From the NCBI GenBank assembly GCA_039024915.1, contig JBCCPK010000006.1, forward strand, positions 310,001 through 374,000: a stretch of DNA of 64,000 bases, in the 5' to 3' direction. This stretch comes from Pseudomonadota bacterium. GTDB taxonomy: Bacteria; Pseudomonadota; Alphaproteobacteria; Rhizobiales; MH13. This document shows positions 1 through 64,000 of the stretch, piece by piece. The position numbers and the translations under genes were made by a program. Each line of letters opens with the position of its first letter. Position 1 is the stretch's first letter. Below the pieces are notes generated by a model. It worked only from the letters and a program-made list of their open reading frames with translations, did no database searches and was not told where the DNA came from.

Positions 1-1
1 C

Positions 2-880
2 CGGAAGATCGTGCACGAGCTAAAACCCGACATCGTTCATGGTCATAGCGCTAAGGGTGGGCTCTATGCGCGAATGGGTGCCTGGCGACGGCCAGCCAAG
101 GCGTTTTACACCCCACATGGTGGATCGCTGCACTACACGTGGGATGCCATGCCCGGCGCACTTTATCTGCTGGGAGAAAAGTTCCTGCTGCCACTGTGTG
201 ACCAGTTTCTGTTTGAAAGCCGTTACAGTGAATTGGGATACGCTACCAAGATCGGCGCCCCGACAGGCCGGTCGCGGGTCATTTTTAACGGCCTTGGGCA
301 AAAGGAGTTTGCCGGCAAACCGCTCACCCTGACCAACCCACAGTATGACTTCGCGTTCGTCGGGGAGATGCGCGCCATCAAGGGCGTTGATCTTCTTTTA
401 CAAGCGCTGACGATCGTGCGATCGCCGGACGATCGCCCAGCCCGCGTACTGATGCTCGGTGATGGGCCGATGCTTGATCATTACAGGAGCCTTGCCGAAA
501 GGCTCGGTGTCGATCACCAGGTAGATTTCGTCGGGCGGCGACCGGTTCGCGAGGCGTTCGAGGCAACCAACACGATTGTAGTTCCCTCACGGGCCGAGTC
601 GTTGCCGTACATCGTCATGGAGGCCATTGCTGCGGGCAAGCGCGTCGTTGCGACCAATGTTGGCGGCATCGGGGAGATTTTCGGGCCGACCCGGACGGAA
701 CTGATCGAACCTGAAAGCGCGTACGCTCTGGCCGAAGCGATGCGCGCTGATCTGCTGCCTTTAGACGAAGCAAGGCACAACGCGCTGCAGGCGCGATACG
801 AGCACGTGGCAACGAACTTCCATGTCGACCGGATGGTCGACCAGATCGCACAAAGTTACCGGGCGTTAACGACCAGTTGA
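2..880 (+). CDS. glycosyltransferase family 4 (5' end missing)
   Basis: C-terminal part of a GT4-type, GT-B fold glycosyltransferase; the frame is open to the window edge, so the true start lies outside and the GTG at 11 is internal. Visible are the end of the acceptor domain (the DIVHGHSAKGG stretch is typical of cytoplasmic sugar transferases of polysaccharide loci) and the nucleotide-sugar domain starting near FAFVGEMRAIKGVD. The EX7E catalytic motif is present as ESLPYIVME, followed by AAGKRVVATNVGG, which normally contacts the donor phosphate. Such enzymes add a hexose to a lipid-linked glycan at the inner face of the membrane. It lies 91 bp before a polyprenyl-phosphate sugar transferase gene and an O-antigen ligase gene on the same strand, which supports a role in extracellular polysaccharide or LPS assembly. 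The sugar specificity cannot be read from sequence. Confidence 0.88.
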   Translation, partial: RKIVHELKPDIVHGHSAKGGLYARMGAWRRPAKAFYTPHGGSLHYTWDAMPGALYLLGEKFLLPLCDQFLFESRYSELGYATKIGAPTGRSRVIFNGLGQKEFAGKPLTLTNPQYDFAFVGEMRAIKGVDLLLQALTIVRSPDDRPARVLMLGDGPMLDHYRSLAERLGVDHQVDFVGRRPVREAFEATNTIVVPSRAESLPYIVMEAIAAGKRVVATNVGGIGEIFGPTRTELIEPESAYALAEAMRADLLPLDEARHNALQARYEHVATNFHVDRMVDQIAQSYRALTTS

Positions 881-971
881 GCGATCGAAAACGGCTCGTT
901 CACCAGTTCGCTTAAATCCACTGCAAAGATTTGGCTGCTAGGGCTAAACATCTCTCAGGGCCAAAGGGATT

Positions 972-2540
972 GTGGGTGACATGCTGCTGAGCTCCGGCCA
1001 GATTGTCCGCGAGGAATTGAAAGCTGCCAGTTTGGACGCTGCCGGAAACGGCGCTTCAGCGTCCAAGGCTTCGGCCATGGAAACGCTTTCAGACCGAGCA
1101 CGCGAGCTCGCAGCGACCCTTGAAGGAAAGTCCTTCTCTCCAGTCATCCTGGCCGGCATCGTCCGCATGGTCGAATGGTTTGTCATTCTGCTTGTGGGCT
1201 GTGCGCTTTACCTCGGATATCTGCAGGCCGAACTTGGCTTTTCGGGCGCATACGCTGCGATCATCGCCGGGATCGCGACCGCAAGCATTATCATCTTCCA
1301 GATTCTCGGTTTGTACACGCCCTACGGAATGCGGTCCGTTGGCTACCAGGGCTTGCGGCTTGTCGCAGGTTGGACAGCTCTGTTTGGTGCGATGCTCGCG
1401 GTCGGGTTCTTCTCCAATCTGGGTGATGATGTCAGCCGCTTGTGGGTCGGACTGTTTTTTTCCATCGGCCTGCTCGCCTTGATGGTTTTCCGCAGCGGAT
1501 TGATTGCGCTTGTCAGCCATTGGACCCAACAGGGCCGGTTGATGCGCCACGCCGCCATCGTCGGCAGTGGCGGAGATGCCGAACAGCTGATCCAAGCTCT
1601 TCGCGCTTCCTCGACAAGCGACCTGAACCTGCTGGGCTTCTTTGATGATCGCAGTGCCGATCGCAGTGACGAGACATGTGCGGGCCTGCCAAACCTGGGT
1701 TCAGTGAGCGATCTGGTTGCCTTCGCTCGCATCGCACCACTCGATTTGGTGATCGTGACTTTGCCGGTCACGGCGGAGAGCCGGGTGCTGAACATGGTGC
1801 GGAAACTGTGGGTCTTGCCGATTGACGTCAGGCTGTCCGCGCACACCACAAAGCTGCGCTTTCGGCCGCGCGCCTACAGCTACATCGGCAACGTGCCGTT
1901 TTTTGCCGTCTTCGATCGCCCCCTCGCCGATTGGGACCATGTCCTAAAGGCGCTGCTCGATCGCGTGATCGGCGCTATGATGCTTATCGCCCTAGCGCCC
2001 GTCATGCTCATGACGGCCGTCGCCGTCAAACTGACCAGCAAAGGCCCCATCCTGTTCAAGCAGAAGCGCTTCGGCTTCAACAATGAGCCGATCGAAATCT
2101 ACAAGTTTCGCTCGATGTATCATGACTTGTGCGATGCCAACGCGGCGCGGGTCGTGACACGGGACGACCCACGGGTCACGCCGCTTGGTGCCTTCATCCG
2201 CAAGACCAGCCTCGATGAGTTGCCGCAACTGTTCAATGTGGTTTTCAAAGGCGACCTGTCGCTGGTTGGACCAAGGCCGCATGCCGTACAGGGCCATCTG
2301 CGCGGCACACCGTTTGAAAAGGTGATTGATGGATATTTCGCGCGCCACCGGGTGAAACCGGGCATTACCGGATGGGCACAAGTGAACGGCTGGCGCGGCG
2401 AGATGGACACGATGGAGAAATTCGAACGGCGGGTGGAGCATGACCTCTACTACATCGAGAACTGGTCCATTCTTCTCGATCTGCAGATCATAGCCATGAC
2501 CCCGCTGGCGCTGCTCACGAAAAACGAGAACGCATATTGA
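972..2540 (+). CDS. polyprenyl-phosphate hexose-1-phosphate transferase (WcaJ/ExoY-like)
   Basis: Initiating enzyme of polysaccharide synthesis that moves a sugar-1-phosphate from a nucleotide sugar to undecaprenyl phosphate. The 522-residue length fits the long polytopic form. Residues about 65-175 hold four hydrophobic helices; about 193-310 form a Rossmann-like domain (IVGSGGDAEQ); a fifth membrane segment lies near 330-355; and the catalytic sugar-transferase domain follows, with IYKFRSMY, the SLDELPQLFNV acid motif, LVGPRPHA and KPGITGWAQVNGWRG. The start is uncertain: GTG at 972 is used, ATG at 981 gives a better distance from AAAGGG at 963-968. Its TGA overlaps the TTG start of the next gene by four bases, so the two are probably translationally coupled. 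Confidence 0.9.
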   Translation: MGDMLLSSGQIVREELKAASLDAAGNGASASKASAMETLSDRARELAATLEGKSFSPVILAGIVRMVEWFVILLVGCALYLGYLQAELGFSGAYAAIIAGIATASIIIFQILGLYTPYGMRSVGYQGLRLVAGWTALFGAMLAVGFFSNLGDDVSRLWVGLFFSIGLLALMVFRSGLIALVSHWTQQGRLMRHAAIVGSGGDAEQLIQALRASSTSDLNLLGFFDDRSADRSDETCAGLPNLGSVSDLVAFARIAPLDLVIVTLPVTAESRVLNMVRKLWVLPIDVRLSAHTTKLRFRPRAYSYIGNVPFFAVFDRPLADWDHVLKALLDRVIGAMMLIALAPVMLMTAVAVKLTSKGPILFKQKRFGFNNEPIEIYKFRSMYHDLCDANAARVVTRDDPRVTPLGAFIRKTSLDELPQLFNVVFKGDLSLVGPRPHAVQGHLRGTPFEKVIDGYFARHRVKPGITGWAQVNGWRGEMDTMEKFERRVEHDLYYIENWSILLDLQIIAMTPLALLTKNENAY

Positions 2541-3868
2541 CCGACATCAGTGGGTCTCGGTTGACCGGCACCGTCGCGACCACCAATGGCCGACTGCGAT
2601 CACCCCAGTTTGCACAATCAAACGTCGATCCACGGCTTACATGGCTAGGCCTTGGGTTCATGTGGATCGTGGCGTTCTCGAGCTTCTTCGTTCTGTTTGA
2701 GCCAGCGCCCTACGAATTTCTCGCAATCGCAGCTATTGGCACCGCTTTCCTGTTTGGGATGGCCATTCCCAAGCCGATCATTTTACCGCTCGCCCTGCTG
2801 ATCGTTTATGTGGCTGGCGGCTTTGTCGGGGTCATGATCGCGCCGGATTTCGGTGAGGCGCTTTTTCAAATGAGTGTTACCGCGTTCCTCGCGTCCACTA
2901 GCCTTCTGTGGGCGTGCTTTGTCTATCGCGACACGCTGGCTCGAATGGCTTTGGTCGTGAACGCGCTGCAGTGCGGAGCGATCCTTGCGACGCTGATCGG
3001 CATTATGGGCTACTTCAATATCGGTGGTACTTTTGAGCTTTTCACGTTGTACGGACGGGCGCGCGGGCCTTTCCAGGATCCAAACGTTTTTGGCCCATTT
3101 GTGGTAGGTGGCGTCGCTTTCGCGATCTACGCGATCCTATCGCGGCCCATGAGCAAATGGCTGTTTCCGATGACCGTGATTTTGATCGGGACGCTGGGTA
3201 TTCTGCTTTCCTTTTCGCGCGGTGCCTGGGGTTTGACAGCATATTGTGCGGGCGTCATCACACTCTTGCACTTCGTTTTGACAAACAGTGCGGCGCAACG
3301 CTTGCGGGTTATCGTACTTTCAATTTGCGGCATCGCGGTGCTCACCGGCGGTGTGGTAATCGCACTATCCGTGCCGGCAATCGGCGACCTCTTCACCGTT
3401 CGCGCCAGTCTGGTTCAGAACTATGATGCGGGAGAGCTTGGCCGCTTCGGCCGGATCGTCCGCGGTTTCGCTATGGCCCCGGAATATCCGCTGGGTCTGG
3501 GCGCGTTCGGCTTCAAAGAAATCTTCGGGATTGACCCCCACAACGTGTATCTCAATGCGTTAATGGCGCACGGATGGATGGGGTTCTTCGCCTACACCAC
3601 ACTGGTTTTCCTGACCGCGTTTCACCTTCTCAAAGTGGTTTTGTACAATCCGCCCTTTCGGTCGGTTGCGATACCACTGCTGGCCCTTTTTACGGGCCTG
3701 ATGCTGGTTGGAACGTTCATCGACACCGATCGCTGGCGGCAGTTCTTTATGATGCTCGGTTTGAGTTGGGGTCTGATCGGCGCGTCAATCGCCAACCCTT
3801 ATCAACCTCGCCGGACGCACCAAAAGCGCCAAACAGTGCCATTGGCCGCCGCCTCTCTCAAAGCTTGA
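2537..3868 (+). CDS. O-antigen ligase / Wzy-type polymerase family protein
   Basis: Polytopic inner-membrane protein of 443 residues with about eleven hydrophobic segments. It carries the Wzy_C signature region: RGPFQDPNVFGPF in the middle, LLSFSRGAWG in the next helix, and the periplasmic DPHNVYLNALMAHGWMG loop whose His and Arg residues serve glycan transfer in this family. It could be a ligase that moves a finished glycan from undecaprenyl diphosphate to lipid A core or protein, or a chain polymerase; sequence does not separate these. It starts at TTG within a four-base overlap (TTGA) with the preceding sugar transferase. The context is a polysaccharide assembly locus ending at a tRNA gene. 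Confidence 0.8.
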   Translation: MTDISGSRLTGTVATTNGRLRSPQFAQSNVDPRLTWLGLGFMWIVAFSSFFVLFEPAPYEFLAIAAIGTAFLFGMAIPKPIILPLALLIVYVAGGFVGVMIAPDFGEALFQMSVTAFLASTSLLWACFVYRDTLARMALVVNALQCGAILATLIGIMGYFNIGGTFELFTLYGRARGPFQDPNVFGPFVVGGVAFAIYAILSRPMSKWLFPMTVILIGTLGILLSFSRGAWGLTAYCAGVITLLHFVLTNSAAQRLRVIVLSICGIAVLTGGVVIALSVPAIGDLFTVRASLVQNYDAGELGRFGRIVRGFAMAPEYPLGLGAFGFKEIFGIDPHNVYLNALMAHGWMGFFAYTTLVFLTAFHLLKVVLYNPPFRSVAIPLLALFTGLMLVGTFIDTDRWRQFFMMLGLSWGLIGASIANPYQPRRTHQKRQTVPLAAASLKA

Positions 3869-3928
3869 ACTTAGGTTCATCCGCACGGCCTTGCGCTGCG
3901 GGCGGTGCGGGGCTATTGACGCTGCCGT

Positions 3929-4005
3929 CGGAGCGTAGCGCAGCCCGGTAGCGCGTTCGTCTGGGGGACGAGAGGTCGTGGGTTCGAATCCCGCCGCTCC
4001 GACCA
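3929..4005 (+). tRNA. tRNA-Pro (anticodon GGG)
   Basis: A 77-base cloverleaf with encoded CCA. The acceptor arm CGGAGCG (3929-3935) pairs with CGCTCCG (3995-4001), followed by A and CCA. The anticodon stem TTCGT/ACGAG (3956-3960/3968-3972) encloses the loop CTGGGGG with GGG at 3963-3965, which reads CCC proline codons. The T arm GTGGGTTCGAATCCCGC is standard. It sits 60 bp after the polysaccharide ligase gene on the same strand. Confidence 0.97.
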
Positions 4006-4164
4006 CCTCATAAGTCCCATGCAATGGCCTTGGACGCGCATGCGTTTGCACAAGGCGCTTGAGCAAGATATCGCGCAATGCGCCCGCTGCTAACTTTGGC
4101 AGCGCGTGTTTTGCCGCCCGGTCGTTTAGGCGCTCAGGCGTTTGAGGCGAGACGGCGATCGGCG

Positions 4165-4707
4165 CTAAACGATCTCAAACGTCTCAAGATCGACTGAGGC
4201 TGCCGAAGCTTTGGGTGCGCCAGAATCTGCGCTCCCACGGTTTGCGGCGTGTCTCGCGATGCTCGGATTCTCTGGACCAAAGTATGTCTGAGTTCGAATG
4301 AATGGCTTCGGTTGAAGCACGGCGCGCGCGATCTGAAGATACAGCCGAGCAGGCGCGACGGGCTTGGCAACATAGCCATTGACCCCGAAGTCCAGCGCTC
4401 GCAAAATCTTGCTTTGCTCGTCGTGACCCGACATCATGATGACCGTTTGATAGGCTGACGGATGGCCTGGACGACGGATCTGCTGCATAATCCACTCACC
4501 CGTTCCGTCGCCAAACTCCCAGTCAAGCAAGACAATGTCAGTCTCTTTCTGGAGAATGCGGTCGAGCGTTTCTTGGGCGGATGACGTTTCCGCAATTTGC
4601 CTGGCACCAAACGCCCTTAGCGCTGGGCTGATCAGGCGCCGCATGAAACGGCTATCATCGGCCACAAGAAAGCGCAGCGAAGACAAGTCAATCTTGGGAG
4701 CTTGCAT
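4165..4707 (-). CDS. single-domain response regulator (CheY-like receiver)
   Basis: About 181 residues: a receiver domain in the first 125 and a tail of about 55 residues without a recognisable output domain. The acidic pocket is VADDS, the phosphoacceptor aspartate lies in IVLLDWEF, the switch Thr/Ser region is VIMMSGHDE, and the conserved lysine is in GYVAKP, so it should be phosphorylatable. The start at MQAPKIDL was chosen because homologous receivers begin there; upstream in-frame starts exist (ATG at 4752, TTG at 4764) and none has a good ribosome binding site. No histidine kinase gene is adjacent, so it is an orphan regulator. It may act through protein contacts or as a phosphate sink. 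Confidence 0.78.
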   Translation of the reverse strand: MQAPKIDLSSLRFLVADDSRFMRRLISPALRAFGARQIAETSSAQETLDRILQKETDIVLLDWEFGDGTGEWIMQQIRRPGHPSAYQTVIMMSGHDEQSKILRALDFGVNGYVAKPVAPARLYLQIARAVLQPKPFIRTQTYFGPENPSIARHAANRGSADSGAPKASAASVDLETFEIV

Positions 4708-4804
4708 GGTGAGGAGCTCAGCGCGCGATTGTAGGAGTGGGCACCCAGCCATGCCCGCGCGCAATTGAATACTGATAGCGTAAATTTTTGATTGCTATGG
4801 CGCG

Positions 4805-5470
4805 TTATGGCCGCTCGTCTGCGCCCGCACCGTCGGATGACGGCCCGGTCGTTCCCGGTCGCGCGTCGTCGAGCATGTTCTTACACTCAATCAAATCTCG
4901 CAAAGCTGTAGCCAACGCGTTGACATCTGCATGCGAGAGCCTCGCTCTGCCACCATTGTCTTGTGTCATTGCCGTAGTACCACCTGCCGGACGTGGTTCT
5001 CTGGCAGAGATATTGGATGTGTCGGCGTTGTGAGAAGAACTTGCGGTTTCTATGTGGGATGGCGTTGAAGCTGCCCCAGTGTGCGCCTGTTGCGGGGGTG
5101 GAGACGGCGCATCCGCTGGAACTGTTCTTGGTTGAACATCGGCGGGTGCCTTCGGAGCATCCACCTGGGGTGCAGCCTGCGGCGACCCATCGTCTCCCTG
5201 TGCGGAGACGAAAGCCACACCTTGCTCCCGCAAGATGCGTTGCACGCCTTTGATCGTGTAGCCCTCTTCATACAGAAGATGGCGGATACCCCGCAGCATC
5301 GCGATGTCCGTGGGGCGATAATAGCGCCGCCCACCGCTGCGCTTCATCGGTTTGATTTGGCTGAACCGGGTCTCCCAGAAGCGCAGGACGTGCTGCGGTA
5401 AGTCGAGAACATCAGCCGCCTCGCTTATCGTTCGAAATGCATCTGGACTTTTCGTGGAGCCACGCGCCAT
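4805..5470 (-). CDS. MerR family transcriptional regulator
   Basis: 221 residues. The N-terminal 80 residues are a MerR winged helix: [22 protein letters not shown], then the wing with [17 protein letters not shown] and the linker helix [20 protein letters not shown]. The rest is low-complexity, rich in Ala, Pro, Ser and His, with no metal-binding cysteine cluster, so there is no sign of a metal sensor. Its place just downstream of ihfA in the plsX-fabH-ihfA order is conserved in rhizobia, which suggests co-transcription rather than a local mobile origin. The ligand and targets are unknown. Confidence 0.85.
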
Positions 5471-5627
5471 GGGACCAGCCTACGCAACCGCAAATTGACG
5501 AACTTGACTGACCCGGGTGCCGCGAATCAGCATCGTCACCTTAGGGCAGCCAAGCGTCCGCACCCAAGAGGTTTATCGGCAAAGAAAATAGGAAATCGTC
5601 TCTCAGAGCGGCTTTCGGGGGGACCCG

Positions 5628-5930
5628 CTAGCGCTTCTGGCCTGCATCGACGCGCTGTTTAAGAATGTTGGAGGGCTTAAACACCATGACGCGACGTGGC
5701 GTGATCGGGACTTCTTGGCCAGTCTTCGGATTGCGTCCAATGCGCTCGTCTTTGTGGCGAATGACAAAGGTCCCGAACGATGAGAGCTTGATGTTCTCTC
5801 CGGCGACCGCGGCCGCCGCGATCTCTTCTATGACTGCCTCTACGAGGTCAGCGGCTTCCGCACGCGAAAGACCCACCTTCTCATAGACCGCTTCACACAA
5901 GTCCGCCCTCGTTACCGTTCCGCCAGCCAT
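5628..5930 (-). CDS. ihfA: integration host factor subunit alpha
   Basis: A 100-residue HU/IHF fold protein. Seen are the N-terminal helices ([20 protein letters not shown]), [12 protein letters not shown], and the DNA-bending arm with [22 protein letters not shown], where the proline intercalates into the minor groove. Partnered with IhfB (not in this window), it bends DNA sharply at promoters and replication or recombination sites. It lies between fabH (upstream) and the merR gene (downstream) on the same strand, with a candidate promoter of its own at 5975-6003. Confidence 0.93.
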
Positions 5931-5974
5931 ACCGGTCTCTTTTTACGTTTTTTTGGGTTAACGACGATGGGGCG

Positions 5975-6003
5975 TTCTAATGGGTCGTTTCGAAGCCGGT
6001 CAA
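5975..6003 (-). promoter_or_regulatory. candidate sigma70-type promoter of ihfA
   Basis: On the minus strand TTGACC (5998-6003) is followed after 17 bp by TTAGAA (5975-5980), about 45 bp upstream of the ihfA start. The -35 match is good and the -10 is moderate. The fabH-ihfA gap of 196 bp leaves room for an internal promoter. Predicted from sequence only. Confidence 0.4.
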
Positions 6004-6126
6004 TTCTCCGCACCGACAAACGCGACGAAATCGATTTGATTCGCTGAGAATCAGGGAAATATCGTTGTTTGGTCGAGACTGTTGCACGCCTGCAACGTAG
6101 CTATCGCCTTGGCAGATAACCGTTTT

Positions 6127-7122
6127 TCACATGCGCACGAGGGTGGCGCCCCAGGTGAAACCACCGCCCATCGCTTCAAGCAGACACAGATCGCCTTGCT
6201 TGATCCGGCCGTCGGCAACCGCTTCGGCAAGTGCCAGAGGAATGGAGGCAGCAGACGTGTTTCCATGATGATCGACGGTCGTCACAACCTTGGCCGGATC
6301 AATCTTCAGCTTGCTGGCCGACGCATCGATGATGCGCCTGTTGGCCTGGTGCGGGACAAACCAGTCGATATCGTCACCTGAGTATCCGGTCTGCTCGAAG
6401 ACATCCACGATCACGTCGGTGATCATGGAGACCGCGTGTTTAAAGACTTCGCGCCCTTGCATGCGCAAGACACCGGCCGTTTGCGTTGTCGAGGGACCGC
6501 CATCGACAAATAGCTTGTCCATGTGGCGACCGTCTGAGCGCAGAGCTGACGCGATGACACCGCGATCACCGGTCTGCATGGGTCCTTCCACGGCCTCCAG
6601 CACCACGGCACCAGCCCCATCAGCGAACAGGACGCAGGTTGTTCGATCCGTCCAATCGATGATCCGTGAAAAGGTCTCAGCGCCGATGACCAGCGCACGT
6701 TTTGCAAGGCCCGCGCGCAACTGTGCATCGGCGGTGGTGATGGCATAAACAAAACCGGAGCAAACTGCCTGCATGTCGAATGCAAAGCCTTGCGTCATAC
6801 CCAGGTTGGCTTGGACCTGTGTCGCCGTTGCTGGGAAGGTATGATCCGGGGTTGCTGTTGCAAGCACGATAAGATCGATGTCTTGCGCGTCCAGATTTGC
6901 GTTCTGGAGAGCGGTGCGCGCTGCGTGGGTCGCAAGGTCGCTGGTGTGTTCATCGTCGGCCGCAATGTGTCGCGATCGGATGCCGGTTCGCTGAACGATC
7001 CACTCGTCCGATGTATCGACCTTTTCGGCGAGATCATCATTGGTGACTTTATTGGCAGGGAGGTAACTCCCAACCCCCACCAAACGGCTGTAGAGCGCGG
7101 TTGAAGTGTTGCCGTCGGTCAT
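6127..7122 (-). CDS. fabH: beta-ketoacyl-ACP synthase III
   Basis: 331 residues, normal for FabH, which condenses acetyl-CoA with malonyl-ACP to start type II fatty-acid synthesis. The Cys-His-Asn triad is visible: Cys in [12 protein letters not shown], His in [12 protein letters not shown] and Asn in [12 protein letters not shown]. The start overlaps the plsX stop by four bases (ATGA), so fabH is translationally coupled to plsX, linking fatty-acid initiation with phospholipid acyl supply. Confidence 0.96.
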
Positions 7123-8243
7123 GAATGTGTTCCAGTTGCGGCCACGCGCTCATCTCCATGGGGCGCGGCCTCGCTGCCAGTCGCTGCATCGTCGGGCTGC
7201 GCGGCGGCGGCCGCTTCACTCGCTTGCTGTAACTGCTCGGCAATCGTTTGGGTCAGACGATTGCGCACCATGAGCCGCGCCAAATCAATTGCCGAAGCGA
7301 TGCCAACAGCGTCCGCCCCACCATGACTTTTGACGACGGTCCCATTCAGGCCAAGAAAGATGCCACCATTGACCCGACGTGGATCAAGCTTCCGGCGCAG
7401 CGCATCAAAACCTGGTTTCGCCAACAGCGCACCCAGCTTGGTCTGCAAGCTCGCGCCCATCGCATCCCGCAAGTAACCGCTAATCTGGCGGGCCGTCCCT
7501 TCCGCCGTTTTCAAAGCAATATTGCCCGAAAAGCCTTCTGTAACCACGACATCCACCCGGCCTGTCCCGATATCATTGCCTTCGACAAACCCAATGTAAT
7601 CCAATCCGTCATAACGCGCTTCGCGCAGATGCTGGCCGGCGTTCTTTATTGGCTCCAGCCCCTTAATCTCCTCGGTCCCGACGTTCAACAGACCAACAGT
7701 TGGTCGCTCCAGGCCGAATAGCGTGCGGGCCATCGCGGACCCCATCAAGGCGAAATCAACCAGCATCTGCTTGTCGGCGCCAACAGTTGCACCAACGTCA
7801 AGGACAATCGATTCTCCCCTCGTTGTTGGCCAAATCGCAGCAATGCCGGGGCGGTCCACGGTGGGTAAGGTCTTCAGGCAGAATTTCGACATCGCCATCA
7901 GTGCGCCCGTATTGCCCGCGGATACGCAAATGTCTGCCTCGCCCTCTTTGACGGCTTCAAGCGCTTTCCACATGGATGAGGTTCGCCGGCCCTGGCGCAG
8001 CGCTTGACTTGGCTTGGCATCCATTGAAATGGCAACGTCCGTGTGGACCACGCTTGAAACCTCCCGAACCTTGGGAAAGCCAGCCAAAAGCGGATCGATC
8101 TTGGCTTCGTCACCCACCAGGACAAAACGCAGCTCGGGATAGCGCTGTTTCGATATGCCAAGACCGGGGATGATGGCGTCTGGGCCGATATCACCGCCCA
8201 TCGCATCAACCGACACCGTCAGCTGGTCTTTGCCGTGCGCCAT
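7119..8243 (-). CDS. plsX: phosphate acyltransferase
   Basis: 374 residues. PlsX converts acyl-ACP to acyl-phosphate, the acyl donor for PlsY in phosphatidic acid synthesis, as a peripheral membrane enzyme. Seen are the N-terminal [16 protein letters not shown], the [10 protein letters not shown] region and the C-terminal [14 protein letters not shown] motif. The last 45 residues are an Ala-rich variable tail. It is followed by fabH with a four-base overlap. In many bacteria rpmF lies between the DUF177 gene and plsX; here that 172-bp gap holds no such gene. Confidence 0.95.
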
Positions 8244-8415
8244 AAGGCCCTCTGTGGTTCCGATTCGGCTAAGGTCGCTGTTCAGCGCTTCACTCAGCGT
8301 GAATGGCGCGCCAAATCAAGGACGCGTCCGGACCGTCGTACTATATCCGATGGCGTCCATATTAAAGGGTATCGCTTGCATCGATCCACACGCATGAACG
8401 GCTAGGATCGCCGAT

Positions 8416-8976
8416 TCAACGGTCGGGTTGCCCGCGTAGCTGCGCCAAAACAGCAAAAGGCGATTGGCTGGCCTCAGGCGACGCTTCATCCGCAGCCGCC
8501 AAAGGGTCCGGTGCTGGCATGGGCTCTGCATCCGGATGGCGAGGATAGCGATCGATAGCCAGGGAGAAATGCTGAAAGGCCAGCTCGGCAACGTCGGCCC
8601 CCTTAGCGTGAAGCGGCTCGGGGTCATCAGCCGCAAAGGCATCCAATTCAACGTCTTCGCCGCTCTGAATTGCCTTCTCGGGCCAATAGGTTTGCTCAAA
8701 AACCTCGTTCACGGCGGCGTCGAAGGGCAAAAGGGTCTGGCTGCATACATATCCAACCGTCGCCTCAACCGAACCCTCCACCAACAGCTTTCCGCCCGAC
8801 TGGCGCTGCGCTGTGGCGCGCATTGAGAAATCGCGAACGCCAGCCAGATCACACCGATCAGCCAAACAGCCACACTGCTTATCATCAAAGTGCAAGGTGA
8901 GTTGCAGCTTTGAACCCGCCTCCTCAGGAGCGACCCACAGCTGCGGCAAGCCGGGATTTCCGCGAGACATCGTCAA
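8416..8976 (-). CDS. DUF177 (YceD-type) protein
   Basis: 186 residues of the YceD/DUF177 family, whose members are linked to 23S rRNA and large-subunit assembly and usually sit near rpmF/plsX. The central beta-rich part with FSMRATAQRQSGGKLLVEGS and the acidic FEQTYWPEKAI segment followed by DVELDAFAADD are family-like. The usual CxxC pair is degenerate: only one cysteine is seen at YVCSQTLLPF. It begins inside the upstream chaperone gene with a four-base overlap. Confidence 0.78.
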   Translation of the reverse strand: MTMSRGNPGLPQLWVAPEEAGSKLQLTLHFDDKQCGCLADRCDLAGVRDFSMRATAQRQSGGKLLVEGSVEATVGYVCSQTLLPFDAAVNEVFEQTYWPEKAIQSGEDVELDAFAADDPEPLHAKGADVAELAFQHFSLAIDRYPRHPDAEPMPAPDPLAAADEASPEASQSPFAVLAQLRGQPDR

Positions 8977-9662
8977 GGCGTGGCCTCTTTTTGTGGCGAG
9001 CCTGTCTCTTCGAGATAGCCTTTGACGAGTATGTCAACGTCCGGCCAAGCAAAGCTACCCTCACAGACGGTTGTGTCATCCTGCTGCGCCAATGCGACGT
9101 CGGCTGCCTGCAGATAGGCCGCCAGGATTCCACCGTCGACCTGCGCGTAGTGCTCAAGCTCGCTTTGCTCTAAGGCCTCGGTTTCGATGGTCTCACCACG
9201 CGCAGCAGCAGCGGTCAGAACGTCCGACCGATCGGCATGAAAGACGATGCCCCCAAGGTTGCGCATAACAACCTCGGCGAGTTGATCGCGATCGCCAGCA
9301 TCAAGCGCTTCGCCATAGGCCTTACCGCGACCCAAAAACGCTTGCGCGAGCAATTTGAGGCGTTTGGGGACCTTCCGGTCGCTAACCCCGGTTTCGCGCA
9401 AAGCGCGATCAAGGTCCTTGAACAAAACATCCGAAAACGTTTGTGCGCGTGCAGCCGCTTCCTGACGGCGATCGCCCTCCACCTTGTTGAGGCGACGCAA
9501 TGCGAGGATAGCGTGCGCCATCAGCATATCGAAACGTCCTGAAATAGTGTCGGGCACCCCTATCCGTTCATAGAGGCCTGCCTGTCGCGACGCCTCGGCA
9601 ACGTTCTGATAGATTGTGTACGGTACCGTATCGTTGCGCCGTTTCCAGAAAGCCAGCACCAT
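8973..9662 (-). CDS. ubiquinol-cytochrome c chaperone (CBP3 family)
   Basis: 229 residues matching the CBP3/UQCC1-type chaperone that assists assembly of the cytochrome bc1 complex. Family-like stretches are YERIGVPDTISGRFDMLMAH, VLFKDLDRALRETGVSDRKV and LAQAFLGRGKAYGEALDAGD, an all-helical domain. It is first in the run chaperone-DUF177-plsX-fabH and divergent from bamE with a 101-bp shared promoter region, an order common in rhizobia. Confidence 0.85.
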   Translation of the reverse strand: MVLAFWKRRNDTVPYTIYQNVAEASRQAGLYERIGVPDTISGRFDMLMAHAILALRRLNKVEGDRRQEAAARAQTFSDVLFKDLDRALRETGVSDRKVPKRLKLLAQAFLGRGKAYGEALDAGDRDQLAEVVMRNLGGIVFHADRSDVLTAAAARGETIETEALEQSELEHYAQVDGGILAAYLQAADVALAQQDDTTVCEGSFAWPDVDILVKGYLEETGSPQKEATP

Positions 9663-9763
9663 CGTGTTGCCCTATTGATTTGAGTTGGGTACGTCCACTG
9701 GCGTGCGCCACGGGCGCTTCGGACGCGCGTTCAAGCGTTTGAGGATTGTGAGGAGGTATAGGG

Positions 9764-10282
9764 TTGAGCGAGTTGGGATTAAAGGGGTGCGGCGTCGGGG
9801 CGCGCACCGTTCGGCCACAAAAGTGTTTATCGACCGACCGGCGTAAGTTTGTTTTCGGTCTGGCAGGGATCGCGGCTACAGCATTCCTGGGTGGATGCAA
9901 CACGGCGCAGACCTTCAACCACGGCTTCACCATGCCCGAAGATGGGCTGGCACAGGTTCCGGTGGGCTCATCGCGCGATCAGGTGTTGATCGTGCTGGGT
10001 ACACCCCAAACCACCGCCACGCTGGACAACGAGGTCTTCTATTACATCTCGCAGCGCAGTGAGCAGACGTTTGCCTTTTCGCGCCCTGAGATCGTCGAAC
10101 AGCGCGTGGTCGCCGTGTACTTTGATGAGACCGCGCTGGTTGAGCAGATCGCAGACTACGGCCTGCAAGATGGGGTCATTTTCGACTTCGCCAGCAACAC
10201 CACACCCACCGGCGGGCGCGACCTGACCTTCATCGGTCAAATACTCGGTGGCTTGGGTAGCGTTCCTCAGGACCTGTTCTAG
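9764..10282 (+). CDS. bamE: outer membrane assembly lipoprotein BamE (SmpA/OmlA)
   Basis: 172 residues. BamE is a small lipoprotein of the BAM complex that inserts beta-barrels into the outer membrane. A lipobox is visible (TAFLGGC, Cys45), preceded by an unusually long n-region containing Arg-Arg. The mature part has the SmpA_OmlA pattern GSSRDQVLIVLGTPQTTATLDNE cut here as GSSRDQVLIVLGTPQ followed by the YYISQRSEQ strand. The start is TTG: a perfect AGGAGG at 9751-9756 lies seven bases before it, and no ATG is better placed. Confidence 0.88.
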   Translation: MSELGLKGCGVGARTVRPQKCLSTDRRKFVFGLAGIAATAFLGGCNTAQTFNHGFTMPEDGLAQVPVGSSRDQVLIVLGTPQTTATLDNEVFYYISQRSEQTFAFSRPEIVEQRVVAVYFDETALVEQIADYGLQDGVIFDFASNTTPTGGRDLTFIGQILGGLGSVPQDLF

Positions 10283-10308
10283 GCGTCCACCGACTGCTGC
10301 GTAATGAA

Positions 10309-10339
10309 AAAGCCCGCCAGGAGCGTTCCGGCGGGCTTT
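10309..10339. terminator. bidirectional intrinsic terminator between bamE and hppA
   Basis: Ten-base perfect inverted repeat AAAGCCCGCC (10309-10318) / GGCGGGCTTT (10330-10339) with an 11-base loop. A-rich and T-rich flanks on both sides make it usable for the convergent bamE (+) and hppA (-) transcripts. Confidence 0.85.
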
Positions 10340-10363
10340 CGTGTTTGCATCGTGCTTTTGCCT

Positions 10364-12496
10364 TTAGCCGTGTGCCAGCACCGCCAGGAGCAATAGCGCC
10401 ACGATGTTGGTGATCTTGATCATCGGGTTCACGGCCGGACCGGCAGTGTCCTTGTAGGGGTCTCCGACGGTATCACCGGTGACTGACGCCTTGTGCGCTT
10501 CGCCACCCTTCTCGTGCTTCACACCATCCTTATCGACGAAACCGTCTTCAAAGCTCTTTTTGGCGTTGTCCCATGCGCCGCCTCCGGCCGTCATGGAGAC
10601 GGCAACGTAAAGCCCGTTGACGATCACGCCGAGCAGCATCGCACCGACCGCTGCGAACGCTTGGTCTTTGCCCGCGATTGCATTGATCACGAAGAACACG
10701 ACGATGGGTGAGAGCACTGGCAGCATCGAAGGCACGATCATTTCCTTGATCGCCGCACGTGTCAGCATGTCGACAGCCCGAGCATAGTCCGGCTTGGAGG
10801 TGCCCTCCATGATACCCGGATCAGCCCGGAACTGGCGGCGTACCTCTTCGACGACAGCGCCCCCTGCCCGGCCAACAGCGGTCATGGACATGCCACCGAA
10901 CAGGTACGGCAGCAGACCGCCGAACAAGAGGCCCACAACAACGTAAGGGTTGGACAAGGAGAAATCGACAGCAACGCCCTCAAAGAATGACCCTGCTTCG
11001 GCATTGTTGGCGAAGAACTTCAGATCCTCGGTGTAGGCCGCAAACAGTACGAGTGCTCCAAGGCCCGCCGAACCGATAGCATAGCCTTTGGTGACGGCTT
11101 TGGTTGTGTTGCCGACCGCGTCCAGCGCATCGGTCGTCTCACGCACCGAATCTGGCAGGTTCGACATCTCTGCGATACCGCCAGCATTATCGGTGACCGG
11201 ACCGAACGCGTCGAGCGCCACAACAATACCCGCCAAGGCCAGCATCGTTGTGACCGCGATGGCGATACCAAACAGACCCGCGAGCAGATACGTCGAGATA
11301 ATGCCTATGATGATGATGATTGCCGGCAGCGCAGTCGCTTCGAGCGAGATGGCAAGGCCCTGGATCACATTGGTACCGTGACCGGTGACGGACGCCTGGG
11401 AGATAGACCGGACCGGGCGATACCCAACACCGGTATAATATTCGGTGACGACAATAATCGCGCCAGTCACCACGAGCCCAAGCACTCCGCACAAAAACAG
11501 ATCGAGACCTGTAAAGCTTGTTCCGCCGGAGGTGGTGAACGCGCTATCGGCGCCAAGCCAGCCCCAGGTGATCCCGGCAAGCGCGATGATCGAAAGGACT
11601 GCCGCCGCCCAGAAGCCCTTGTAAAGTGCTCCCATGATCGAGTTGTTCGAGCCCAAGCGAACGGCGAAGGTGCCGATGATCGAGGTGATCACGCAGACCC
11701 CACCGATCAGCAGCGGCAGGAGCATCATCTGCGATGCCGCTTCGCCAGTGAAGAAGATCGAGGCGAGCACCATGGTCGCCACGACGGTCACCGCGTAGGT
11801 CTCAAAGAGATCAGCGGCCATGCCCGCGCAGTCACCGACATTGTCGCCCACATTATCGGCGATCGTCGCCGGGTTGCGGGGATCGTCTTCCGGGATGCCA
11901 GCTTCAACCTTACCGACGAGGTCGCCACCAACGTCGGCGCCCTTGGTGAAGATGCCGCCGCCAAGCCGGGCGAAAATCGAAATCAGTGATGCACCAAAGC
12001 CGAGCGCCACAAGCGAGTCGATGACAACGCGCGAGGTGTTCTCAAAGCCCATCGGGCCGGTAAGAAGGTAGTAGTAGACCGCCACGCCCAACAGCGCGAG
12101 GCCCGCCACAAGCATCCCCGTTACCGCACCTGATTTGAAGGCGATGGACAGGCCTGCTGCGAGGCTCTGCGACGAAGCTTGCGCAGTGCGGACGTTCGCT
12201 CGTACCGACACGTGCATGCCGATGAAGCCCGCCGCCGCCGACAGAATCGCGCCGATGGCGAAACCAATGGCCACTTCCATCCCAAGTAGGAAATAGACCA
12301 CCACAAAGATCACGACTCCGACCACGGCGATGGTCAGGTATTGCCTGGTAAGGTAAGCGGACGCGCCTTCCTGAATGGCGCTGGCGATTTCCTGCATGCG
12401 CTGATTGCCGGCATCGGCGGCCATCACCGACTGGGCGGCCCACATGCCATAGACGAGCGACAGCACACCGCACGCGATGACGAATAACAGTTCCAT
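10364..12496 (-). CDS. hppA: membrane H+-translocating pyrophosphatase (K+-independent type)
   Basis: 710 residues with about 16 transmembrane helices. The enzyme hydrolyses pyrophosphate and pumps protons across the inner membrane. The substrate loop is clear: [20 protein letters not shown], then [20 protein letters not shown]; the C-terminal [10 protein letters not shown] region is also present. At about residue 460 the sequence is [17 protein letters not shown]: Lys in place of the Ala after GNTT marks the potassium-independent subfamily by published family rules. It stands alone between a shared terminator and an MFS gene. Confidence 0.95.
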
Positions 12497-12717
12497 GAAT
12501 TTAACCCCTTGGAGCCACGGGCACTGCCTTGATCAGGCAATGCGCTCCTTCGCTTCGGTCCACCCCTTGCGGACCTTTCAGAAGACCGGGACGCTTCCAC
12601 CGTTAACAGGTTGAGGGTTTGGCCGCCCCTATCGCGCTCTTACTGGCAAAGCGTGCGATGCTTCGCAAGCGCAACCTGAGCATTGGAAGATAATTGCGCG
12701 CTAAATTAGACGAAAGT

Positions 12718-13947
12718 TCAAGCGGCCGCGGCTTCAGCTTTTCGGCCACGGGTCACCAGCAGAACCGCCGCGATGAACGTAATCGGCAGCAGCAGCCAGT
12801 TGATCAGGTCCCAGCCGAACATGTGCAGAAGGCCGCCGGAGGAGAAGCTGGCGAACGCGACGAAGCCGAACACAACAAGATCGTTCCAGCCTTGCACCAT
12901 ATTGCGCTCTTCGGGGCGGTAGCACTCAGTCAGCATCGCCGTCGCGCCAAGGAAGCCGAAGTTCCAGCCAACACCGAGCAGCACCAGCGCCGCCCAAAAA
13001 TGGAAGACGGACAAACCGCTGAGCGCGACAGCCGCGCAGACAACCAGAAGGGCAAATCCTGCAAGGATAACGCGTTCGGCACCAAACCGCGCGATCAGCG
13101 ATCCGGTAAAGAAGCTCGGCGCGAACATGCCGATAACATGCCATTGAATACCCAAAGCTGCTTCGCCGACCGTATGCCCACATGCAATCATCGCAAGAGG
13201 CGCGGCAGTCATCGCGAGGCTCATCAACCCATACGCCACGACCGCGCTTGAAAGCGCGGCCTGAAAGCGCGGCTGCTTCGCAATTTGCCAGATGGTGCGC
13301 GTGTTCGCTTTAGCGCTGGCTGACACCGGTTCAGGTTTGGGAAGGTCCACAAAGCTGACGATGGCGATCGAAAGCAGTGCAAGGCCTGCCTGGCCTAAGA
13401 ACGCGCCTGCGAACAGGACGGGATCGAAAAGGTCATTGAAAGCAATGACCACTTGCGGGCCAATCAGGCCGGACGCGACGCCCCCGGCGAGAACCCAGGA
13501 AATCGCTTTGGGACGAAAAGCCGGTGACGCTGTGTCGGCTGCTGCGAACCGATAGGAATGCCCCACAGCGCCGAACATGCCTGACATGAACGTTCCGATG
13601 CACAGAAGCCAGAAGGTACCGGACAAGACGCCTTGCATGGAAATCAGACCAGCAATGACGCCCCAAGCGGCCGCCGCGATGTACACAGGACGACGTCCGA
13701 CCCGCGCCATGATCTTTTGCGCCGGAAGCGTGAAGAACGCCGTCCCGACAATGAACAGCGATACGGGAATCGTCGCAAAGGCTGCCTGATCAGCGGGCAA
13801 CACGTAGCCGCCGGCCAATCCAGCGGTTGCGATCACGATTGATGCGTTCGCTCCGCCAAGCGCCTGCCCTGCTGCCAGGATATAGGCATTCTTGCGGGCA
13901 CGGTTGTCGTCGTAGGCTTCAAGGCCAGTGTCTGCGGCGAGCGTCAT
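12718..13947 (-). CDS. MFS transporter
   Basis: 409 residues with about twelve hydrophobic helices in two halves and the loop A motif between helices 2 and 3 as KIMARVGRRPVYIAA. The substrate is unknown. The start at ATG 13947 (MTLAADTG) has AGAGGGA about six bases upstream; the longer in-frame start 30 bases earlier lacks this. The 220 bp between its stop and hppA hold no convincing gene. The next gene upstream is nusB, 74 bp away, so the transporter may be read through from that operon. Confidence 0.85.
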   Translation of the reverse strand: MTLAADTGLEAYDDNRARKNAYILAAGQALGGANASIVIATAGLAGGYVLPADQAAFATIPVSLFIVGTAFFTLPAQKIMARVGRRPVYIAAAAWGVIAGLISMQGVLSGTFWLLCIGTFMSGMFGAVGHSYRFAAADTASPAFRPKAISWVLAGGVASGLIGPQVVIAFNDLFDPVLFAGAFLGQAGLALLSIAIVSFVDLPKPEPVSASAKANTRTIWQIAKQPRFQAALSSAVVAYGLMSLAMTAAPLAMIACGHTVGEAALGIQWHVIGMFAPSFFTGSLIARFGAERVILAGFALLVVCAAVALSGLSVFHFWAALVLLGVGWNFGFLGATAMLTECYRPEERNMVQGWNDLVVFGFVAFASFSSGGLLHMFGWDLINWLLLPITFIAAVLLVTRGRKAEAAAA

Positions 13948-14021
13948 AGCTTCCCTCTTGAGGCAGGAAGCAAGCACAGTCTACCTGCAAAAATCCCTAT
14001 GGCGCGGCCGCAATTCAACCG

Positions 14022-14510
14022 CTACGCACGCGTCGGCTTGCTGCGAAACTGGCCGGCCAGGGTGTTGAGAAGGCCATTTGTCAGCCGGACCTCAGCGTCA
14101 TCGTAAAAGGCACGGGCGATATCGACATACTCGTTCAGAAGCACGCGCTGCGGAATATCGTTACGGCGCATGATCTCAAACGCACCCGTCCGCAAAACCG
14201 CCCTCAAGAGTTTGTCGATGCGGGTCAGAGGCCAGGCATCAGGCAGTGCGGCGTGGATGGCAGGATCAAGAAGCTTCTGCTCTTTGACGACGCCGGTCAC
14301 AAGATGCCGAAAATAGCCTCGGTCGGCTGGCCTGTAGGCCCAACCGTCGATTTCCTCAACGAGGCGAAATGCCTCGAACTGAGCAAGCGTTTCAGGTAGT
14401 GTCGTTTTGCCGATGTCCATTTGATACAGCGCCTGAACAGCGGCAAGCCGCGCGACACCGCGCGCGTTGGCAAGGCGACCGGTTCCGGGGCGTGGTTCGC
14501 TGTCGACCAT
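14022..14510 (-). CDS. nusB: transcription antitermination factor NusB
   Basis: 162 residues, all-helical. NusB binds boxA RNA with S10 (NusE) in rRNA antitermination. Seen are ARLAAVQALYQMDIG at the N terminus and the C-terminal RNDIPQRVLLNEYVDIARAF and NGLLNTLA core. It follows ribH with a three-base gap in the conserved riboflavin-nusB arrangement. Confidence 0.93.
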   Translation of the reverse strand: MVDSEPRPGTGRLANARGVARLAAVQALYQMDIGKTTLPETLAQFEAFRLVEEIDGWAYRPADRGYFRHLVTGVVKEQKLLDPAIHAALPDAWPLTRIDKLLRAVLRTGAFEIMRRNDIPQRVLLNEYVDIARAFYDDAEVRLTNGLLNTLAGQFRSKPTRA

Positions 14511-14513
14511 CCG

Positions 14514-14942
14514 TCAGGCGCCCATCTGCCCACGCAGGTCGACCAGTGCGATGGCAGCCGCCGCTGCGCCACCGCCTTTGTTTTTGTCAGACCGTCGCGC
14601 GCGCGCCCATGCCTGATCGCCGTTCTCAACGGTCTGTATGCCGTTACCGATCGCAAGACCCGGGTTCATCGTCAGGTCCATCAAGGCTCGCGCGCTTTCG
14701 CCGGCCACATAATCGTAATGGGTCGTCTCGCCTCGAATGACCACGCCGAGCGCAATGTAGCCGTCAAAGGTTGTTGCGCCCCGTTCCGCAATGATAATAG
14801 CGCCGGGAATCTCCAGAGCGCCAGGAACCGCGATGCGCTGAAAAGTATGGCCCGCAGCCTCCAGCGCTTCTTGTGCCCCTGCACACAATTCATCGAGGAG
14901 ATCGGTGTAGAAGCGTGCTTCTACGATAAGAAAATGCGCCAT
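14514..14942 (-). CDS. ribH: 6,7-dimethyl-8-ribityllumazine synthase
   Basis: 142 residues. Condenses the ribityl pyrimidine with dihydroxybutanone phosphate in the penultimate step of riboflavin synthesis. Seen are [14 protein letters not shown], the [19 protein letters not shown] active-site strand with the catalytic His, and [19 protein letters not shown]. Placed between ribE and nusB on the same strand. Confidence 0.95.
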
Positions 14943-14968
14943 GGTCAGCCTGGAAACGTGGGGGGCGC

Positions 14969-15571
14969 TTACTGGGCGCTCATCAGGCGCTCCGCATAAC
15001 GCGCCATCAGGTCGATCTCAAGGTTCATTGTATCGCCTTCGGCGCGCACACCCCATGTGGTAACTGCCAGTGTATGGGGGATAAGCATAAGCGTGAAACG
15101 ATTGCCATCGATACTGTTGACCGTGAGCGATGTCCCCTGAAGACATACGGACCCCTTCTTTGCGATGAACCGGGCCAACTCATCGGGCGCCTGCAGTTCG
15201 AACAAGCTGGTGTTCTCACCATCTTCGCGACGGGTGACGATTGCCATGCCATCAACATGGCCAGTCACCAGATGCCCTCCCATCTCGTCACCCAGTTTTA
15301 GTGAGCGCTCCAGATTAATGGACGTTCCCTGTGACCATGCTCCAAGGGTTGTCAGCCGCAAGGTCTCCACTGATGCATCTATGGTGTACCGCGCACCTGC
15401 GTCGGTATGCTCCAGCGTTGTCACCGTCAGGCAGCAGCCATCATGCGCAATGGATGCGCCAAGATCGATACCAGCCGCGTCATAAGGGCTTTGGATCGTA
15501 AAGCGGCGATCTTCCCCCATCGGCTCGACGCCAGCGACCGTTCCGACTGCAGTGACAATTCCGGTGAACAC
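14969..15571 (-). CDS. ribE: riboflavin synthase alpha chain
   Basis: 200 residues with the two tandem lumazine-binding barrels. Dismutates two lumazines into riboflavin. The first repeat begins [12 protein letters not shown] and includes [12 protein letters not shown]; the second includes [16 protein letters not shown] and [20 protein letters not shown]. It is eight bases downstream of ribD, so the two are co-transcribed. Confidence 0.95.
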
Positions 15572-15579
15572 ATAGCCTC

Positions 15580-16656
15580 CTAAATGGTAGCAATTTCAAC
15601 GCGTGGTGGGTTGTCCGCTTCGGCCAGAGGGCTTGCTGCCTCTGCGACCATGTTGGGAGCGAGCACCATCAGCGCATCGTCTCCCACGCGACGTTTGCTG
15701 CGAGCTGTCCAATCGGAAAGCCCCGCACGTGCGAGATCGTCAAAAGGGTCAGCATCAAAGGGCTTGATGGCGCCGTGCCCAATAACCCCTTGACCCTTGA
15801 GAAGCAGAAGTTCGTCGACAAAACGTTCGCGAAGCAGCAAGCCCGCCAGCGTGGCACCGCCTTCCACAAGCAACTCGCCAATACCGCTGCCTGCGAGCAT
15901 GCGCAGGTTGGAGCGGACCGTGTGTTTGGGCAGATGCCAGGCCTCCGTCCCAGGATCATCCCCACCAAAGACCACCCGGCGAGGTGACCGCCGCTCAAGA
16001 CCCGGCAAGCGCACGGTCAGCTGCGGTTTATCAGTTCTCCAGGTGCCTGCACCCACAGCAATCGCATCCATGCGCGATCGCAGTCCGTGCATAAGCCGAT
16101 TTGTCTGCTCACCTGTGATGGCAATTTGACCTTGTCCTGCAGCGCCGATCGCACCATCCGCGCTGAGCGCTAGTTTGAGTGTGACATGCGGACGGTCGAG
16201 GAGAATGCGAGCAATATGACCACGATGAGCGCGCTCCGCGTCGGCCTTGATGTCGGCAAACGGTTCAACATCGACCGTGATGCCAGCCTGCCGCAAAGCG
16301 GATGCGCCGCTTCCCGACACGCGTGGATCAGGATCACCGAGCGCAACCACAACACGTTTGACGCCGGCAGCGACGAGCGCGTCTGAGCAAGGCGGCGTTC
16401 GGCCATGATGGTTGCATGGCTCCAGGCTCACATAGACCGTCGCCCCCTGGGCGCGATGGCCTGCCTGTTTGAGCGCAACGGTCTCGCCGTGGGGGGTACC
16501 GCCATTTCCCGTAACGCCGCGACCTACGACAACGCCCCGGCTCACGACAAGACAACCAACGGCCGGATTCGGCCATGTACGGCCGCCACGCTGTGCACCC
16601 ATACGGATCGACGTCGCGAGGAACCGCCGGTCCAACTGATCAGACAAAGCTGTCAC
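15580..16656 (-). CDS. ribD: bifunctional riboflavin deaminase/reductase RibD
   Basis: 358 residues. The N-terminal half is a zinc cytidine-deaminase fold, with TPHGETVAL (His-Ala/Gly-Glu type) and [18 protein letters not shown]; the C-terminal half is the DHFR-like reductase domain from about residue 160 ([33 protein letters not shown]). Together they deaminate and reduce the pyrimidine intermediate after GTP cyclohydrolase II. Four-base overlap with nrdR upstream. Confidence 0.94.
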
Positions 16657-17183
16657 CGCGGAAAATCTCGAATGACATCGTCGGGATCAGCGCGTTTCTC
16701 CGCTGCGGTGCCAGCCTTGGCTGACACCCGAGACGAGCTCGCCAATTCCTCCACGAACTCTTCAAAGTCGCGAGCCTCGCGGAAATCCTTGTAGACCGAC
16801 GCAAAGCGCACATACGCGACATCGTCGAGACCCTTGAGCGCTTCCATGACAAGCAGACCGATCTGATCGGACGCGACATCGGTCTCACCGGTGCTCTCAA
16901 GTTGCCGAACGATCCCCGAGACCAAGCGTTCAAGCCGCTCTTCCTCAATGGGTCTCTTGCGGGCAGCGATGGTCACGGATCGAAGAAGCTTATCGCGATC
17001 GAACGGCTCGCGCTTTCCCTCGCGCTTGACCACCGTAAGCTCACGCAGCTGAACCCGCTCAAACGTCGTGAAACGACCACCGCAGTCGCCGCACACCCGG
17101 CGGCGACGAATAACGGCATTGTCCTCTGCAGGCCGACTGTCTTTGACGTGTGTGTTCAGGCTTTGACAGAACGGACAGCGCAT
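16653..17183 (-). CDS. nrdR: transcriptional repressor NrdR
   Basis: 176 residues: an N-terminal zinc ribbon with cysteines in MRCPFCQS and [15 protein letters not shown], and an ATP-cone from about residue 50 ([20 protein letters not shown]). NrdR senses ATP/dATP and represses ribonucleotide reductase genes. The C-terminal 25 residues after the cone are longer than usual and polar. It sits between glyA and ribD, the usual alphaproteobacterial order. Confidence 0.95.
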
Positions 17184-17201
17184 CGAAGATCAGCGAGCGG
17201 C

Positions 17202-18515
17202 TCAGGCCGCGTCAGGGTAAATCGGGAACCTGTCAGTCAGCTCTACGACCTTAGCCTTCACGGCCTGCTCTGTGAGCGTATCTTCGTCCGAAGCGTTTTG
17301 TGACAGAACGTCCAGCACCTCCGCGATCATGTCGCCAACCTGCTGGAACTCCGCAACTCCGAAGCCGCGGGTCGTGCACGCGGGAGAACCAAGCCGCACA
17401 CCAGACGTCACGAAAGGCTTCTGGGGATCGAAGGGCACACCATTCTTGTTGCAGGTAATGCCAGCCCGCTCTAGGGCCTTCTCCGATACCTTCCCGGTCA
17501 GCGATTTAGGCCGCAGATCGACAAGCACAATATGATTATCAGTCCCACCAGACACGATATCGTAGCCGTGCCCTTTCAAGGTTTCCGCAAGCGCCTTAGA
17601 GTTTTCCACGATGTTCTTCGCGTAAAGCTTGAACTCTGGGCGCAGCGCCTCGCCAAACGCCACTGCCTTCGCGGCGATCACATGCATGAGCGGCCCACCC
17701 TGCAAGCCCGGGAAAACAGCCGAGTTTATTTTCTTCGCGATCGCTTCGTCATCGGTCAGAATCATCCCGCCACGCGGGCCGCGCAACGTCTTGTGGGTTG
17801 TCGTGGTCGCGATATGCGCATGAGGGAACGGGCTTGGGTGCTGGCCACCGGCAACAAGGCCCGAGAAGTGCGCCATATCGACCAGAAGGATTGCGCCAAC
17901 TTCATCGGCGATCGCACGGAACCGCGCGAAATCAAACTGCCGCGAATAGGCCGAGCCGCCAGCAATGATGATCGTGGGCTTGTGTTCACGCGCCAAGGTC
18001 TCAACTTGATCATAATCGAGCAGGCCATCGTCCTTGCGAACGCCGTACTGGATCGCGTTGAACCATTTGCCGGACAAGTTGGGCGGCGCGCCGTGGGTCA
18101 GGTGTCCACCAGCATCAAGGCTCATGCCGAGGACCGTATCGCCGGGCTTGGCGAGGGCGAGCATGACCGCCTGGTTGGCTTGCGAGCCGGAGTTGGGCTG
18201 AACATTGGCGAAGCCGCAACCGAACAATTGGGTGGCGCGCTCGATGGCCAGCCGTTCTGCAATATCGACGAAGTGGCAGCCACCATAATAGCGGCGACCC
18301 GCATACCCTTCGGCATACTTGTTGGTCATGACCGAACCCTGCGCTTCAAGCACCGCCCGGGAGACGATGTTCTCGGACGCGATCAGCTCGATTTCGTGCT
18401 GCTGGCGACCCAGTTCGCCTGCGATGGCTTGCGCAATTTGCGGGTCGCTGGCCGCTAGACTGTCTGAGAAGAACGTCGGGTAGAGACCCTGAGGATCGTG
18501 ATCGGTGATGGCCAT
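17202..18515 (-). CDS. glyA: serine hydroxymethyltransferase
   Basis: 437 residues. PLP enzyme interconverting serine and glycine with tetrahydrofolate, feeding one-carbon units. Seen are [28 protein letters not shown], the PLP lysine in [13 protein letters not shown] and the C-terminal [15 protein letters not shown]. The start MAITDHDP at 18515 is preceded by AGGGG at eight bases; an upstream open frame of 32 codons looks non-coding. Heads the glyA-nrdR-rib-nusB run. Confidence 0.95.
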
Positions 18516-18728
18516 ACGGCATGCCCCTGTATCTGGGAGATCGGAACGGCAGGCCACGGATCTCAGCATACAGACCCCATGACCGTCCAGTTTTGCAACG
18601 CGATAGCACACGAGCTTTTGCGATCAAACCCGCCGGTCGGAGCAACCTGGTGCTTTTCGCGCGGCGGATTGTCCGAAACGAATTTACCCGCTCATGACAC
18701 CGGCTTTGGCTTTCGTCTCTTAAGACGC

Positions 18729-19019
18729 CTAGACGAGGCGTCCTCGCCGCATGCCTTCGCCGTCGTCCGGGTCTTCTGGCCGGTCAGACCGACTGCCTGA
18801 ATCAAGCGCAAGGCGACGCTCGAGTTTGGCGATCGCGACCGCTTCGATACGGTGACGCGGGGCGTTGGCGGGCGCCGTGAAGATCACTTCGGCGCCCGTC
18901 AACGAATCGATCGCCGCGACCCGCAGTGCCTTATCGACCGTTGTCAGCTCTAGGTAGACTTCACCGGGCGCTGGGCGCCGCGCTGAACCACCGCTCGAAC
19001 CTGTCCGATCAGTGGCCAA
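18729..19019 (-). CDS. small conserved protein (DUF6898-type)
   Basis: 96 residues, apparently cytosolic. A compact core with GEVYLELTTVDKALRVAAID and HRIEAVAIAKLERRLAL is flanked by polar, Arg/Gly/Ser-rich ends. It resembles a family of short alphaproteobacterial proteins of unknown function that I recall as DUF6898; the family name is from memory. It starts two bases after the L,D-transpeptidase stop, so it is very likely co-transcribed with it. Confidence 0.65.
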   Translation of the reverse strand: MATDRTGSSGGSARRPAPGEVYLELTTVDKALRVAAIDSLTGAEVIFTAPANAPRHRIEAVAIAKLERRLALDSGSRSDRPEDPDDGEGMRRGRLV

Positions 19020-19021
19020 CG

Positions 19022-20311
19022 CTAGCCGTTGCTTGAAACCAAGGATGGCAGGCCATCACGACCGTAAATGTCTTCGCGGAAATTCACGGTACCATCTGTG
19101 GCCGCCCAAGCCGTGACATAGTTGATATACAGCGGCGCGGGGTTGGCAACATTCACGTCGATGCGCTCGCCAGCCTGAATAACCTGGTCAATTCGCTGAC
19201 GGCTCCAGCCCTCGGTGTTGGCCAACAGCCATGTCACCAGCTCGCGCACATTCTGCACGCGAACACAGCCCGACGACAGGAAGCGGTAGTCATCGCCAAA
19301 CAAGGATTTGTCGGGGGTATCGTGCAGATAGACCTGATGCTCGTTGTGGAAGTTGATCTTCACCGAACCGAGCGAATTGATCTCGCCGGGATCTTGCCGG
19401 AACATGTAGCGGGTCGCTTCGTCAGAGTTCCAGTCCACCGTCTCGGGCGGCAATTCCTGAGCACCCGCTCCCCAACTGGAGAAGATCCGAATATTGTTCT
19501 CCGCAAGGTAGCTCGGGTTTTCCTGCATCAACGGGATCAGATCGCGCCGGATGATCGAAACAGGAACGGTCCAGAACGGATTGAAGTTGAGCTCATGGAT
19601 GCGGCTATCAAGAATGGGCGTTGGCCGATCTACTTTACCGACGATTGCGGTGTGGCGGGTGGTCACGCGGCCATTGTTGATCGCTTCAAGTGCGGCTGCG
19701 GGGATGTTGACCATCACATAGCGGTCGCCAAGAAAACCGGACATGGACCGAATGCGCACGAGATTGGTTTCAAGCTGGCGGATGCGCGCGCCGATCGGCA
19801 CGTTCATTGCCGCAAAGCCTTCAGACCCGATGATACCGTCGATCACCAGACCATGGCGGGCCTGAAAACGACGCACGGCGGAATCGACGTAGGAGTCGAA
19901 AATGTCCGAAATACCCCATTGCTGGGCCAGATCGCCGGACGTGATCAGACGGCGTCGCAGCTCGCTGACATTCGGATGGCGCACGCCAAGTTTCAGCACC
20001 TGATCGCGCGGAACCAGCGGCCAGCCGCCACGGTTCATCATATCGGTATGCTGACGCAGAGCGGTCTCGATGTTCACAGCGCTTGCCGGCGAGAACATTG
20101 GTTCGGTAGACGCCAGCGGCACCTGACCCGATGCGGTCGCGTCGAACTGTTGGCCCCAGCGCGATGTGCTCTGGTTGATACGTTGGTCAAGGAGCGCGTC
20201 GATTGCCGACTGCTGCGCTGAAGCGGCTCGCAGCGCGAGCGCTGAAGCGCCTAATCCGAGCCCTGCCGCCAGAACTTGTCGGCGCGTCTTGGCATGCTTG
20301 ATACGATCCAT
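19022..20311 (-). CDS. L,D-transpeptidase (YkuD domain, YcbB-like)
   Basis: About 430 residues. Forms 3-3 cross-links in peptidoglycan or attaches proteins to it in the periplasm. The N terminus has a twin-arginine-like signal (TRRQVLAAGLGLGASALAL, cleavage near ASAQ). A peptidoglycan-binding fold follows (VSELRRRLITSGD, AVRRFQARHGLVIDGIIG), then the YkuD domain with NFHNEHQVYLHDTP and SSGCVRVQN, where Cys349 is the nucleophile. ATG 20311 was chosen because GGGAAGG precedes it at about seven bases; the GTG at 20365 lacks a site. The ldtR gene 310 bp upstream encodes a regulator known in relatives to control an L,D-transpeptidase. Confidence 0.9.
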   Translation of the reverse strand: MDRIKHAKTRRQVLAAGLGLGASALALRAASAQQSAIDALLDQRINQSTSRWGQQFDATASGQVPLASTEPMFSPASAVNIETALRQHTDMMNRGGWPLVPRDQVLKLGVRHPNVSELRRRLITSGDLAQQWGISDIFDSYVDSAVRRFQARHGLVIDGIIGSEGFAAMNVPIGARIRQLETNLVRIRSMSGFLGDRYVMVNIPAAALEAINNGRVTTRHTAIVGKVDRPTPILDSRIHELNFNPFWTVPVSIIRRDLIPLMQENPSYLAENNIRIFSSWGAGAQELPPETVDWNSDEATRYMFRQDPGEINSLGSVKINFHNEHQVYLHDTPDKSLFGDDYRFLSSGCVRVQNVRELVTWLLANTEGWSRQRIDQVIQAGERIDVNVANPAPLYINYVTAWAATDGTVNFREDIYGRDGLPSLVSSNG

Positions 20312-20392
20312 GGGGACCTTCCCGTTGATGACTTGGGCGACATAGTCGATCTCATGTCGCTTCACTCAGCCGAGATTATCGCCTGAGGATGA

Positions 20393-20402
20393 TTAAAAGC
20401 TT
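20393..20402. promoter_or_regulatory. candidate LdtR operator upstream of the L,D-transpeptidase gene
   Basis: TTAAAAGCTT lies 82 bp upstream of the transpeptidase start in an AT-rich patch (20390-20415) inside GC-rich DNA. Nine of ten bases recur at 21242-21251, 78 bp upstream of ldtR, in the same orientation. The link to LdtR is inference from position and repetition. Confidence 0.35.
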
Positions 20403-20518
20403 ATTTAGTATGTGTTTGCCTCCAAAACAGTATGGCCGCAATAAGGACAACTGCACGTTCCGGTCACAAATACGTAACCGGCTTCGTCTTGTGCGGGTCG
20501 CAGCGCCTTATCGAAACC

Positions 20519-20560
20519 AAAAACCCACACCAACTCGCCGTGTCGGCAAGCTGATGTGGG
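20519..20560 (-). terminator. intrinsic terminator of ldtR
   Basis: A 17-bp imperfect stem with G-U pairs on the minus strand, arms 20524-20540 and 20544-20560, three-base loop, followed in the minus direction by a run of five T (AAAAA at 20519-20523). It lies 62 bp after the ldtR stop and separates ldtR from the transpeptidase transcript. The rest of the 310-bp gap holds an AT-rich promoter-like patch and no gene. Confidence 0.85.
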
Positions 20561-20621
20561 CTTTTGTACAGGCTAGCGCGGGGCATCCCCACCCCCGCGC
20601 AAACCGCAAGCGATGGCCGTC

Positions 20622-21164
20622 CTAAAGACGATAGAGAATCTGGTCGGTCCAGAAACGCTCCAAACGCTGAAGCGACTTGTTGAGTTTCGAAAACTCTTCG
20701 GTCCCCAATCCGCCGACCTTCTCGATCGAGATCAGATGACGCTGATACAGCTCCGATACGATGTTCGCGATCTCGTGACCCTTCGGCGTCAGGCTTACGC
20801 GGACGGACCGGCGGTCCATGCGCGAACGCTGGTGGGACACAAAGCCGAGATCGACGAGCTTCTTGAGGTTGTAAGAAACGTTCGAACCCAGATAGTAGCC
20901 GCGCGTGCGCAACTCACCCGCAGTCAATTCCGAATCACCGATGTTGAACAGCAAAAGGGCCTGAACGGCATTGATGTCGGAACGACCACGGCGGTCGAAC
21001 TCATCCTTGATAACATCGAGCAAACGACGGTGAAGCCGTTCAACCAGATGCAGAGCCTCCATGTAGAGTGGCTCGATATGTTGCTCCTGCTCATCCTCAA
21101 AATAAGCAGAGACCGACGATCCAGGGCTGGCGGAGCCGATCGTGGCGGTGTTGGACTTACGCAT
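20622..21164 (-). CDS. ldtR: MarR family transcriptional regulator LdtR
   Basis: 180 residues with a MarR winged helix: DINAVQALLLFNIGDSELTA, recognition helix region RGYYLGSNVSYNLKKLVD, and the wing RSRMDRRSVRVSLTPKG. The pattern and the neighbouring L,D-transpeptidase match LdtR of Liberibacter and Sinorhizobium, an activator of L,D-transpeptidase genes and osmotic tolerance that binds small molecules. Monocistronic: own terminator downstream, 228-bp upstream region with an AT-rich patch and a possible 15-codon leader ORF. Confidence 0.85.
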   Translation of the reverse strand: MRKSNTATIGSASPGSSVSAYFEDEQEQHIEPLYMEALHLVERLHRRLLDVIKDEFDRRGRSDINAVQALLLFNIGDSELTAGELRTRGYYLGSNVSYNLKKLVDLGFVSHQRSRMDRRSVRVSLTPKGHEIANIVSELYQRHLISIEKVGGLGTEEFSKLNKSLQRLERFWTDQILYRL

Positions 21165-21216
21165 TGAACTTGCCTCACTGTTGCTCCCGGATGTCTCTCC
21201 GGTGATGACGAGGAAG

Positions 21217-21264
21217 CTAGCAGCGAGGCCTAAAATCGCGCTTAAACGCTTTGATTAATTTCAT
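21217..21264 (-). CDS. possible 15-codon leader ORF upstream of ldtR
   Basis: ATG at 21264 preceded by CGGAGAAAT, a usable ribosome binding site, encodes MKLIKAFKRDFRPRC and stops at TAG 52 bp before the ldtR start. Too short for coding statistics, so it may be chance. It is basic, with five Arg/Lys in its last ten residues. Confidence 0.25.
   Translation of the reverse strand: MKLIKAFKRDFRPRC
21242..21251. promoter_or_regulatory. candidate LdtR operator upstream of ldtR
   Basis: TTAAACGCTT, 78 bp upstream of ldtR, nine of ten identical to the site at 20393-20402 and at nearly the same distance from its gene. It would fit autoregulation. It lies inside the small leader ORF, so the two readings compete. 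Confidence 0.35.
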
Positions 21265-21391
21265 ATTTCTCCGATGATTACAGAAAGAACCCGTTCACCA
21301 ATTGCGGTGAGGAAACTCTAACCGCAGTCGGTGGGTAGCCGTTAATCTTAGCCATTGAGGGTTCGGAAAGGCTGGCCCAGCCGCAAAGCAA

Positions 21392-21853
21392 TCAAATCGT
21401 CGCCTGAGCACGAACCCCGCGCCGCACAATCAAGGCCATGACAATGTAAGCTGTAACGAGGACGCCATTTGCCACCACAACGAACGGCCGGACAGCAGCA
21501 AGCTCGGGCACGAGAAAAAATAAAAGTGCATCGAAAGCGACTAGGACCAGCCACAAGACCGCTCCCCAAGCCGCCAGCAACCACAGGCCCAGACCTGCGA
21601 TCAAGCTCGCCACCGCAGAGCCCGCAAGCAAAGCAAATTCGAGATCGCTCTCTACGCTGAGGGCATAGGCTGGGGCCACTTCAGGCATAAGGCCGGTGAA
21701 GCAAAACCAGATGTACAATCCTCGGGCAATCAACAGCACGCCAACGCCACGCAACATGATGTAAAACCAGCGCTCTGTCGGGCGCTCAGGTGCTGGCGAC
21801 GCTGACGTGACGCGGATAGGCTCAAGCGGCTGCGGAGAGAAACTTCTTGGCAT
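21392..21853 (-). CDS. four-helix membrane protein (DUF6163-type)
   Basis: 153 residues. After a proline-rich 30-residue cytosolic head come four hydrophobic segments (starting FYIMLRGVGVLLIARGLY, LEFALLAGSAVASLIAGLGL, GAVLWLVLVAFDALLFFLV and FVVVANGVLVTAYIVMAL) with a basic end RRGVRAQ. It corresponds to a small family I recall as DUF6163, found beside ldtR and hemB in rhizobia. Function unknown; the linkage hints at a link to envelope physiology. Confidence 0.7.
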   Translation of the reverse strand: MPRSFSPQPLEPIRVTSASPAPERPTERWFYIMLRGVGVLLIARGLYIWFCFTGLMPEVAPAYALSVESDLEFALLAGSAVASLIAGLGLWLLAAWGAVLWLVLVAFDALLFFLVPELAAVRPFVVVANGVLVTAYIVMALIVRRGVRAQATI

Positions 21854-21985
21854 CAGCTATCCAACACTCTGGAGCCTGTTTTCATTATCGAAACGCGCCC
21901 ATTGGCTCGCTTGTCGTTGGCTGGGGCGACTGCTAGCACCCCAACAACGGCAGGGGATAGGGCCCCGCACGAAAGGTCATGACAG

Positions 21986-23005
21986 ATGGATAAGCACGGC
22001 GCGCGCGAACTGGTCAACACGGTCACCGGTGGCCGGCGAATGCGTCGCCGCAGAATGCACGGCTGGCTGCGCGATCTGGCGCGCGAAAACGCGTTGACGG
22101 TGCACGATCTGATCTGGCCAATCTTTCTCACTGACGGGTCTGGGCATAGTGAGCCAATCCCCTCAATGCCCGGCGTTTCAAGGGTTTCTCCCGATCTTGC
22201 GGTCGATAGTGCAAAACGCGCCGCTGACCTCGGCATCCGTGCGATTGCGTTGTTTCCCAACACCGATCCGGCCCTGCGTGATCCCATGGGAACCGAGGCG
22301 CTGAACCCCAACAACCTGGTGTGCCAGGCTTTGCGAGCAATCAAGCAACTCGATCTTGAGGTCGGGCTTATCACCGATGTCGCCTTGGACCCCTATACAA
22401 GTCACGGACATGATGGCGTCTTCGCCAGCAATGACCGCGACATCGATAATGACGCATCGGTCGCACAACTCATCTTGCAAGCGCAGGTTCTCGCAGAAGC
22501 CGGCTCCGACATGATTGCACCGTCTGACATGATGGATGGTCGGGTTGGCGCGATCCGCTACAGCCTCGACGCTGAGGGGCACACAGACCTGCCGATCATG
22601 GCCTATGCGGCGAAATACGCCTCCGCTTTCTATGGGCCTTTTCGCGATGCCGTAGGCGCGTCAGCAACGCTGCAAGGTGACAAGCGGACCTACCAGATGG
22701 ACCCGGCCAATGGAGAAGAGGCGGAAGCCGAAGTGGCGCTTGATATTGAGGAGGGAGCGGACGTTGTGATGGTCAAACCGGGCATGCCGTACCTGGATAT
22801 CGTTCACCGGGTAAAGGCTGCATTTGGCGTTCCAACGACAGTCTATCAGGTGTCCGGCGAGTTCGCGATGATAGAAGCGGCAGCCGCCAATGGATGGATT
22901 GATCGAGAGCGTGCCATTCTTGAGAGCCTGATCGCGTTCAAACGAGCCGGGGCGGATGGCATCCTCACCTACTTCGCGCCCGAGATAGCTCAAAAATTAC
23001 GCTGA
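21986..23005 (+). CDS. hemB: delta-aminolevulinic acid dehydratase (Mg-type)
   Basis: 339 residues. Condenses two aminolevulinates to porphobilinogen in haem synthesis. Schiff-base lysines lie in YAAKYASAFYGPFRDA and VVMVKPGMPYLD. The metal-site motif is DVALDPYTSHGHDG (residues 131-144): the three zinc cysteines of the E. coli enzyme are replaced by Ala133, Asp135 and Asp143, as in Bradyrhizobium, so the enzyme should be zinc-independent and magnesium-dependent. Divergent from the DUF6163 gene with a 132-bp gap. Confidence 0.96.
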   Translation: MDKHGARELVNTVTGGRRMRRRRMHGWLRDLARENALTVHDLIWPIFLTDGSGHSEPIPSMPGVSRVSPDLAVDSAKRAADLGIRAIALFPNTDPALRDPMGTEALNPNNLVCQALRAIKQLDLEVGLITDVALDPYTSHGHDGVFASNDRDIDNDASVAQLILQAQVLAEAGSDMIAPSDMMDGRVGAIRYSLDAEGHTDLPIMAYAAKYASAFYGPFRDAVGASATLQGDKRTYQMDPANGEEAEAEVALDIEEGADVVMVKPGMPYLDIVHRVKAAFGVPTTVYQVSGEFAMIEAAAANGWIDRERAILESLIAFKRAGADGILTYFAPEIAQKLR

Positions 23006-23128
23006 GGTTTTACCGTTCGGTCACCCTGAAGGCGGCCTTCGGTTTACCTAACAATCCTTGAATCGCCGAAAATCCGTTACCAAGTTTAGGGCAACGTTCA
23101 CCATCGCAACCGGACGCGTGCCTTTTTT

Positions 23129-23665
23129 ATGGATCAAACCAGCTCCCCTCGCCCGCCTATTTTGCCACTCGATGACAGCCCGAACGGCGCCACCTTTGCC
23201 TTCGATCCAGCAACCCAACCGTGGCTGTTCGACGGCGTACGAACGCGACGCATCTTTGCGTTTCTGCTCGATTTGGTGGTTTTGAGCGTCTTCACGGTCA
23301 TCGCGGTGTTTGTCATCGGTATTTTTGGTGTGCTGACACTGGGGCTTGGCTGGCTGCTCTATCCCATTTTGTTGCCGCTGATCGCGCTTGCCTATATCGG
23401 CCTCACCATGGGCGGGCCAAAATCGGCAACACCGGGCATGCAGGCGATGGGGATTGAAATGCGCCTTTGGCATGGCGGGCGAATGTATGGCCTGATTGCG
23501 ATCGTCCACGCGCTTATCTTCTATTTTTCTTTGGGTACGGGTCTCCTATGGGCCATACTCCTGGGCTCGAGCCTGTTCTCCTCTACGAAACGCTGCCTCC
23601 ACGACGTGTTGCTCGGCACGATCGTTATCAACAATCAGCAGCGTGCCGCGTCCCTGCAGGCCTGA
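23129..23665 (+). CDS. RDD family membrane protein
   Basis: 178 residues. An RDD domain begins at RTRRIFAFLLDLVVLSVFTV, with Arg then Asp in the first helix, and two further helices follow (LGWLLYPILLPLIALAYIGL and the segment after RMYGLIAIVHALIFYF), with TPGMQAMGIEMRLWHGG between. RDD proteins are linked to ion or small-solute transport. The position after hemB is conserved in rhizobia. Confidence 0.82.
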   Translation: MDQTSSPRPPILPLDDSPNGATFAFDPATQPWLFDGVRTRRIFAFLLDLVVLSVFTVIAVFVIGIFGVLTLGLGWLLYPILLPLIALAYIGLTMGGPKSATPGMQAMGIEMRLWHGGRMYGLIAIVHALIFYFSLGTGLLWAILLGSSLFSSTKRCLHDVLLGTIVINNQQRAASLQA

Positions 23666-23767
23666 ACGTCCTCCACAAGCTTACCTGGACGCAAGCCAAC
23701 GGCTTGCGCTCAGCATCGAGATTGCCCATGGTCCCGCCGCGAAGGTCATCGGCGAGAGGGCAGCTGA

Positions 23768-25600
23768 TTGCTCGGAATTGAAGTCTGGCTCGTCTATGTG
23801 ATCATCGGCGGGGCAATCGTTGCTTACGCGTCGGATCGGTGGTCGATCGAGTTGGTCTCGCTGGGCGTGCTTGCCGCTCTTCTGATCCTGTTTTCCGGGC
23901 TCTCCGCCTTTGGCCCTGCGCTTGTGGCAACCGGCATACCCGTCGGACCATCGGTGACTGGAGACCGTCTGGAGGAAAGCCTTCTTCTGGAGGGGTTTGC
24001 CAGCCCTGTCCTGTTCACGATTCTCGCCCTACTGGTCATTGGTCAGGCTCTTTTCCAGACTGACGCCCTCGCCCCGGTAGCACGCCTTGCAAAGCGCGTC
24101 GGCGGCAAGCACGAAGTGCTGACGATCATGGGCCTCATCGTGACCGCTGGCATCGCCAGCGCGTTCCTGAACAACACGCCGGTGGTTGTTATGTTGCTGC
24201 CGATCATTGGCGCGATGGCGGCGAAACTGCCTGGTGGGGTCAGGCCTTTTCTAATCCCCCTGTCGTTCGCGACCATTTTGGGCGGAACGACGACCTTGAT
24301 CGGGTCCTCAACCAACCTTCTGGTCGCATCCGCAGCCGATCAGGCCGCCGACTATTTCGTCGGGCTGTTTGACCAAACCATGATCGCGCTTCTGATGATC
24401 CTGGCAGCGATACCATACGTGCTATGGGCTCTGCCCCGTGCCCTTCGCGATGATGCCAGCCCGATGCAGCCATCGGGCTTTCGCGGCAAGCAGTTCATTG
24501 CCGAACAAAGGCTGGTCGAGGGACACCGGCTCGTCGGAGCTCGGGCGACCCATGGCATGTTCGCAGATCTCAAAGATATCACCGTGCGATCGGTTCGCCG
24601 CGGCCCAAGGCTGTTTCTGCCACCATTTGAGGACCTCGAGCTTCGGCCCGGTGACACAGTCGTGGTCGCCGCCAAGCGCGATGAGCTGGTCAAGGCGTTC
24701 GTTGCTTCTGCGCCAAACGAAGAGCAGGCTGGTCGTCGCGTCTCGTCCGTCCACGCCTCTGAAGCGATGCTTGCGCCCGGTTCCCGCTTCATCGGTCAGA
24801 GTATTGAGGTGATCGGTGCCTATCTCGGTGCAGGGCACCAGCTGCTCGGCGTTGAGAGGCGCGCCCGCATGCCGCGTGTTGCGCTCGATGCGTTACGGCT
24901 GGAAGCTGGTGATGTGTTCCTGCTTGCTAGCAGCGATGAAGCGATGGACAAGCTGCGCGGTCAGCGCGACTTCCTCGTGCTGGAGGAATCGCGATCAGAG
25001 ATCAGCAACACCGCAAGGGCGCCATTTGCTTTGGGCCTTTTCGCCGTTGCGATCGCGCTTGTGATCTTCGGTGTTGTCGATCTGATGGTGGCAACCGTCA
25101 CGGCGGCCTTCGCAATGGTCGCAACCCAGTGCCTGAACATCCGACAGGCCGTCCGTGCGGTCGACTCGCGCATCGTCATGATGGTGGGTACCGCTCTTGC
25201 GATGGGCTCCGCGCTGCAAGTGACCGGCGGTGATACGGCAATTGCGAGCGCGGTCATCTTCATCGCCGCCGAAGCGGGTGCCACCGCCATCCTGTCAGCG
25301 TTCTTCCTTGTGATCGCGCTGCTGACGAACATCTTGTCAAACAATGCGACGGCCGTTCTGTTCACGCCCATCGCCCTGCAACTTGCAACCGATTTGTCTT
25401 TACCGGCCGAGCCTTTCGTGATGGCGGTGATCCTTGCGGCCAACTGCTCGTTCGCAACGCCCATCGGGTATCAAACCAACCTGCTTGTGATGGGACCTGG
25501 CCATTATCAGTTTTCGGACTACCTGAAGGCCGGTGCACCACTTGTTTTCATCTATTGGCTTAGTTTCACACTTCTGGCACCTTGGTACTACGGACTTTGA
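23768..25600 (+). CDS. SLC13 family permease with two TrkA-C domains
   Basis: 610 residues. Two blocks of helices (about 1-215 and 405-610) flank a cytosolic insert with two TrkA_C/RCK-type domains (VRRGPRLFLPPFEDLELRPGD region and the one ending LEAGDVFLLASSDEAMDKL). The repeats ASAFLNNTPVVVMLLPI and TNILSNNATAVLFTPIAL, and GGTTTLIGSSTN with ATPIGYQTNLLVMGPG, are the paired DASS/SLC13 signatures. It should be a sodium-coupled anion or sulfate-type carrier gated by the RCK_C domains; substrate not clear. TTG start with GAGAGGG upstream. Confidence 0.87.
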   Translation: MLGIEVWLVYVIIGGAIVAYASDRWSIELVSLGVLAALLILFSGLSAFGPALVATGIPVGPSVTGDRLEESLLLEGFASPVLFTILALLVIGQALFQTDALAPVARLAKRVGGKHEVLTIMGLIVTAGIASAFLNNTPVVVMLLPIIGAMAAKLPGGVRPFLIPLSFATILGGTTTLIGSSTNLLVASAADQAADYFVGLFDQTMIALLMILAAIPYVLWALPRALRDDASPMQPSGFRGKQFIAEQRLVEGHRLVGARATHGMFADLKDITVRSVRRGPRLFLPPFEDLELRPGDTVVVAAKRDELVKAFVASAPNEEQAGRRVSSVHASEAMLAPGSRFIGQSIEVIGAYLGAGHQLLGVERRARMPRVALDALRLEAGDVFLLASSDEAMDKLRGQRDFLVLEESRSEISNTARAPFALGLFAVAIALVIFGVVDLMVATVTAAFAMVATQCLNIRQAVRAVDSRIVMMVGTALAMGSALQVTGGDTAIASAVIFIAAEAGATAILSAFFLVIALLTNILSNNATAVLFTPIALQLATDLSLPAEPFVMAVILAANCSFATPIGYQTNLLVMGPGHYQFSDYLKAGAPLVFIYWLSFTLLAPWYYGL

Positions 25601-25615
25601 GGCTGCTCCCCCTTC

Positions 25616-26365
25616 ATGACCAAGCATCCGCTTGATACCCCGACCTTCTATCTGACCGCCGCGACCCCGTGTCCCTATCTTCCGGGCAAACGCGAGCGGA
25701 AGATTTTCACCCATCTGGTGGGGTCCGGCGCGCGCGAGTTGCACACGATGCTGTCGATGGGTGGGTTTCGGCGTTCACAGAACATTGCGTACCGCCCCGC
25801 CTGCGAGGGCTGCAACGCCTGCGTGTCCGTCCGGGTACGGGTGGACGAGTTCAAGCCCACCAAGTCGATGAAGCGCGTCCTGAAGACAAACGCCGACATT
25901 GTTGGATCAGACGAGGAGAACAAGGCCACCAGCGAGCAGTATTCGCTGTTTCGCGATTATCTCGATGCGCGCCACGAAGATGGCGGCATGGCGGAGATGA
26001 GCGTGCTGGACTACGCGATGATGGTCGAAGATAGCCATATCGATACGCAGATCGTCAGCTACCGGACGCGTACGCCGTTGAGCCTCGAAGGCCCCGACAA
26101 GGATGGTGGCGATTTGGTTGGTGTCTGTCTGACCGACCAGCTCAATGACGGCCTGTCGATGGTCTACTCGTTCTTCGACCCAGCGTATGAGGCACGGTCG
26201 ATGGGGACGTTCATGATCCTCGATCATATCGCCCGCGCCCGCAAACTCGGGCTGCCGTACCTATATCTCGGCTACTGGGTCGATGGTTCACAGAAGATGG
26301 ATTACAAGGCTCGCTTCAAACCGCAGGAGCATCTGACGCCCGGTGGGTGGCGGAGCGTTGGGTAG
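25616..26365 (+). CDS. bpt: aspartate/glutamate leucyltransferase (Bpt; ATE-like)
   Basis: 249 residues. Transfers leucine from Leu-tRNA to N-terminal Asp or Glu, marking proteins for ClpS/ClpAP degradation (N-degron path). Seen are [37 protein letters not shown] with paired cysteines, SMVYSFFDP and [20 protein letters not shown]. Annotated in many genomes as arginyltransferase; the Bpt form is expected in alphaproteobacteria. Fifteen bases after the permease gene. Confidence 0.9.
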
Positions 26366-26592
26366 GGGCGCCAAAATAGCAGCCTGCCTTCAGCGCCCCT
26401 GGCGATAGGTGATCGTGTCTTCGGCACCGCTCAAGACTTCAGGCGTTCATCGCCATAACAGTTTTGAAGCAAACATCGTTAGCTGGTTTGGTCATCACCT
26501 AAATCCTGTTCTGAAGGGTCCGTATGTGGTGTGTTGGTGAGCGCGCGGCTCGATTGAATCCTCGAACGGTCACGGGAAGACAATTTGAAGCT

Positions 26593-27237
26593 TTAGGGCG
26601 ACTTTGCTTTGCGCCTCCCCCCGATCTGCTTCAATCGCGGCAGAACGACAAACCCGCCCGTCAGCGCAACAAGCGTGCAGATCAGCACCTTTGACAGCCA
26701 CTCCATCGTCCCCTCGATCAGGAGCGCATGGGCAATGGCGCCAGCGATAATCACCAGCGACAAGGCGAAGTGGACTGCCTGCCAGGTTCGGCGGCGCAGA
26801 CGGCTGCGAAGCAGAACCAGAAAGACCGATCCCAGAAGCGCCCACATCGCGATCACGCCCCAGAGCGAGAACGGCGTGGGAGACCGCAGCAGAAGCGCAT
26901 CGACCACATCGGGCGGGCTGGTGATCCAGAGGCCGCCGACATGCACAAGGGTCGCCGCGGCCAAGGTCAGCCCCAGCGCGATATGCAGGCGCCGCGCCGA
27001 GATCGGCTTGAGCCCGGGCAGCCATCGCGCCGCCAGTAGCGGCTGCAGCAAGAGGAGCGGCAAAGTCATCACGCCAGCGAATCCAGCCACGATGTAGATG
27101 GGATCACGCCATTGCAATTGCGGGCTCATCGACGCCGCCGCAACCGGAACAGCAACTGCAACCGCAAGCCCCGCCCAGATCAGAATGGTGCGTGCGCGTC
27201 CGCTCCGCCGGACAGGGGCAGCGGTGTCAGTCGCCAA
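26593..27237 (-). CDS. ferric-reductase-like transmembrane protein
   Basis: 214 residues with about six helices and no flavin domain. Histidines in RRLHIALG, TLVHVGGLW, WQAVHFALS and IAHALLIEG are spaced to bind two b haems across the membrane, as in the FRD/YedZ fold. It would carry electrons from quinol or a flavoprotein to the periplasm. It starts two bases after the stop of a Tat-exported intradiol-dioxygenase-like gene, so the two likely work together; the final electron acceptor is unknown. Confidence 0.75.
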   Translation of the reverse strand: MATDTAAPVRRSGRARTILIWAGLAVAVAVPVAAASMSPQLQWRDPIYIVAGFAGVMTLPLLLLQPLLAARWLPGLKPISARRLHIALGLTLAAATLVHVGGLWITSPPDVVDALLLRSPTPFSLWGVIAMWALLGSVFLVLLRSRLRRRTWQAVHFALSLVIIAGAIAHALLIEGTMEWLSKVLICTLVALTGGFVVLPRLKQIGGRRKAKSP

Positions 27238-27239
27238 AC

Positions 27240-27743
27240 TCAGGCCGGCTGCAGCACGAAATCGGCGTGAAGGGTTGTGTCGCTAGAACTGGACATCACC
27301 GGACGCAGAAACACGGTCTCGAAACCGCCGCCGCCATGCTCCGCATCGTAGGCCAGATGCCCGTGCGCCTGACCGAAGGCAGGAACAATCTGCGGCATAT
27401 CCATCTGGAACCGCCCGTCCGCATCCGTCAGCGTCGCGCCATGGCTGTGCCAATCACGCTCATGACCCTCGGTGGTGTGGGCCCAGATCTGGATGCGTTG
27501 GCCTTCAAGCGGTGCACCATCGCCCGCACGGCGCACGGTTCCGGTCATTAGAAACCCGCCGCCGCCAATGCGCTCGACGATCGGCGCGCCGGGCCGGTAG
27601 TTGTTCGACCCGCCGCGCATCGACGGGGTTGCGGCAACGCTCTGCGCGCGCGCCTGGGCGGGAAGCAAGAGGCTTGGGCCTGCGACGGCCAGCGCGGCGC
27701 CACCTGCCAGAATGGTGCGGCGATTGAGATGATCTGTGCTCAT
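27240..27743 (-). CDS. Tat-exported intradiol-dioxygenase-like protein
   Basis: 167 residues. Twin-arginine signal NRRTILAGGAALAVAGPSLL with a cleavage site near ARAQ. The mature part has the beta-sandwich pattern of intradiol dioxygenases: MTGTVRRAGDGAPLEGQRIQ, GATLTDADGRFQMDMPQI, and QAHGHLAYDAEHGG. A His-x-His is kept, but the first iron-ligand tyrosine region is replaced by EGHERDWHSHG, so it may hold a metal differently or have lost ring cleavage. The gene order with a haem membrane protein suggests a periplasmic redox role, which is inference. Confidence 0.68.
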   Translation of the reverse strand: MSTDHLNRRTILAGGAALAVAGPSLLLPAQARAQSVAATPSMRGGSNNYRPGAPIVERIGGGGFLMTGTVRRAGDGAPLEGQRIQIWAHTTEGHERDWHSHGATLTDADGRFQMDMPQIVPAFGQAHGHLAYDAEHGGGGFETVFLRPVMSSSSDTTLHADFVLQPA

Positions 27744-27872
27744 GACACGTGCTCCAAAAGGGGTTTGGCGTCACCGTAGAGGCGAACTATGGCCGGTTTA
27801 TTGCGGCCTGTCTTGCCTCAAGAGTTGGCCCGTTCCGGCCCACTTTCAAGCCTCGGGTGGAGGAACCTCGTC

Positions 27873-28352
27873 TCACACGCACTCTCCCACGCGCGTCACG
27901 GCGGCCGCGAAACAGCCCGGCTTGGCGTTATGCAGATGCACATAGGCAATCTGAGGCTTGTCGAACAAAACGCGCAAAGCCGCCGGGAGTTGATCGCCAT
28001 CCATTACGTCGGCCTCAATCATCATATGCTCCGCGTTGAAGGCACGCACCGAGATCAAGCGCGATGCCAGCACGTCTGGGACCTCGTTCACCTGCGGTTG
28101 CGCAGTCGCCGCACCTTCGCGGACAAAGATCGCATGGCTTGCCTGGTACGGGCTGCTTTTGGGTTGATGGATATAGTTGACGAGGATCACCGTCTCGCCC
28201 ACCTCCGCGTCCTTAAGGCTTACGCGGCACGGCGTACCGGGCTTCGATTGCACGGTCTGCCTGATCGCGTTCTCCGCGCGCAGGTCAGCATCGCTGAGTG
28301 AAAAGAGCGGCTCAAACTGCTCCGCCGCCAGCGCGTGTATCTGAAAATCCAT
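27873..28352 (-). CDS. DUF1203 protein
   Basis: About 159 residues, cytosolic. The family pattern is seen in KPGTPCRVSLKDAEVGETVI, YQASHAIFVREGA and the C-terminal YVHLHNAKPGCFAAAVTRV. Function unknown. The start MDFQIHAL was taken as the conserved one; an in-frame ATG lies 12 bases earlier. Isolated between a 129-bp and a 107-bp gap. Confidence 0.78.
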   Translation of the reverse strand: MDFQIHALAAEQFEPLFSLSDADLRAENAIRQTVQSKPGTPCRVSLKDAEVGETVILVNYIHQPKSSPYQASHAIFVREGAATAQPQVNEVPDVLASRLISVRAFNAEHMMIEADVMDGDQLPAALRVLFDKPQIAYVHLHNAKPGCFAAAVTRVGECV

Positions 28353-28459
28353 CGCTGCCTCCATCCGTCGTCGAGATGGGAGGGATGCCCAGGTGAGCGC
28401 ATGCGCGCCACCCGTTTTCGAACCTTAGACCGTTCCAAAAAGGCTGCTCAGGCCTGATT

Positions 28460-30721
28460 TCACCTGAACCGGTTGTTCCGCGGGAAGCCTTGCGGGGCCA
28501 TGCGCCCGGCCTGCGCGCGCTCACCGCGCCATTCGGCCATCTCGTCCATCGAGCGGTTGTGCTGCCGCCCGGCGCTGTCAGACCATGTGAGGCCTTCGTC
28601 CGCCTTGAAGGTGGTAACGTCCGAGACGCCACCATCCCTGTAACGTTGCAGCCGCACGCCCTTGCCGCGGGCCATTTCCGCAACCTGCGCGATCGGGAAG
28701 ATCATCAGTTTGCGGTTCTCGCCAACTACCGCGACCATGTCGCCCTCAACCGGCACGGCGAGCTTCACCTCCTCGGGCTCCTTCAGGTTCATCACCTGCT
28801 TGCCCTTGCGGGTGTTGGCGACGATGTCCTTCTCCGGCGCCACGAAGCCGTAGCCCGCGCCGTTCACAACCAGCAGCTTTCGGTTCGGATCGTGCACGAG
28901 CAGCGCCACCACATCGTGGCCGGCTTCAAGGTCGACCATGATGCGCAGCGGATCGCCGTGGCCGCGTCCACCCGGCAGTTTGTCGGCGCCCAGCGTGAAG
29001 ACCCGGCCACCGGTAGAAACCGCGACCAGCTTGTCGGTGGTCATGGCTTCAATGGTCAGCTTCAACCGGTCGCCTTGCTTGAAGTCGAGCCGCGAGAGAT
29101 CGGCATTGTGACCCTTGAGCGCCCGCACCCACCCCTTCTGGGAGAGCACGACGGTGATCGGCTCGCGCTCGACAAGTGCGGCGTCGAGGTCAGACAGATC
29201 GAGCGATGGCGCGGATGCGAAAGTTGTGCGCCTGCGCCCAAGCTCAGACTCTGGATTATAATCCTTCCGCAGCGCCTTAATATCCTTGCTGATCCGCGTC
29301 CACTGACGTGCTTTGGAATTAACGAGGGCCTCAAGCCCGGCCTGCTCTTCAAGAAGACCTTCCTGCTCCTTGCGGATCTCCATTTCTTCAAGCTTGCGCA
29401 GTGCCTTGAGCCGCATGTTCAGGATAGCTTCAGCCTGCACATCGTTGAGGTCGAAGGTCGCCATAAGCTCCTGTTTGGGCTCGTCCTCGTATCGAATGAT
29501 GCGGATCACCTCATCAAGATTGAGGTAAGCGATGATGTAGCCGGCAAGCAGTTCGAGCCGCTTGGCGATTTTGCCCAAGCGGTGGTTCGAGCGGCGGATC
29601 AGTACCTCACGGCGATGATCGAGCCACGCACCGAGCACCTCGCCCAGCCCCATCACGCGCGGTGTCTGCCGCGCATCCAGCACGTTCATGTTGAGCGTGA
29701 TCCGCGCTTCGAGCTCCGTCAGCCTAAACAGCGACTCCATCATCAATTCGGGGTCGACATTGCGGTTCTTGGGCTCAAGCACAAGACGCATGTCCTCGGC
29801 GCTTTCATCGCGCACATCCCCCAGCAGCGGCAGCTTCTTCGCCAACAGCAGATCAGCAATCCGCTCGACCAACCGACTTTTGACCACGCCATAAGGGATT
29901 TCGGTGACGACCACCGTCCACGTGCCCCTGCCCTGATCTTCCTTTTCCCAGCGCGCCCGAACGCGGAAGCCGCCGCGTCCGGTCTCATAGGCCTGCAAGC
30001 GGCTCTCTTCATCGTCGACGAGAATGCCGCCGGTTGGAAAGTCGGGCCCGGGCACCAGCTTGATCAGCTCGGCGGTCTCGAGCTTGCGATTATCGATCAG
30101 CGCCAGCGCTGCGTCGCACAATTCGGCGACGTTGTGCGGCGGGATCGACGTCGCCATCCCAACCGCAATGCCCTGAGAGCCGTTGCCCAAAAGGTTCGGG
30201 AAGTTCGCGGGCAGAACGACAGGCTCTTCTTCGGAACCGTCATAGGTTTCGCGGAAATCGACGGCGTCTTCATCAATGCCCTCGAGCAGGCGCGTCGCGA
30301 CATCCGTCATCCGCGCTTCGGTGTAGCGCATCGCCGCGGCGCTATCGCCATCAATATTGCCGAAGTTCCCTTGCCCCTCGACAAGCGGATAGCGGACGGC
30401 AAAATCCTGCGCGAGACGCACCAGCGCATCGTAGACCGACTGGTCGCCATGCGGGTGGTACTTACCGATGACATCGCCGACAACGCGGGCCGATTTCTTG
30501 AAGCTCTGATTGGGGTCGAGCTTCAGCTGCCTCATCGCGTAGACGAGCCGCCGATGAACGGGCTTCAGCCCGTCGCGCACATCGGGCAGTGCGCGCTGGG
30601 TGATGGTGGACAGGGCGTAAGCGAGGTAGCGTTTTCGGAGTGCCGCTTCGAGGTCGATGGCCTCGATGCCATCATCCCCGTCATCGTCCCCGCCGCCGGT
30701 GCGAATCGTTAAATCGGACAT
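28460..30721 (-). CDS. parC: DNA topoisomerase IV subunit A
   Basis: 753 residues. With ParE it decatenates replicated chromosomes. The start of the cleavage domain is [20 protein letters not shown]; the winged helix has [20 protein letters not shown]; the catalytic tyrosine follows [11 protein letters not shown]; the C-terminal part forms shorter beta-pinwheel blades ([30 protein letters not shown]). Length and lack of a GyrA box argue for ParC over GyrA. The primary quinolone-contact Ser of other species is Gln here. Confidence 0.94.
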
Positions 30722-30819
30722 ACCTCAGAAATAGGCGGAGTGCGGAACCGGAACAAGCAAGACGGCGCCGGTCACGTCGGCAAGTTGTGGCTAGCCGCTC
30801 TCAGCTATCTCCATTCCAA

Positions 30820-31989
30820 TCACGCCAGCCCGTTTCCGCCCTGACGCCAACGCAGATTGTCCCGGCTCAGCTGGTCGAGCTTGGTGATACCCATCAGCTT
30901 CATGTCGCGCTCGATCTCTGTCCGGAAATTGCCCAGCGCTTTTTCGACACCCGCCTGACCCGCGCCCGCAAGGGCGTACAGATAGAGCCGGCCACCGGAG
31001 CAGGCCTTGGCGCCCATCGACAGCGCCTTAAGCACATGGGTGCCACGCTGGATACCGCCTTCGCACACGACATCGAGTTTATCGCCCACAGCATCGCAGA
31101 TTTCGGCAAGCTGATCGAAAGGCGCGCGCGCGCCATCCAACTGACGGCCCCCATGATTGGAAACCATGATCCCGGTGCAGCCGATGTCGACCGCCCGCTT
31201 GGCGTCTTCCACCGACATGATGCCCTTGAGCGCAAACTGACCGTTCCATTGCGCGCACAGCTTTTCTGCGTCCTTCCAGTTCATCGACTGGTCGAGCATG
31301 GTTGAGAAATAGTCGCCGACCGAAACAGCGAGATTGGTCCCCTGGCTGACATGGCCGGACAGGTGCGGCATGTCGAACTTCTCTTTCGTCAGGAAGTTCC
31401 ACGCCCACATCGGATGCGTTGCAAAGCTTACCAGCGACGATGGCGTCAGCTTGGGAGGCGATGTGAACCCGGTGCGCAAATCGCGCTCTCGGTTGCCGCC
31501 GGTGATCGTATCCACGGTCAGAGCCATGACATTGAACTTCGCCGCGCGCGCCCGCTCCAGCAGCGCGTCGTTCAAACCCCGATCCTTGTGGAAGTAGAAC
31601 TGGAACATTTTCGGTCCCGGCGCGAGTTTGGAAATTTCCTCGACGGGCACGGTGGCAAGTGACGAGACGCCGAACATGGTGCCGAACTTGGTCGCCGCCT
31701 TCGCTACGGCTCGTTCGCCCTCGTGGTGGAACAGCCTCTGGAGGGCTGTAGGCGCGCAGTAGATCGGCATGTCGAGTTTTTGGCCCATGACCTCGACACC
31801 CATGTCGACCTCTTCGACACCGGCCAGAACGCTCGGGACCAGATCGACATCGTCGTACGCCGAGGTATTGCGGCGGTAGGTGACCTCATCATCGGCGGCG
31901 CCATCGATGTAGTGGAAGATGGGCCCGGGCAGGCGTCGTTTCGCAAGCCGGCGAAAATCATGAAAGTTATGGCAAGACGCAGCACCCAC
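30820..31989 (-). CDS. lldD: FMN-dependent L-lactate dehydrogenase / alpha-hydroxy-acid oxidase
   Basis: 389 residues, TIM-barrel FMN enzyme that oxidises L-lactate or a similar 2-hydroxy acid, usually passing electrons to quinone at the membrane. N-terminal FHYIDGAADDEVTYRRN, FMN contacts in MFQFYFHKDRG, and the catalytic His with Arg in MVSNHGGRQLDGA. The start is GTG at 31989 with AGAAGGGG upstream. The exact substrate cannot be set from sequence. Confidence 0.85.
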   Translation of the reverse strand: MGAASCHNFHDFRRLAKRRLPGPIFHYIDGAADDEVTYRRNTSAYDDVDLVPSVLAGVEEVDMGVEVMGQKLDMPIYCAPTALQRLFHHEGERAVAKAATKFGTMFGVSSLATVPVEEISKLAPGPKMFQFYFHKDRGLNDALLERARAAKFNVMALTVDTITGGNRERDLRTGFTSPPKLTPSSLVSFATHPMWAWNFLTKEKFDMPHLSGHVSQGTNLAVSVGDYFSTMLDQSMNWKDAEKLCAQWNGQFALKGIMSVEDAKRAVDIGCTGIMVSNHGGRQLDGARAPFDQLAEICDAVGDKLDVVCEGGIQRGTHVLKALSMGAKACSGGRLYLYALAGAGQAGVEKALGNFRTEIERDMKLMGITKLDQLSRDNLRWRQGGNGLA

Positions 31990-32162
31990 GTGGAAACCCC
32001 TTCTCGATACAGTCGGCAGACCGATAGTTGCGAGAACGGGTCAGCGAATCCGGGAGTTAAGTCAATAGCCTTAGCCGAGCCAAACGGCGCACTTGGATAC
32101 CGAAAGATCAGCTGAGCCCCTCATCAACGGCAAGGGGTCCAGCTGGGTTTCACAGGGTCGGC

Positions 32163-32951
32163 TTAGAGGGTCGGAAGCGGCGGCAAGGGCTGCCCAAGAT
32201 GCTCTTCAGACAGCTCATTGAGCTGACCGCCCAGTGTCTTGTGCAGGATAAACACGTTCACCCACAAAAGCAGATCGAGGTTGCCCTTCTTGACCCCGAT
32301 AAAGGCGGGCGATTCATTGATGATGAACTTGGTTTCAACATCGAGCTCCGGGTTGTCGGCGGAAAGCTGCGCCGCCACGGTGTTGCCGGTCACCAGCACG
32401 TCGACTTGACCGGACACAAAGGCTGCCAAGGTCGCCGCGTTGTCGCCGAACCGGACCACATTCATATCCGATGGACCATCTTCGGTGATCGCGAGGTCTT
32501 CGAGGGTGCCACCGGTAACGCCAACGCTCATACCAGCCAGGTCAGCCATGGTTTCGATGGTCTTGTCGGAGCCTGCAAAAGCGCCAGAGAAAAATGGAGC
32601 GTAGGCGCTCGAAAACCAGATCGACTTTGCGCGCTCGGGATTGGCCCCCATCGACGAGATGACGAGATCGACCCGGTCGGTCTCCAGGAAGGGGATACGC
32701 TGCTGCGAGGTCACTGGAACCAATTCGAGTTCGACGCCCAAGTCCTCCGCAATAAGCGTCGCCACATCGACATCGTATCCGACATAATCGCCTTCAGGTC
32801 CAAGCGAGCCAAACGGCGGGAAGCTCTCCGGGATAGCAATCTGGATTGTGCCCTCTTCCAAGATTTCTGCGAGGTCTGCAGATGCTGGCGCGACCGCGAC
32901 GAACGCAGTTGCCGTCAGGGCGATGAGCCCGGTTTTTATGGATGTCCACAT
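32163..32951 (-). CDS. amino-acid ABC transporter substrate-binding protein
   Basis: 262 residues. Cleavable signal peptide (KTGLIALTATAFVAVAPASA). The mature protein is a family-3 solute-binding protein: IQIAIPESFPPFGSLGPEGD, GYDVDVATLIAEDLGVELEL and SMGANPERAKSIWFSSAYAPF. It binds a polar amino acid or opine-like solute in the periplasm for the two permeases upstream. It comes last in the cluster, 36 bp after the permeases, and no ATPase gene is adjacent. Confidence 0.88.
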   Translation of the reverse strand: MWTSIKTGLIALTATAFVAVAPASADLAEILEEGTIQIAIPESFPPFGSLGPEGDYVGYDVDVATLIAEDLGVELELVPVTSQQRIPFLETDRVDLVISSMGANPERAKSIWFSSAYAPFFSGAFAGSDKTIETMADLAGMSVGVTGGTLEDLAITEDGPSDMNVVRFGDNAATLAAFVSGQVDVLVTGNTVAAQLSADNPELDVETKFIINESPAFIGVKKGNLDLLLWVNVFILHKTLGGQLNELSEEHLGQPLPPLPTL

Positions 32952-32987
32952 AGTAGTACTCCCTGTCGAGTATGGTGGGTTGGCTGC

Positions 32988-33695
32988 TCAGGCAGCGGAC
33001 GGCACATCTTTTTTCGAAGCGCTGCCAAGACGGCGCTCCAAACGGCGTGACCAAACCGAAAGCGGAAAACAAAGGGCGAAATAAATCAGGGCCATCAGCG
33101 GGTAGATGACGAAAGGCTCGGTGCCTTCGACGGGCGCATTAGCCCACCGTTTGCCGACGTTCATGAGGTCGTGGAAGCCGATGATGAAGGCAAGCGAGGT
33201 GCCTTTGATGATCTGCACCATGAAGCCCACGGTCGGCGCCAGCATCAGCTTGACCGCCTGCGGAACGATGATCAGCCGCACCACGGCGAGAAACTTGAGC
33301 CCAACGGCCCGGCCCGCTTCCCACTGGCCAGACGGAATCGCCTCGATCGCGCCGCGCCAGACGTCAGAGAGATAGGCACTGGTGTAAACGATCAAAGCAA
33401 TCGACGCTGCGAGCCACGGGTCGATATCAATGCCGAGCAAACGCGGAACCCCGAGGCCCAAAAGGAACAACAGCATCAACAGGGGCACCGACTGGAACGT
33501 CCAGATGTACCCCGCCGTCAGCGCTTTCGCGCGCCTTGATGGTGAAACACGGGCAAGCGTGACCAACAGGGCAACGAAACCTCCACCGATAAAGGCTATC
33601 AGAGACAGGTAGATCGTGAACTGTGTGGCTTCGAGAAGCTGGAAAATCACGATACCGAACGGCCGGCCCAGTACATCACCAAACAGATCCCTCAT
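32988..33695 (-). CDS. amino-acid ABC transporter permease (HisM/GlnP type)
   Basis: 235 residues with five or six helices. The EAA loop that docks the ATPase reads AIPSGQWEAGRAVGL. N-terminal part FTIYLSLIAFIGGGFVALLV is typical of polar amino-acid permeases. Overlaps the other permease gene by four bases, so the two form a heterodimer. Confidence 0.88.
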   Translation of the reverse strand: MRDLFGDVLGRPFGIVIFQLLEATQFTIYLSLIAFIGGGFVALLVTLARVSPSRRAKALTAGYIWTFQSVPLLMLLFLLGLGVPRLLGIDIDPWLAASIALIVYTSAYLSDVWRGAIEAIPSGQWEAGRAVGLKFLAVVRLIIVPQAVKLMLAPTVGFMVQIIKGTSLAFIIGFHDLMNVGKRWANAPVEGTEPFVIYPLMALIYFALCFPLSVWSRRLERRLGSASKKDVPSAA

Positions 33696-34369
33696 CGCGC
33701 ACCCACCCAGGCAAAGGTGAAGCGATGAAGCTGGGCGAGCATCGCCTTAAAGGACAGGGCGATCGCGACATACATGATCGTCAGCGTGATAAAGACCTCA
33801 AAGGACCGAAAAGTCCGGCTGTCGATGAACAAGCCGGCATAGGTCAGGTCAGTGACGCCTATTTGTGCAATGATGCCCGTTGTCAGAAACAGAAAGATGA
33901 ATTGGCTGTTGAGGGACGGATAGGTTGCGGCGATCGCCTGAGGCAGCGAAATCTTGAAGAAGATCTGACGCTTATGGAGCCCCAGTGCCATAGCCGCCTC
34001 GATCTGCCCTTTTGGCAGGCTCGCAAGGCCGGCACGAACGATCTCGGCAAAATAGGCTGAGAAGTTGAGCGTCAGAGCAAGAGACGCATGCGCCCAGAAC
34101 GGCCACGCGTAGCCAAAAAGCAAAGGCAGACCAAACGTTACGAAAAACAGCTGAACAATCAGCGGGGTGTTGCGAATGAAATCGACGTATGCGGCTGAAA
34201 CCTGAGCGGCAACGGGCAACTCAAAGTGCCGAACGGAGGCAAGGCCGATTGCGAGCGCGAAGCCTGCGAGACCGCCAAACAGTGTCAGTGCAATCGATAA
34301 ACCCGCACCCTCAATCAGAAGCTGCACATATTCGGGATTGCGGTAAATTTCAAAAAAACGAAGGTCCAA
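33692..34369 (-). CDS. amino-acid ABC transporter permease (HisQ/GlnP type)
   Basis: 225 residues. Membrane segments start at LLIEGAGLSIALTLFGGLAG; PLIVQLFFVTFGLPLLFG marks the family and SLPKGQIEAAMALGL is the EAA loop. First gene of the three-gene unit. As no ATP-binding subunit is encoded here, the importer must use an ATPase from elsewhere. Confidence 0.88.
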   Translation of the reverse strand: MDLRFFEIYRNPEYVQLLIEGAGLSIALTLFGGLAGFALAIGLASVRHFELPVAAQVSAAYVDFIRNTPLIVQLFFVTFGLPLLFGYAWPFWAHASLALTLNFSAYFAEIVRAGLASLPKGQIEAAMALGLHKRQIFFKISLPQAIAATYPSLNSQFIFLFLTTGIIAQIGVTDLTYAGLFIDSRTFRSFEVFITLTIMYVAIALSFKAMLAQLHRFTFAWVGAR

Positions 34370-34485
34370 ACAGTACGCTCCCCTGCGAACTCAGGCAGCA
34401 ACAATTGTGCCATCCTTGGCCCGCCACATCGCAAGACGTTCTTACGCGCCATCTATACCGGTGAGCGCGATCGGAAGCGGTGGTG

Positions 34486-35199
34486 TTACCCCGATCGACT
34501 GACGAGCGTCTCCCGCCCATCCGGCGGCCTGACGCCCCGTGGCACCCACACGTCCCGTTCGAGGAAGAAGCCTGTAAGCGCGAACGCTTTTGCGATATCG
34601 CCCTGTACCAGCCAGTCCAGCGAGCCGCGCAAAAACGCGGGCAGCGCCAAAAGCTTGTCTTTATAGGGTTCCCCTGCTTCGGCGCAGACCGCCCTGCCCG
34701 ATTTCGGTGACACGTAGATCAGGTTGTCTCGCGTGCCCGTGCCCGCGCAGGTGCTGAGATCAAGACCAAAACCCAGCTCTTCAAGCAGCAACAGTTCGAA
34801 CCGCGCAGCAAGGGCCAGCAGCGTGGTGCGATCGTCGACATTCTCCAATATCAGTCCGAGCATGTCGTGCAGCCGGGCATGCGGGTCACGCTCAGGCAAT
34901 AAGCGCAAATGGGCCGCGCACAATTGGATGACGTTGAGCGCCGTCGGCCGGTTCATGAGGTCCGCCCCGCGAAGCCTTTCGCCTTCGACGGTGAAATTCC
35001 CCAGATGCTCATCCAGGCGCGCACGCCATGTTGCCGAAAGGCTGTTGCCCGCCTGAAGGAGAGGAGCCATGCGCCGCGAGCGCCCGCCGCGGACCAGACC
35101 AAGATGACGGCCTTTGTCGCGGGTCATGACCTCGAGGATGACACCCGCCTCGCCATGCTTGCGGGTTCCCAGCACGATCGCTGATGCGGTCCATTCCAT
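34486..35199 (-). CDS. recO: DNA repair protein RecO
   Basis: 237 residues. RecO loads RecA on SSB-covered DNA in the RecFOR path. The OB-fold start is MEWTASAIVLGTRKHGEAGV with VRGGRSRRMAPLLQAGN; the helical part has the degenerate zinc region LSTCAGTGTRDNL and AVCAEAGEPY. It follows era by 64 bp in the conserved lepB-rnc-era-recO run. Confidence 0.92.
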   Translation of the reverse strand: MEWTASAIVLGTRKHGEAGVILEVMTRDKGRHLGLVRGGRSRRMAPLLQAGNSLSATWRARLDEHLGNFTVEGERLRGADLMNRPTALNVIQLCAAHLRLLPERDPHARLHDMLGLILENVDDRTTLLALAARFELLLLEELGFGLDLSTCAGTGTRDNLIYVSPKSGRAVCAEAGEPYKDKLLALPAFLRGSLDWLVQGDIAKAFALTGFFLERDVWVPRGVRPPDGRETLVSRSG

Positions 35200-35263
35200 C
35201 GACGCTTGTTCCGTCTATCGCCTCTGCCCATGCACAGCCGGTAACGACATAGGTGCGCGCTCC

Positions 35264-36238
35264 CTACCCTGTCGACAGATCGAGCCCGATCTCGTTGAGA
35301 CGCTCGGGATCCGTCGTCCAGTTTGGGCGCACTTTGACGAACAGGAACAGGTGTACGGGTGCCTCGACGGCCTCGCCGATGGCTTTGCGGGCCTCGGTGG
35401 AAATCCATTTGATGGTTGCGCCGCGCTTGCCCAGTACGATTTTTCGCTGGCTCTCCCGTTCCACATAGATCGTTTGCTCGACCCGGTGGCCCTTTTTCGA
35501 GGTCTTCCAGTCTTCCGTGACCACGTGGGAGACGTAGGGCAATTCCTGATGCAGGCGCTCGTAGAGCTTTTCACGGGTGAGTTCCGAGGCGAGCATGCGC
35601 ATCGGCAGATCGGACAGTTGGTCCTCAGGATAGAGCCATGGGCCGGGCTTCATTGTTTCGCGCAGCTTATCGACGAGCGTATCCAGCCCCTCACCTGTGG
35701 TGGCGGAAACCGGAAACGTCTCGTCGAAGGCAAGCTTTGTGTTGATGTCCGCAATCAGAGGCAACAGGTTTGCCTGGTCCATCTGATCGATCTTGTTCAG
35801 GATCAGCCATTTCGGCCCACCAAGCTTCTGCAAGTCTTCAAGCGCAGCTTCGACAATCTCCGTCAGGCCCTTGGGCGCGTCGATCACAAAACAGATGCAC
35901 TCCGCGTCCTTCGCACCCGACCATGCCGTTTGCACCATCGCCCGGTCGAGTGAGCGGCGGGGTTTGAACAGTCCTGGGGTATCGACGAACACCACTTGGG
36001 TCTCACCGAACATGCCGATGCCCCGGATCAAGGCGCGCGTTGTCTGAACCTTGTGCGAGACGATGGCGACCTTTGCGCCGACCAAACGGTTGAGCAAGGT
36101 CGACTTGCCAGCATTGGTCGGTCCCATCAGCGCAACGAAACCTGCGCGCGTGTCCGCTTGTGGGTCGGCCACGTCGCCCTCATGGGTCGGCCATATGGCC
36201 GGGCCATCGTCGGCCCGTCGGTCGGCCTTGCCGGTCAT
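35264..36238 (-). CDS. era: GTPase Era
   Basis: 324 residues. GTPase that binds the 3' end of 16S rRNA in 30S assembly. G1 GPTNAGKSTLLN, G3 DTPGLFKP, G4 LILNKIDQ, then a KH domain with IVLGKRGATIKWISTEAR. The N terminus carries about 30 polar residues before the G domain. ATGA overlap with the rnc stop gives translational coupling. Confidence 0.95.
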   Translation of the reverse strand: MTGKADRRADDGPAIWPTHEGDVADPQADTRAGFVALMGPTNAGKSTLLNRLVGAKVAIVSHKVQTTRALIRGIGMFGETQVVFVDTPGLFKPRRSLDRAMVQTAWSGAKDAECICFVIDAPKGLTEIVEAALEDLQKLGGPKWLILNKIDQMDQANLLPLIADINTKLAFDETFPVSATTGEGLDTLVDKLRETMKPGPWLYPEDQLSDLPMRMLASELTREKLYERLHQELPYVSHVVTEDWKTSKKGHRVEQTIYVERESQRKIVLGKRGATIKWISTEARKAIGEAVEAPVHLFLFVKVRPNWTTDPERLNEIGLDLSTG

Positions 36239-36930
36239 GGGCGGTCAGCCTCCCAGACACCGTGTTCGATAAGCATCGCGAGAGCTGCTGCCTGCTGCGC
36301 GTCGCGCTTGGACTTGCCCGAGCCAGACACCGGCTGAACGCCATCGACGTGGACCGCGATCTCAAATACCGGGGCGTGGTCGGGCCCAGCCCGGCTAGTC
36401 TCAACGTAAGCGGGCGTCGCCTTGAACTTGCCGTGCGCCCATTCCTGGAGCGCGGTTTTCGGGTCGCGCCGCGCTCCACCCGCCTCATCCATCATTCGCG
36501 ACCAGTGACGCTCGATGAACGTGCGCGCGACCTCCAGCCCTGCGTCGAGATACAGCGCACCGATCAGCCCTTCGCAGACATCGGCCAGAACGGCGCGGGC
36601 GGCGCGGGTATCGCTGCGCATATCGAGATCATCAGTCCGAACATGCTGATCCACGCCGAGGCCCCGGGCGATCAGCGCGCAGCTTTCGGCCCTGACAAGA
36701 TGATTGAGCCTGCGCGCCAGCTCACCTTCGTCGGCTTTGGGATAGCGCGCCATCAGAGCGTCGGCTATCACAACGGCGAGCACCCGGTCACCGAGAAACT
36801 CAAGCCGCTGATAGGTGCTATCCGCTGCAGAAGCCCCGCTGCCGAAGCTCGCATGGGTCAGAGCGCGCTCAAGCAAGCTCCGGTCGGCGAAGTGATGGCC
36901 CAGCAGGCTTTCAACGCCCTCAAAGTCCAT
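36235..36930 (-). CDS. rnc: ribonuclease III
   Basis: About 231 residues. Cleaves double-stranded RNA in rRNA and mRNA processing. Signature QRLEFLGDRVLAVVIADALM, metal-binding DVCEGLIGALYLDAG, and a C-terminal dsRBD (KTALQEWAHGKFKATPAYVE, GSGKSKRDAQQAAALAML). The start MDFEGVESLL at 36930 gives an 11-base overlap with lepB; an open frame reaches to 37050 but would lie far inside lepB. No strong ribosome binding site at the chosen start, so coupling to lepB is likely. Confidence 0.92.
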   Translation of the reverse strand: MDFEGVESLLGHHFADRSLLERALTHASFGSGASAADSTYQRLEFLGDRVLAVVIADALMARYPKADEGELARRLNHLVRAESCALIARGLGVDQHVRTDDLDMRSDTRAARAVLADVCEGLIGALYLDAGLEVARTFIERHWSRMMDEAGGARRDPKTALQEWAHGKFKATPAYVETSRAGPDHAPVFEIAVHVDGVQPVSGSGKSKRDAQQAAALAMLIEHGVWEADRP

Positions 36931-37681
36931 CGAAAATTCGGCCGAATCGGGCGTCGGACGGCCAGCGCCAGATTTGCCACGGCGATGACCCTTCACGCAT
37001 CGAGAAGAAGATGAGGTCAGCCCGGCCAACGAAGTTCTCAAGCGGGACATACCCCACCAGGGCCGTCCGGCTGTCCGACGAGTTGTCCCTGTTATCGCCC
37101 ATCATGAAGTAGTGGCCCTCGGGCACGATGAACGGCTGAGAAGACGTATCGAGCATCGAGTTTTCGATCAGGTCGAGCACCCGGTAGGTGACGCCGTTGG
37201 GCAGCGTTTCCTCGAACTGGGGGACCGTCTGGCCGGTGTCAGGATGGACAAAGGGATCGACTGGCTCGCGCGGAACCGGTTCGCCATTCAAAATGATCTG
37301 ACCGCCCTCCAGCTCGACCACATCGCCCGGCAGTCCGATCACCCGCTTGATGTAGTCGGTCGATCCATCGGACGGCAGCTTGAAGACCGCGATGTCGCCG
37401 CGCTCAGGATCGGAACTGAACAGGCGTCCTTCGAAAATGTCCGGACTGAACGGCAAGCTGTGGCGTGAGTAGCCGTAGGCGAACTTATTGGCGAACAGAT
37501 AGTCGCCAATCAGCAAGGTGCCGACCATCGAACTGGACGGAATGACGAAGGGCTGAAAAAGAAGCGTTCGGATGACCAGCGCGATAAGAAACGCCTGAAA
37601 TAGAACAACGACCGTATCCCACAGCTCGCTCTTCTTGGGCTGCTCTTCGGTCGTGTCATCAGCGGATCCGTGCTCGGCCAT
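36920..37681 (-). CDS. lepB: signal peptidase I
   Basis: 253 residues. Inner-membrane serine protease that removes Sec signal peptides. One N-terminal helix (TVVVLFQAFLIALVIRTLLF), catalytic Ser51 in FVIPSSSMVGTLLIGDY, catalytic Lys in STDYIKRVIGLPGD, and GHYFMMGDNRDNSSDSR. It lies upstream of rnc and downstream of acpS, with a 218-bp gap before it that holds no gene I can support. Confidence 0.95.
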   Translation of the reverse strand: MAEHGSADDTTEEQPKKSELWDTVVVLFQAFLIALVIRTLLFQPFVIPSSSMVGTLLIGDYLFANKFAYGYSRHSLPFSPDIFEGRLFSSDPERGDIAVFKLPSDGSTDYIKRVIGLPGDVVELEGGQIILNGEPVPREPVDPFVHPDTGQTVPQFEETLPNGVTYRVLDLIENSMLDTSSQPFIVPEGHYFMMGDNRDNSSDSRTALVGYVPLENFVGRADLIFFSMREGSSPWQIWRWPSDARFGRIFDGL

Positions 37682-37899
37682 GGGTATAAACCTTGTGCTG
37701 CCCAGTTGGATGTAAAGCCCCTGTCGCGCCTTCGCGCGGAGCCATGACTCATCGAAGCGGGGTACGTCGTTTGGCGGTGATGTCGGCGCTTGGGGGCGTT
37801 AAGTCAACATATGATCGCTTAGCCCTGTCGCCTGCAGGTCGATTGCGCCACAATCGTGGCACTGGGGCAACCAGCACACAACGGTCGATTGGCCTCAAG

Positions 37900-38304
37900 C
37901 TATTGCGGCTTCGGCAACGCCTCGATGATCACAAAAGCCTGCGCCCATGGGTGGTCGTCGGTGATGGTGAGATGAATGCGCGCTTCATGGCCGTCAGGCG
38001 TGAGAGAGGCCAGACGTTTCGCCGCTCCCCCTGTGAGCTTCATGGTGGGGGCGCCCGAGGGAAGATTGGCGACCCCCATATCGCGCCAGTAGACCCCGTG
38101 GTTGAGGCCCGTACCCAACGCCTTGGAGCAAGCCTCCTTGGCCGCAAACCGTTTCGCATAGGATGCAGCGCGCATACGGCGGCGATCGGACTTACGCCTC
38201 TCGATCTCCGTGAACACCCGATGCGTGAAGCGCTCGCCGAAGCGCTCGATGGACCTTTCAATTCGATCAATATCGCACAGGTCCGAGCCCAATCCGATGA
38301 TCAT
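37900..38304 (-). CDS. acpS: holo-ACP synthase
   Basis: 134 residues. Transfers phosphopantetheine from CoA to acyl carrier protein. [17 protein letters not shown] with the metal Asp, and [14 protein letters not shown]. The start MIIGLGSD overlaps the DUF2062 gene by four bases; a longer frame upstream is a shadow of that gene. Confidence 0.95.
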
Positions 38305-38915
38305 CGGTCTTCCCCAGCTTCGGCGGCGGCCATGCTGTCGCGCGGCAGACGACGCTTGGTTTTGAAACGCGCGCGGCGCGCGCTGCTGTACCCGACAACC
38401 GTCCAATAGGTCACAACGAACATGCCGGCCGCAGCCGTCAGCCCCAATGGCACGCTGCCGACAAGCATCGGTTTCATGATCGGCCACGCGGCTTCAAAAA
38501 AACCGCCAAGCCCTTCGATGGTGAGACCGCTTGGCTTTTCCAGTTCCACAATTGGCGGTTGCTCGTTCACATTGACCGGAGAGCCAAGCATCACCTGCCC
38601 GACCCGGTAGGTGAACGCCCAGATGAAGGGGAATGTGATCGGGTTGCCGACAAAGGTGCCCAGCGCTGCAGCGATCAAATTGCCGCCGAACAGCCAAGCC
38701 AGGGCAAAGGCAGTCAGAAAGTGCAGCCCCAGAAGGGGCGTGAACGAAACAAAGGCCCCGCACGCGACGCCCATCGCGATGGCCCGTGGCGAGGCGTTCA
38801 CGCGCTTGATCCGCTTCAGAACATACTGCGTTGAGCGGGCAAAACTCCGGCGGGGCCAAAGCCATAGACGGGCAGTTTCAAACCAGCTGGGCGTAGAACG
38901 GCGACGAAACAACAT
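38301..38915 (-). CDS. DUF2062 membrane protein
   Basis: 204 residues. DUF2062 pattern [20 protein letters not shown], then [20 protein letters not shown] and [17 protein letters not shown]; about three or four helices. Function unknown, but its place between pyrE and acpS is conserved in rhizobia. Confidence 0.85.
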
Positions 38916-38928
38916 GATCGGAAAGCCG

Positions 38929-39519
38929 TTAGCTCAGGCCGCGAGAGCCGGGCTTGATCGCCGGCAGCGCCGCCAGCTCCGGCGGCAGAGCGTCCGGAGC
39001 GTAGGCAGGGACCTTGTAGTCAGCGAGCGCTATAACGGGCATTCCAAGATCGGCTTCTCCCGCAGAGCGGTCGATGAGACAGGCGCAACCGATCACGTCC
39101 GCCCCCGCTTCCCGCAAGGCATCGCCCGCTTCCCGGGCAGAAAGGCCAGTAGAGATGATATCTTCGACGATGAGCACACGTTCGCCCGGAGATACGGAAA
39201 ACCCTCGCCTTAGCCGGAAGACACCGTTTTCGCGCTCGACCCACATATAGGGAACGCCGAGTTGCCGGGCCGTTTCATAGCCGGGGACAATGCCGCCCAT
39301 GGCAGGCGCCACGATGGCGTCGATCGGGCCAAGGCTACTGGCGCGAATGGTTTCGGCCAGCGCGCGGCAAAGCCGCTCGGTCTTCTCCGGAGACCGGTAC
39401 ACAAGCGCTTTTTGCAGGAAGGTGCCGCTGTGCAATCCAGAACTCAGGACAAAGTGACCCTCAAGGATTGCATCTTGGGAACGGAAGATGTCGAGCACTT
39501 CATCACGCGTCAAACTCAT
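38929..39519 (-). CDS. pyrE: orotate phosphoribosyltransferase
   Basis: 196 residues. Makes orotidine monophosphate in pyrimidine synthesis. PRPP loop is VLIVEDIISTGLSAREAGDA; HFVLSSGLHSGTFLQKALVY is the N-terminal motif. Start MSLTRDEV at 39519 chosen over one 24 bases upstream because family members begin there and GGAAAG precedes it. Confidence 0.94.
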   Translation of the reverse strand: MSLTRDEVLDIFRSQDAILEGHFVLSSGLHSGTFLQKALVYRSPEKTERLCRALAETIRASSLGPIDAIVAPAMGGIVPGYETARQLGVPYMWVERENGVFRLRRGFSVSPGERVLIVEDIISTGLSAREAGDALREAGADVIGCACLIDRSAGEADLGMPVIALADYKVPAYAPDALPPELAALPAIKPGSRGLS

Positions 39520-39596
39520 CGCGGCTTTCCGTTCTTCGCGCACACGGTCCAGTTGATCCCATTGATCACAGCGCCGGTGCGAGGTCCGCAGAGGAT

Positions 39597-41912
39597 TTAG
39601 CCCGCTCTGCGCACCCCCACAACCACATCATCACCCATACCTTTGCCTGTAGTGTCTTCGGGCTTGGGCTTTTGGGCGGCGACCCCGATGCGATCAACGT
39701 CACTGACGACGGGGCAGCCGCGCAGGGCGGCAACAATCCTCTGAAGATGCATGGAATCGCGCACTTCCATCTCGAAAACCAGATCGTGAAAGTCCGATCC
39801 ACGCCGCTCCATGACGAGGTTTTCAATGTTTGCTGCCTGTTCGGCGACAATCGCAGCCACGCGGGCGAGACTGCCGGGCTCATTGATCGTTGTCACCTTG
39901 ATCCGGGCCTCAAACAGCTGCGCTTCGGTCGGGTCGAGGTCCCAACGGACATCAAGCCAACGTTCCGGTTCGTTTTCGAAGGCCGCGAGCGCTTTGGCAT
40001 GGATCGGGTAAATCGTAACGCCTTCGCCAGCCGTCACAATTCCCACGATCCGGTCGCCCGGAATGGGAGGTTCTTCGGTCGAAAAGCGCACCGGCATGCT
40101 CTCATCAAGACCACGAACCGGCGGGCCGTCGCCCCCCATGCCACCAGAGGCGGGCCGGTCAAGTTGCGCCCGCTCATCGGGGATGCGGAACTGCAAAGCC
40201 GCCGCGCGCTCAAGCGCAAACCAACCATCGTCGGTCCGTGCCGGGTTGCTGGGTTCGGGGGCAGGTACCTCGGGAAATATGGCTGCGAGCACCAAACGCG
40301 AGGCCAATTCGCCACGACCGACCGCAGTCAACACGTCATCAACGCTCTTGTGCGCCAGGCGCGGGAGCGCCTTCTCGATCACTGCCTCGCTGAAACGCTC
40401 GCCCAGACGATCGAACGCGCGTTCGACGACCGAACGGCCCAGGCCCAGATACTGCTTGCGAACCGCCTGGCGCGTGGCACGCCGAATGGCTGCCCTTGCT
40501 TTTCCTGTGCGCGCAAACTGTTCCCACGCAGGGGGCGGGACCTGGGCCTTTGAGATGATGATCTCGACCTGATTACCGTTTTTGAGTTCGGTCAGTAGCG
40601 GCATGAGCTTGCCATCGATCTTCGCACCGACGCAGGTGTCGCCGATCTGCGTATGCACCGCGTAGGCGAAGTCGATAGGCGTTGCGCCAGTCGGCAAGGC
40701 GATGACACGACCTTTCGGTGTGAAACAGAAGACCTGATCGCGAAACAATTCGAGTTTTGTGTTCTCGAGAAACTCCTCTGCCGTATCGTCGCCGTTCAGG
40801 GTCTCGACGGTGCGCCTTATCCAGGCGAACGCTTGGCTGTCTTCGCGAAATGATTGTAGCGCCCGGCCCTCCTCGGTCGACATGTCTTTGTAGAAGCCAT
40901 GCGCGGCAATGCCATACTCGGCAACCGCATGCATTGCCTGTGTGCGGATCTGCAGCTCAACGCGGCGTGAGAAGGGTCCGATCACGGTGGTGTGCAGAGA
41001 CTGGTAATCGTTCTGCTTAGGAACCGAGATGTAGTCTTTGAAGCGCTCGGGCACGCATTTCCAGGTTGTGTGAACGATCCCCAGCGCCCGGTAACAGGCC
41101 GTCGGGTTCGCTACGATGATACGGAACGCAAAAAGGTCGGAGAGTTGCTCGAACGAAAGGCCCTTTCGCAGCATCTTCTGGTAGATCGAATAGGCCCGCT
41201 TCCGCCGCCCGGTCACCTGTGATGCAAGACCGTATTCGGCGAGCTTGTCCTGCAACGTCTCCACGGTCGTGTTGATGATGGTGTCTGCCTGGGCAAGCTG
41301 CTCGTTCAGGCGGCTCTGCACCATGGCCCGGTTTTCGGGATCGAGAATCTCGAATGAAAGATCCTCAAGCTCGTCACGCATGTCCTGCATGCCGATCCGA
41401 CCAGCAAGCGGCGCGTAGATTTCCATCGTTTCGCGGGCAATGCGCTGGCGTTTATCTTCGCGCATAGCGCCGAGCGTGCGCATATTGTGCAGGCGATCTG
41501 CGAGCTTGACCAAAAGAACTCGGACATCATCGGATATTGCTACAAACAGCTTGCGCAGGTTTTCGCCCTGCTTGGCCTCCGACGTTATGAAGTCGAGCTT
41601 TTTCAGCTTCGTCAGACCATCAACGAGTTTGCCGATCTCCGCGCCGAACAGGCGGTCGATTTCTTCGCGGGTGGCCTCGGTATCCTCGATCGTGTCGTGC
41701 AACAGGGCAACAGCAATGGTCGATTCATCAAGGCGCAAATCGGTGAGGATCGCGGCAACTTCGAGAGGATGCGAAAAATAGGGATCGCCCGTCGCGCGCT
41801 TTTGCTGGCCGTGCGCGCGCATCGCGTAAACGTACGCGCGGTTCAGCAGCGCCTCATCCACATCGGGATTGTAGCGAGCGACACGTTCGACAAGTTCGTA
41901 TTGCCGCATCAT
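39597..41912 (-). CDS. rsh: bifunctional (p)ppGpp synthetase/hydrolase Rsh
   Basis: 771 residues. Sole RelA/SpoT-type enzyme expected in this group. HD hydrolase domain with SHPLEVAAILTD and ALLHDTIEDTEAT intact; synthetase domain with RAYSIYQKMLRKGLSFEQ and YISVPKQNDYQSLHTTVIGP; TGS domain (FTPKGRVIALPTGATPIDFA); helical region; C-terminal ACT domain (ARIKVTTINEPGSLARVAAI). Both activities should be present. MM start at 41912; a TTG at 41921 with GGAG upstream is an alternative. Confidence 0.95.
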   Translation of the reverse strand: MMRQYELVERVARYNPDVDEALLNRAYVYAMRAHGQQKRATGDPYFSHPLEVAAILTDLRLDESTIAVALLHDTIEDTEATREEIDRLFGAEIGKLVDGLTKLKKLDFITSEAKQGENLRKLFVAISDDVRVLLVKLADRLHNMRTLGAMREDKRQRIARETMEIYAPLAGRIGMQDMRDELEDLSFEILDPENRAMVQSRLNEQLAQADTIINTTVETLQDKLAEYGLASQVTGRRKRAYSIYQKMLRKGLSFEQLSDLFAFRIIVANPTACYRALGIVHTTWKCVPERFKDYISVPKQNDYQSLHTTVIGPFSRRVELQIRTQAMHAVAEYGIAAHGFYKDMSTEEGRALQSFREDSQAFAWIRRTVETLNGDDTAEEFLENTKLELFRDQVFCFTPKGRVIALPTGATPIDFAYAVHTQIGDTCVGAKIDGKLMPLLTELKNGNQVEIIISKAQVPPPAWEQFARTGKARAAIRRATRQAVRKQYLGLGRSVVERAFDRLGERFSEAVIEKALPRLAHKSVDDVLTAVGRGELASRLVLAAIFPEVPAPEPSNPARTDDGWFALERAAALQFRIPDERAQLDRPASGGMGGDGPPVRGLDESMPVRFSTEEPPIPGDRIVGIVTAGEGVTIYPIHAKALAAFENEPERWLDVRWDLDPTEAQLFEARIKVTTINEPGSLARVAAIVAEQAANIENLVMERRGSDFHDLVFEMEVRDSMHLQRIVAALRGCPVVSDVDRIGVAAQKPKPEDTTGKGMGDDVVVGVRRAG

Positions 41913-42013
41913 TTTTCGCAACGGGACTCCGACTTTGCGTGAGCACGCGGCCAGACAGAGCCCGACACTACGCCCAAAAGATCAAAGTGGCGTCAGTTGG
42001 GAACAAATGCAAA

Positions 42014-42043
42014 CGCCGACAGACCAAGGATGATCCGTCGGCG
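42014..42043 (-). terminator. weak terminator candidate after rpoZ
   Basis: Inverted repeat CGCCGAC (42014-42020) / GTCGGCG (42037-42043) with a 16-base loop containing a small GGATGATCC hairpin. On the minus strand it is followed by TTTGCATTTGTT, a poor U tract. It lies 67 bp after the rpoZ stop, before rsh. Confidence 0.4.
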
Positions 42044-42110
42044 ACTTATGAATGAGCAAGTAGCTTCTACTGGACGCGCGCGGTGATGCTAGCCCCGCGC
42101 TCGAACCACG

Positions 42111-42521
42111 CTACATGTCGTCTTTGCGCTCAGGCGGTACGATGCCCTCAAGACCAGCCAAGAGCTCTTCTTCGGTCATCCGCTCAAAGCTTGGAGCATC
42201 TTCCGCTGGATCAGCGCCAGCCGGCGCACCAAAACCTGTCATCGTTTCTGGCGCAGGGATCAGCGGGACGACATCAGGCTCAGGCTCATCAACCTCGACT
42301 TGCGTCTGCAGCGAATGGATAAGCGCCTCTTCCAGATCACCCGGCAGCACTGTCTCTTCAGCGATTTCTCGCAGAGCAACCACCGGATTTTTGTCACGAT
42401 CACGATCAATGGTCAGCTCACCACCCGACGAGATGGTGCGCGCACGATGCGCCGCCAACAGGACGAGTTCAAAACGGTTTTCGACTTTGTCGACGCAATC
42501 TTCGACAGTCACACGAGCCAT
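42111..42521 (-). CDS. rpoZ: RNA polymerase omega subunit
   Basis: 136 residues. [20 protein letters not shown], then [19 protein letters not shown] and [14 protein letters not shown] are the omega core. The C-terminal 60 residues are acidic and proline-rich, longer than in E. coli, as usual in rhizobia. Start at ATG 42521 with GGAGGG five bases upstream. Precedes rsh, the usual order. Confidence 0.94.
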
Positions 42522-42708
42522 GCGGCCCTCCTTCAAATTCTAGGATTGGTTGGGCTATACGCATTCGCAGCTTGCGGCGCAAGCGATTAACGCAGGCGGG
42601 CGCCCGCCTGCCTATTCAATAGTGTAAAAACGCGACTTGCGCTTACGCAGTAATCTTGTATCGATAGGACGTCACGTTGGCGCTAGTTATGTACTTTAGG
42701 GAACATTG

Positions 42709-43323
42709 ATGCTCACAGTGAGCCCCTTCGACACAAGGGAACGTCTGGCTTTTTTCATAGACGGCGCGAATTTCTACCAAACAACCAGAGCTTTGAATAT
42801 TGATGTCGATTACCGGCGCGTTCTCGACGAGTTTGTCGGCGACGCGTATCTTTTACGCGCGTATTATTACACGGCTCTAGCTGAAGATCAGGAGTTTTCC
42901 TCTCTGCGGCCTCTGATTGACTGGCTTGACTATAACGGCTTTCAAGTCACGACAAAGCCGATGCGCGATTATACCGATAATCAGGGTAATAAGCGGCGAT
43001 CACGACCCAGCCTTGATGTCGATCTCGCCGTTGATGCGCTTGGATTGTGTGATCAAGTTAACCACATCGTGCTGTTCACGGGTGACGGAAATTTCGTCCC
43101 GCTTGTGGATGCGATCCAGCGGCAAGGATGCAAGGTCTCCATTATCTCCTCTCTTAAGACGAACCCCTCTATGGTTTCGGACGACTTGCGGCGACAAGCA
43201 GACCATTTCCTGGAATTAGCGACGTTGGCGGACCTTGTGGGCAGAGGCGAAGCCGGCAGGGGATCACGCCGGGCCTTCGACGTTGGCGGCATGGATGATG
43301 ACGACGGATACGACGACGATTGA
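42709..43323 (+). CDS. NYN domain protein (LabA/DUF88-like)
   Basis: 204 residues. PIN-like NYN fold with acidic site residues in RLAFFIDGANFYQT, PSLDVDLAVDALG and VLFTGDGNFVPLVDAIQRQG. NYN proteins are putative RNases; targets here are unknown. The C-terminal 35 residues are rich in Gly, Arg and Asp. ATG at 42709 is preceded by AGGGAA; an adjacent TTG at 42706 is an alternative. Its last 29 bases overlap the start of the next gene in another frame. Divergent from rpoZ across 187 bp. Confidence 0.88.
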   Translation: MLTVSPFDTRERLAFFIDGANFYQTTRALNIDVDYRRVLDEFVGDAYLLRAYYYTALAEDQEFSSLRPLIDWLDYNGFQVTTKPMRDYTDNQGNKRRSRPSLDVDLAVDALGLCDQVNHIVLFTGDGNFVPLVDAIQRQGCKVSIISSLKTNPSMVSDDLRRQADHFLELATLADLVGRGEAGRGSRRAFDVGGMDDDDGYDDD

Positions 43324-43960
43324 GTGCACCGAGCCGCCTAATCCTTGCACCCTATGCCCGCGCCTCCACAGCTTCATCGAAGCACAAAAACAAGCCCACC
43401 CAGACTGGCATAATGCGCCGGTGCCGTCCTTCGGCGTTCCCTCAGCACGCTTGCTGATCGTCGGGTTGGCGCCAGGCTTGCGCGGCGCGAACCGCACCGG
43501 GCGTGCCTTTACCGGCGATTGGGCTGGCGACCTTCTCTACGACACTCTAACGCGCTTTGGGTTTGCGACGGGACGATACCAGGCAAATCCAGATGACGGG
43601 CTCACACTTCACGATACGCGCATTACGAACGCGGTTCGCTGCGTGCCACCGCAGAACAAACCGGTCGGCGCAGAAATCGCTACCTGCAATCAGTTTCTAG
43701 CGGCCACGATCGCCCAAAATGCGCACTGCGAGGTCATCTTGGCTCTGGGGCGCATTGCCCATGACGCGATCCTGCGAGCTATCGCAGAAAAGCGCAGTGC
43801 CTACCCCTTTTCGCATAATGCGCGCCACCGGATTCCCGGCAAGCCAACCTTGATCGATAGCTACCATTGCTCGCGTTACAACACGAACACAGGCCGCCTG
43901 ACCCCGGACATGTTCGACGCCGTCTTTCGATCGATAGCCACCGAGCTCGGCGCCAACTAA
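43295..43960 (+). CDS. uracil-DNA glycosylase, family 5 (UdgB-like)
   Basis: 221 residues. Excises uracil from DNA. N-terminal cysteines in [13 protein letters not shown] fit the 4Fe-4S ligand pattern with CVPP and CNQF; motif 1 is [18 protein letters not shown], lacking the catalytic polar residue of families 1 and 4, which points to family 5; motif 2 is [13 protein letters not shown]. Translation starts inside the NYN gene (29-base overlap), so expression is coupled. The stop overlaps convergent smpB by four bases. Confidence 0.9.
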
Positions 43961-44439
43961 CCGCGATCGCGCAGCAGCCGAGCTTTGTCACGCGCCCAGT
44001 CCCGGTCTTTCTCGGTCTGACGCTTGTCGTGAACTTTCTTACCTTTGGCGAGCGCTACCTCAAGCTTCGCCCGCCCCCGGTCATTGAAGTAGATGCGCGT
44101 GGGTATGATTGTCATGCCCTCGCGTTGCGTCGCGCCGATCAGGCGGTTGATCTGCCGCCGATGCATCAACAGGCGTCGCGGACGCCTCGGATCATGATTG
44201 AAGCGGTTGCCTTGCAGGTATTCAGGTATGTGCGCGTTGATGAGAAAAAGCTCATCACCCTCCGGCGATGCGTAGCTCTCCGCGATCATGGCCTTGCCGT
44301 CGCGCAGCGACTTGACTTCGGTTCCCGTCAGTTGGAGCCCCGCTTCAAACGTCTCGACGAACTCGTAGTTGAAACGGGCCTTGCGGTTTTCGGCCACCGT
44401 CCGACGCGGGCCCTGCTTGGTATTCTTCTTCGCTGCCAT
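43957..44439 (-). CDS. smpB: SsrA-binding protein
   Basis: 160 residues. Partner of tmRNA in trans-translation. [34 protein letters not shown] and [19 protein letters not shown] are typical, followed by the basic tail that enters the mRNA channel. ATG with AGGGAAGC upstream; dapA follows upstream by 38 bp. Confidence 0.95.
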
Positions 44440-44477
44440 GCTTCCCTGCTTTCGCGGCCCGATATGGCAGCGAACGC

Positions 44478-45365
44478 TTAGCTGTTCAACAGACCGGCAA
44501 ACTGAAGGGCATGGGAAAGTTGCGCGCGCGTCTCATCGGAGACCGGCACCATAGGCAAGCGAACATCGGCCTTGCACTTGCCCAGCATCTCCAGCGCGGC
44601 CTTGACCGGTGAGGGGTTGGTCTCGACGAACAAAGCAGTGTGCAGTGGCATCAGCGTGTCGTGAATTTCGAGCGCTGCCTTGAAGTCACCACTTGCACAC
44701 GCCGCCTGCATACGGGCGCATAGACCAGGCGCCACGTTAGCGGTCACCGAAATGCAGCCATTTCCCCCGTTGGCATTGAAGGCCAAGGCGGTGGCGTCTT
44801 CACCTGATAGCTGGATGAAATCGGTCCCCATGGCTGCGCGCTGCTGAGACACCCGTACGAGATCGGCAGTCGCATCTTTGACGCCTATGATGGCCCGGCC
44901 ATCAGCATGTAGCCGTGCCATGGTGCCAACGGACATATCCACGACCGAGCGCCCAGGAATGTTGTAGATGATCGTGGGCAGATCGACTGCGGCATCGATT
45001 GCCATGAAGTGCTCGTACAGACCACTTTGACCGGGCTTATTGTAATAAGGAGTGACCACCAGTATCGCGTCAGCCCCCACGGACTGTGCGTGCTGCCCGA
45101 AATCGATTGCTTCATACGTGTTGTTCGAGCCGGCGCCCGCAATCACAGGCACGCGCCCGGCCGCGCGCTTGACCACGCACTCGACGACCTGCTTGTGTTC
45201 ATCGTGACTCAAGGTTGGCGATTCACCTGTCGTCCCGACAGGAACCAGTCCGCTTGACCCCTCCGCGATCTGCCAATCGACAAGCGCTTCCAGCGCGTCC
45301 ATATCGATTGCGTCACCGTCAAACGGCGTCACCAAGGCGGGGATCGAGCCTGACAAATGTGGCAT
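44478..45365 (-). CDS. dapA: 4-hydroxy-tetrahydrodipicolinate synthase
   Basis: 295 residues. First committed step of lysine/diaminopimelate synthesis. [18 protein letters not shown], Tyr in [14 protein letters not shown], and Schiff-base Lys in [13 protein letters not shown]. Start at ATG 45365 with GGAGACG upstream. Co-oriented with smpB. Confidence 0.95.
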
Positions 45366-45686
45366 CAACGTCTCCAAACAAAACGGCAAGGCTTCAGCAC
45401 TTCAAACAGGCCGCTTGCCGACCGCGGCGGACCATAGAAACGCGCGACCCGATGAGCAAGCCATTGCCAAAACGGCAATGTCCAGTCCCGAAACTGGACG
45501 CCGCACACCCATGCCAGCTTCATCGCCTTTTCACCATCTTTTGCTAGGAAGCATCGTTAATGGTTCGTGGAACTGCGGCCCTCCGTTCTCACTGCCTAAC
45601 CGCTGCCGCAGTTTGCGAACATCGATTGGCGGACAGCGTCCCATCACGGCCGCCACAAGATCTATCTGAAGAAACGGGAAAGATAT
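45366..45686. other. 321-bp divergent intergenic region with tandem hairpins
   Basis: No gene seen. Two perfect inverted repeats stand side by side: CATTGCC (45462-45468) / GGCAATG (45474-45480), and TCCAGT (45481-45486) / ACTGGA (45492-45497), which would form two small stem-loops without a spacer on either strand. They lie about 190 bp before the lytic transglycosylase start and about 100 bp before dapA. Confidence 0.5.
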
Positions 45687-47771
45687 ATGTTTTCAATATT
45701 TTCACTCTCTTTCTTCAACTGGCGACTGAGATTTACACTGGGGCGTCTGCGCTACGGCCCGCTTATGTCAAAGCTTGCGGCGCTCACCATCGGGACGGTT
45801 GTGGGTACCACAGTTGCGAGCGCGGGATCGCTGGCGCCCACGGTGCAAACCAACAGGCATTTCAGCGCGCTTGGCGAGGCAGCTCAGCACACGTCCATCA
45901 TCCGCCTCGCCAATTTTGGTGGCAGTGAGGTCCAGCGCGCGGCCGCAGCAATTCAACCGGTTCTCGACGCTTTGGATGCCAACAACGGCACGCGGGCCTA
46001 CGCCCTGGCCCAGGCTATCAGCGACCCGATCGCACGAGACCTTGGGCTTTGGCTCATCGGTCGCTTCGGTGCGAACGGAACGCCGCTAGAGCTTCGTACA
46101 GGTCTGCGCGATGCGATGGCTCAATGGCCGGGCGCAAGCGTCATCGCAAGGCGAACCGAAGCGGCGCTCGCTGAAACTTACCGGTCGCAAACGCCCCCCT
46201 CATCGGTTTTCGGCAGTGAGGCACCACGGACGGCTGCCGGGCAATTGATGCTGGCACGGGCATTGAAGGCAGAAGGCAATGTGCAAAGGGCACGCACCAT
46301 CGCCTCAGCCCTTTGGCGTACTGATGTGCTGGATGATGGTCTGGAGGCTGCTGCCCTATCGTCGATTGGTGACCTGCTGACGCAAGACGACCACCGCGCG
46401 CGTGCTCACTGGCTCCTGTACAGAGATCGCATAACCGGGGCCGAGCGTGTCGGACGCTTTCTGACTGCGGCAGACCGAGCGTCTATCGGTGCGCGCGCAG
46501 TGGCCATCCGCCAGGGAACTGATGGTCTTGGCACGGTCAGAGCGGCCCAGCAGGCCGCTCCCAATGACATTCATCTACGGTATGAGCTAGCGCGGCTGTA
46601 TCGCCGGGCCGACCGGCCGCAAGAGGCGGCGAACATCCTGTTGTCTGTTCAACAGACGGGACCAGCCTTGCTGCGCCAGGATCTGTGGTGGCGCGAACGC
46701 CGCATCGTGGCGCGCGATCTGGTTGAAGTGCGCCAGCCACAGCTCGCCTACCAAGTGGTGCAGAACCTCCCCGGCGATGATGCTGGCGACAATGCCGAAG
46801 CGGCCTTTACCGCCGGTTGGATCGCGCTGCGTTTCATGAACGACCCCGCGCGGGCTGAGCCGCACTTTCGCCAAATCCTCGATATCGGGACAACCCCTAT
46901 CACGCGTTCGCGCGGGTATTATTGGCTGGCGCGCGCCCAGTCGGCTGGTGGGAACGAGAGCGGCGCACGGCAAAGCTTTAATCAGGCGATGAATTATGGC
47001 GAGACGTTCTACGGACAGGCCGCAGCGGCCGTTCGCGGCCAGAGCGTTCAGCTGCCCGGCCTCCCGTCGGCGCGCACCCCCAACTCCGCTTTTTTCACCT
47101 ATGCGGACATCTTGTATGCCCTCGGCCGGCGAACAGACGCGCGAATCTTCCTGTACGCCATGGCGCGCGCGGAGACAGACCCCAGCGCAATTGTGGCTAT
47201 GGCCGACCTTGCAGAGCATCATGGTGACGCTCAGAGCGTTGTTCAGATTGGAAAAATTGGGGCACGCGCCCATCGGTCGTTAGCAACACTTGGCTACCCA
47301 ACCGATGCGTTCCCCCGGAATGCTCGCATTCCGGACCGCCTCCCAAGAGAGGTTGCCTACGCGATTGCCCGGCAGGAGAGCGGGTTCAACGCAACCGCCC
47401 GCAGCCGCGCTGGCGCACTGGGCCTGATGCAGCTGATGCCTGAGACGGCGCGACGTGTTGCGCGACAAATGGGTGTTTCGCACGCAACGGGTCGGCTCAC
47501 ATCGGACCCTGCGCATAACGTCGCTCTTGGGTCGTTCCATCTCGATGAATTGATCGCAACCTATGAAGGGTCGTACATCCTGACCTTCATCGCCTACAAT
47601 GCGGGTCCGGGTCGGGTACCCCAATGGATCGAACGCTTCGGCGACCCACGGAGCGGTCAAGTGGACGTTATCGATTGGATCGAACTCATCCCCTTTTCCG
47701 AAACACGCAGCTACGTGCAGCGGGTCCTGGAAAACATCACCGTCTATCAGACGCTCCTCGCCCGCGGATAA
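45687..47771 (+). CDS. soluble lytic murein transglycosylase (Slt70-like)
   Basis: 694 residues. Cleaves peptidoglycan glycan strands to anhydromuropeptides in the periplasm. A signal-like helix (KLAALTIGTVVGTTVASAGS) follows about 27 N-terminal residues; a long alpha-superhelical U domain (about 60-540) has TPR-like helices; the catalytic SLT domain has Glu564 in IARQESGFNATA, RAGALGLMQLMPETARR and FIAYNAGPGRVPQW. The C terminus has NITVYQTLLARG. ATG at 45687 has GGGAAAG six bases upstream; ATG at 45768 would give a more usual signal peptide. Confidence 0.93.
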   Translation: MFSIFSLSFFNWRLRFTLGRLRYGPLMSKLAALTIGTVVGTTVASAGSLAPTVQTNRHFSALGEAAQHTSIIRLANFGGSEVQRAAAAIQPVLDALDANNGTRAYALAQAISDPIARDLGLWLIGRFGANGTPLELRTGLRDAMAQWPGASVIARRTEAALAETYRSQTPPSSVFGSEAPRTAAGQLMLARALKAEGNVQRARTIASALWRTDVLDDGLEAAALSSIGDLLTQDDHRARAHWLLYRDRITGAERVGRFLTAADRASIGARAVAIRQGTDGLGTVRAAQQAAPNDIHLRYELARLYRRADRPQEAANILLSVQQTGPALLRQDLWWRERRIVARDLVEVRQPQLAYQVVQNLPGDDAGDNAEAAFTAGWIALRFMNDPARAEPHFRQILDIGTTPITRSRGYYWLARAQSAGGNESGARQSFNQAMNYGETFYGQAAAAVRGQSVQLPGLPSARTPNSAFFTYADILYALGRRTDARIFLYAMARAETDPSAIVAMADLAEHHGDAQSVVQIGKIGARAHRSLATLGYPTDAFPRNARIPDRLPREVAYAIARQESGFNATARSRAGALGLMQLMPETARRVARQMGVSHATGRLTSDPAHNVALGSFHLDELIATYEGSYILTFIAYNAGPGRVPQWIERFGDPRSGQVDVIDWIELIPFSETRSYVQRVLENITVYQTLLARG

Positions 47772-47781
47772 CGGGCGGACC

Positions 47782-48681
47782 GTGAGCTTTTCGACGAGCA
47801 TTCAAGCCGTACGAGCGCGAGACGGCTTGGCCTTGAGCGTTGAGCGAGCGACACCAAACGCGGATGACTGGCGCCGCCGGACGCCTCTACTTTGCCTGGC
47901 TGGGCTTACCCGTAACAGGCGCGACTTTTACGACTTACGCGATCATTTCGCCGGCCACCCCGAACAGCCCCGCCAGGTCGTCATGCTCGATGCGCGCGGT
48001 CGGGGAGCGTCCGAGTACGCACCCGATGCAAGCAGCTACACCGTGCAGCAGGAAGCCGATGACGTTCTGCAGGTCTGCACAGCGCTTGGGATTGAACACG
48101 CGATCCTTGTTGGCACGTCGCGCGGCGGTATTCTTGCTATGATCATAGCGCTTGTGCGCGGCGGGATGATCCGCGCGACGGTCCTCAACGATATCGGGCC
48201 TGAGATCGCCAGTGCAGGGCTGCTACGACTGAAGCAGCAGTTGGGCGATGGGCCAGTTGAGCCGCCGGAGAGCTGGCCGGAGGCAGAACAGCGCCTGCGC
48301 GAAGCCCTTGGCCCGCAATTTCCAGCGTTCTCCGACGATGATTGGACGCGCGCCGCACGCCTTACCTTCAACGAAAAGAATGGTCGGCCCGAACGCGCCT
48401 ATGACCCCAGAATTCTTGACGGTTTAGCGGCGGTCTCAGCCCAATCGGGCCCGATCGCCCTTTGGGCACCCTTCCAGGCGCTCGCGCGCGCGCCAGTGAT
48501 GATCGTGCGGGGCGAATTATCAGATTTGCTTGATACGGACGTTGCGCAACGCGCCGTTTCGCTCGCGCAGCAGAAAAGCGGAGGTGTACTGGAAATCGTT
48601 CCTGGGCAAGGGCATGCCCCTGCCCTGCGCGGACCAGTGCTGGACGTCATGCAGCACTTCTTTGAGGCGCACAGCCTGTAG
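47782..48681 (+). CDS. alpha/beta hydrolase
   Basis: 299 residues. Nucleophile elbow LVGTSRGGILAM (Ser113), acid in RGELSDLLDTD and His in VPGQGHAPALRGP form the triad; the oxyanion region is CLAGLTRNRRDFYDL. Similar to esterase/lactonase-type soluble hydrolases; substrate unknown. GTG start at 47782, 11 bases after the transglycosylase stop, so co-transcribed. Confidence 0.85.
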   Translation: MSFSTSIQAVRARDGLALSVERATPNADDWRRRTPLLCLAGLTRNRRDFYDLRDHFAGHPEQPRQVVMLDARGRGASEYAPDASSYTVQQEADDVLQVCTALGIEHAILVGTSRGGILAMIIALVRGGMIRATVLNDIGPEIASAGLLRLKQQLGDGPVEPPESWPEAEQRLREALGPQFPAFSDDDWTRAARLTFNEKNGRPERAYDPRILDGLAAVSAQSGPIALWAPFQALARAPVMIVRGELSDLLDTDVAQRAVSLAQQKSGGVLEIVPGQGHAPALRGPVLDVMQHFFEAHSL

Positions 48682-48818
48682 CCAGCTCCCGACGCAAATG
48701 CGCGTGTGCATCTTGATGCAGAGGGTTTCCGTCGGCTACGCGAGAAATAGCATCACAGCGAAGCTTTCATTGAATGCTAACGCTGGAACGTCGGCCATCC
48801 GGAGCATGTAACCGGCGG

Positions 48819-49526
48819 TTAGCTCTTCTTTTTTCGCGACTTTGAGGTTGAGACCTCGCCTTTATCAACGCGCTTGGCAAAGGCTGTTTCGCCGCCATCT
48901 GCGAGCACCTTTGCCTGGCCGATCCAGTCCTCACGTTCGATACGCCCGGCAAACGACAGAAATGTTCCAACCCAGCGGGACTGAGACGCGTTCCACTCAC
49001 CGATCTGGCTGAAATGGTAGATACCAAGATCGTTGAGCTTGCCCTCATTGACCTTGCCGATGCCTTTGATGCGCTGAAGGTTGTCCTTCTTGCCGCCGAT
49101 CGGCGCGTCCATGCCCTCGGGCCGCTGACCAACAGCGTTGGCCTTGTCTTCATTGGAAGCATCAGCCGGAAGCGCTGCGATTGCTGCGGCCGCCTTTTCT
49201 TCATCCATACCATCCGCGGCGACTGCCTGCGCCGGCTCGGCTGCAGGTTCTGGCTCGGGCTCGGGCTCGGGTTCCGCAGCCGTCTGAGGCTCTGGCTCGG
49301 CCGCGGGTGCGGGCGTGGGCGTGGGCTTTGGATCAGGCTCAGACTGAGTGCGCGCTGCAACCGTTGCCGTTGCCACTGCAGCGGCGGTTTCCGCAGGGGT
49401 TGATCGCGCCGACGCACCGTAGCTTGAGCCGCTTGCAAAGAAACGCCGCAGCAAGCAGCCCAGAATAGCCCCAAGAATGAACGCTGCCAGAACCAGAAGA
49501 GCGGTATGCAGGAAAAGATTGAACAT
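48819..49526 (-). CDS. membrane-anchored helix-hairpin-helix protein
   Basis: 235 residues. Residues 4-27 form one membrane helix; 60-105 is a Pro/Glu/Ala-rich linker with a run of EP repeats; 148-205 is a helix-hairpin-helix region (LQRIKGIGKVNEGKLNDLGI, then HFSQIGEWNASQSRWVGTFL) related to the predicted flap-endonuclease-like H3TH/DUF4332 type; the tail is Lys/Ser rich. It looks like an inner-membrane protein with a nucleic-acid or protein binding head. Last gene of the OmpA-microprotein-HhH unit, nine bases after the microprotein. Confidence 0.75.
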   Translation of the reverse strand: MFNLFLHTALLVLAAFILGAILGCLLRRFFASGSSYGASARSTPAETAAAVATATVAARTQSEPDPKPTPTPAPAAEPEPQTAAEPEPEPEPEPAAEPAQAVAADGMDEEKAAAAIAALPADASNEDKANAVGQRPEGMDAPIGGKKDNLQRIKGIGKVNEGKLNDLGIYHFSQIGEWNASQSRWVGTFLSFAGRIEREDWIGQAKVLADGGETAFAKRVDKGEVSTSKSRKKKS

Positions 49527-49535
49527 AAGGCCCTC

Positions 49536-49640
49536 CTACTTGCTGTCGTCAGCAGCTTTGGTCGTCACCCACCCGGTAATGACGCCAATGACGAACGCGA
49601 TCAGAAGAAAAAGCCAGAGCTGACTGATAAGATAGGACAT
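49536..49640 (-). CDS. 34-residue membrane microprotein
   Basis: ATG at 49640 encodes 34 residues: MSYLISQLWLFLLIAFVIG, then VITGWVTTKAADDSK. One membrane helix with a short polar C terminus. It sits with 11 bases to the OmpA gene stop and nine bases to the next start, and an AAGG ribosome site lies about nine bases before the ATG, so it fits tightly in the operon. Too short for routine gene callers. Confidence 0.7.
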   Translation of the reverse strand: MSYLISQLWLFLLIAFVIGVITGWVTTKAADDSK

Positions 49641-49651
49641 GGGAGTTCGCC

Positions 49652-51769
49652 TTATTCCTGCTGCTCACGCTGAACGTTGAATTCAATTCGGCGATTGCGG
49701 GCTTTACCCTCGTCGGTCGCATTGTCCGCAATCGGATCGGTCTCGCCATAACCCTGTGCCGTGACGCGGGCAGGGTCCACATCGGCCGCCAAAACATAAT
49801 CGAGGACGGCGTTGGCGCGTTCTTCCGAAAGAGTTTGATTCAGGTCGTCACTGCCATCTGAATCCGTGTGACCGGAAATCTCGACCCTCGCGTCGGGGCA
49901 GGATTGTAAGGTTCGAACCAAACGATCGACCAGGCCAAAGCTCAAGGTGTCGATGGTCGCGCTGCCTGTGTCAAAGCGAATGGCGTTATCGGCGAGCAAG
50001 CGCGCAAACAGCAGCTGGCATTGCGTTTCATCCACGGGTTCAGGTGGTGGAAGAACACCGATCTCCGCGCTCAGATTGATGCCATCGGGAAGACCGGCCA
50101 GCAAATCGCTCTGTATGCTATCGGCTGAGCTGTCATAGAACGCTTCACCCGCAAGGTTGGCATCGCTGTCTGATATGGAAAACAGCCCGCCTTCAAGCCG
50201 ACCAAGTCCCCGCAAGCCTGCTGTTACAAGCGCTTCAAACCCACCCGGCGCCCCATTGGCCACCTGCAAATTGTCGATCACGCTTTCACCGGGAAAAAGA
50301 GCCGCAACGTCGGTCAGGACCTGATCGCGGCTGCCCTCACTTGGCACAAAACCGTCAAGCGTGACGCCCGCGCCCTGCGTTGAAGCGTTGAACGTGAACG
50401 GAGACGCGGGACCGGCTTCGATGGCGGCATCAACCGAAACGCCCTGTGCGGCAAGGGCAGCGAAGCCCTCTTCGGCGGCGCCAACAGATTGAAAGCTTGG
50501 TGCCGTACCGGAAATGTCCAACGCTTCACCGGTGAGGGTTGCCACGCCGTCGGTCAAGCCAGACATGGCTTCAGCCGCACCAGCCAGCACAGTGGCTATC
50601 TCGAACTGTGATGGGCCCCCGCGAGCAATCGTTGTCTCATCACCAACCGTCAGGCCCTGCGCTTCGAACGCATCAAACAGCACAGCCCGACTGGTCTCAT
50701 CGGGAAGAACCCCGGTAAGGATGAAGCTGTCGCCAGTCATGCGGAGTATCGTCGTAAAAGGGTCGGCGATGGGCGGCAAAACAGTGCCGGATATGCTGCC
50801 AAACCCGTCGGGTATCGCGCTCAGGAAAGCATTGGCTGCATCAAAGGTGGCGCTATCGGGCGCCTCACCATTAAGCGTGGCTTCGTCAACCGAAATCGAT
50901 GCCGATGGATTATCCAGCGCACTCATTTGCGTCAGTAACGCCGATGCCGCAGACGCAAATCCGTCCGGCGCTCCCGAGGCCAACAGCATCTGATCATCAA
51001 CGGATCCAAGCCCGCTTGCAGCGTTGACGAGCGCTTCCCGCGTTTCCTCATCTGGTACAAACCCGGTCAGCACCACGCCGCCATTGGTGCCCTCAGCCGC
51101 CCACGTGTAAGGGTCAGCCAAAGGTGGCCGCAGACTGAGGGATGCCATTTCAAGACCATCGACAGGTTCACCGAGGCGCGCGACTTCAGTCGTGAAGCTC
51201 TCTTGATCCAGAGCCGTGGCGTCGACCGTTAGGCTTGCACCCTCCAAACCGATAGATCCATCAGCAACGCTGGCAACGCCAGCGCCTGCGAAGGCGGCGA
51301 ACGCCGAGAAACCTGTCGGAGCGCCGCGTGCAAGCTCAGTCTGATCAACCAAGGTCAGGTCACCTAGCCCCGCGCGCACAGCATCCAGAACCTCGGTCCG
51401 GACATCCTCACCAGGGAAGGCCCCGGTCACCGTGACCGAATCGACTGATTTTGTGAATTCCAGCGTGTAAGGATCAGCCAGTGGCATCAGCTGAAGTGCG
51501 CTCACGTCGACTGTGTAAACGCCCCACACCCGGTCCGCCGCAGAAATAGCGGCATCAAGTGCTGCTTCGCTGGGCGCCAAGCCACTCATAGTGGCATCTC
51601 TGCCGCTCAACGTCAAAGACGCCCAGGGTGTACCGTCTTCAGCAAATATACCGGCTGAACGCTCCGCAAGGTCCGCTTCGATCGGCCCGCCACGGACTAT
51701 GACAGCAAGCGCTGTTAGGACAATCAGGGTTGCAAGACCTGGGATAATCCAAGCGCGCCAATTAAACAT
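49652..51769 (-). CDS. OmpA family protein with four internal repeats
   Basis: 705 residues from ATG 51769 (MFNWRAWIIPGLATLIVLTA), a membrane anchor or uncleaved signal. A BON-like segment follows (TLSGRDATMSGLAPSEAAL), then four repeats of about 117-120 residues, each with an ADPF/YT-type start (about residues 98, 218, 335 and 455), a GFVPDEETR-type BON-like strand and a GAPDGF-type turn. The C-terminal OmpA domain binds peptidoglycan: IRFDTGSATIDTLS, VEISGHTDSDGSDDLNQTLS, RVTAQGYGETDPIADN and RNRRIEF. A structural envelope protein; no beta-barrel is apparent. Confidence 0.85.
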   Translation of the reverse strand: MFNWRAWIIPGLATLIVLTALAVIVRGGPIEADLAERSAGIFAEDGTPWASLTLSGRDATMSGLAPSEAALDAAISAADRVWGVYTVDVSALQLMPLADPYTLEFTKSVDSVTVTGAFPGEDVRTEVLDAVRAGLGDLTLVDQTELARGAPTGFSAFAAFAGAGVASVADGSIGLEGASLTVDATALDQESFTTEVARLGEPVDGLEMASLSLRPPLADPYTWAAEGTNGGVVLTGFVPDEETREALVNAASGLGSVDDQMLLASGAPDGFASAASALLTQMSALDNPSASISVDEATLNGEAPDSATFDAANAFLSAIPDGFGSISGTVLPPIADPFTTILRMTGDSFILTGVLPDETSRAVLFDAFEAQGLTVGDETTIARGGPSQFEIATVLAGAAEAMSGLTDGVATLTGEALDISGTAPSFQSVGAAEEGFAALAAQGVSVDAAIEAGPASPFTFNASTQGAGVTLDGFVPSEGSRDQVLTDVAALFPGESVIDNLQVANGAPGGFEALVTAGLRGLGRLEGGLFSISDSDANLAGEAFYDSSADSIQSDLLAGLPDGINLSAEIGVLPPPEPVDETQCQLLFARLLADNAIRFDTGSATIDTLSFGLVDRLVRTLQSCPDARVEISGHTDSDGSDDLNQTLSEERANAVLDYVLAADVDPARVTAQGYGETDPIADNATDEGKARNRRIEFNVQREQQE

Positions 51770-51974
51770 GCTGTTGAAGCTCCCCCGGCCATGGCGTACG
51801 CACCCATCCATTTGGGCGCGTGATATTTACCAATGGACAAAAGCGGCTTTCTAGCGAAGGCGCAAGGTTAGACTTGGGAGAATGCGTTCAGGTTTTCTCA
51901 AGGCCGGCCGGCGGCAGGAATTCTGCTGTAGCACCACGCCATAGTATTCCGGTGTGAATGCGCGCGAACCAAAT

Positions 51975-52004
51975 AAAAAAAGAGCCCGGGCGAACCCGGG
52001 CTCT
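51975..52004 (-). terminator. intrinsic terminator of the porin gene
   Basis: Ten-base perfect stem AGAGCCCGGG (51981-51990) / CCCGGGCTCT (51995-52004), four-base loop CGAA, followed on the minus strand by a T run (AAAAAA at 51975-51980). It lies 30 bp after the porin stop. Confidence 0.92.
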
Positions 52005-52034
52005 TCAATTGTTCCACTACTCTGAATGTTCAGA

Positions 52035-53435
52035 TTAGAAAGAACGGGTGATCCGAAAACGACCGGTGATACCGTCGTCGATGAACGGATCAAGACCATT
52101 AGCGACGTCGAAGCTGGTGTAGCCGACGCCCGCACGCAGCTCAAGACCGCTGACCGGCCGGTAAGCAACAGAACCACGAATACCAAAGACTTGGTAGTCG
52201 CCGAGGCCACCAAGACCGAAGTGGTCAACGTCAGCATAATACGCATCAAGTTCGAGGTCAGTCATAGCGTTCAGACCGAACTCAAAACCTGCGCCCAATG
52301 CGAACGCTTCTGTCAGCTGTAGGTTACCGGCACCGTCGATGAGAGCATCGTACGAAATGTCGATAGTAGCCGCAGGCAGACCGCCCGAAACAACAGGCAG
52401 AGCCGTGGCCGGGAAGCCCAGCGTCGCGCCACCAAGACCGGTGTAGGACAGAGCGCCTTCAGTGTAGATACCGAAGATACCGAACACCGAGCTAACGCCA
52501 AACGGCAGGTTGAACTCAGCTGAAGCCTGAAGTGCGTAGCCAATTTCCGAGTCGATGGCATTGGTACCATCTTCGTCGACCTGCACGATTGCACCCGCAA
52601 CCTTAGCAGTACCCCAGGCCTGCGTGATCTGGGTGGCGCCAACCAGCGCAAGACCATTGTCTGTGTCCTGGCGATCACCAATTGTGCCGCCCGGCAGGAA
52701 GGCATGCTCGCCAGCAACAACTGTGCCAGAGTTTGCAACGCCCGGTCCAGGGAAGTTACCGTTGAGATCAACACCACCATCACCGCGGACAAGGAGCCCC
52801 TGGGTTGGTGTACCGGTCAGGCCGACTGTGACATCTGCGATACCAGCAAAACGACCGTTACCACCATTGTCCTCGATTGAGGCCATGATGATGATGCCGT
52901 TGCCAGCGTTGAAGGAGTAACCGATCAGAGCAAGGTCGTCGGTGCCGCCGTCAGCAGCGCCCAGACCAGCCATGGCGTAGTCCGTATAAACCGGGTCGAA
53001 GAAGGAATCGGTCAAACCTGCGGTCAAACCATTAATCTGAACGAAAGCCTTGTTCACGTTCAGGCCATAATCTTCCGGCTCACCGGAGGCACCCAAACGG
53101 ATGAAGCCGCGCAGCAAGCCCAACTCAGTCATCGTGCGAGCATCGAGGTCAATCTCAACTTCACTTGCGAAGTCGATGTCGTCATCGTCGCTATCGGTGT
53201 TGAAACCGACATCTTCGCGGTCAACACCAATGTCCGCCTGGAAGCGGGCGAAACCCGAAATGTCGAAGCAGACATCGCCGCCAGGCAGGACGAAACCAGT
53301 GAAACCGCCAATCGTGCAGATCTGCACGTAGTCGACAGCCGGTGCAACCGGCAGGCCGAGGTCGGCGGCATGCGCCCCGGAGGTTGCGACGAACGCCGCA
53401 GCTGTACCGAGGAGAAGGCGTTTTGCCGTAGTCAT
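52035..53435 (-). CDS. alphaproteobacterial porin (Porin_2 type)
   Basis: 466 residues. Signal peptide AKRLLLGTAAAFVATSGAHA; mature start ADLGLPVAPAVDYVQIC, then GGDVCFDISGFARFQADIG, with two cysteines conserved in rhizobial porins of the Omp2 type. Alternating strands and a C-terminal Phe after GRFRITRS fit a 16-strand trimeric porin. GGAGG six bases before the ATG and a strong terminator suggest high expression. Confidence 0.9.
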   Translation of the reverse strand: MTTAKRLLLGTAAAFVATSGAHAADLGLPVAPAVDYVQICTIGGFTGFVLPGGDVCFDISGFARFQADIGVDREDVGFNTDSDDDDIDFASEVEIDLDARTMTELGLLRGFIRLGASGEPEDYGLNVNKAFVQINGLTAGLTDSFFDPVYTDYAMAGLGAADGGTDDLALIGYSFNAGNGIIIMASIEDNGGNGRFAGIADVTVGLTGTPTQGLLVRGDGGVDLNGNFPGPGVANSGTVVAGEHAFLPGGTIGDRQDTDNGLALVGATQITQAWGTAKVAGAIVQVDEDGTNAIDSEIGYALQASAEFNLPFGVSSVFGIFGIYTEGALSYTGLGGATLGFPATALPVVSGGLPAATIDISYDALIDGAGNLQLTEAFALGAGFEFGLNAMTDLELDAYYADVDHFGLGGLGDYQVFGIRGSVAYRPVSGLELRAGVGYTSFDVANGLDPFIDDGITGRFRITRSF

Positions 53436-54015
53436 TTAAGACCTCCAAATCATCAAACTAAAGAACCAAGCGTGTCAGACCACCTGATCCGGTTGAAGCT
53501 CATTCAGGATGTGGGAGCAGCGCCAGGTCTGTTGACCCTGAAAGCACTTGTCCAACCAGAACAAGCCGAGTCGGACAAACCAAACTCGTGACCTGTGCAT
53601 GAGCGAAGGTTTTCGGGGGTGCAAGCGACAAGTGCCTGCATATCGGGTTCCCACAGGGGTTTGCCAATCTATGTTGCACAGATGTCACGCTGTGCTCATG
53701 GCGCGCCGCGTCAGCGTTAACGTAGCGTTAACACGATCGGCGAGCTTGTGCCCCTCTGCCTCGGCACTGAGATTCCGATCAACCCGTCGCCGGCACGGAT
53801 CGATCCGGGTCCGAAAGGACCGCTGGTTTGCCCCGCAAGAGGTAGAAAGCGCTGCTTCCCGCGCTCATACTTGATGCACCTGATGCGCAAGTCCTGACCC
53901 GGGGCCGGCATGGCTCATCGAGACTTGTCACTGTTTCCGGCACGCTCTTGTCTTGTGCGACGCATCATGAGAAAGACGCGCCAACCCTGCCAAGCCGCGA
54001 TGAGGGACAGTCTCT
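53436..54015. other. 580-bp divergent intergenic region (porin / CoA transferase)
   Basis: No convincing gene: short open frames on both strands lack ribosome binding sites and family-like sequence. It must hold the porin and CoA-transferase promoters. The notable element is a CtrA-like site at 53717-53732. Confidence 0.6.
53717..53732. promoter_or_regulatory. consensus CtrA binding site (TTAA-N7-TTAAC)
   Basis: TTAA at 53717-53720 and TTAAC at 53728-53732 are seven bases apart, the exact full CtrA consensus. They form direct repeats GCGTTAAC with an 11-bp period. It is about 280 bp upstream of both the porin (-) and CoA-transferase (+) starts. Confidence 0.5.
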
Positions 54016-54711
54016 ATGGGCAAGATATATGCAAACGCTGAACAAGCTCTCGAAGGCTTGTTGCACGATAATATGACGATCGCGGCGGGCGGTTTCGGGC
54101 TTTGCGGCATCCCCGAGCTGCTGATCGACGCTTTGGTGGCCAGCGGTGTCAAGAACCTGTCCATCGCCTCAAATAATTGCGGCGTTGATGGTTTTGGCTT
54201 GGGAAAGCTTCTCGATACCCATCAGATTACCAAGATGATGTCTTCTTACGTTGGCGAAAACGACGAGTTTATGCGTCAGTATCTGGCGAAAGAGCTGGAG
54301 ATCGAATTCAACCCGCAGGGCACGCTCGCCGAACGCATGCGCGCAGGCGGAGCTGGCATCCCTGGATTCTTTACGAAAACTGGTGTCGGGACGATGGTTG
54401 CCGAGGGAAAAGAGCACAAAGACTTTGATGGCGAGACATACATTCTCGAACGTGGGATCGTTGCGGATCTTGCGCTCGTCAAAGCCTGGAAGGCGGACAA
54501 GACCGGCAACTGCATTTTTCGAAAGACGGCGCGTAATTTCAACGTGCCTGCAGCCACATGCGGCAAGGTTTGTGTTGTCGAGGTAGAAGAGATCGTCGAG
54601 ACCGGCGAGCTTGACCCTGACATGATCCATTTGCCGGGCATTTATGTGCACCGCCTCATTCAAGGTGAGCACGAAAAGCGCATCGAGCAACGCACCGTCC
54701 GCGCCGCCTAA
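54016..54711 (+). CDS. scoA: 3-oxoacid CoA-transferase subunit A
   Basis: 231 residues. With subunit B, moves CoA from succinyl-CoA to acetoacetate or a like acid. [19 protein letters not shown] is the family glycine-rich motif, with [15 protein letters not shown] and the C-terminal [20 protein letters not shown] before the ATG. 44 bp before scoB. Confidence 0.92.
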
Positions 54712-54755
54712 CAAACTCTCACCAGAGCGCAATCACCCTTTTCTGGAGACTAAAA

Positions 54756-55382
54756 ATGCCGTGGGATCGCAACGAGATGGCCGCGCGAGCTGCACAAGAG
54801 CTTGAAGACGGAATGTACGTCAATCTGGGAATCGGGATTCCCACCCTGGTTGCCAACTACATCCCCGATGGAATCACGGTCACCCTGCAATCGGAAAACG
54901 GCATGCTGGGCATGGGGCCGTTCCCTACCGAAGACGAGGTGGATGCCGACCTGATCAACGCCGGTAAGCAGACGATTACCGAATTGCCGAACACGGCTTA
55001 CTTCGATTCGTCCCAGAGCTTTGCGATGATCCGCGGCGGCAAGATCGCTATGGCCATTCTGGGTGCCATGGAGGTCGCGGAAAACGGGGACCTGGCCAAC
55101 TGGATGATCCCGGGTAAGCTCATCAAGGGCATGGGCGGTGCGATGGACCTCGTCGCTGGCGTAGGCCGCGTGGTTGTGGTGATGGATCACACCAACAAAC
55201 GTGGCGAGTCGAAGCTACTCAAATCCTGCACGCTGCCACTGACGGGCACAGGTGTGGTGGACCGTATCATCACCAATTTGGGTGTGTTGGACGTTGTTGA
55301 TGGCGGGCTCAAGATCGTGGAACGTGCGCCGGGCGTGACCGACGACGATATTTCGGCAGCCACCGAGGCTGCTGTCGTCTGA
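54756..55382 (+). CDS. scoB: 3-oxoacid CoA-transferase subunit B
   Basis: 208 residues. Catalytic Glu in [14 protein letters not shown] forms the CoA thioester; [19 protein letters not shown] and [20 protein letters not shown] are family motifs. Likely supports use of acetoacetate or polyhydroxybutyrate products. GGAG precedes the start. Confidence 0.93.
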
Positions 55383-55504
55383 TTCCCTGGGGCTTAACAG
55401 CCGGAAAACGGCCCGTTAGCGACAAAATGCCCATCGGATCGCCGCACTGGCTGAAGGTCGGCGATTGCACGGCATCTTGCGTTGAGCAACTATCCATTCT
55501 AATC

Positions 55505-55530
55505 AAATTGCTCATATGCTATAGCAATTT
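55505..55530. promoter_or_regulatory. 26-bp perfect dyad upstream of the glutamate-synthase-like gene
   Basis: AAATTGCT (55505-55512) and AGCAATTT (55523-55530) are perfect eight-base arms with a ten-base spacer that holds the palindrome CATATG. It lies 33 bp before the first ATG at 55564 (93 bp before ATG 55624) in an AT-rich patch. Likely an operator; regulator unknown. Confidence 0.55.
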
Positions 55531-55563
55531 AGCAGACTTACGCGTCGATCTGTACTCTTTGCG

Positions 55564-58500
55564 ATGAGATCGGCGGGCACTACATCTGACCTTCCCTCTG
55601 ACGGACGCATCGACGATCACACCATGGTTGCCGCTACAAATCCTTTTGGCCTGTACGATCCGCAGCGCGAACACAGCGCATGCGGCGTGGGTTTTTTGAC
55701 CCGTAAGGACGGTAAGCAGACCCATGAGTTGATGCAGCTGGGTCATCAAGCGCTGTGTGCGGTTCCGCACCGCGGCGGCATGTCATCGGAAGGCGTCGGC
55801 GATGGTGCGGGGATCAGCGTTGACCTCTCACAGGCCTTTTTCTCGAAGATCGTCGGCAAAACGCTGGAGCTCGGTTCGTTTGGAGTTGGCAATTTCTTTT
55901 TGCCCAACGATCCAGAACACCATCAGCAAGCGTTCGATGTGATCGAAGCAGCACTCGATGCCGCGGGCTTCCAAGTCCTCGTCGCGCGTGACGTGCCGGT
56001 TAATCGGGACGCAGTGCGACCTGCGGCCTTGAAGTATCAGCTGCTTGTTCGGCAGTGGATCTTCGCAGCGCCTGATGGCTGCGATGCCTGGCATTTTGAC
56101 CGGCTCATCAACGACGCTTTGCTTGCGATTGAGGCCAAAGCTTACACCGTCGCGGAACTCGATGGGCTCTATCCCATCTCTCTTTCGGCGCGCACCCAGG
56201 TTTTCAAAGGTCGTCTGAACTCAAGCGAGATCATCCCTTATTTTGAGGATCTTAGTGATCCTCATCACGCGGTTCACTCGCTTTTCTTCCATACGCGCTT
56301 TTCGACCAACACCGATCCGCACCCGACCATGGCGCAGCCGTTCCGGTTGATGGCGCACAATGGCGAATTGAACACCGACAAGAAAAACCGGTTGTCGGAG
56401 GCAGCGGTCGCGCGTGCCCGTCATAAGGCAATTGTCAGCCCCAAAGGCCAATCGGACAGCTGCCGCCTCGATCAGACCTTGCAATCGCGCATCTTCGACG
56501 ACGATCTTGACCTTGTCACCGCCGTTGTCTCGATGATGCCCCCCGCTTGGGAAAATGATGACACCCTGTCGCCGCAGGTGCGCGACATGCTGGCCTATTT
56601 TTCGTTGTACGAAGAAAAGAATGATGGCCCGGCGGCGCTCATTTTCAGCAATGGCCGGATCATTGGTGCTCGCCTCGACCGATTGGGTCTTAGACCACTT
56701 CGCTCGATCGAGACCGATGATTTCATCGCGGTTATGTCTGAAGCTGGGCAGATCGACTTCCCTTGCGAGACGGTCATCAGCCGCGGACGCATCGAAGCCG
56801 GCGGTATGCTTTATTATGACCACGATGCAGGCCGCTGTTTCGACACGAAGCAGACGCTGGAGATGCTGGCGGCGCGGCAGGATTATTCAACTCTTCTTGC
56901 TGACGCGCAGGTTCACGTCGACGACTTGGCAGAGGCGGAGATCGACCCAAAAATTGCCGCTGCACGCTATGATGGCGATCTGAACACGCCAGCCCGGCAC
57001 GTGTCCTACTCGCACAATCAGGAAAGCTTCCGCTTTCTGATGGACCCGATGCTCGCTGCGGGGGCCGAAAAGGTTTCGGCTATGGGGTACGGCAACGCCA
57101 TCAATGCGCTCTCAGACAATGAGGGCGGCGTCGCGAAATATTTCTCCCAGCGCTTCGCGCAGGTGACCAATCCGCCATTGGATTCGATCCGTGAAGCCGA
57201 TGGCATGACTTTGCGCGTCGCTTTGGGGGCGAAGCCGAACAAGGGCCGGCCAGCACGCATTCCTGGCCAAAGGCAGATCGTACTGTCCTCACCGATCCTC
57301 ACCATGGTCGACATGTTGAAGATCCGTTCACAGACACATTGCCCGGTCGGTCGCTTCGATCTGCTGTACACGCCCCATTTGACCGACAGTGCGGCGAACG
57401 AAACAGCGCTCGTCGAAGGCATCGACATGCTCTGCGACGAGGTCGAAGCGTTCATTCGGGAGAATGGCGGTATCGTCATCCTCACGGACCGGCACGTCAG
57501 CCGTGAACGGGCAGCTATCCCGATGACTTTGGCGGTGTCGGCAGTCAATCAGCGGCTGATCGAGGAGGGGTTGCGGCTCGACGGATCGATCATCGTGGAA
57601 AGCGGGCAGATCGCATCGGCTCACCATATCGCCTGCGCGCTCGGCTTCGGTGCATCGGCGGTCTACGCGCTCGCCGTGCGGCTGCGTGCTGAGCAAACAT
57701 TCCCCGATGACCCCTCGAAGGCGTACCGCAAATTCGTCAAAGCGGCCGAAAAGTCGCTGATGAAGACGATGGGCAAGGTGGGTCTATGTACGGTCGAGAG
57801 CTACTCGGGCGGCGAATTCTTTGAGCCTAACTTCCTCGATACCGACGACCCGGTCTTCCGGCGTTACTTCCCGAATATGAAGACGCCAGTTGGCGGCGTA
57901 CGCTTCCCAACGATTGCTCAATCGGCTGCCGATTGGCATGCGCGTGCGCTGAGCGTGGAAGATGAAAAAGATATTCCAATCCTCGGGCTGTTCAAGGAAC
58001 GCAGCGAGGGTGCGGGACACTCCTACGGCGTGGCCGCCGTGCGCGGCTTTGTCGACCTGACCGAGGAAAAGATCGCGTTCGCGAATGACGACGCCGACGA
58101 AGCTGCGGACACGATGCGGCTTTTGACGCTCAACAAGATGCGCGATGCCTTCGATATCGATGAGGCTGGCTACACGCATACCAGCTTCGACAAGCTCACG
58201 CCCGAGGCGATCGACACGTTCTCGATGACGCCGGGATACAAGCGTTTCTCGCGCAATATGGCTGAAGAGCGCGCAAAACGCCCGGCTGCACTGCGCGACG
58301 TTCTCGCGTTCCCGGCGGACATCACCTTCATGCGCGAACCCGAAGAGATTCGGCGCGAGATGATGTTGTTCAACCGGGCCGGCAACAATGACTTTGTGAT
58401 CCGCGGGCTTCGCTGCCGCACCCTGGCAGAAGGGCATTACGCTCTCTCGTTGACCGGCCCCCTCGCCTCTGAACTGAGCCGCATTGATGCGCTCGCGCAG

Positions 58501-61113
58501 TCTTTGGTGGACCGTTTCCGGTCAAGCATTGATGGCCATTGGATTGAAGGTGGCGAGTTGCACGTCAATGTCCATGGCGAAGCGCTCGACTACATCAGCC
58601 GGTTGCGGGAAGCGCCCGAAGCGGTGGAACTCGACGAGGTCGAACCAGCCCACACCATCACGCCTGCCCTTGCATCGGGTGCCATGAGCCATGGGGCACT
58701 TGTCGCCAACGCACATGAAGCGGTTGCGCACGGCACCAACATGGTCGGCGGAATGTCGAACAGCGGCGAAGGCGGCGAGCACATCTCCCGCTACGGCACG
58801 ATACGCGCGTCGCGCATCAAGCAATTTGCGTCCGGACGGTTCGGCGTTTGGGCCGGCTACCTTGCAGACCCGTCGCTTGAAGAGATCGAGATCAAGATCG
58901 GCCAAGGCGCAAAACCCGGTGAAGGCGGGCAGTTGCCCGCGCCTAAGGTGACCGTCGAGATCGCTGCGGCTCGAGGCGGCACGCCCGGCGTGGAACTGGT
59001 TTCCCCGCCCCCGCACCACGACACCTATTCGATCGAAGACCTCGCGCAGCTCATCCACGACGCCAAGGCGGCGCGCGTTCGCGTCATCGTCAAGCTGGTG
59101 AGCTCCGAAGGCATCGGCACAATTGCCGTCGGCGTCGCCAAGGCGGGCGCGGACGTCATCAACGTCGCCGGCAACACGGGCGGCACCGGCGCTGCGTCAG
59201 TCACCTCGCTGAAATATACCGGTCGCGCTGCAGAGATCGGCATTGCCGAAGTCCATCAGGCGCTTTGCGCGAATGGCATTCGTCAGAAAGTCGTTCTGCG
59301 CTGCTCTGGCGCACACCAGACCGGCTCCGACGTCGTTAAATCCGCGCTCTTGGGCGGTGACAGCTTCGAATTCGGCACCACCGCACTGATGATGCTCAAA
59401 TGCGTGATGGCGAAGAACTGCAACATCAAATGCCCCGCTGGTCTGACGACCAACCCGGAGGTGTTCGATGGCGATCCGCGTGCGCTTGGTCAGTATCTTC
59501 TGAATATCGCCCACGAAGTACGGGAAATTCTTGCTCAGCTTGGCTTCCGTTCGCTGCGCGAAGCGCGGGGTCGGTCGGACCTGCTGCATTTGCTTGACCA
59601 TCCCTCGTCGGTGGGCAAGCTGAACCTGCGGGCCATGCTGACCCGGGTTGACGAGAATATTGTCGAGAACCCGATCTATCTTGAGCGCGACTACTCCGTG
59701 GACGATACGCTTCTCGATCTGGTCCGTTCCGCACTCATCGAAGGGCGCCAGACGACGGTCGAAATTGGTGGAAACACGCTGCAGCTCAGCAACCGGAATA
59801 AGAGCGTTGGTGGGCAGTTGGCGATCGACATCGAACGCATGCTCAACCACGAGCTGAAGGACGCAGACATTCCGGCTGCCGTCACCGACAGCCGCGGTCG
59901 CCGTTTCCTGGCGCCGCGCTCGGTTTCCATTACGACCAACGGCTCAGCGGGTCAGTCATACGGCGCGTTCTGCAATGACGGCATGCAGCTCATTCACACC
60001 GGCACATGCAATGACGGCGTCGGCAAAGGCGCTTGCGGCGGAGAGATCGTCGTCCGCTCACCAGCGTCCGGCCCAAATGCGGTCGGCGACAACGTCCTGA
60101 TCGGCAACTTTGCGCTGTTCGGAGCGACTGGCGGCCGCGCATTTATCGGCGGTCAGGCTGGCGACCGGTTTGCGGTCCGCAACTCCGGCGCGACGGCGGT
60201 TGTCGAAGGTGTTGGCGACTTCTTTGCCGAGTACATGACAAACGGAGCCGTTCTGAACTTGGGCGGCTTCGCCATGGGGTATGGCAACGGCATGTCGGGC
60301 GGTTTTGCTTATCAATATGACCCGGAACGTCGCTTGCGGCAGTTCATCAGCGAAGATTCGGTTATTACCGGCGCGTTGGATGGAAATGACCCCCAGGCCG
60401 ACGTCCACGCCCAAGCCGTCCATACGCTTCTCACATGGCACGCCAACGCGACCGACTCGCGCCGCGCGCACGCCTTGCTGGAAGATTGGGACACCGAACG
60501 CGGTAATTTCGCCTACGTGATGCCCAAGGCGTTGCTGCAGTACCAGGATGCAGACGCCATCCTTGCCGCTAAGCCCCGTAAGGCCTTGATCGAGGAGCTG
60601 GCGACCGGTCTTGCGACCATGCAGGTTGCCAAATTCAAGAAAGCCTGGCGCTCGGGCATGCCCGTGATGGACGGGCGCGTGCCCGGTTACGGCGAAGTCG
60701 ACACGGACGATATGTTCCGTCTTCTCAACAACTGGTTTGTTCTGGAGACCACACAGAAGGTTGCGCTTTCAAGGCTGCCGAAAGGGACAGAGCTGAAGTC
60801 CCCCGAGACGGCGAAAGCAACGCGCAATCTGGTCCTCACAGAGGACTTTGCAGTCATGAACGGCCTCGTGAAACACGCACGTGCCGCCGTCGATGTCTAC
60901 GGCGACGAGGAACTCGCTGTGATGATCTCGAACAAGCGCCTTCTTGATTTCAAGGAAGCTCTCAAGCTGCGCAACATTCTGTCGATGGATAGCCCCGGCA
61001 CCTACGGGTGGATTTTGCATCAGGACCGGAAAAACGTTGACGCAATGGGCGAAATTCCGAGTTTTGAAGAGTTGTTTGCTGGCAAGAGCCTGCCTGAGCA
61101 GTCAGCCGCCTGA
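55564..61113 (+). CDS. glutamate-synthase-like (GltB-type) large protein, 1849 codons
   Basis: Larger than ordinary GltB (about 1500). N-terminal GATase type 2 with Cys40 in EHSACGVGF (a short propeptide would be removed), FHTRFSTNTDPHP and LMAHNGELNT; central domain about 490-780 (FAQVTNPPLDSIREA, HHIACALGFGASAVYAL); FMN domain from about 1040 (AMSHGALVANAHEAVAHG, GMSNSGEGGEH); iron-sulphur cysteines 1280, 1286 and 1290 (x5, x3 spacing); GXGXG domain about 1390-1580 (GVGKGACGGEIVV). A C-terminal extension of about 265 residues is unlike GltB. ATG 55564 and 55624 are both possible starts; neither has a clear ribosome site. A diflavin reductase gene follows; no gltD nearby. Confidence 0.88.
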   Translation: MRSAGTTSDLPSDGRIDDHTMVAATNPFGLYDPQREHSACGVGFLTRKDGKQTHELMQLGHQALCAVPHRGGMSSEGVGDGAGISVDLSQAFFSKIVGKTLELGSFGVGNFFLPNDPEHHQQAFDVIEAALDAAGFQVLVARDVPVNRDAVRPAALKYQLLVRQWIFAAPDGCDAWHFDRLINDALLAIEAKAYTVAELDGLYPISLSARTQVFKGRLNSSEIIPYFEDLSDPHHAVHSLFFHTRFSTNTDPHPTMAQPFRLMAHNGELNTDKKNRLSEAAVARARHKAIVSPKGQSDSCRLDQTLQSRIFDDDLDLVTAVVSMMPPAWENDDTLSPQVRDMLAYFSLYEEKNDGPAALIFSNGRIIGARLDRLGLRPLRSIETDDFIAVMSEAGQIDFPCETVISRGRIEAGGMLYYDHDAGRCFDTKQTLEMLAARQDYSTLLADAQVHVDDLAEAEIDPKIAAARYDGDLNTPARHVSYSHNQESFRFLMDPMLAAGAEKVSAMGYGNAINALSDNEGGVAKYFSQRFAQVTNPPLDSIREADGMTLRVALGAKPNKGRPARIPGQRQIVLSSPILTMVDMLKIRSQTHCPVGRFDLLYTPHLTDSAANETALVEGIDMLCDEVEAFIRENGGIVILTDRHVSRERAAIPMTLAVSAVNQRLIEEGLRLDGSIIVESGQIASAHHIACALGFGASAVYALAVRLRAEQTFPDDPSKAYRKFVKAAEKSLMKTMGKVGLCTVESYSGGEFFEPNFLDTDDPVFRRYFPNMKTPVGGVRFPTIAQSAADWHARALSVEDEKDIPILGLFKERSEGAGHSYGVAAVRGFVDLTEEKIAFANDDADEAADTMRLLTLNKMRDAFDIDEAGYTHTSFDKLTPEAIDTFSMTPGYKRFSRNMAEERAKRPAALRDVLAFPADITFMREPEEIRREMMLFNRAGNNDFVIRGLRCRTLAEGHYALSLTGPLASELSRIDALAQSLVDRFRSSIDGHWIEGGELHVNVHGEALDYISRLREAPEAVELDEVEPAHTITPALASGAMSHGALVANAHEAVAHGTNMVGGMSNSGEGGEHISRYGTIRASRIKQFASGRFGVWAGYLADPSLEEIEIKIGQGAKPGEGGQLPAPKVTVEIAAARGGTPGVELVSPPPHHDTYSIEDLAQLIHDAKAARVRVIVKLVSSEGIGTIAVGVAKAGADVINVAGNTGGTGAASVTSLKYTGRAAEIGIAEVHQALCANGIRQKVVLRCSGAHQTGSDVVKSALLGGDSFEFGTTALMMLKCVMAKNCNIKCPAGLTTNPEVFDGDPRALGQYLLNIAHEVREILAQLGFRSLREARGRSDLLHLLDHPSSVGKLNLRAMLTRVDENIVENPIYLERDYSVDDTLLDLVRSALIEGRQTTVEIGGNTLQLSNRNKSVGGQLAIDIERMLNHELKDADIPAAVTDSRGRRFLAPRSVSITTNGSAGQSYGAFCNDGMQLIHTGTCNDGVGKGACGGEIVVRSPASGPNAVGDNVLIGNFALFGATGGRAFIGGQAGDRFAVRNSGATAVVEGVGDFFAEYMTNGAVLNLGGFAMGYGNGMSGGFAYQYDPERRLRQFISEDSVITGALDGNDPQADVHAQAVHTLLTWHANATDSRRAHALLEDWDTERGNFAYVMPKALLQYQDADAILAAKPRKALIEELATGLATMQVAKFKKAWRSGMPVMDGRVPGYGEVDTDDMFRLLNNWFVLETTQKVALSRLPKGTELKSPETAKATRNLVLTEDFAVMNGLVKHARAAVDVYGDEELAVMISNKRLLDFKEALKLRNILSMDSPGTYGWILHQDRKNVDAMGEIPSFEELFAGKSLPEQSAA

Positions 61114-61127
61114 GGACACAGTAATCA

Positions 61128-62891
61128 ATGAAAGTACCCTACATCCCCGATTCCGCGCCCTTTAACGAGGACCAGCGGGCCTGGCTTTCCGGCTTCCTCG
61201 CAGGGTTACACTCGCGCGCAGCCATGGGCGAACAGCAGACTGCGGCCGCCGCGGCGCCTGCCCAGCAGGCCGTCAAGCTCGACGTTCTGTATGGTACGCA
61301 GACCGGCAACGCTGAGATGGTTGCACAGGATACAGCGCAATCCGCGCGCGCAAAGGGCTTCCAGACGAATGTCGCCGGGCTTGACGATGTCTCCATGGAA
61401 CAGCTTGCAAGCATGGACCAGGCGATCATCGTCATATCGACCTATGGCGAGGGCGAAATGCCCGACAATGCCCAGCTTTTCTGGGATGCTCTATCCGCCG
61501 ATACAGCGCCGCGCCTGGAACATCTTTCCTACGGCGTGCTGGCACTTGGTGACACGAGCTATGATGAGTTCTGCCACGCCGGGAAGCTCGTTGACATGCG
61601 TCTTGAACAGCTTGGTGCCCGCCGCCTGACCCAGCGGCTCGATTGCGATGTTGACTATGAGGATCCGGCGGCAGCCTGGATTGAAGGCACACTGCCGCTG
61701 ATTGCGGACGCCGTTCCGGGGGCACTCGCGCCCGTCGCAGAACAGGCCAACGGCGCTGCAGAGACCAGCAAACCCAAATGGAACCGCAAGAACCCCTACC
61801 CCGCGCCAACGGTCGAAAACCGGCTGTTGTCTGGCTCTGGCTCGGCCAAGGAAATCCGCCACATCGCGTTCGATCTGAGCGAGAGTGGCCTATCTTACGA
61901 AGCTGGCGATGCGATCGGCGTCATTCCGCAAAACAATCCCGAGCTTGTTAATCTGATGATGGAGCGGTTGGAAGTTCCAGCCGACGCCCACATCGAAGAG
62001 CTCGACATGTCGGTCCGAGACGCGTTGATGACGCGTTTTGAGATCACGACGCCCTCGAAAGAGATGATCAACGCGATCGCCGAACGAAGCGGCCATGACG
62101 AACTGTGCAGCATCGCGACCAATGGCGACAAAGAGGCTCTTGAGGCGTTCATGTGGGGTCGCGACACGCTTGACCTCCTGAACCTCGATGACAAGCTTGT
62201 CATCCCGGCTTCGGAGTTCCTTGACCACCTTAAGCCGTTGCAACACCGAGCTTATTCGATCTCATCAAGCCCGAAGGTCCATGGCGATGAGGTGCACCTG
62301 ACCGTTGCTGCAGTCCGCTGGGAAGCCGAAGGCCGACCCCACCGCGGCGTGTGCTCAACCTTCATGGCTGATGCCCTGGCAGAGGGTGACACCGCGCCCG
62401 TTTTCCTGTCACCCAACAAGGCCTTCCGCATCCCCGAAAAAGATGATGCGCCCATGATCATGGTTGGTCCGGGCACAGGCATCGCGCCGTTCCGCGCATT
62501 TTTGCACGAGCGTCAGGCGCGCGGCGCAACAGGCAGCAACTGGCTGTTCTTTGGCGACCAGCACCGCTCCGACGACTTCATTTATGAAGATGAGATCAGC
62601 AAGATGAGTGCCGATGGCCTCCTGGCGCGGCTCGACCTGGCGTTTTCCCGAGATCAGTCCGAAAAAATCTATGTTCAGACGCGCATGCACGAGAACGGAA
62701 AGGCATTGTTCGCCTGGCTTGAGGAAGGCGCCTACTTCTATGTGTGCGGTGACGCAACGCGCATGGCGCGCGATGTCGATACGGCGCTTACCGATCTAAT
62801 CGCCGAGCATGGAAGCCTGTCGGCAGACGATGCGGGGCAGTATGTCGCCAACCTCAAGCGCGAGAAGCGTTACCTGCGCGACGTCTACTAA
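61128..62891 (+). CDS. CysJ-like diflavin NADPH reductase
   Basis: 587 residues. N-terminal helix motif QRAWLSGFLAG as in CysJ, flavodoxin domain from about 50 (YGTQTGNAEMVA, STYGEGEMPDNA, ALGDTSYDEFC), FAD domain about 215-430 (RAYSISSSPK at 374, RPHRGVCSTFMAD), NADPH domain (MVGPGTGIAPFRAFLHER, about 447) and the C-terminal EKRYLRDVY with aromatic end. Electrons pass NADPH to FAD to FMN. No sulfite reductase haemoprotein gene is near; it starts 14 bases after the glutamate-synthase-like gene, so that protein is the likely partner. Confidence 0.88.
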   Translation: MKVPYIPDSAPFNEDQRAWLSGFLAGLHSRAAMGEQQTAAAAAPAQQAVKLDVLYGTQTGNAEMVAQDTAQSARAKGFQTNVAGLDDVSMEQLASMDQAIIVISTYGEGEMPDNAQLFWDALSADTAPRLEHLSYGVLALGDTSYDEFCHAGKLVDMRLEQLGARRLTQRLDCDVDYEDPAAAWIEGTLPLIADAVPGALAPVAEQANGAAETSKPKWNRKNPYPAPTVENRLLSGSGSAKEIRHIAFDLSESGLSYEAGDAIGVIPQNNPELVNLMMERLEVPADAHIEELDMSVRDALMTRFEITTPSKEMINAIAERSGHDELCSIATNGDKEALEAFMWGRDTLDLLNLDDKLVIPASEFLDHLKPLQHRAYSISSSPKVHGDEVHLTVAAVRWEAEGRPHRGVCSTFMADALAEGDTAPVFLSPNKAFRIPEKDDAPMIMVGPGTGIAPFRAFLHERQARGATGSNWLFFGDQHRSDDFIYEDEISKMSADGLLARLDLAFSRDQSEKIYVQTRMHENGKALFAWLEEGAYFYVCGDATRMARDVDTALTDLIAEHGSLSADDAGQYVANLKREKRYLRDVY

Positions 62892-62978
62892 GCTTCTGGC
62901 CCGGCTAATGCGGGCGGCTTCGCGGGGCGGAGGAGCCAGGCGAAACAGCCCGCCGCGTGTTCCTGCCCTGTGAGACGA

Positions 62979-64000
62979 CTAAAAGGCCAAGCTTGCTGAA
63001 ATCCCGCCGCGATGGGACCAGGCGTTATCGCCGAACGACCCGGCATAGGTCGTTGTAAGCGAGAACCTGTCAGACACGGCCACGTCCAGCCCAGCGTTGA
63101 TAGCCAGCGCATGGTCGTTAAGAGCTGCACCGCTGTCGCGGAATGTTGCGCCCGCCACCGTTGGGATCTGAGAATTCACCGAAAGCGTGTCGGACCCGAT
63201 GCCATGCTCGTACTTCACGGCGAGCGAGGGCGTGACCGAAAAACCGTTTTCGCCTTCGAAAGTCGCTGCAAACTCAACGCCAGCACCGAGCCAGCTTCGG
63301 CTGAAGTCGCTGCTGTCCACGGTCAGATTCAAAATGCCCGCACCGGTCTCAACGAACCCATCTCGCGCAATTGCGACATGATCGAACGAGACGATCGGCG
63401 CGACGCGCAAATTGTGGGCGGTTCCCCAACCGTTAGCCGCCGCAAGATCATAGGATGAATCCAGCGCGACCTCGATAAGAGTTCCGTCAGCCGACGAACG
63501 GGCAAGCACTGCAGGCGCTCCAATAAGAGGCACCAAACGATCCAGATCGTAGGTCTGGAAACCCAAGGCACCGGCAGCATTCAGAAGGAACGGACCAGAA
63601 GCCAGGCTCCCGCTGACGCCGGCATGGATGGTCTCGACATCGGCGCCGCTTCTGAGGCTGTCAATATCCGAAACCGTATAGCCCCCCGCCACACCAAACC
63701 GTAAAGTCCCGAACGCACCGTTGTTCACCACGTCCAAGCCGCCAGCAAAGCCGACAACGGCGCTATCAAAACCTGGCGCAACCCTCGTGCTATCGACCTC
63801 GCCAAAGGCCCCTAACCCGCCCAGCCAGACCTCGAAGCTCGTTGTAGGCTCTCCGAGACCAGGAACAGAACCGCCGGTATCGGAAAAGGAAGACATCCAA
63901 GGGTTATGCATCGCTGAACCTGCGTCGGTCGCAGCACCGAAGGCCAGCGAAGCGCCATCTTGGCCCAAGCCCGCACCGTCTCCCAATTGGCGTACACCCT
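62979..64000 (-). CDS. autotransporter-type outer-membrane beta-barrel protein (5' end missing)
   Basis: C-terminal part; the frame is open to the window edge and the TTG at 63986 is not a true start. About 280 residues of alternating strands (SFEVWLGGLGAFGEV, TLRFGVAGGYTVSDIDSL, SRSWLGAGVEFAATFEGENG, VKYEHGIGSDTLSV) end in HRGGISASLAF, the terminal Phe for BAM recognition. It fits the translocator barrel of a type V autotransporter; the passenger lies outside the window. Convergent with the diflavin reductase gene. Confidence 0.82.
   Translation of the reverse strand, partial: GVRQLGDGAGLGQDGASLAFGAATDAGSAMHNPWMSSFSDTGGSVPGLGEPTTSFEVWLGGLGAFGEVDSTRVAPGFDSAVVGFAGGLDVVNNGAFGTLRFGVAGGYTVSDIDSLRSGADVETIHAGVSGSLASGPFLLNAAGALGFQTYDLDRLVPLIGAPAVLARSSADGTLIEVALDSSYDLAAANGWGTAHNLRVAPIVSFDHVAIARDGFVETGAGILNLTVDSSDFSRSWLGAGVEFAATFEGENGFSVTPSLAVKYEHGIGSDTLSVNSQIPTVAGATFRDSGAALNDHALAINAGLDVAVSDRFSLTTTYAGSFGDNAWSHRGGISASLAF

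Follow-up and report, generated by a model that had tools for sequence, protein, structure and literature searches.

The question raised by this locus is what three tightly packed envelope genes, one of them coding for a protein of only 34 residues, could build together. In the window (the whole 64-kb stretch of DNA that was analysed), the ORF listing places the arfA-like gene, the microprotein gene and the gene of the helix-hairpin-helix (HhH) protein on the minus strand, with 11 bases (49641-49651) between the first two and 9 bases (49527-49535) between the last two. These coordinates agree with the gaps given in an earlier note on this DNA, which had also ascribed one N-terminal membrane helix to each protein; a single N-terminal hydrophobic helix was indeed found in all three. 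The features are:

49652..51769, minus strand: arfA-like gene (705 aa), with an N-terminal membrane helix, BON-like modules numbering nine (a single one, then two in each of the four repeats) and a C-terminal, peptidoglycan-binding OmpA domain (Pfam, PDB, AlphaFold2, Foldseek)
51119..51478, minus strand: repeat 1 of the ArfA-like protein, residues 98-217 (alignment against shuffles; model)
50768..51118, minus strand: repeat 2, residues 218-334 (alignment against shuffles; model)
50414..50767, minus strand: repeat 3, residues 335-452 (alignment against shuffles; model)
50054..50413, minus strand: repeat 4, residues 453-572, colinear with Rv0899 (2L26) together with the OmpA domain (alignment, E 7.7e-25, query 460-702)
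49691..49978, minus strand: OmpA domain of the ArfA-like protein, residues 598-693 (PF00691, 76 bits)
49536..49640, minus strand: microprotein (34 aa) with one membrane helix, in the ArfB position (HMM hits, dN/dS, family consensus)
48819..49526, minus strand: membrane-anchored HhH protein (235 aa), in the ArfC position, with an N-terminal helix carrying GxxxG, an Ala/Pro/Glu-rich linker and a C-terminal HhH
48894..49085, minus strand: HhH domain, about residues 148-211 of the HhH protein (profile and structure-sequence matches)
51979..52006, minus strand: terminator-like hairpin of 12 pairs followed by a T-rich tail, separating the operon from the porin gene that precedes it (pattern match only)

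Terminator-like sites found by this pattern match number 11 in the window, against a shuffled mean of 3.9. The porin gene is probably a separate transcript.

The four tandem BON-like repeats that had been described ahead of the OmpA domain, with a period of 117-120 residues, are real. The motif [DS]P[YF]T recurs at residues 99, 219, 336 and 456 (spacing 120, 117, 120) and G[AG]PxxF at residues 149, 266, 384 and 506; when the repeat units are aligned two by two, each of the six alignments scores far above the shuffled background (z 8.1 to 19.3, 200 shuffles), and Pfam recognises both BON (57.8 bits, cut-off 27) and OmpA (cut-off 27.2). In the AlphaFold2 model (mean pLDDT 92.5, pTM 0.51), whose DSSP string was read by eye, each repeat is modelled as two strand-strand-helix-strand modules, and an extra module at residues 51-94 brings the total to nine. 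Fold comparison (Foldseek, VIA-align) identified a peptidoglycan-binding fold at the OmpA end of the model. The VIA-align matches covered mostly this end. Across relatives, repeat-HMM matches range from 1 to 9 per protein. The idea of a matched spacer, in which ArfA length would track the length of the HhH protein, was rejected (Spearman 0.01, n=39).

This architecture led to a known family. The best match in the PDB by sequence is mycobacterial Rv0899 (2L26), which is also the best Foldseek match of the model (E 7.0e-14), and the isolated amino-terminal domain 2KGS was recovered too (E 1.9e-6). Against the NCBIfam ArfA/OmpATb model NF051434 the protein scores 119.5 bits (cut-off 81) as a sum over five stretches, while its single repeats score 37-64 bits and stay under the cut-off. 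In the phylum draw 0/398 genomes passed this cut-off, because the repeats were scored one by one in that search, and the window's own genome gave no match at E<=1e-8. The protein also has the layout of the ArfA family, with an N-terminal membrane helix, a BON-like B domain and an OmpA C domain in this order. Sequence comparison thus shows the predicted protein to be related to mycobacterial ArfA/OmpATb (Rv0899), with several repeats in place of one. The earlier note had the genes and the repeats right and missed this kinship, as well as that of the operon.

To ask how often the three genes travel together, we hand-picked 60 regions among the matches listed and counted the 41 with a BON-plus-OmpA frame longer than 430 aa and both ends inside the region. 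These arfA genes were picked by ArfA similarity and come from 38 of the 81 genomes sampled; the counts apply to these genes. Duplicate loci were dropped beforehand (L100, L102, L115, L149, L152, and also L151 in the tree and length test). HMM scans placed the microprotein downstream of arfA in 39/41 cases (window included), the HhH anchor in 36/41, the HhH domain in 36/41 and all elements in 33/41, with none in the upstream and reverse-strand control stretches (0/41). One locus, L054, had none of the elements; the HhH domain went undetected at L047, L062, L076 and L082. At L041, outside the 41 because the contig stops within its arfA, both partners are present. The earlier note had named separation of the three genes as an outcome that would count against a common complex, and they are kept together. 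The training set of these HMMs overlapped with the loci scanned, so a held-out HMM, built only from the 39 fused N-termini described below, served as an independent test: it found the microprotein in 45/49 other loci (43/47 without L139 and L152, themselves fused) and 0/49 times in either control. In the phylum-wide draw the microprotein accompanied 6/6 ArfA-OmpA genes of the same order (one, L190, apparently being the same locus as L111) and 0/7 outside it. The three-gene set is found in many families of this one bacterial order. In a wider set of 80 loci, 29 had no arfA upstream by the rule used; L101, L103, L118, L134 and L139 look like operon members that the rule missed or that lie at contig ends, and we read many of the others as NuoE.

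The microprotein itself had been described as a single helix, and one membrane helix is what we found, within a family consensus of MxYLIxxLWPxLxxAxxxGxxxGW. Its conservation at the protein level, the second test set in advance, came out in its favour: dN/dS lies between 0.03 and 0.39 (10 pairs from 5 close genomes), and the frame is, by this measure, under purifying selection. A chance frame is ruled out by this ratio, by the downstream recurrence in 39/41 loci and by the held-out HMM test. Conservation and natural fusions show, as far as comparative data go, that it is a genuine coding gene. A 34-residue protein easily overlooked by gene finders is thereby made testable, and the fusions inform on topology too.

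The helix-hairpin-helix head on a membrane anchor was likewise confirmed for the third protein, through its relatives and not by its own Pfam score: the window's head stays under the cut-offs (IMS_HHH, 13.5 vs 24.4 bits), and the relative at L155 clears HHH_5 (30.3 vs 27 bits). Most of the invariant columns of the protein fall in this head. By model name, an HhH domain of this type also occurs in NuoE, S2, L21 and phasin, which are cytoplasmic. It matches protein-O of a photosynthetic complex (8yy9_O) at E 1.3e-24. PMC12079452 places the same domain at the C-terminal end of NuoE and terms the function of HhH domains of this type obscure.

The microprotein forms the first helix of the HhH protein in 39 loci, among them those of Bosea, Methylobacterium and Phreatobacter; Rhodobium orientis has the separate form. 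In all of the fused proteins (39/39) the microprotein HMM hit falls inside roughly residues 1-32, and in 35/39 the best HhH-anchor match begins at residue 60-79; the comparison leaves out L048, where the wrong frame had been picked and whose microprotein was found by later HMM scans. Some control frames, at L047, L063, L067, L072, L076 and L149, also reached at least 12 bits; judged by their place, they seem to be the same genes, left uncalled. The structure model of a Bosea fused protein has helices at 9-29, 37-54 and 61-86, that is, a bridging helix between two anchors; a fold search with the fused protein gave no match at E<=0.001. On a tree of OmpA ends the fused label needs 5 changes, at least 2 of them forced by well-supported branches; with long branches flagged, the number of fusion origins is undecidable from the tree. 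The natural fusion supports a link between the microprotein and the HhH protein.

Charges around the helices bear on orientation. K/R after versus before the helix averages 1.62 vs 0.33 in 39 microproteins (one being the wrong frame of L048) and 2.46 vs 0.03 in 39 HhH anchors, and is uninformative for the ArfA-like helix (2.37 before vs 2.46 after). The bridging helix of the fused form and the charge bias of the separate proteins together make a cytoplasmic HhH head the most likely arrangement, with the ArfA-like protein facing the wall; the other carriers of the domain (NuoE, S2, L21, phasin and protein-O) agree with this placement. The earlier note had proposed one complex reaching from the inner membrane to the wall. 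Genes kept together, a conserved microprotein frame and the microprotein-HhH fusion favour that proposal; the head, most likely cytoplasmic and not wall-side, departs from it. We consider that the three proteins probably form one trans-envelope complex.

We infer its topology, assembly and function as follows, and give a probability of roughly 0.65 to the reading that the operon encodes an ArfABC-like inner-membrane complex acting as a trans-envelope adaptor. The ArfA-like protein would be anchored in the inner membrane, its nine BON-like modules forming a rod that projects into the periplasm, with the OmpA domain gripping peptidoglycan. The microprotein and the HhH protein would be two single-helix partners carrying GxxxG, a motif found at equal distance from the start codon in both (residues 19 and 23). 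Both would have the N-terminus outside and the C-terminus inside, a flexible linker holding the HhH head on the cytoplasmic side. The complex would most likely couple the cell wall to the cytoplasmic membrane face under envelope or acid stress.

A possible, though to us rather doubtful, alternative is that the ArfA-like protein works as a wall anchor of the Pal type, its membrane helix merely stabilised by the two small proteins, without cytoplasmic signalling. The peptidoglycan-binding fold would suit such a tether, as would a repeat number that varies as for an adjustable spacer and the envelope genes nearby (a porin upstream in 45/81 loci and an SLT transglycosylase downstream in 37/81; the naming of neighbours covered three families, porin, hydrolase and SLT). 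It leaves unexplained the HhH head, with its share of invariant columns. That the complex is a true ArfABC in function, speeding ammonia release and neutralising acid surroundings as reported for the mycobacterial ompATb operon, is unlikely: ArfA homology and gene order speak for it, but the HhH protein does not match the ArfC model, and PMC3816664 calls the mode of action of OmpATb controversial even in mycobacteria. Building on the adaptor reading, one could speculate, at long odds, that the HhH head is a docking module for like domains on NuoE, S2, L21, phasin, polyhydroxybutyrate depolymerase and, via protein-O in phototrophs, the reaction centre, with the ArfA helix and two in-phase GxxxG helices as the membrane part; if true, Alphaproteobacteria would have a system that uses one shared interaction domain to bring the machinery of energy and storage to the cell wall. 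That three unrelated envelope genes have stayed together because gene order changes slowly in an old part of the chromosome would fit the conserved flanks (a hydrolase in 55/81 loci, besides the porin and SLT genes) but is very improbable, since the genes share one strand with some 10 bases between neighbours and the microprotein and the HhH protein occur fused. A mobile origin was rejected, with no sign of it in 72,556 plasmids: one, a 2.4-Mb Rhizobium lusitanum replicon, matches the ArfA-like protein at E<=1e-30 (35% of the query), the same record alone matches the L123 fused protein at E<=1e-20, and none matches the microprotein at E<=1.

The operon was also compared with known systems. LapA resembles the microprotein weakly, LapA_dom matching the membrane helix in 12/20 microproteins (best E 3.2e-4), but membership was rejected for the window's copy (18.9 vs a gathering score of 28) and the operon has no LapB-type partner; the likeness is probably that of a merely similar helix. 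OsmY, DolP and BonA, BON-domain proteins named in PMC8909678, share periplasmic BON-type modules with the ArfA-like protein, which differs in carrying nine on an inner-membrane anchor. Proteins of that group are either soluble or lipid-anchored, have few BON domains and are not known to contain an OmpA domain. Protein-O of the Dinoroseobacter shibae RC-LH1 (8YY9 chain O) has, like the HhH protein, a membrane anchor, a flexible linker and a C-terminal HhH. According to PMC12079452, its anchor is a two-helix hairpin with a disulfide, as opposed to one helix here, and the gene, flanked by nuoE and nuoF, serves a photosynthetic complex, whereas the HhH gene belongs to an arfA-like operon. Both ends of that hairpin are on the cytoplasmic side, which puts the HhH domain of protein-O in the cytoplasm too.

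The closest system is mycobacterial arfA-arfB-arfC (Rv0899-Rv0900-Rv0901). As here, a very small single-helix protein and then a longer anchored one follow the first protein, whose homology spans the BON-like B and OmpA C domains; the order is taken from NCBIfam locus numbers. For the second gene, the ArfB-like place directly after arfA is occupied in 39/41 loci by the microprotein, as judged by its HMM. The ArfB model NF051435 gives 17.1 bits for the window's microprotein (E 0.005, cut-off 40), beaten by another place in the same genome, and matches 3/20 microproteins at E<=1 (best E 0.0051); in whole genomes it does no better than chance (it hits 49/61 genomes and 10/14 control genomes at E<=10 and never passes its cut-off). 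Among the 24 families matched by the HhH protein at E<=1, the ArfC N-terminal model NF051455 does not appear; it matches none of 18 HhH anchors, and one microprotein of 20 matches it at E 0.079. As the ArfB match is sub-threshold and the ArfC model unmatched, ArfB and ArfC identity rests on position. Our literature search found no paper describing the alphaproteobacterial operon; the synteny may still be published, Song 2011 and Marassi 2011 lying outside that search. The systems differ in that mycobacterial ArfA has one B domain and the window's protein four and a half, and in that the third protein here, unlike mycobacterial ArfC, has an HhH head. Our verdict is that the operon is an alphaproteobacterial variant of the ArfABC kind, which gives the mycobacterial operon a recurrent relative in tractable Alphaproteobacteria, bearing a probably cytoplasmic HhH head.

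The three genes follow one another on the reverse strand with gaps of 11 bases (arfA-like gene to microprotein gene) and 9 bases (microprotein gene to HhH protein gene), and open frames and coordinates agree with the layout that the earlier note had described.

Features of the operon and its surroundings in the window
45687-48681: SLT transglycosylase and alpha/beta hydrolase genes, converging on the operon
48819-49526, - strand: open frame, HhH (helix-hairpin-helix) protein, 235 aa
49536-49640, - strand: open frame, microprotein, 34 aa
49652-51769, - strand: open frame, ArfA-like protein, 705 aa
52035-53435: Porin_2 gene, preceding the operon

The four tandem repeats and the OmpA domain attributed to the first protein both stand: a [DS]P[YF]T motif recurs at residues 99, 219, 336 and 456, all six pairwise alignments of the repeat units exceed 200 shuffles (z 8.1 to 19.3), and the OmpA domain was detected at the C-terminal end. 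In the AlphaFold2 model (mean pLDDT 92.5) each repeat comprises two strand-strand-helix-strand modules, and an extra module at residues 51-94 makes the total nine. The protein scores 119.5 bits against the NCBI ArfA/OmpATb model (cut-off 81), a figure that sums five stretches; with repeats scored singly, the cut-off is reached in 0 of 398 genomes, and this repeat-by-repeat search leaves the window's own genome unmatched at E<=1e-8. Rv0899 (PDB 2L26) is colinear with the last repeat and the OmpA domain (E 7.7e-25, query 460-702). It is also the top Foldseek match of the AlphaFold2 model (E 7.0e-14), and the isolated amino-terminal domain, 2KGS, is matched as well (E 1.9e-6). Because of the model score and the matches to 2L26 by both sequence and fold, we identify the predicted protein as an ArfA relative in which the B domain is present about four and a half times. 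VIA-align coverage on the ArfA model is mainly at the OmpA end. Searched with a repeat HMM, 79 of the 80 ArfA proteins of the set show between 1 and 9 copies; the window's own protein has five. Rod lengths span a wide range: the ArfA-type proteins of loci L064 and L053 have about 1400 aa, and a 1912-aa open frame in another genome (G072:C6:175473-179402) has repeated BON matches. At locus L105, two arfA-type genes upstream of the HhH protein are apparently in tandem (a 727-aa frame, then one of 601 aa) ahead of the microprotein, which lies 1890 bases past the first of them.

The microprotein frame is conserved at the protein level, a point that the earlier note had left to be checked. M1 and G19 are invariant over 20 microproteins, and Y3, L4, A15, G23 and W24 nearly so. 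The ten pairwise comparisons of five close genomes all give a dN/dS of 0.03-0.39, with dS saturated in several, and the third codon position is most often different in every pair. By these sequence criteria, the frame encodes a protein. In five genomes (the window's own, G000, and G001, G002, G003 and G030) the mycobacterial ArfB model hits the place of the microprotein, with scores at chance level. These hits are weak support, because matches at E<=10 occur in 49 of 61 genomes and in 10 of 14 control genomes.

To follow the trio, 60 regions were hand-picked among the matches listed from 81 related genomes; the counted set comprises 41 regions in 38 genomes, window included, with a BON-plus-OmpA frame of >430 aa. 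Within 3.5 kb downstream of arfA, HMMs detected the microprotein in 39 of the 41 loci, the anchor of the HhH protein in 36 and the HhH domain in 36. All three occur together in 33, and none was found in the upstream 3.5 kb or on the reverse strand (0/41), so that the genes do stay together. None of the three was detected downstream of arfA in L054; the HMMs also left the HhH domain undetected in L047, L062, L076 and L082, and the anchor in L055, L061, L076 and L081. The phylum draw, a search with the ArfA model, yielded 17 further regions. Its ArfA-OmpA genes from the same order have the microprotein in 6 of 6 cases (one, L190, on the same contig as L111) and the HhH domain in 5 of 6. All seven ArfA-OmpA places outside the order are without microprotein and HhH domain, as are all four places lacking a BON or OmpA match.

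The surroundings recur too. Of 81 loci, 45 have a Porin_2 gene upstream, on the strand of the operon; 55 have a convergent alpha/beta hydrolase on the downstream side, and 37 an SLT transglycosylase beyond the hydrolase. Each of these genes keeps one orientation throughout; the counts are lower bounds, flanks being short in many loci. Between the porin gene and the operon lies a terminator-like hairpin. The setting has the look of an old chromosomal locus.

By the locus rule, 51 of the 80 named loci have an arfA-type gene directly upstream. Bosea, Methylobacterium, Phreatobacter, Rhabdaerophilum, Alsobacter, Rhizobium rhizogenes and others have no separate microprotein; in most such loci the HhH protein starts 7-15 bases past arfA, and the microprotein forms its first helix. 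The microprotein HMM matches the N-terminus of each of the 39 fused proteins (median 30.8 bits), and the HhH-anchor HMM matches best from residue 60-79 onward in 35, the other four matching at the first helix. Among 236 hydrophobic control frames, those reaching >=12 bits against the microprotein HMM are confined to six loci, where they seem to be further, uncalled copies of these genes; the N-termini of 86 ArfA proteins all score <6 bits. In the fused form a further helix lies between the microprotein helix and the anchor helix; the modelled Bosea protein (mean pLDDT 80.5) has helices at 9-29, 37-54 and 61-86. The OmpA-end tree requires 5 changes of the fused label, of which 2 or more are forced.

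As the first HMMs had been trained partly on the 41 loci, a second was built from the 39 fused N-termini only. It finds the microprotein at >=10 bits in 45 of 49 other loci, or 43 of 47 without L139 and L152, themselves fused, and in neither control (0/49). It misses L054, L083, L095 and L096; the last three have another form, in which the microprotein HMM applied to the fused proteins gives weaker matches (6.9-19.4 bits). In L095 and L096 the HhH protein has a single helix weakly matching both microprotein and anchor HMMs, then a charged stretch, a third kind of arrangement beside separate and fused.

K/R residues average 1.62 after versus 0.33 before the helix in 39 microproteins and 2.46 versus 0.03 in 39 HhH anchors. 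Because positive charges follow the helix, both small helices are predicted to be N-out, C-in. The 39 fused proteins (first helix 2.21 after versus 0.10 before, third helix 2.23 versus 0.85) would agree, since their bridging helix is what it would take to link a C-terminus in the cytoplasm with an N-terminus in the periplasm. The ArfA helix has no such bias (2.37 versus 2.46); the periplasmic placement predicted for its BON and OmpA domains follows from the ligand of the OmpA domain. The two small-helix profiles align with probability 96.7 over 39 columns, G19 and G23 sharing register, and a common origin is possible, although scores of this kind are inflated for hydrophobic helices.

The HhH domain matches C-terminal parts of NuoE, S2, L21 and phasin models, and occurs at four further places in the window's genome. 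We read three of these as NuoE, an adjacent Ala/Lys-rich protein and a protein of polyhydroxybutyrate-depolymerase type. At L127, L147 and L178 the domain is on what look like ABC-transporter ATPases. In our reading it would be a module often appended in these bacteria. It also matches PDB 9wqv chain a (E 3.5e-20) and protein-O of the Dinoroseobacter shibae RC-LH1 complex (E 1.3e-24). According to PMC12079452, protein-O is a membrane hairpin whose ends are disulfide-joined on the cytoplasmic side, with a flexible linker and a C-terminal HhH domain unresolved in the map; functions of such C-terminal domains are there called obscure. The same source describes the protein-O gene beside nuoE, an arrangement resembled by the Ala/Lys-rich protein with an HhH tail near a NuoE with an HhH tail at G000:C6:226696-229182 (L181, L182). 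By analogy, the settings of these other carriers agree with a cytoplasmic HhH head in the window's protein.

The observation made in the earlier note is thus confirmed, and its interpretation, one complex spanning inner membrane and cell wall, is supported in part. Compared with the mycobacterial ArfABC operon, the window's microprotein reaches 17.1 of the 40 bits required by the ArfB model, only 3 of 20 microproteins match that model at E<=1, and the third protein has no match to the ArfC model. Because ArfB is sub-threshold and ArfC unmatched, the operon is not classed, on sequence, as ArfABC proper. On the grounds of gene order and ArfA homology, the best reading is a putative trans-envelope complex of ArfABC-like type whose cytoplasmic head is new; PMC3728290 and PMC6151718 offer background on how such a complex may work.
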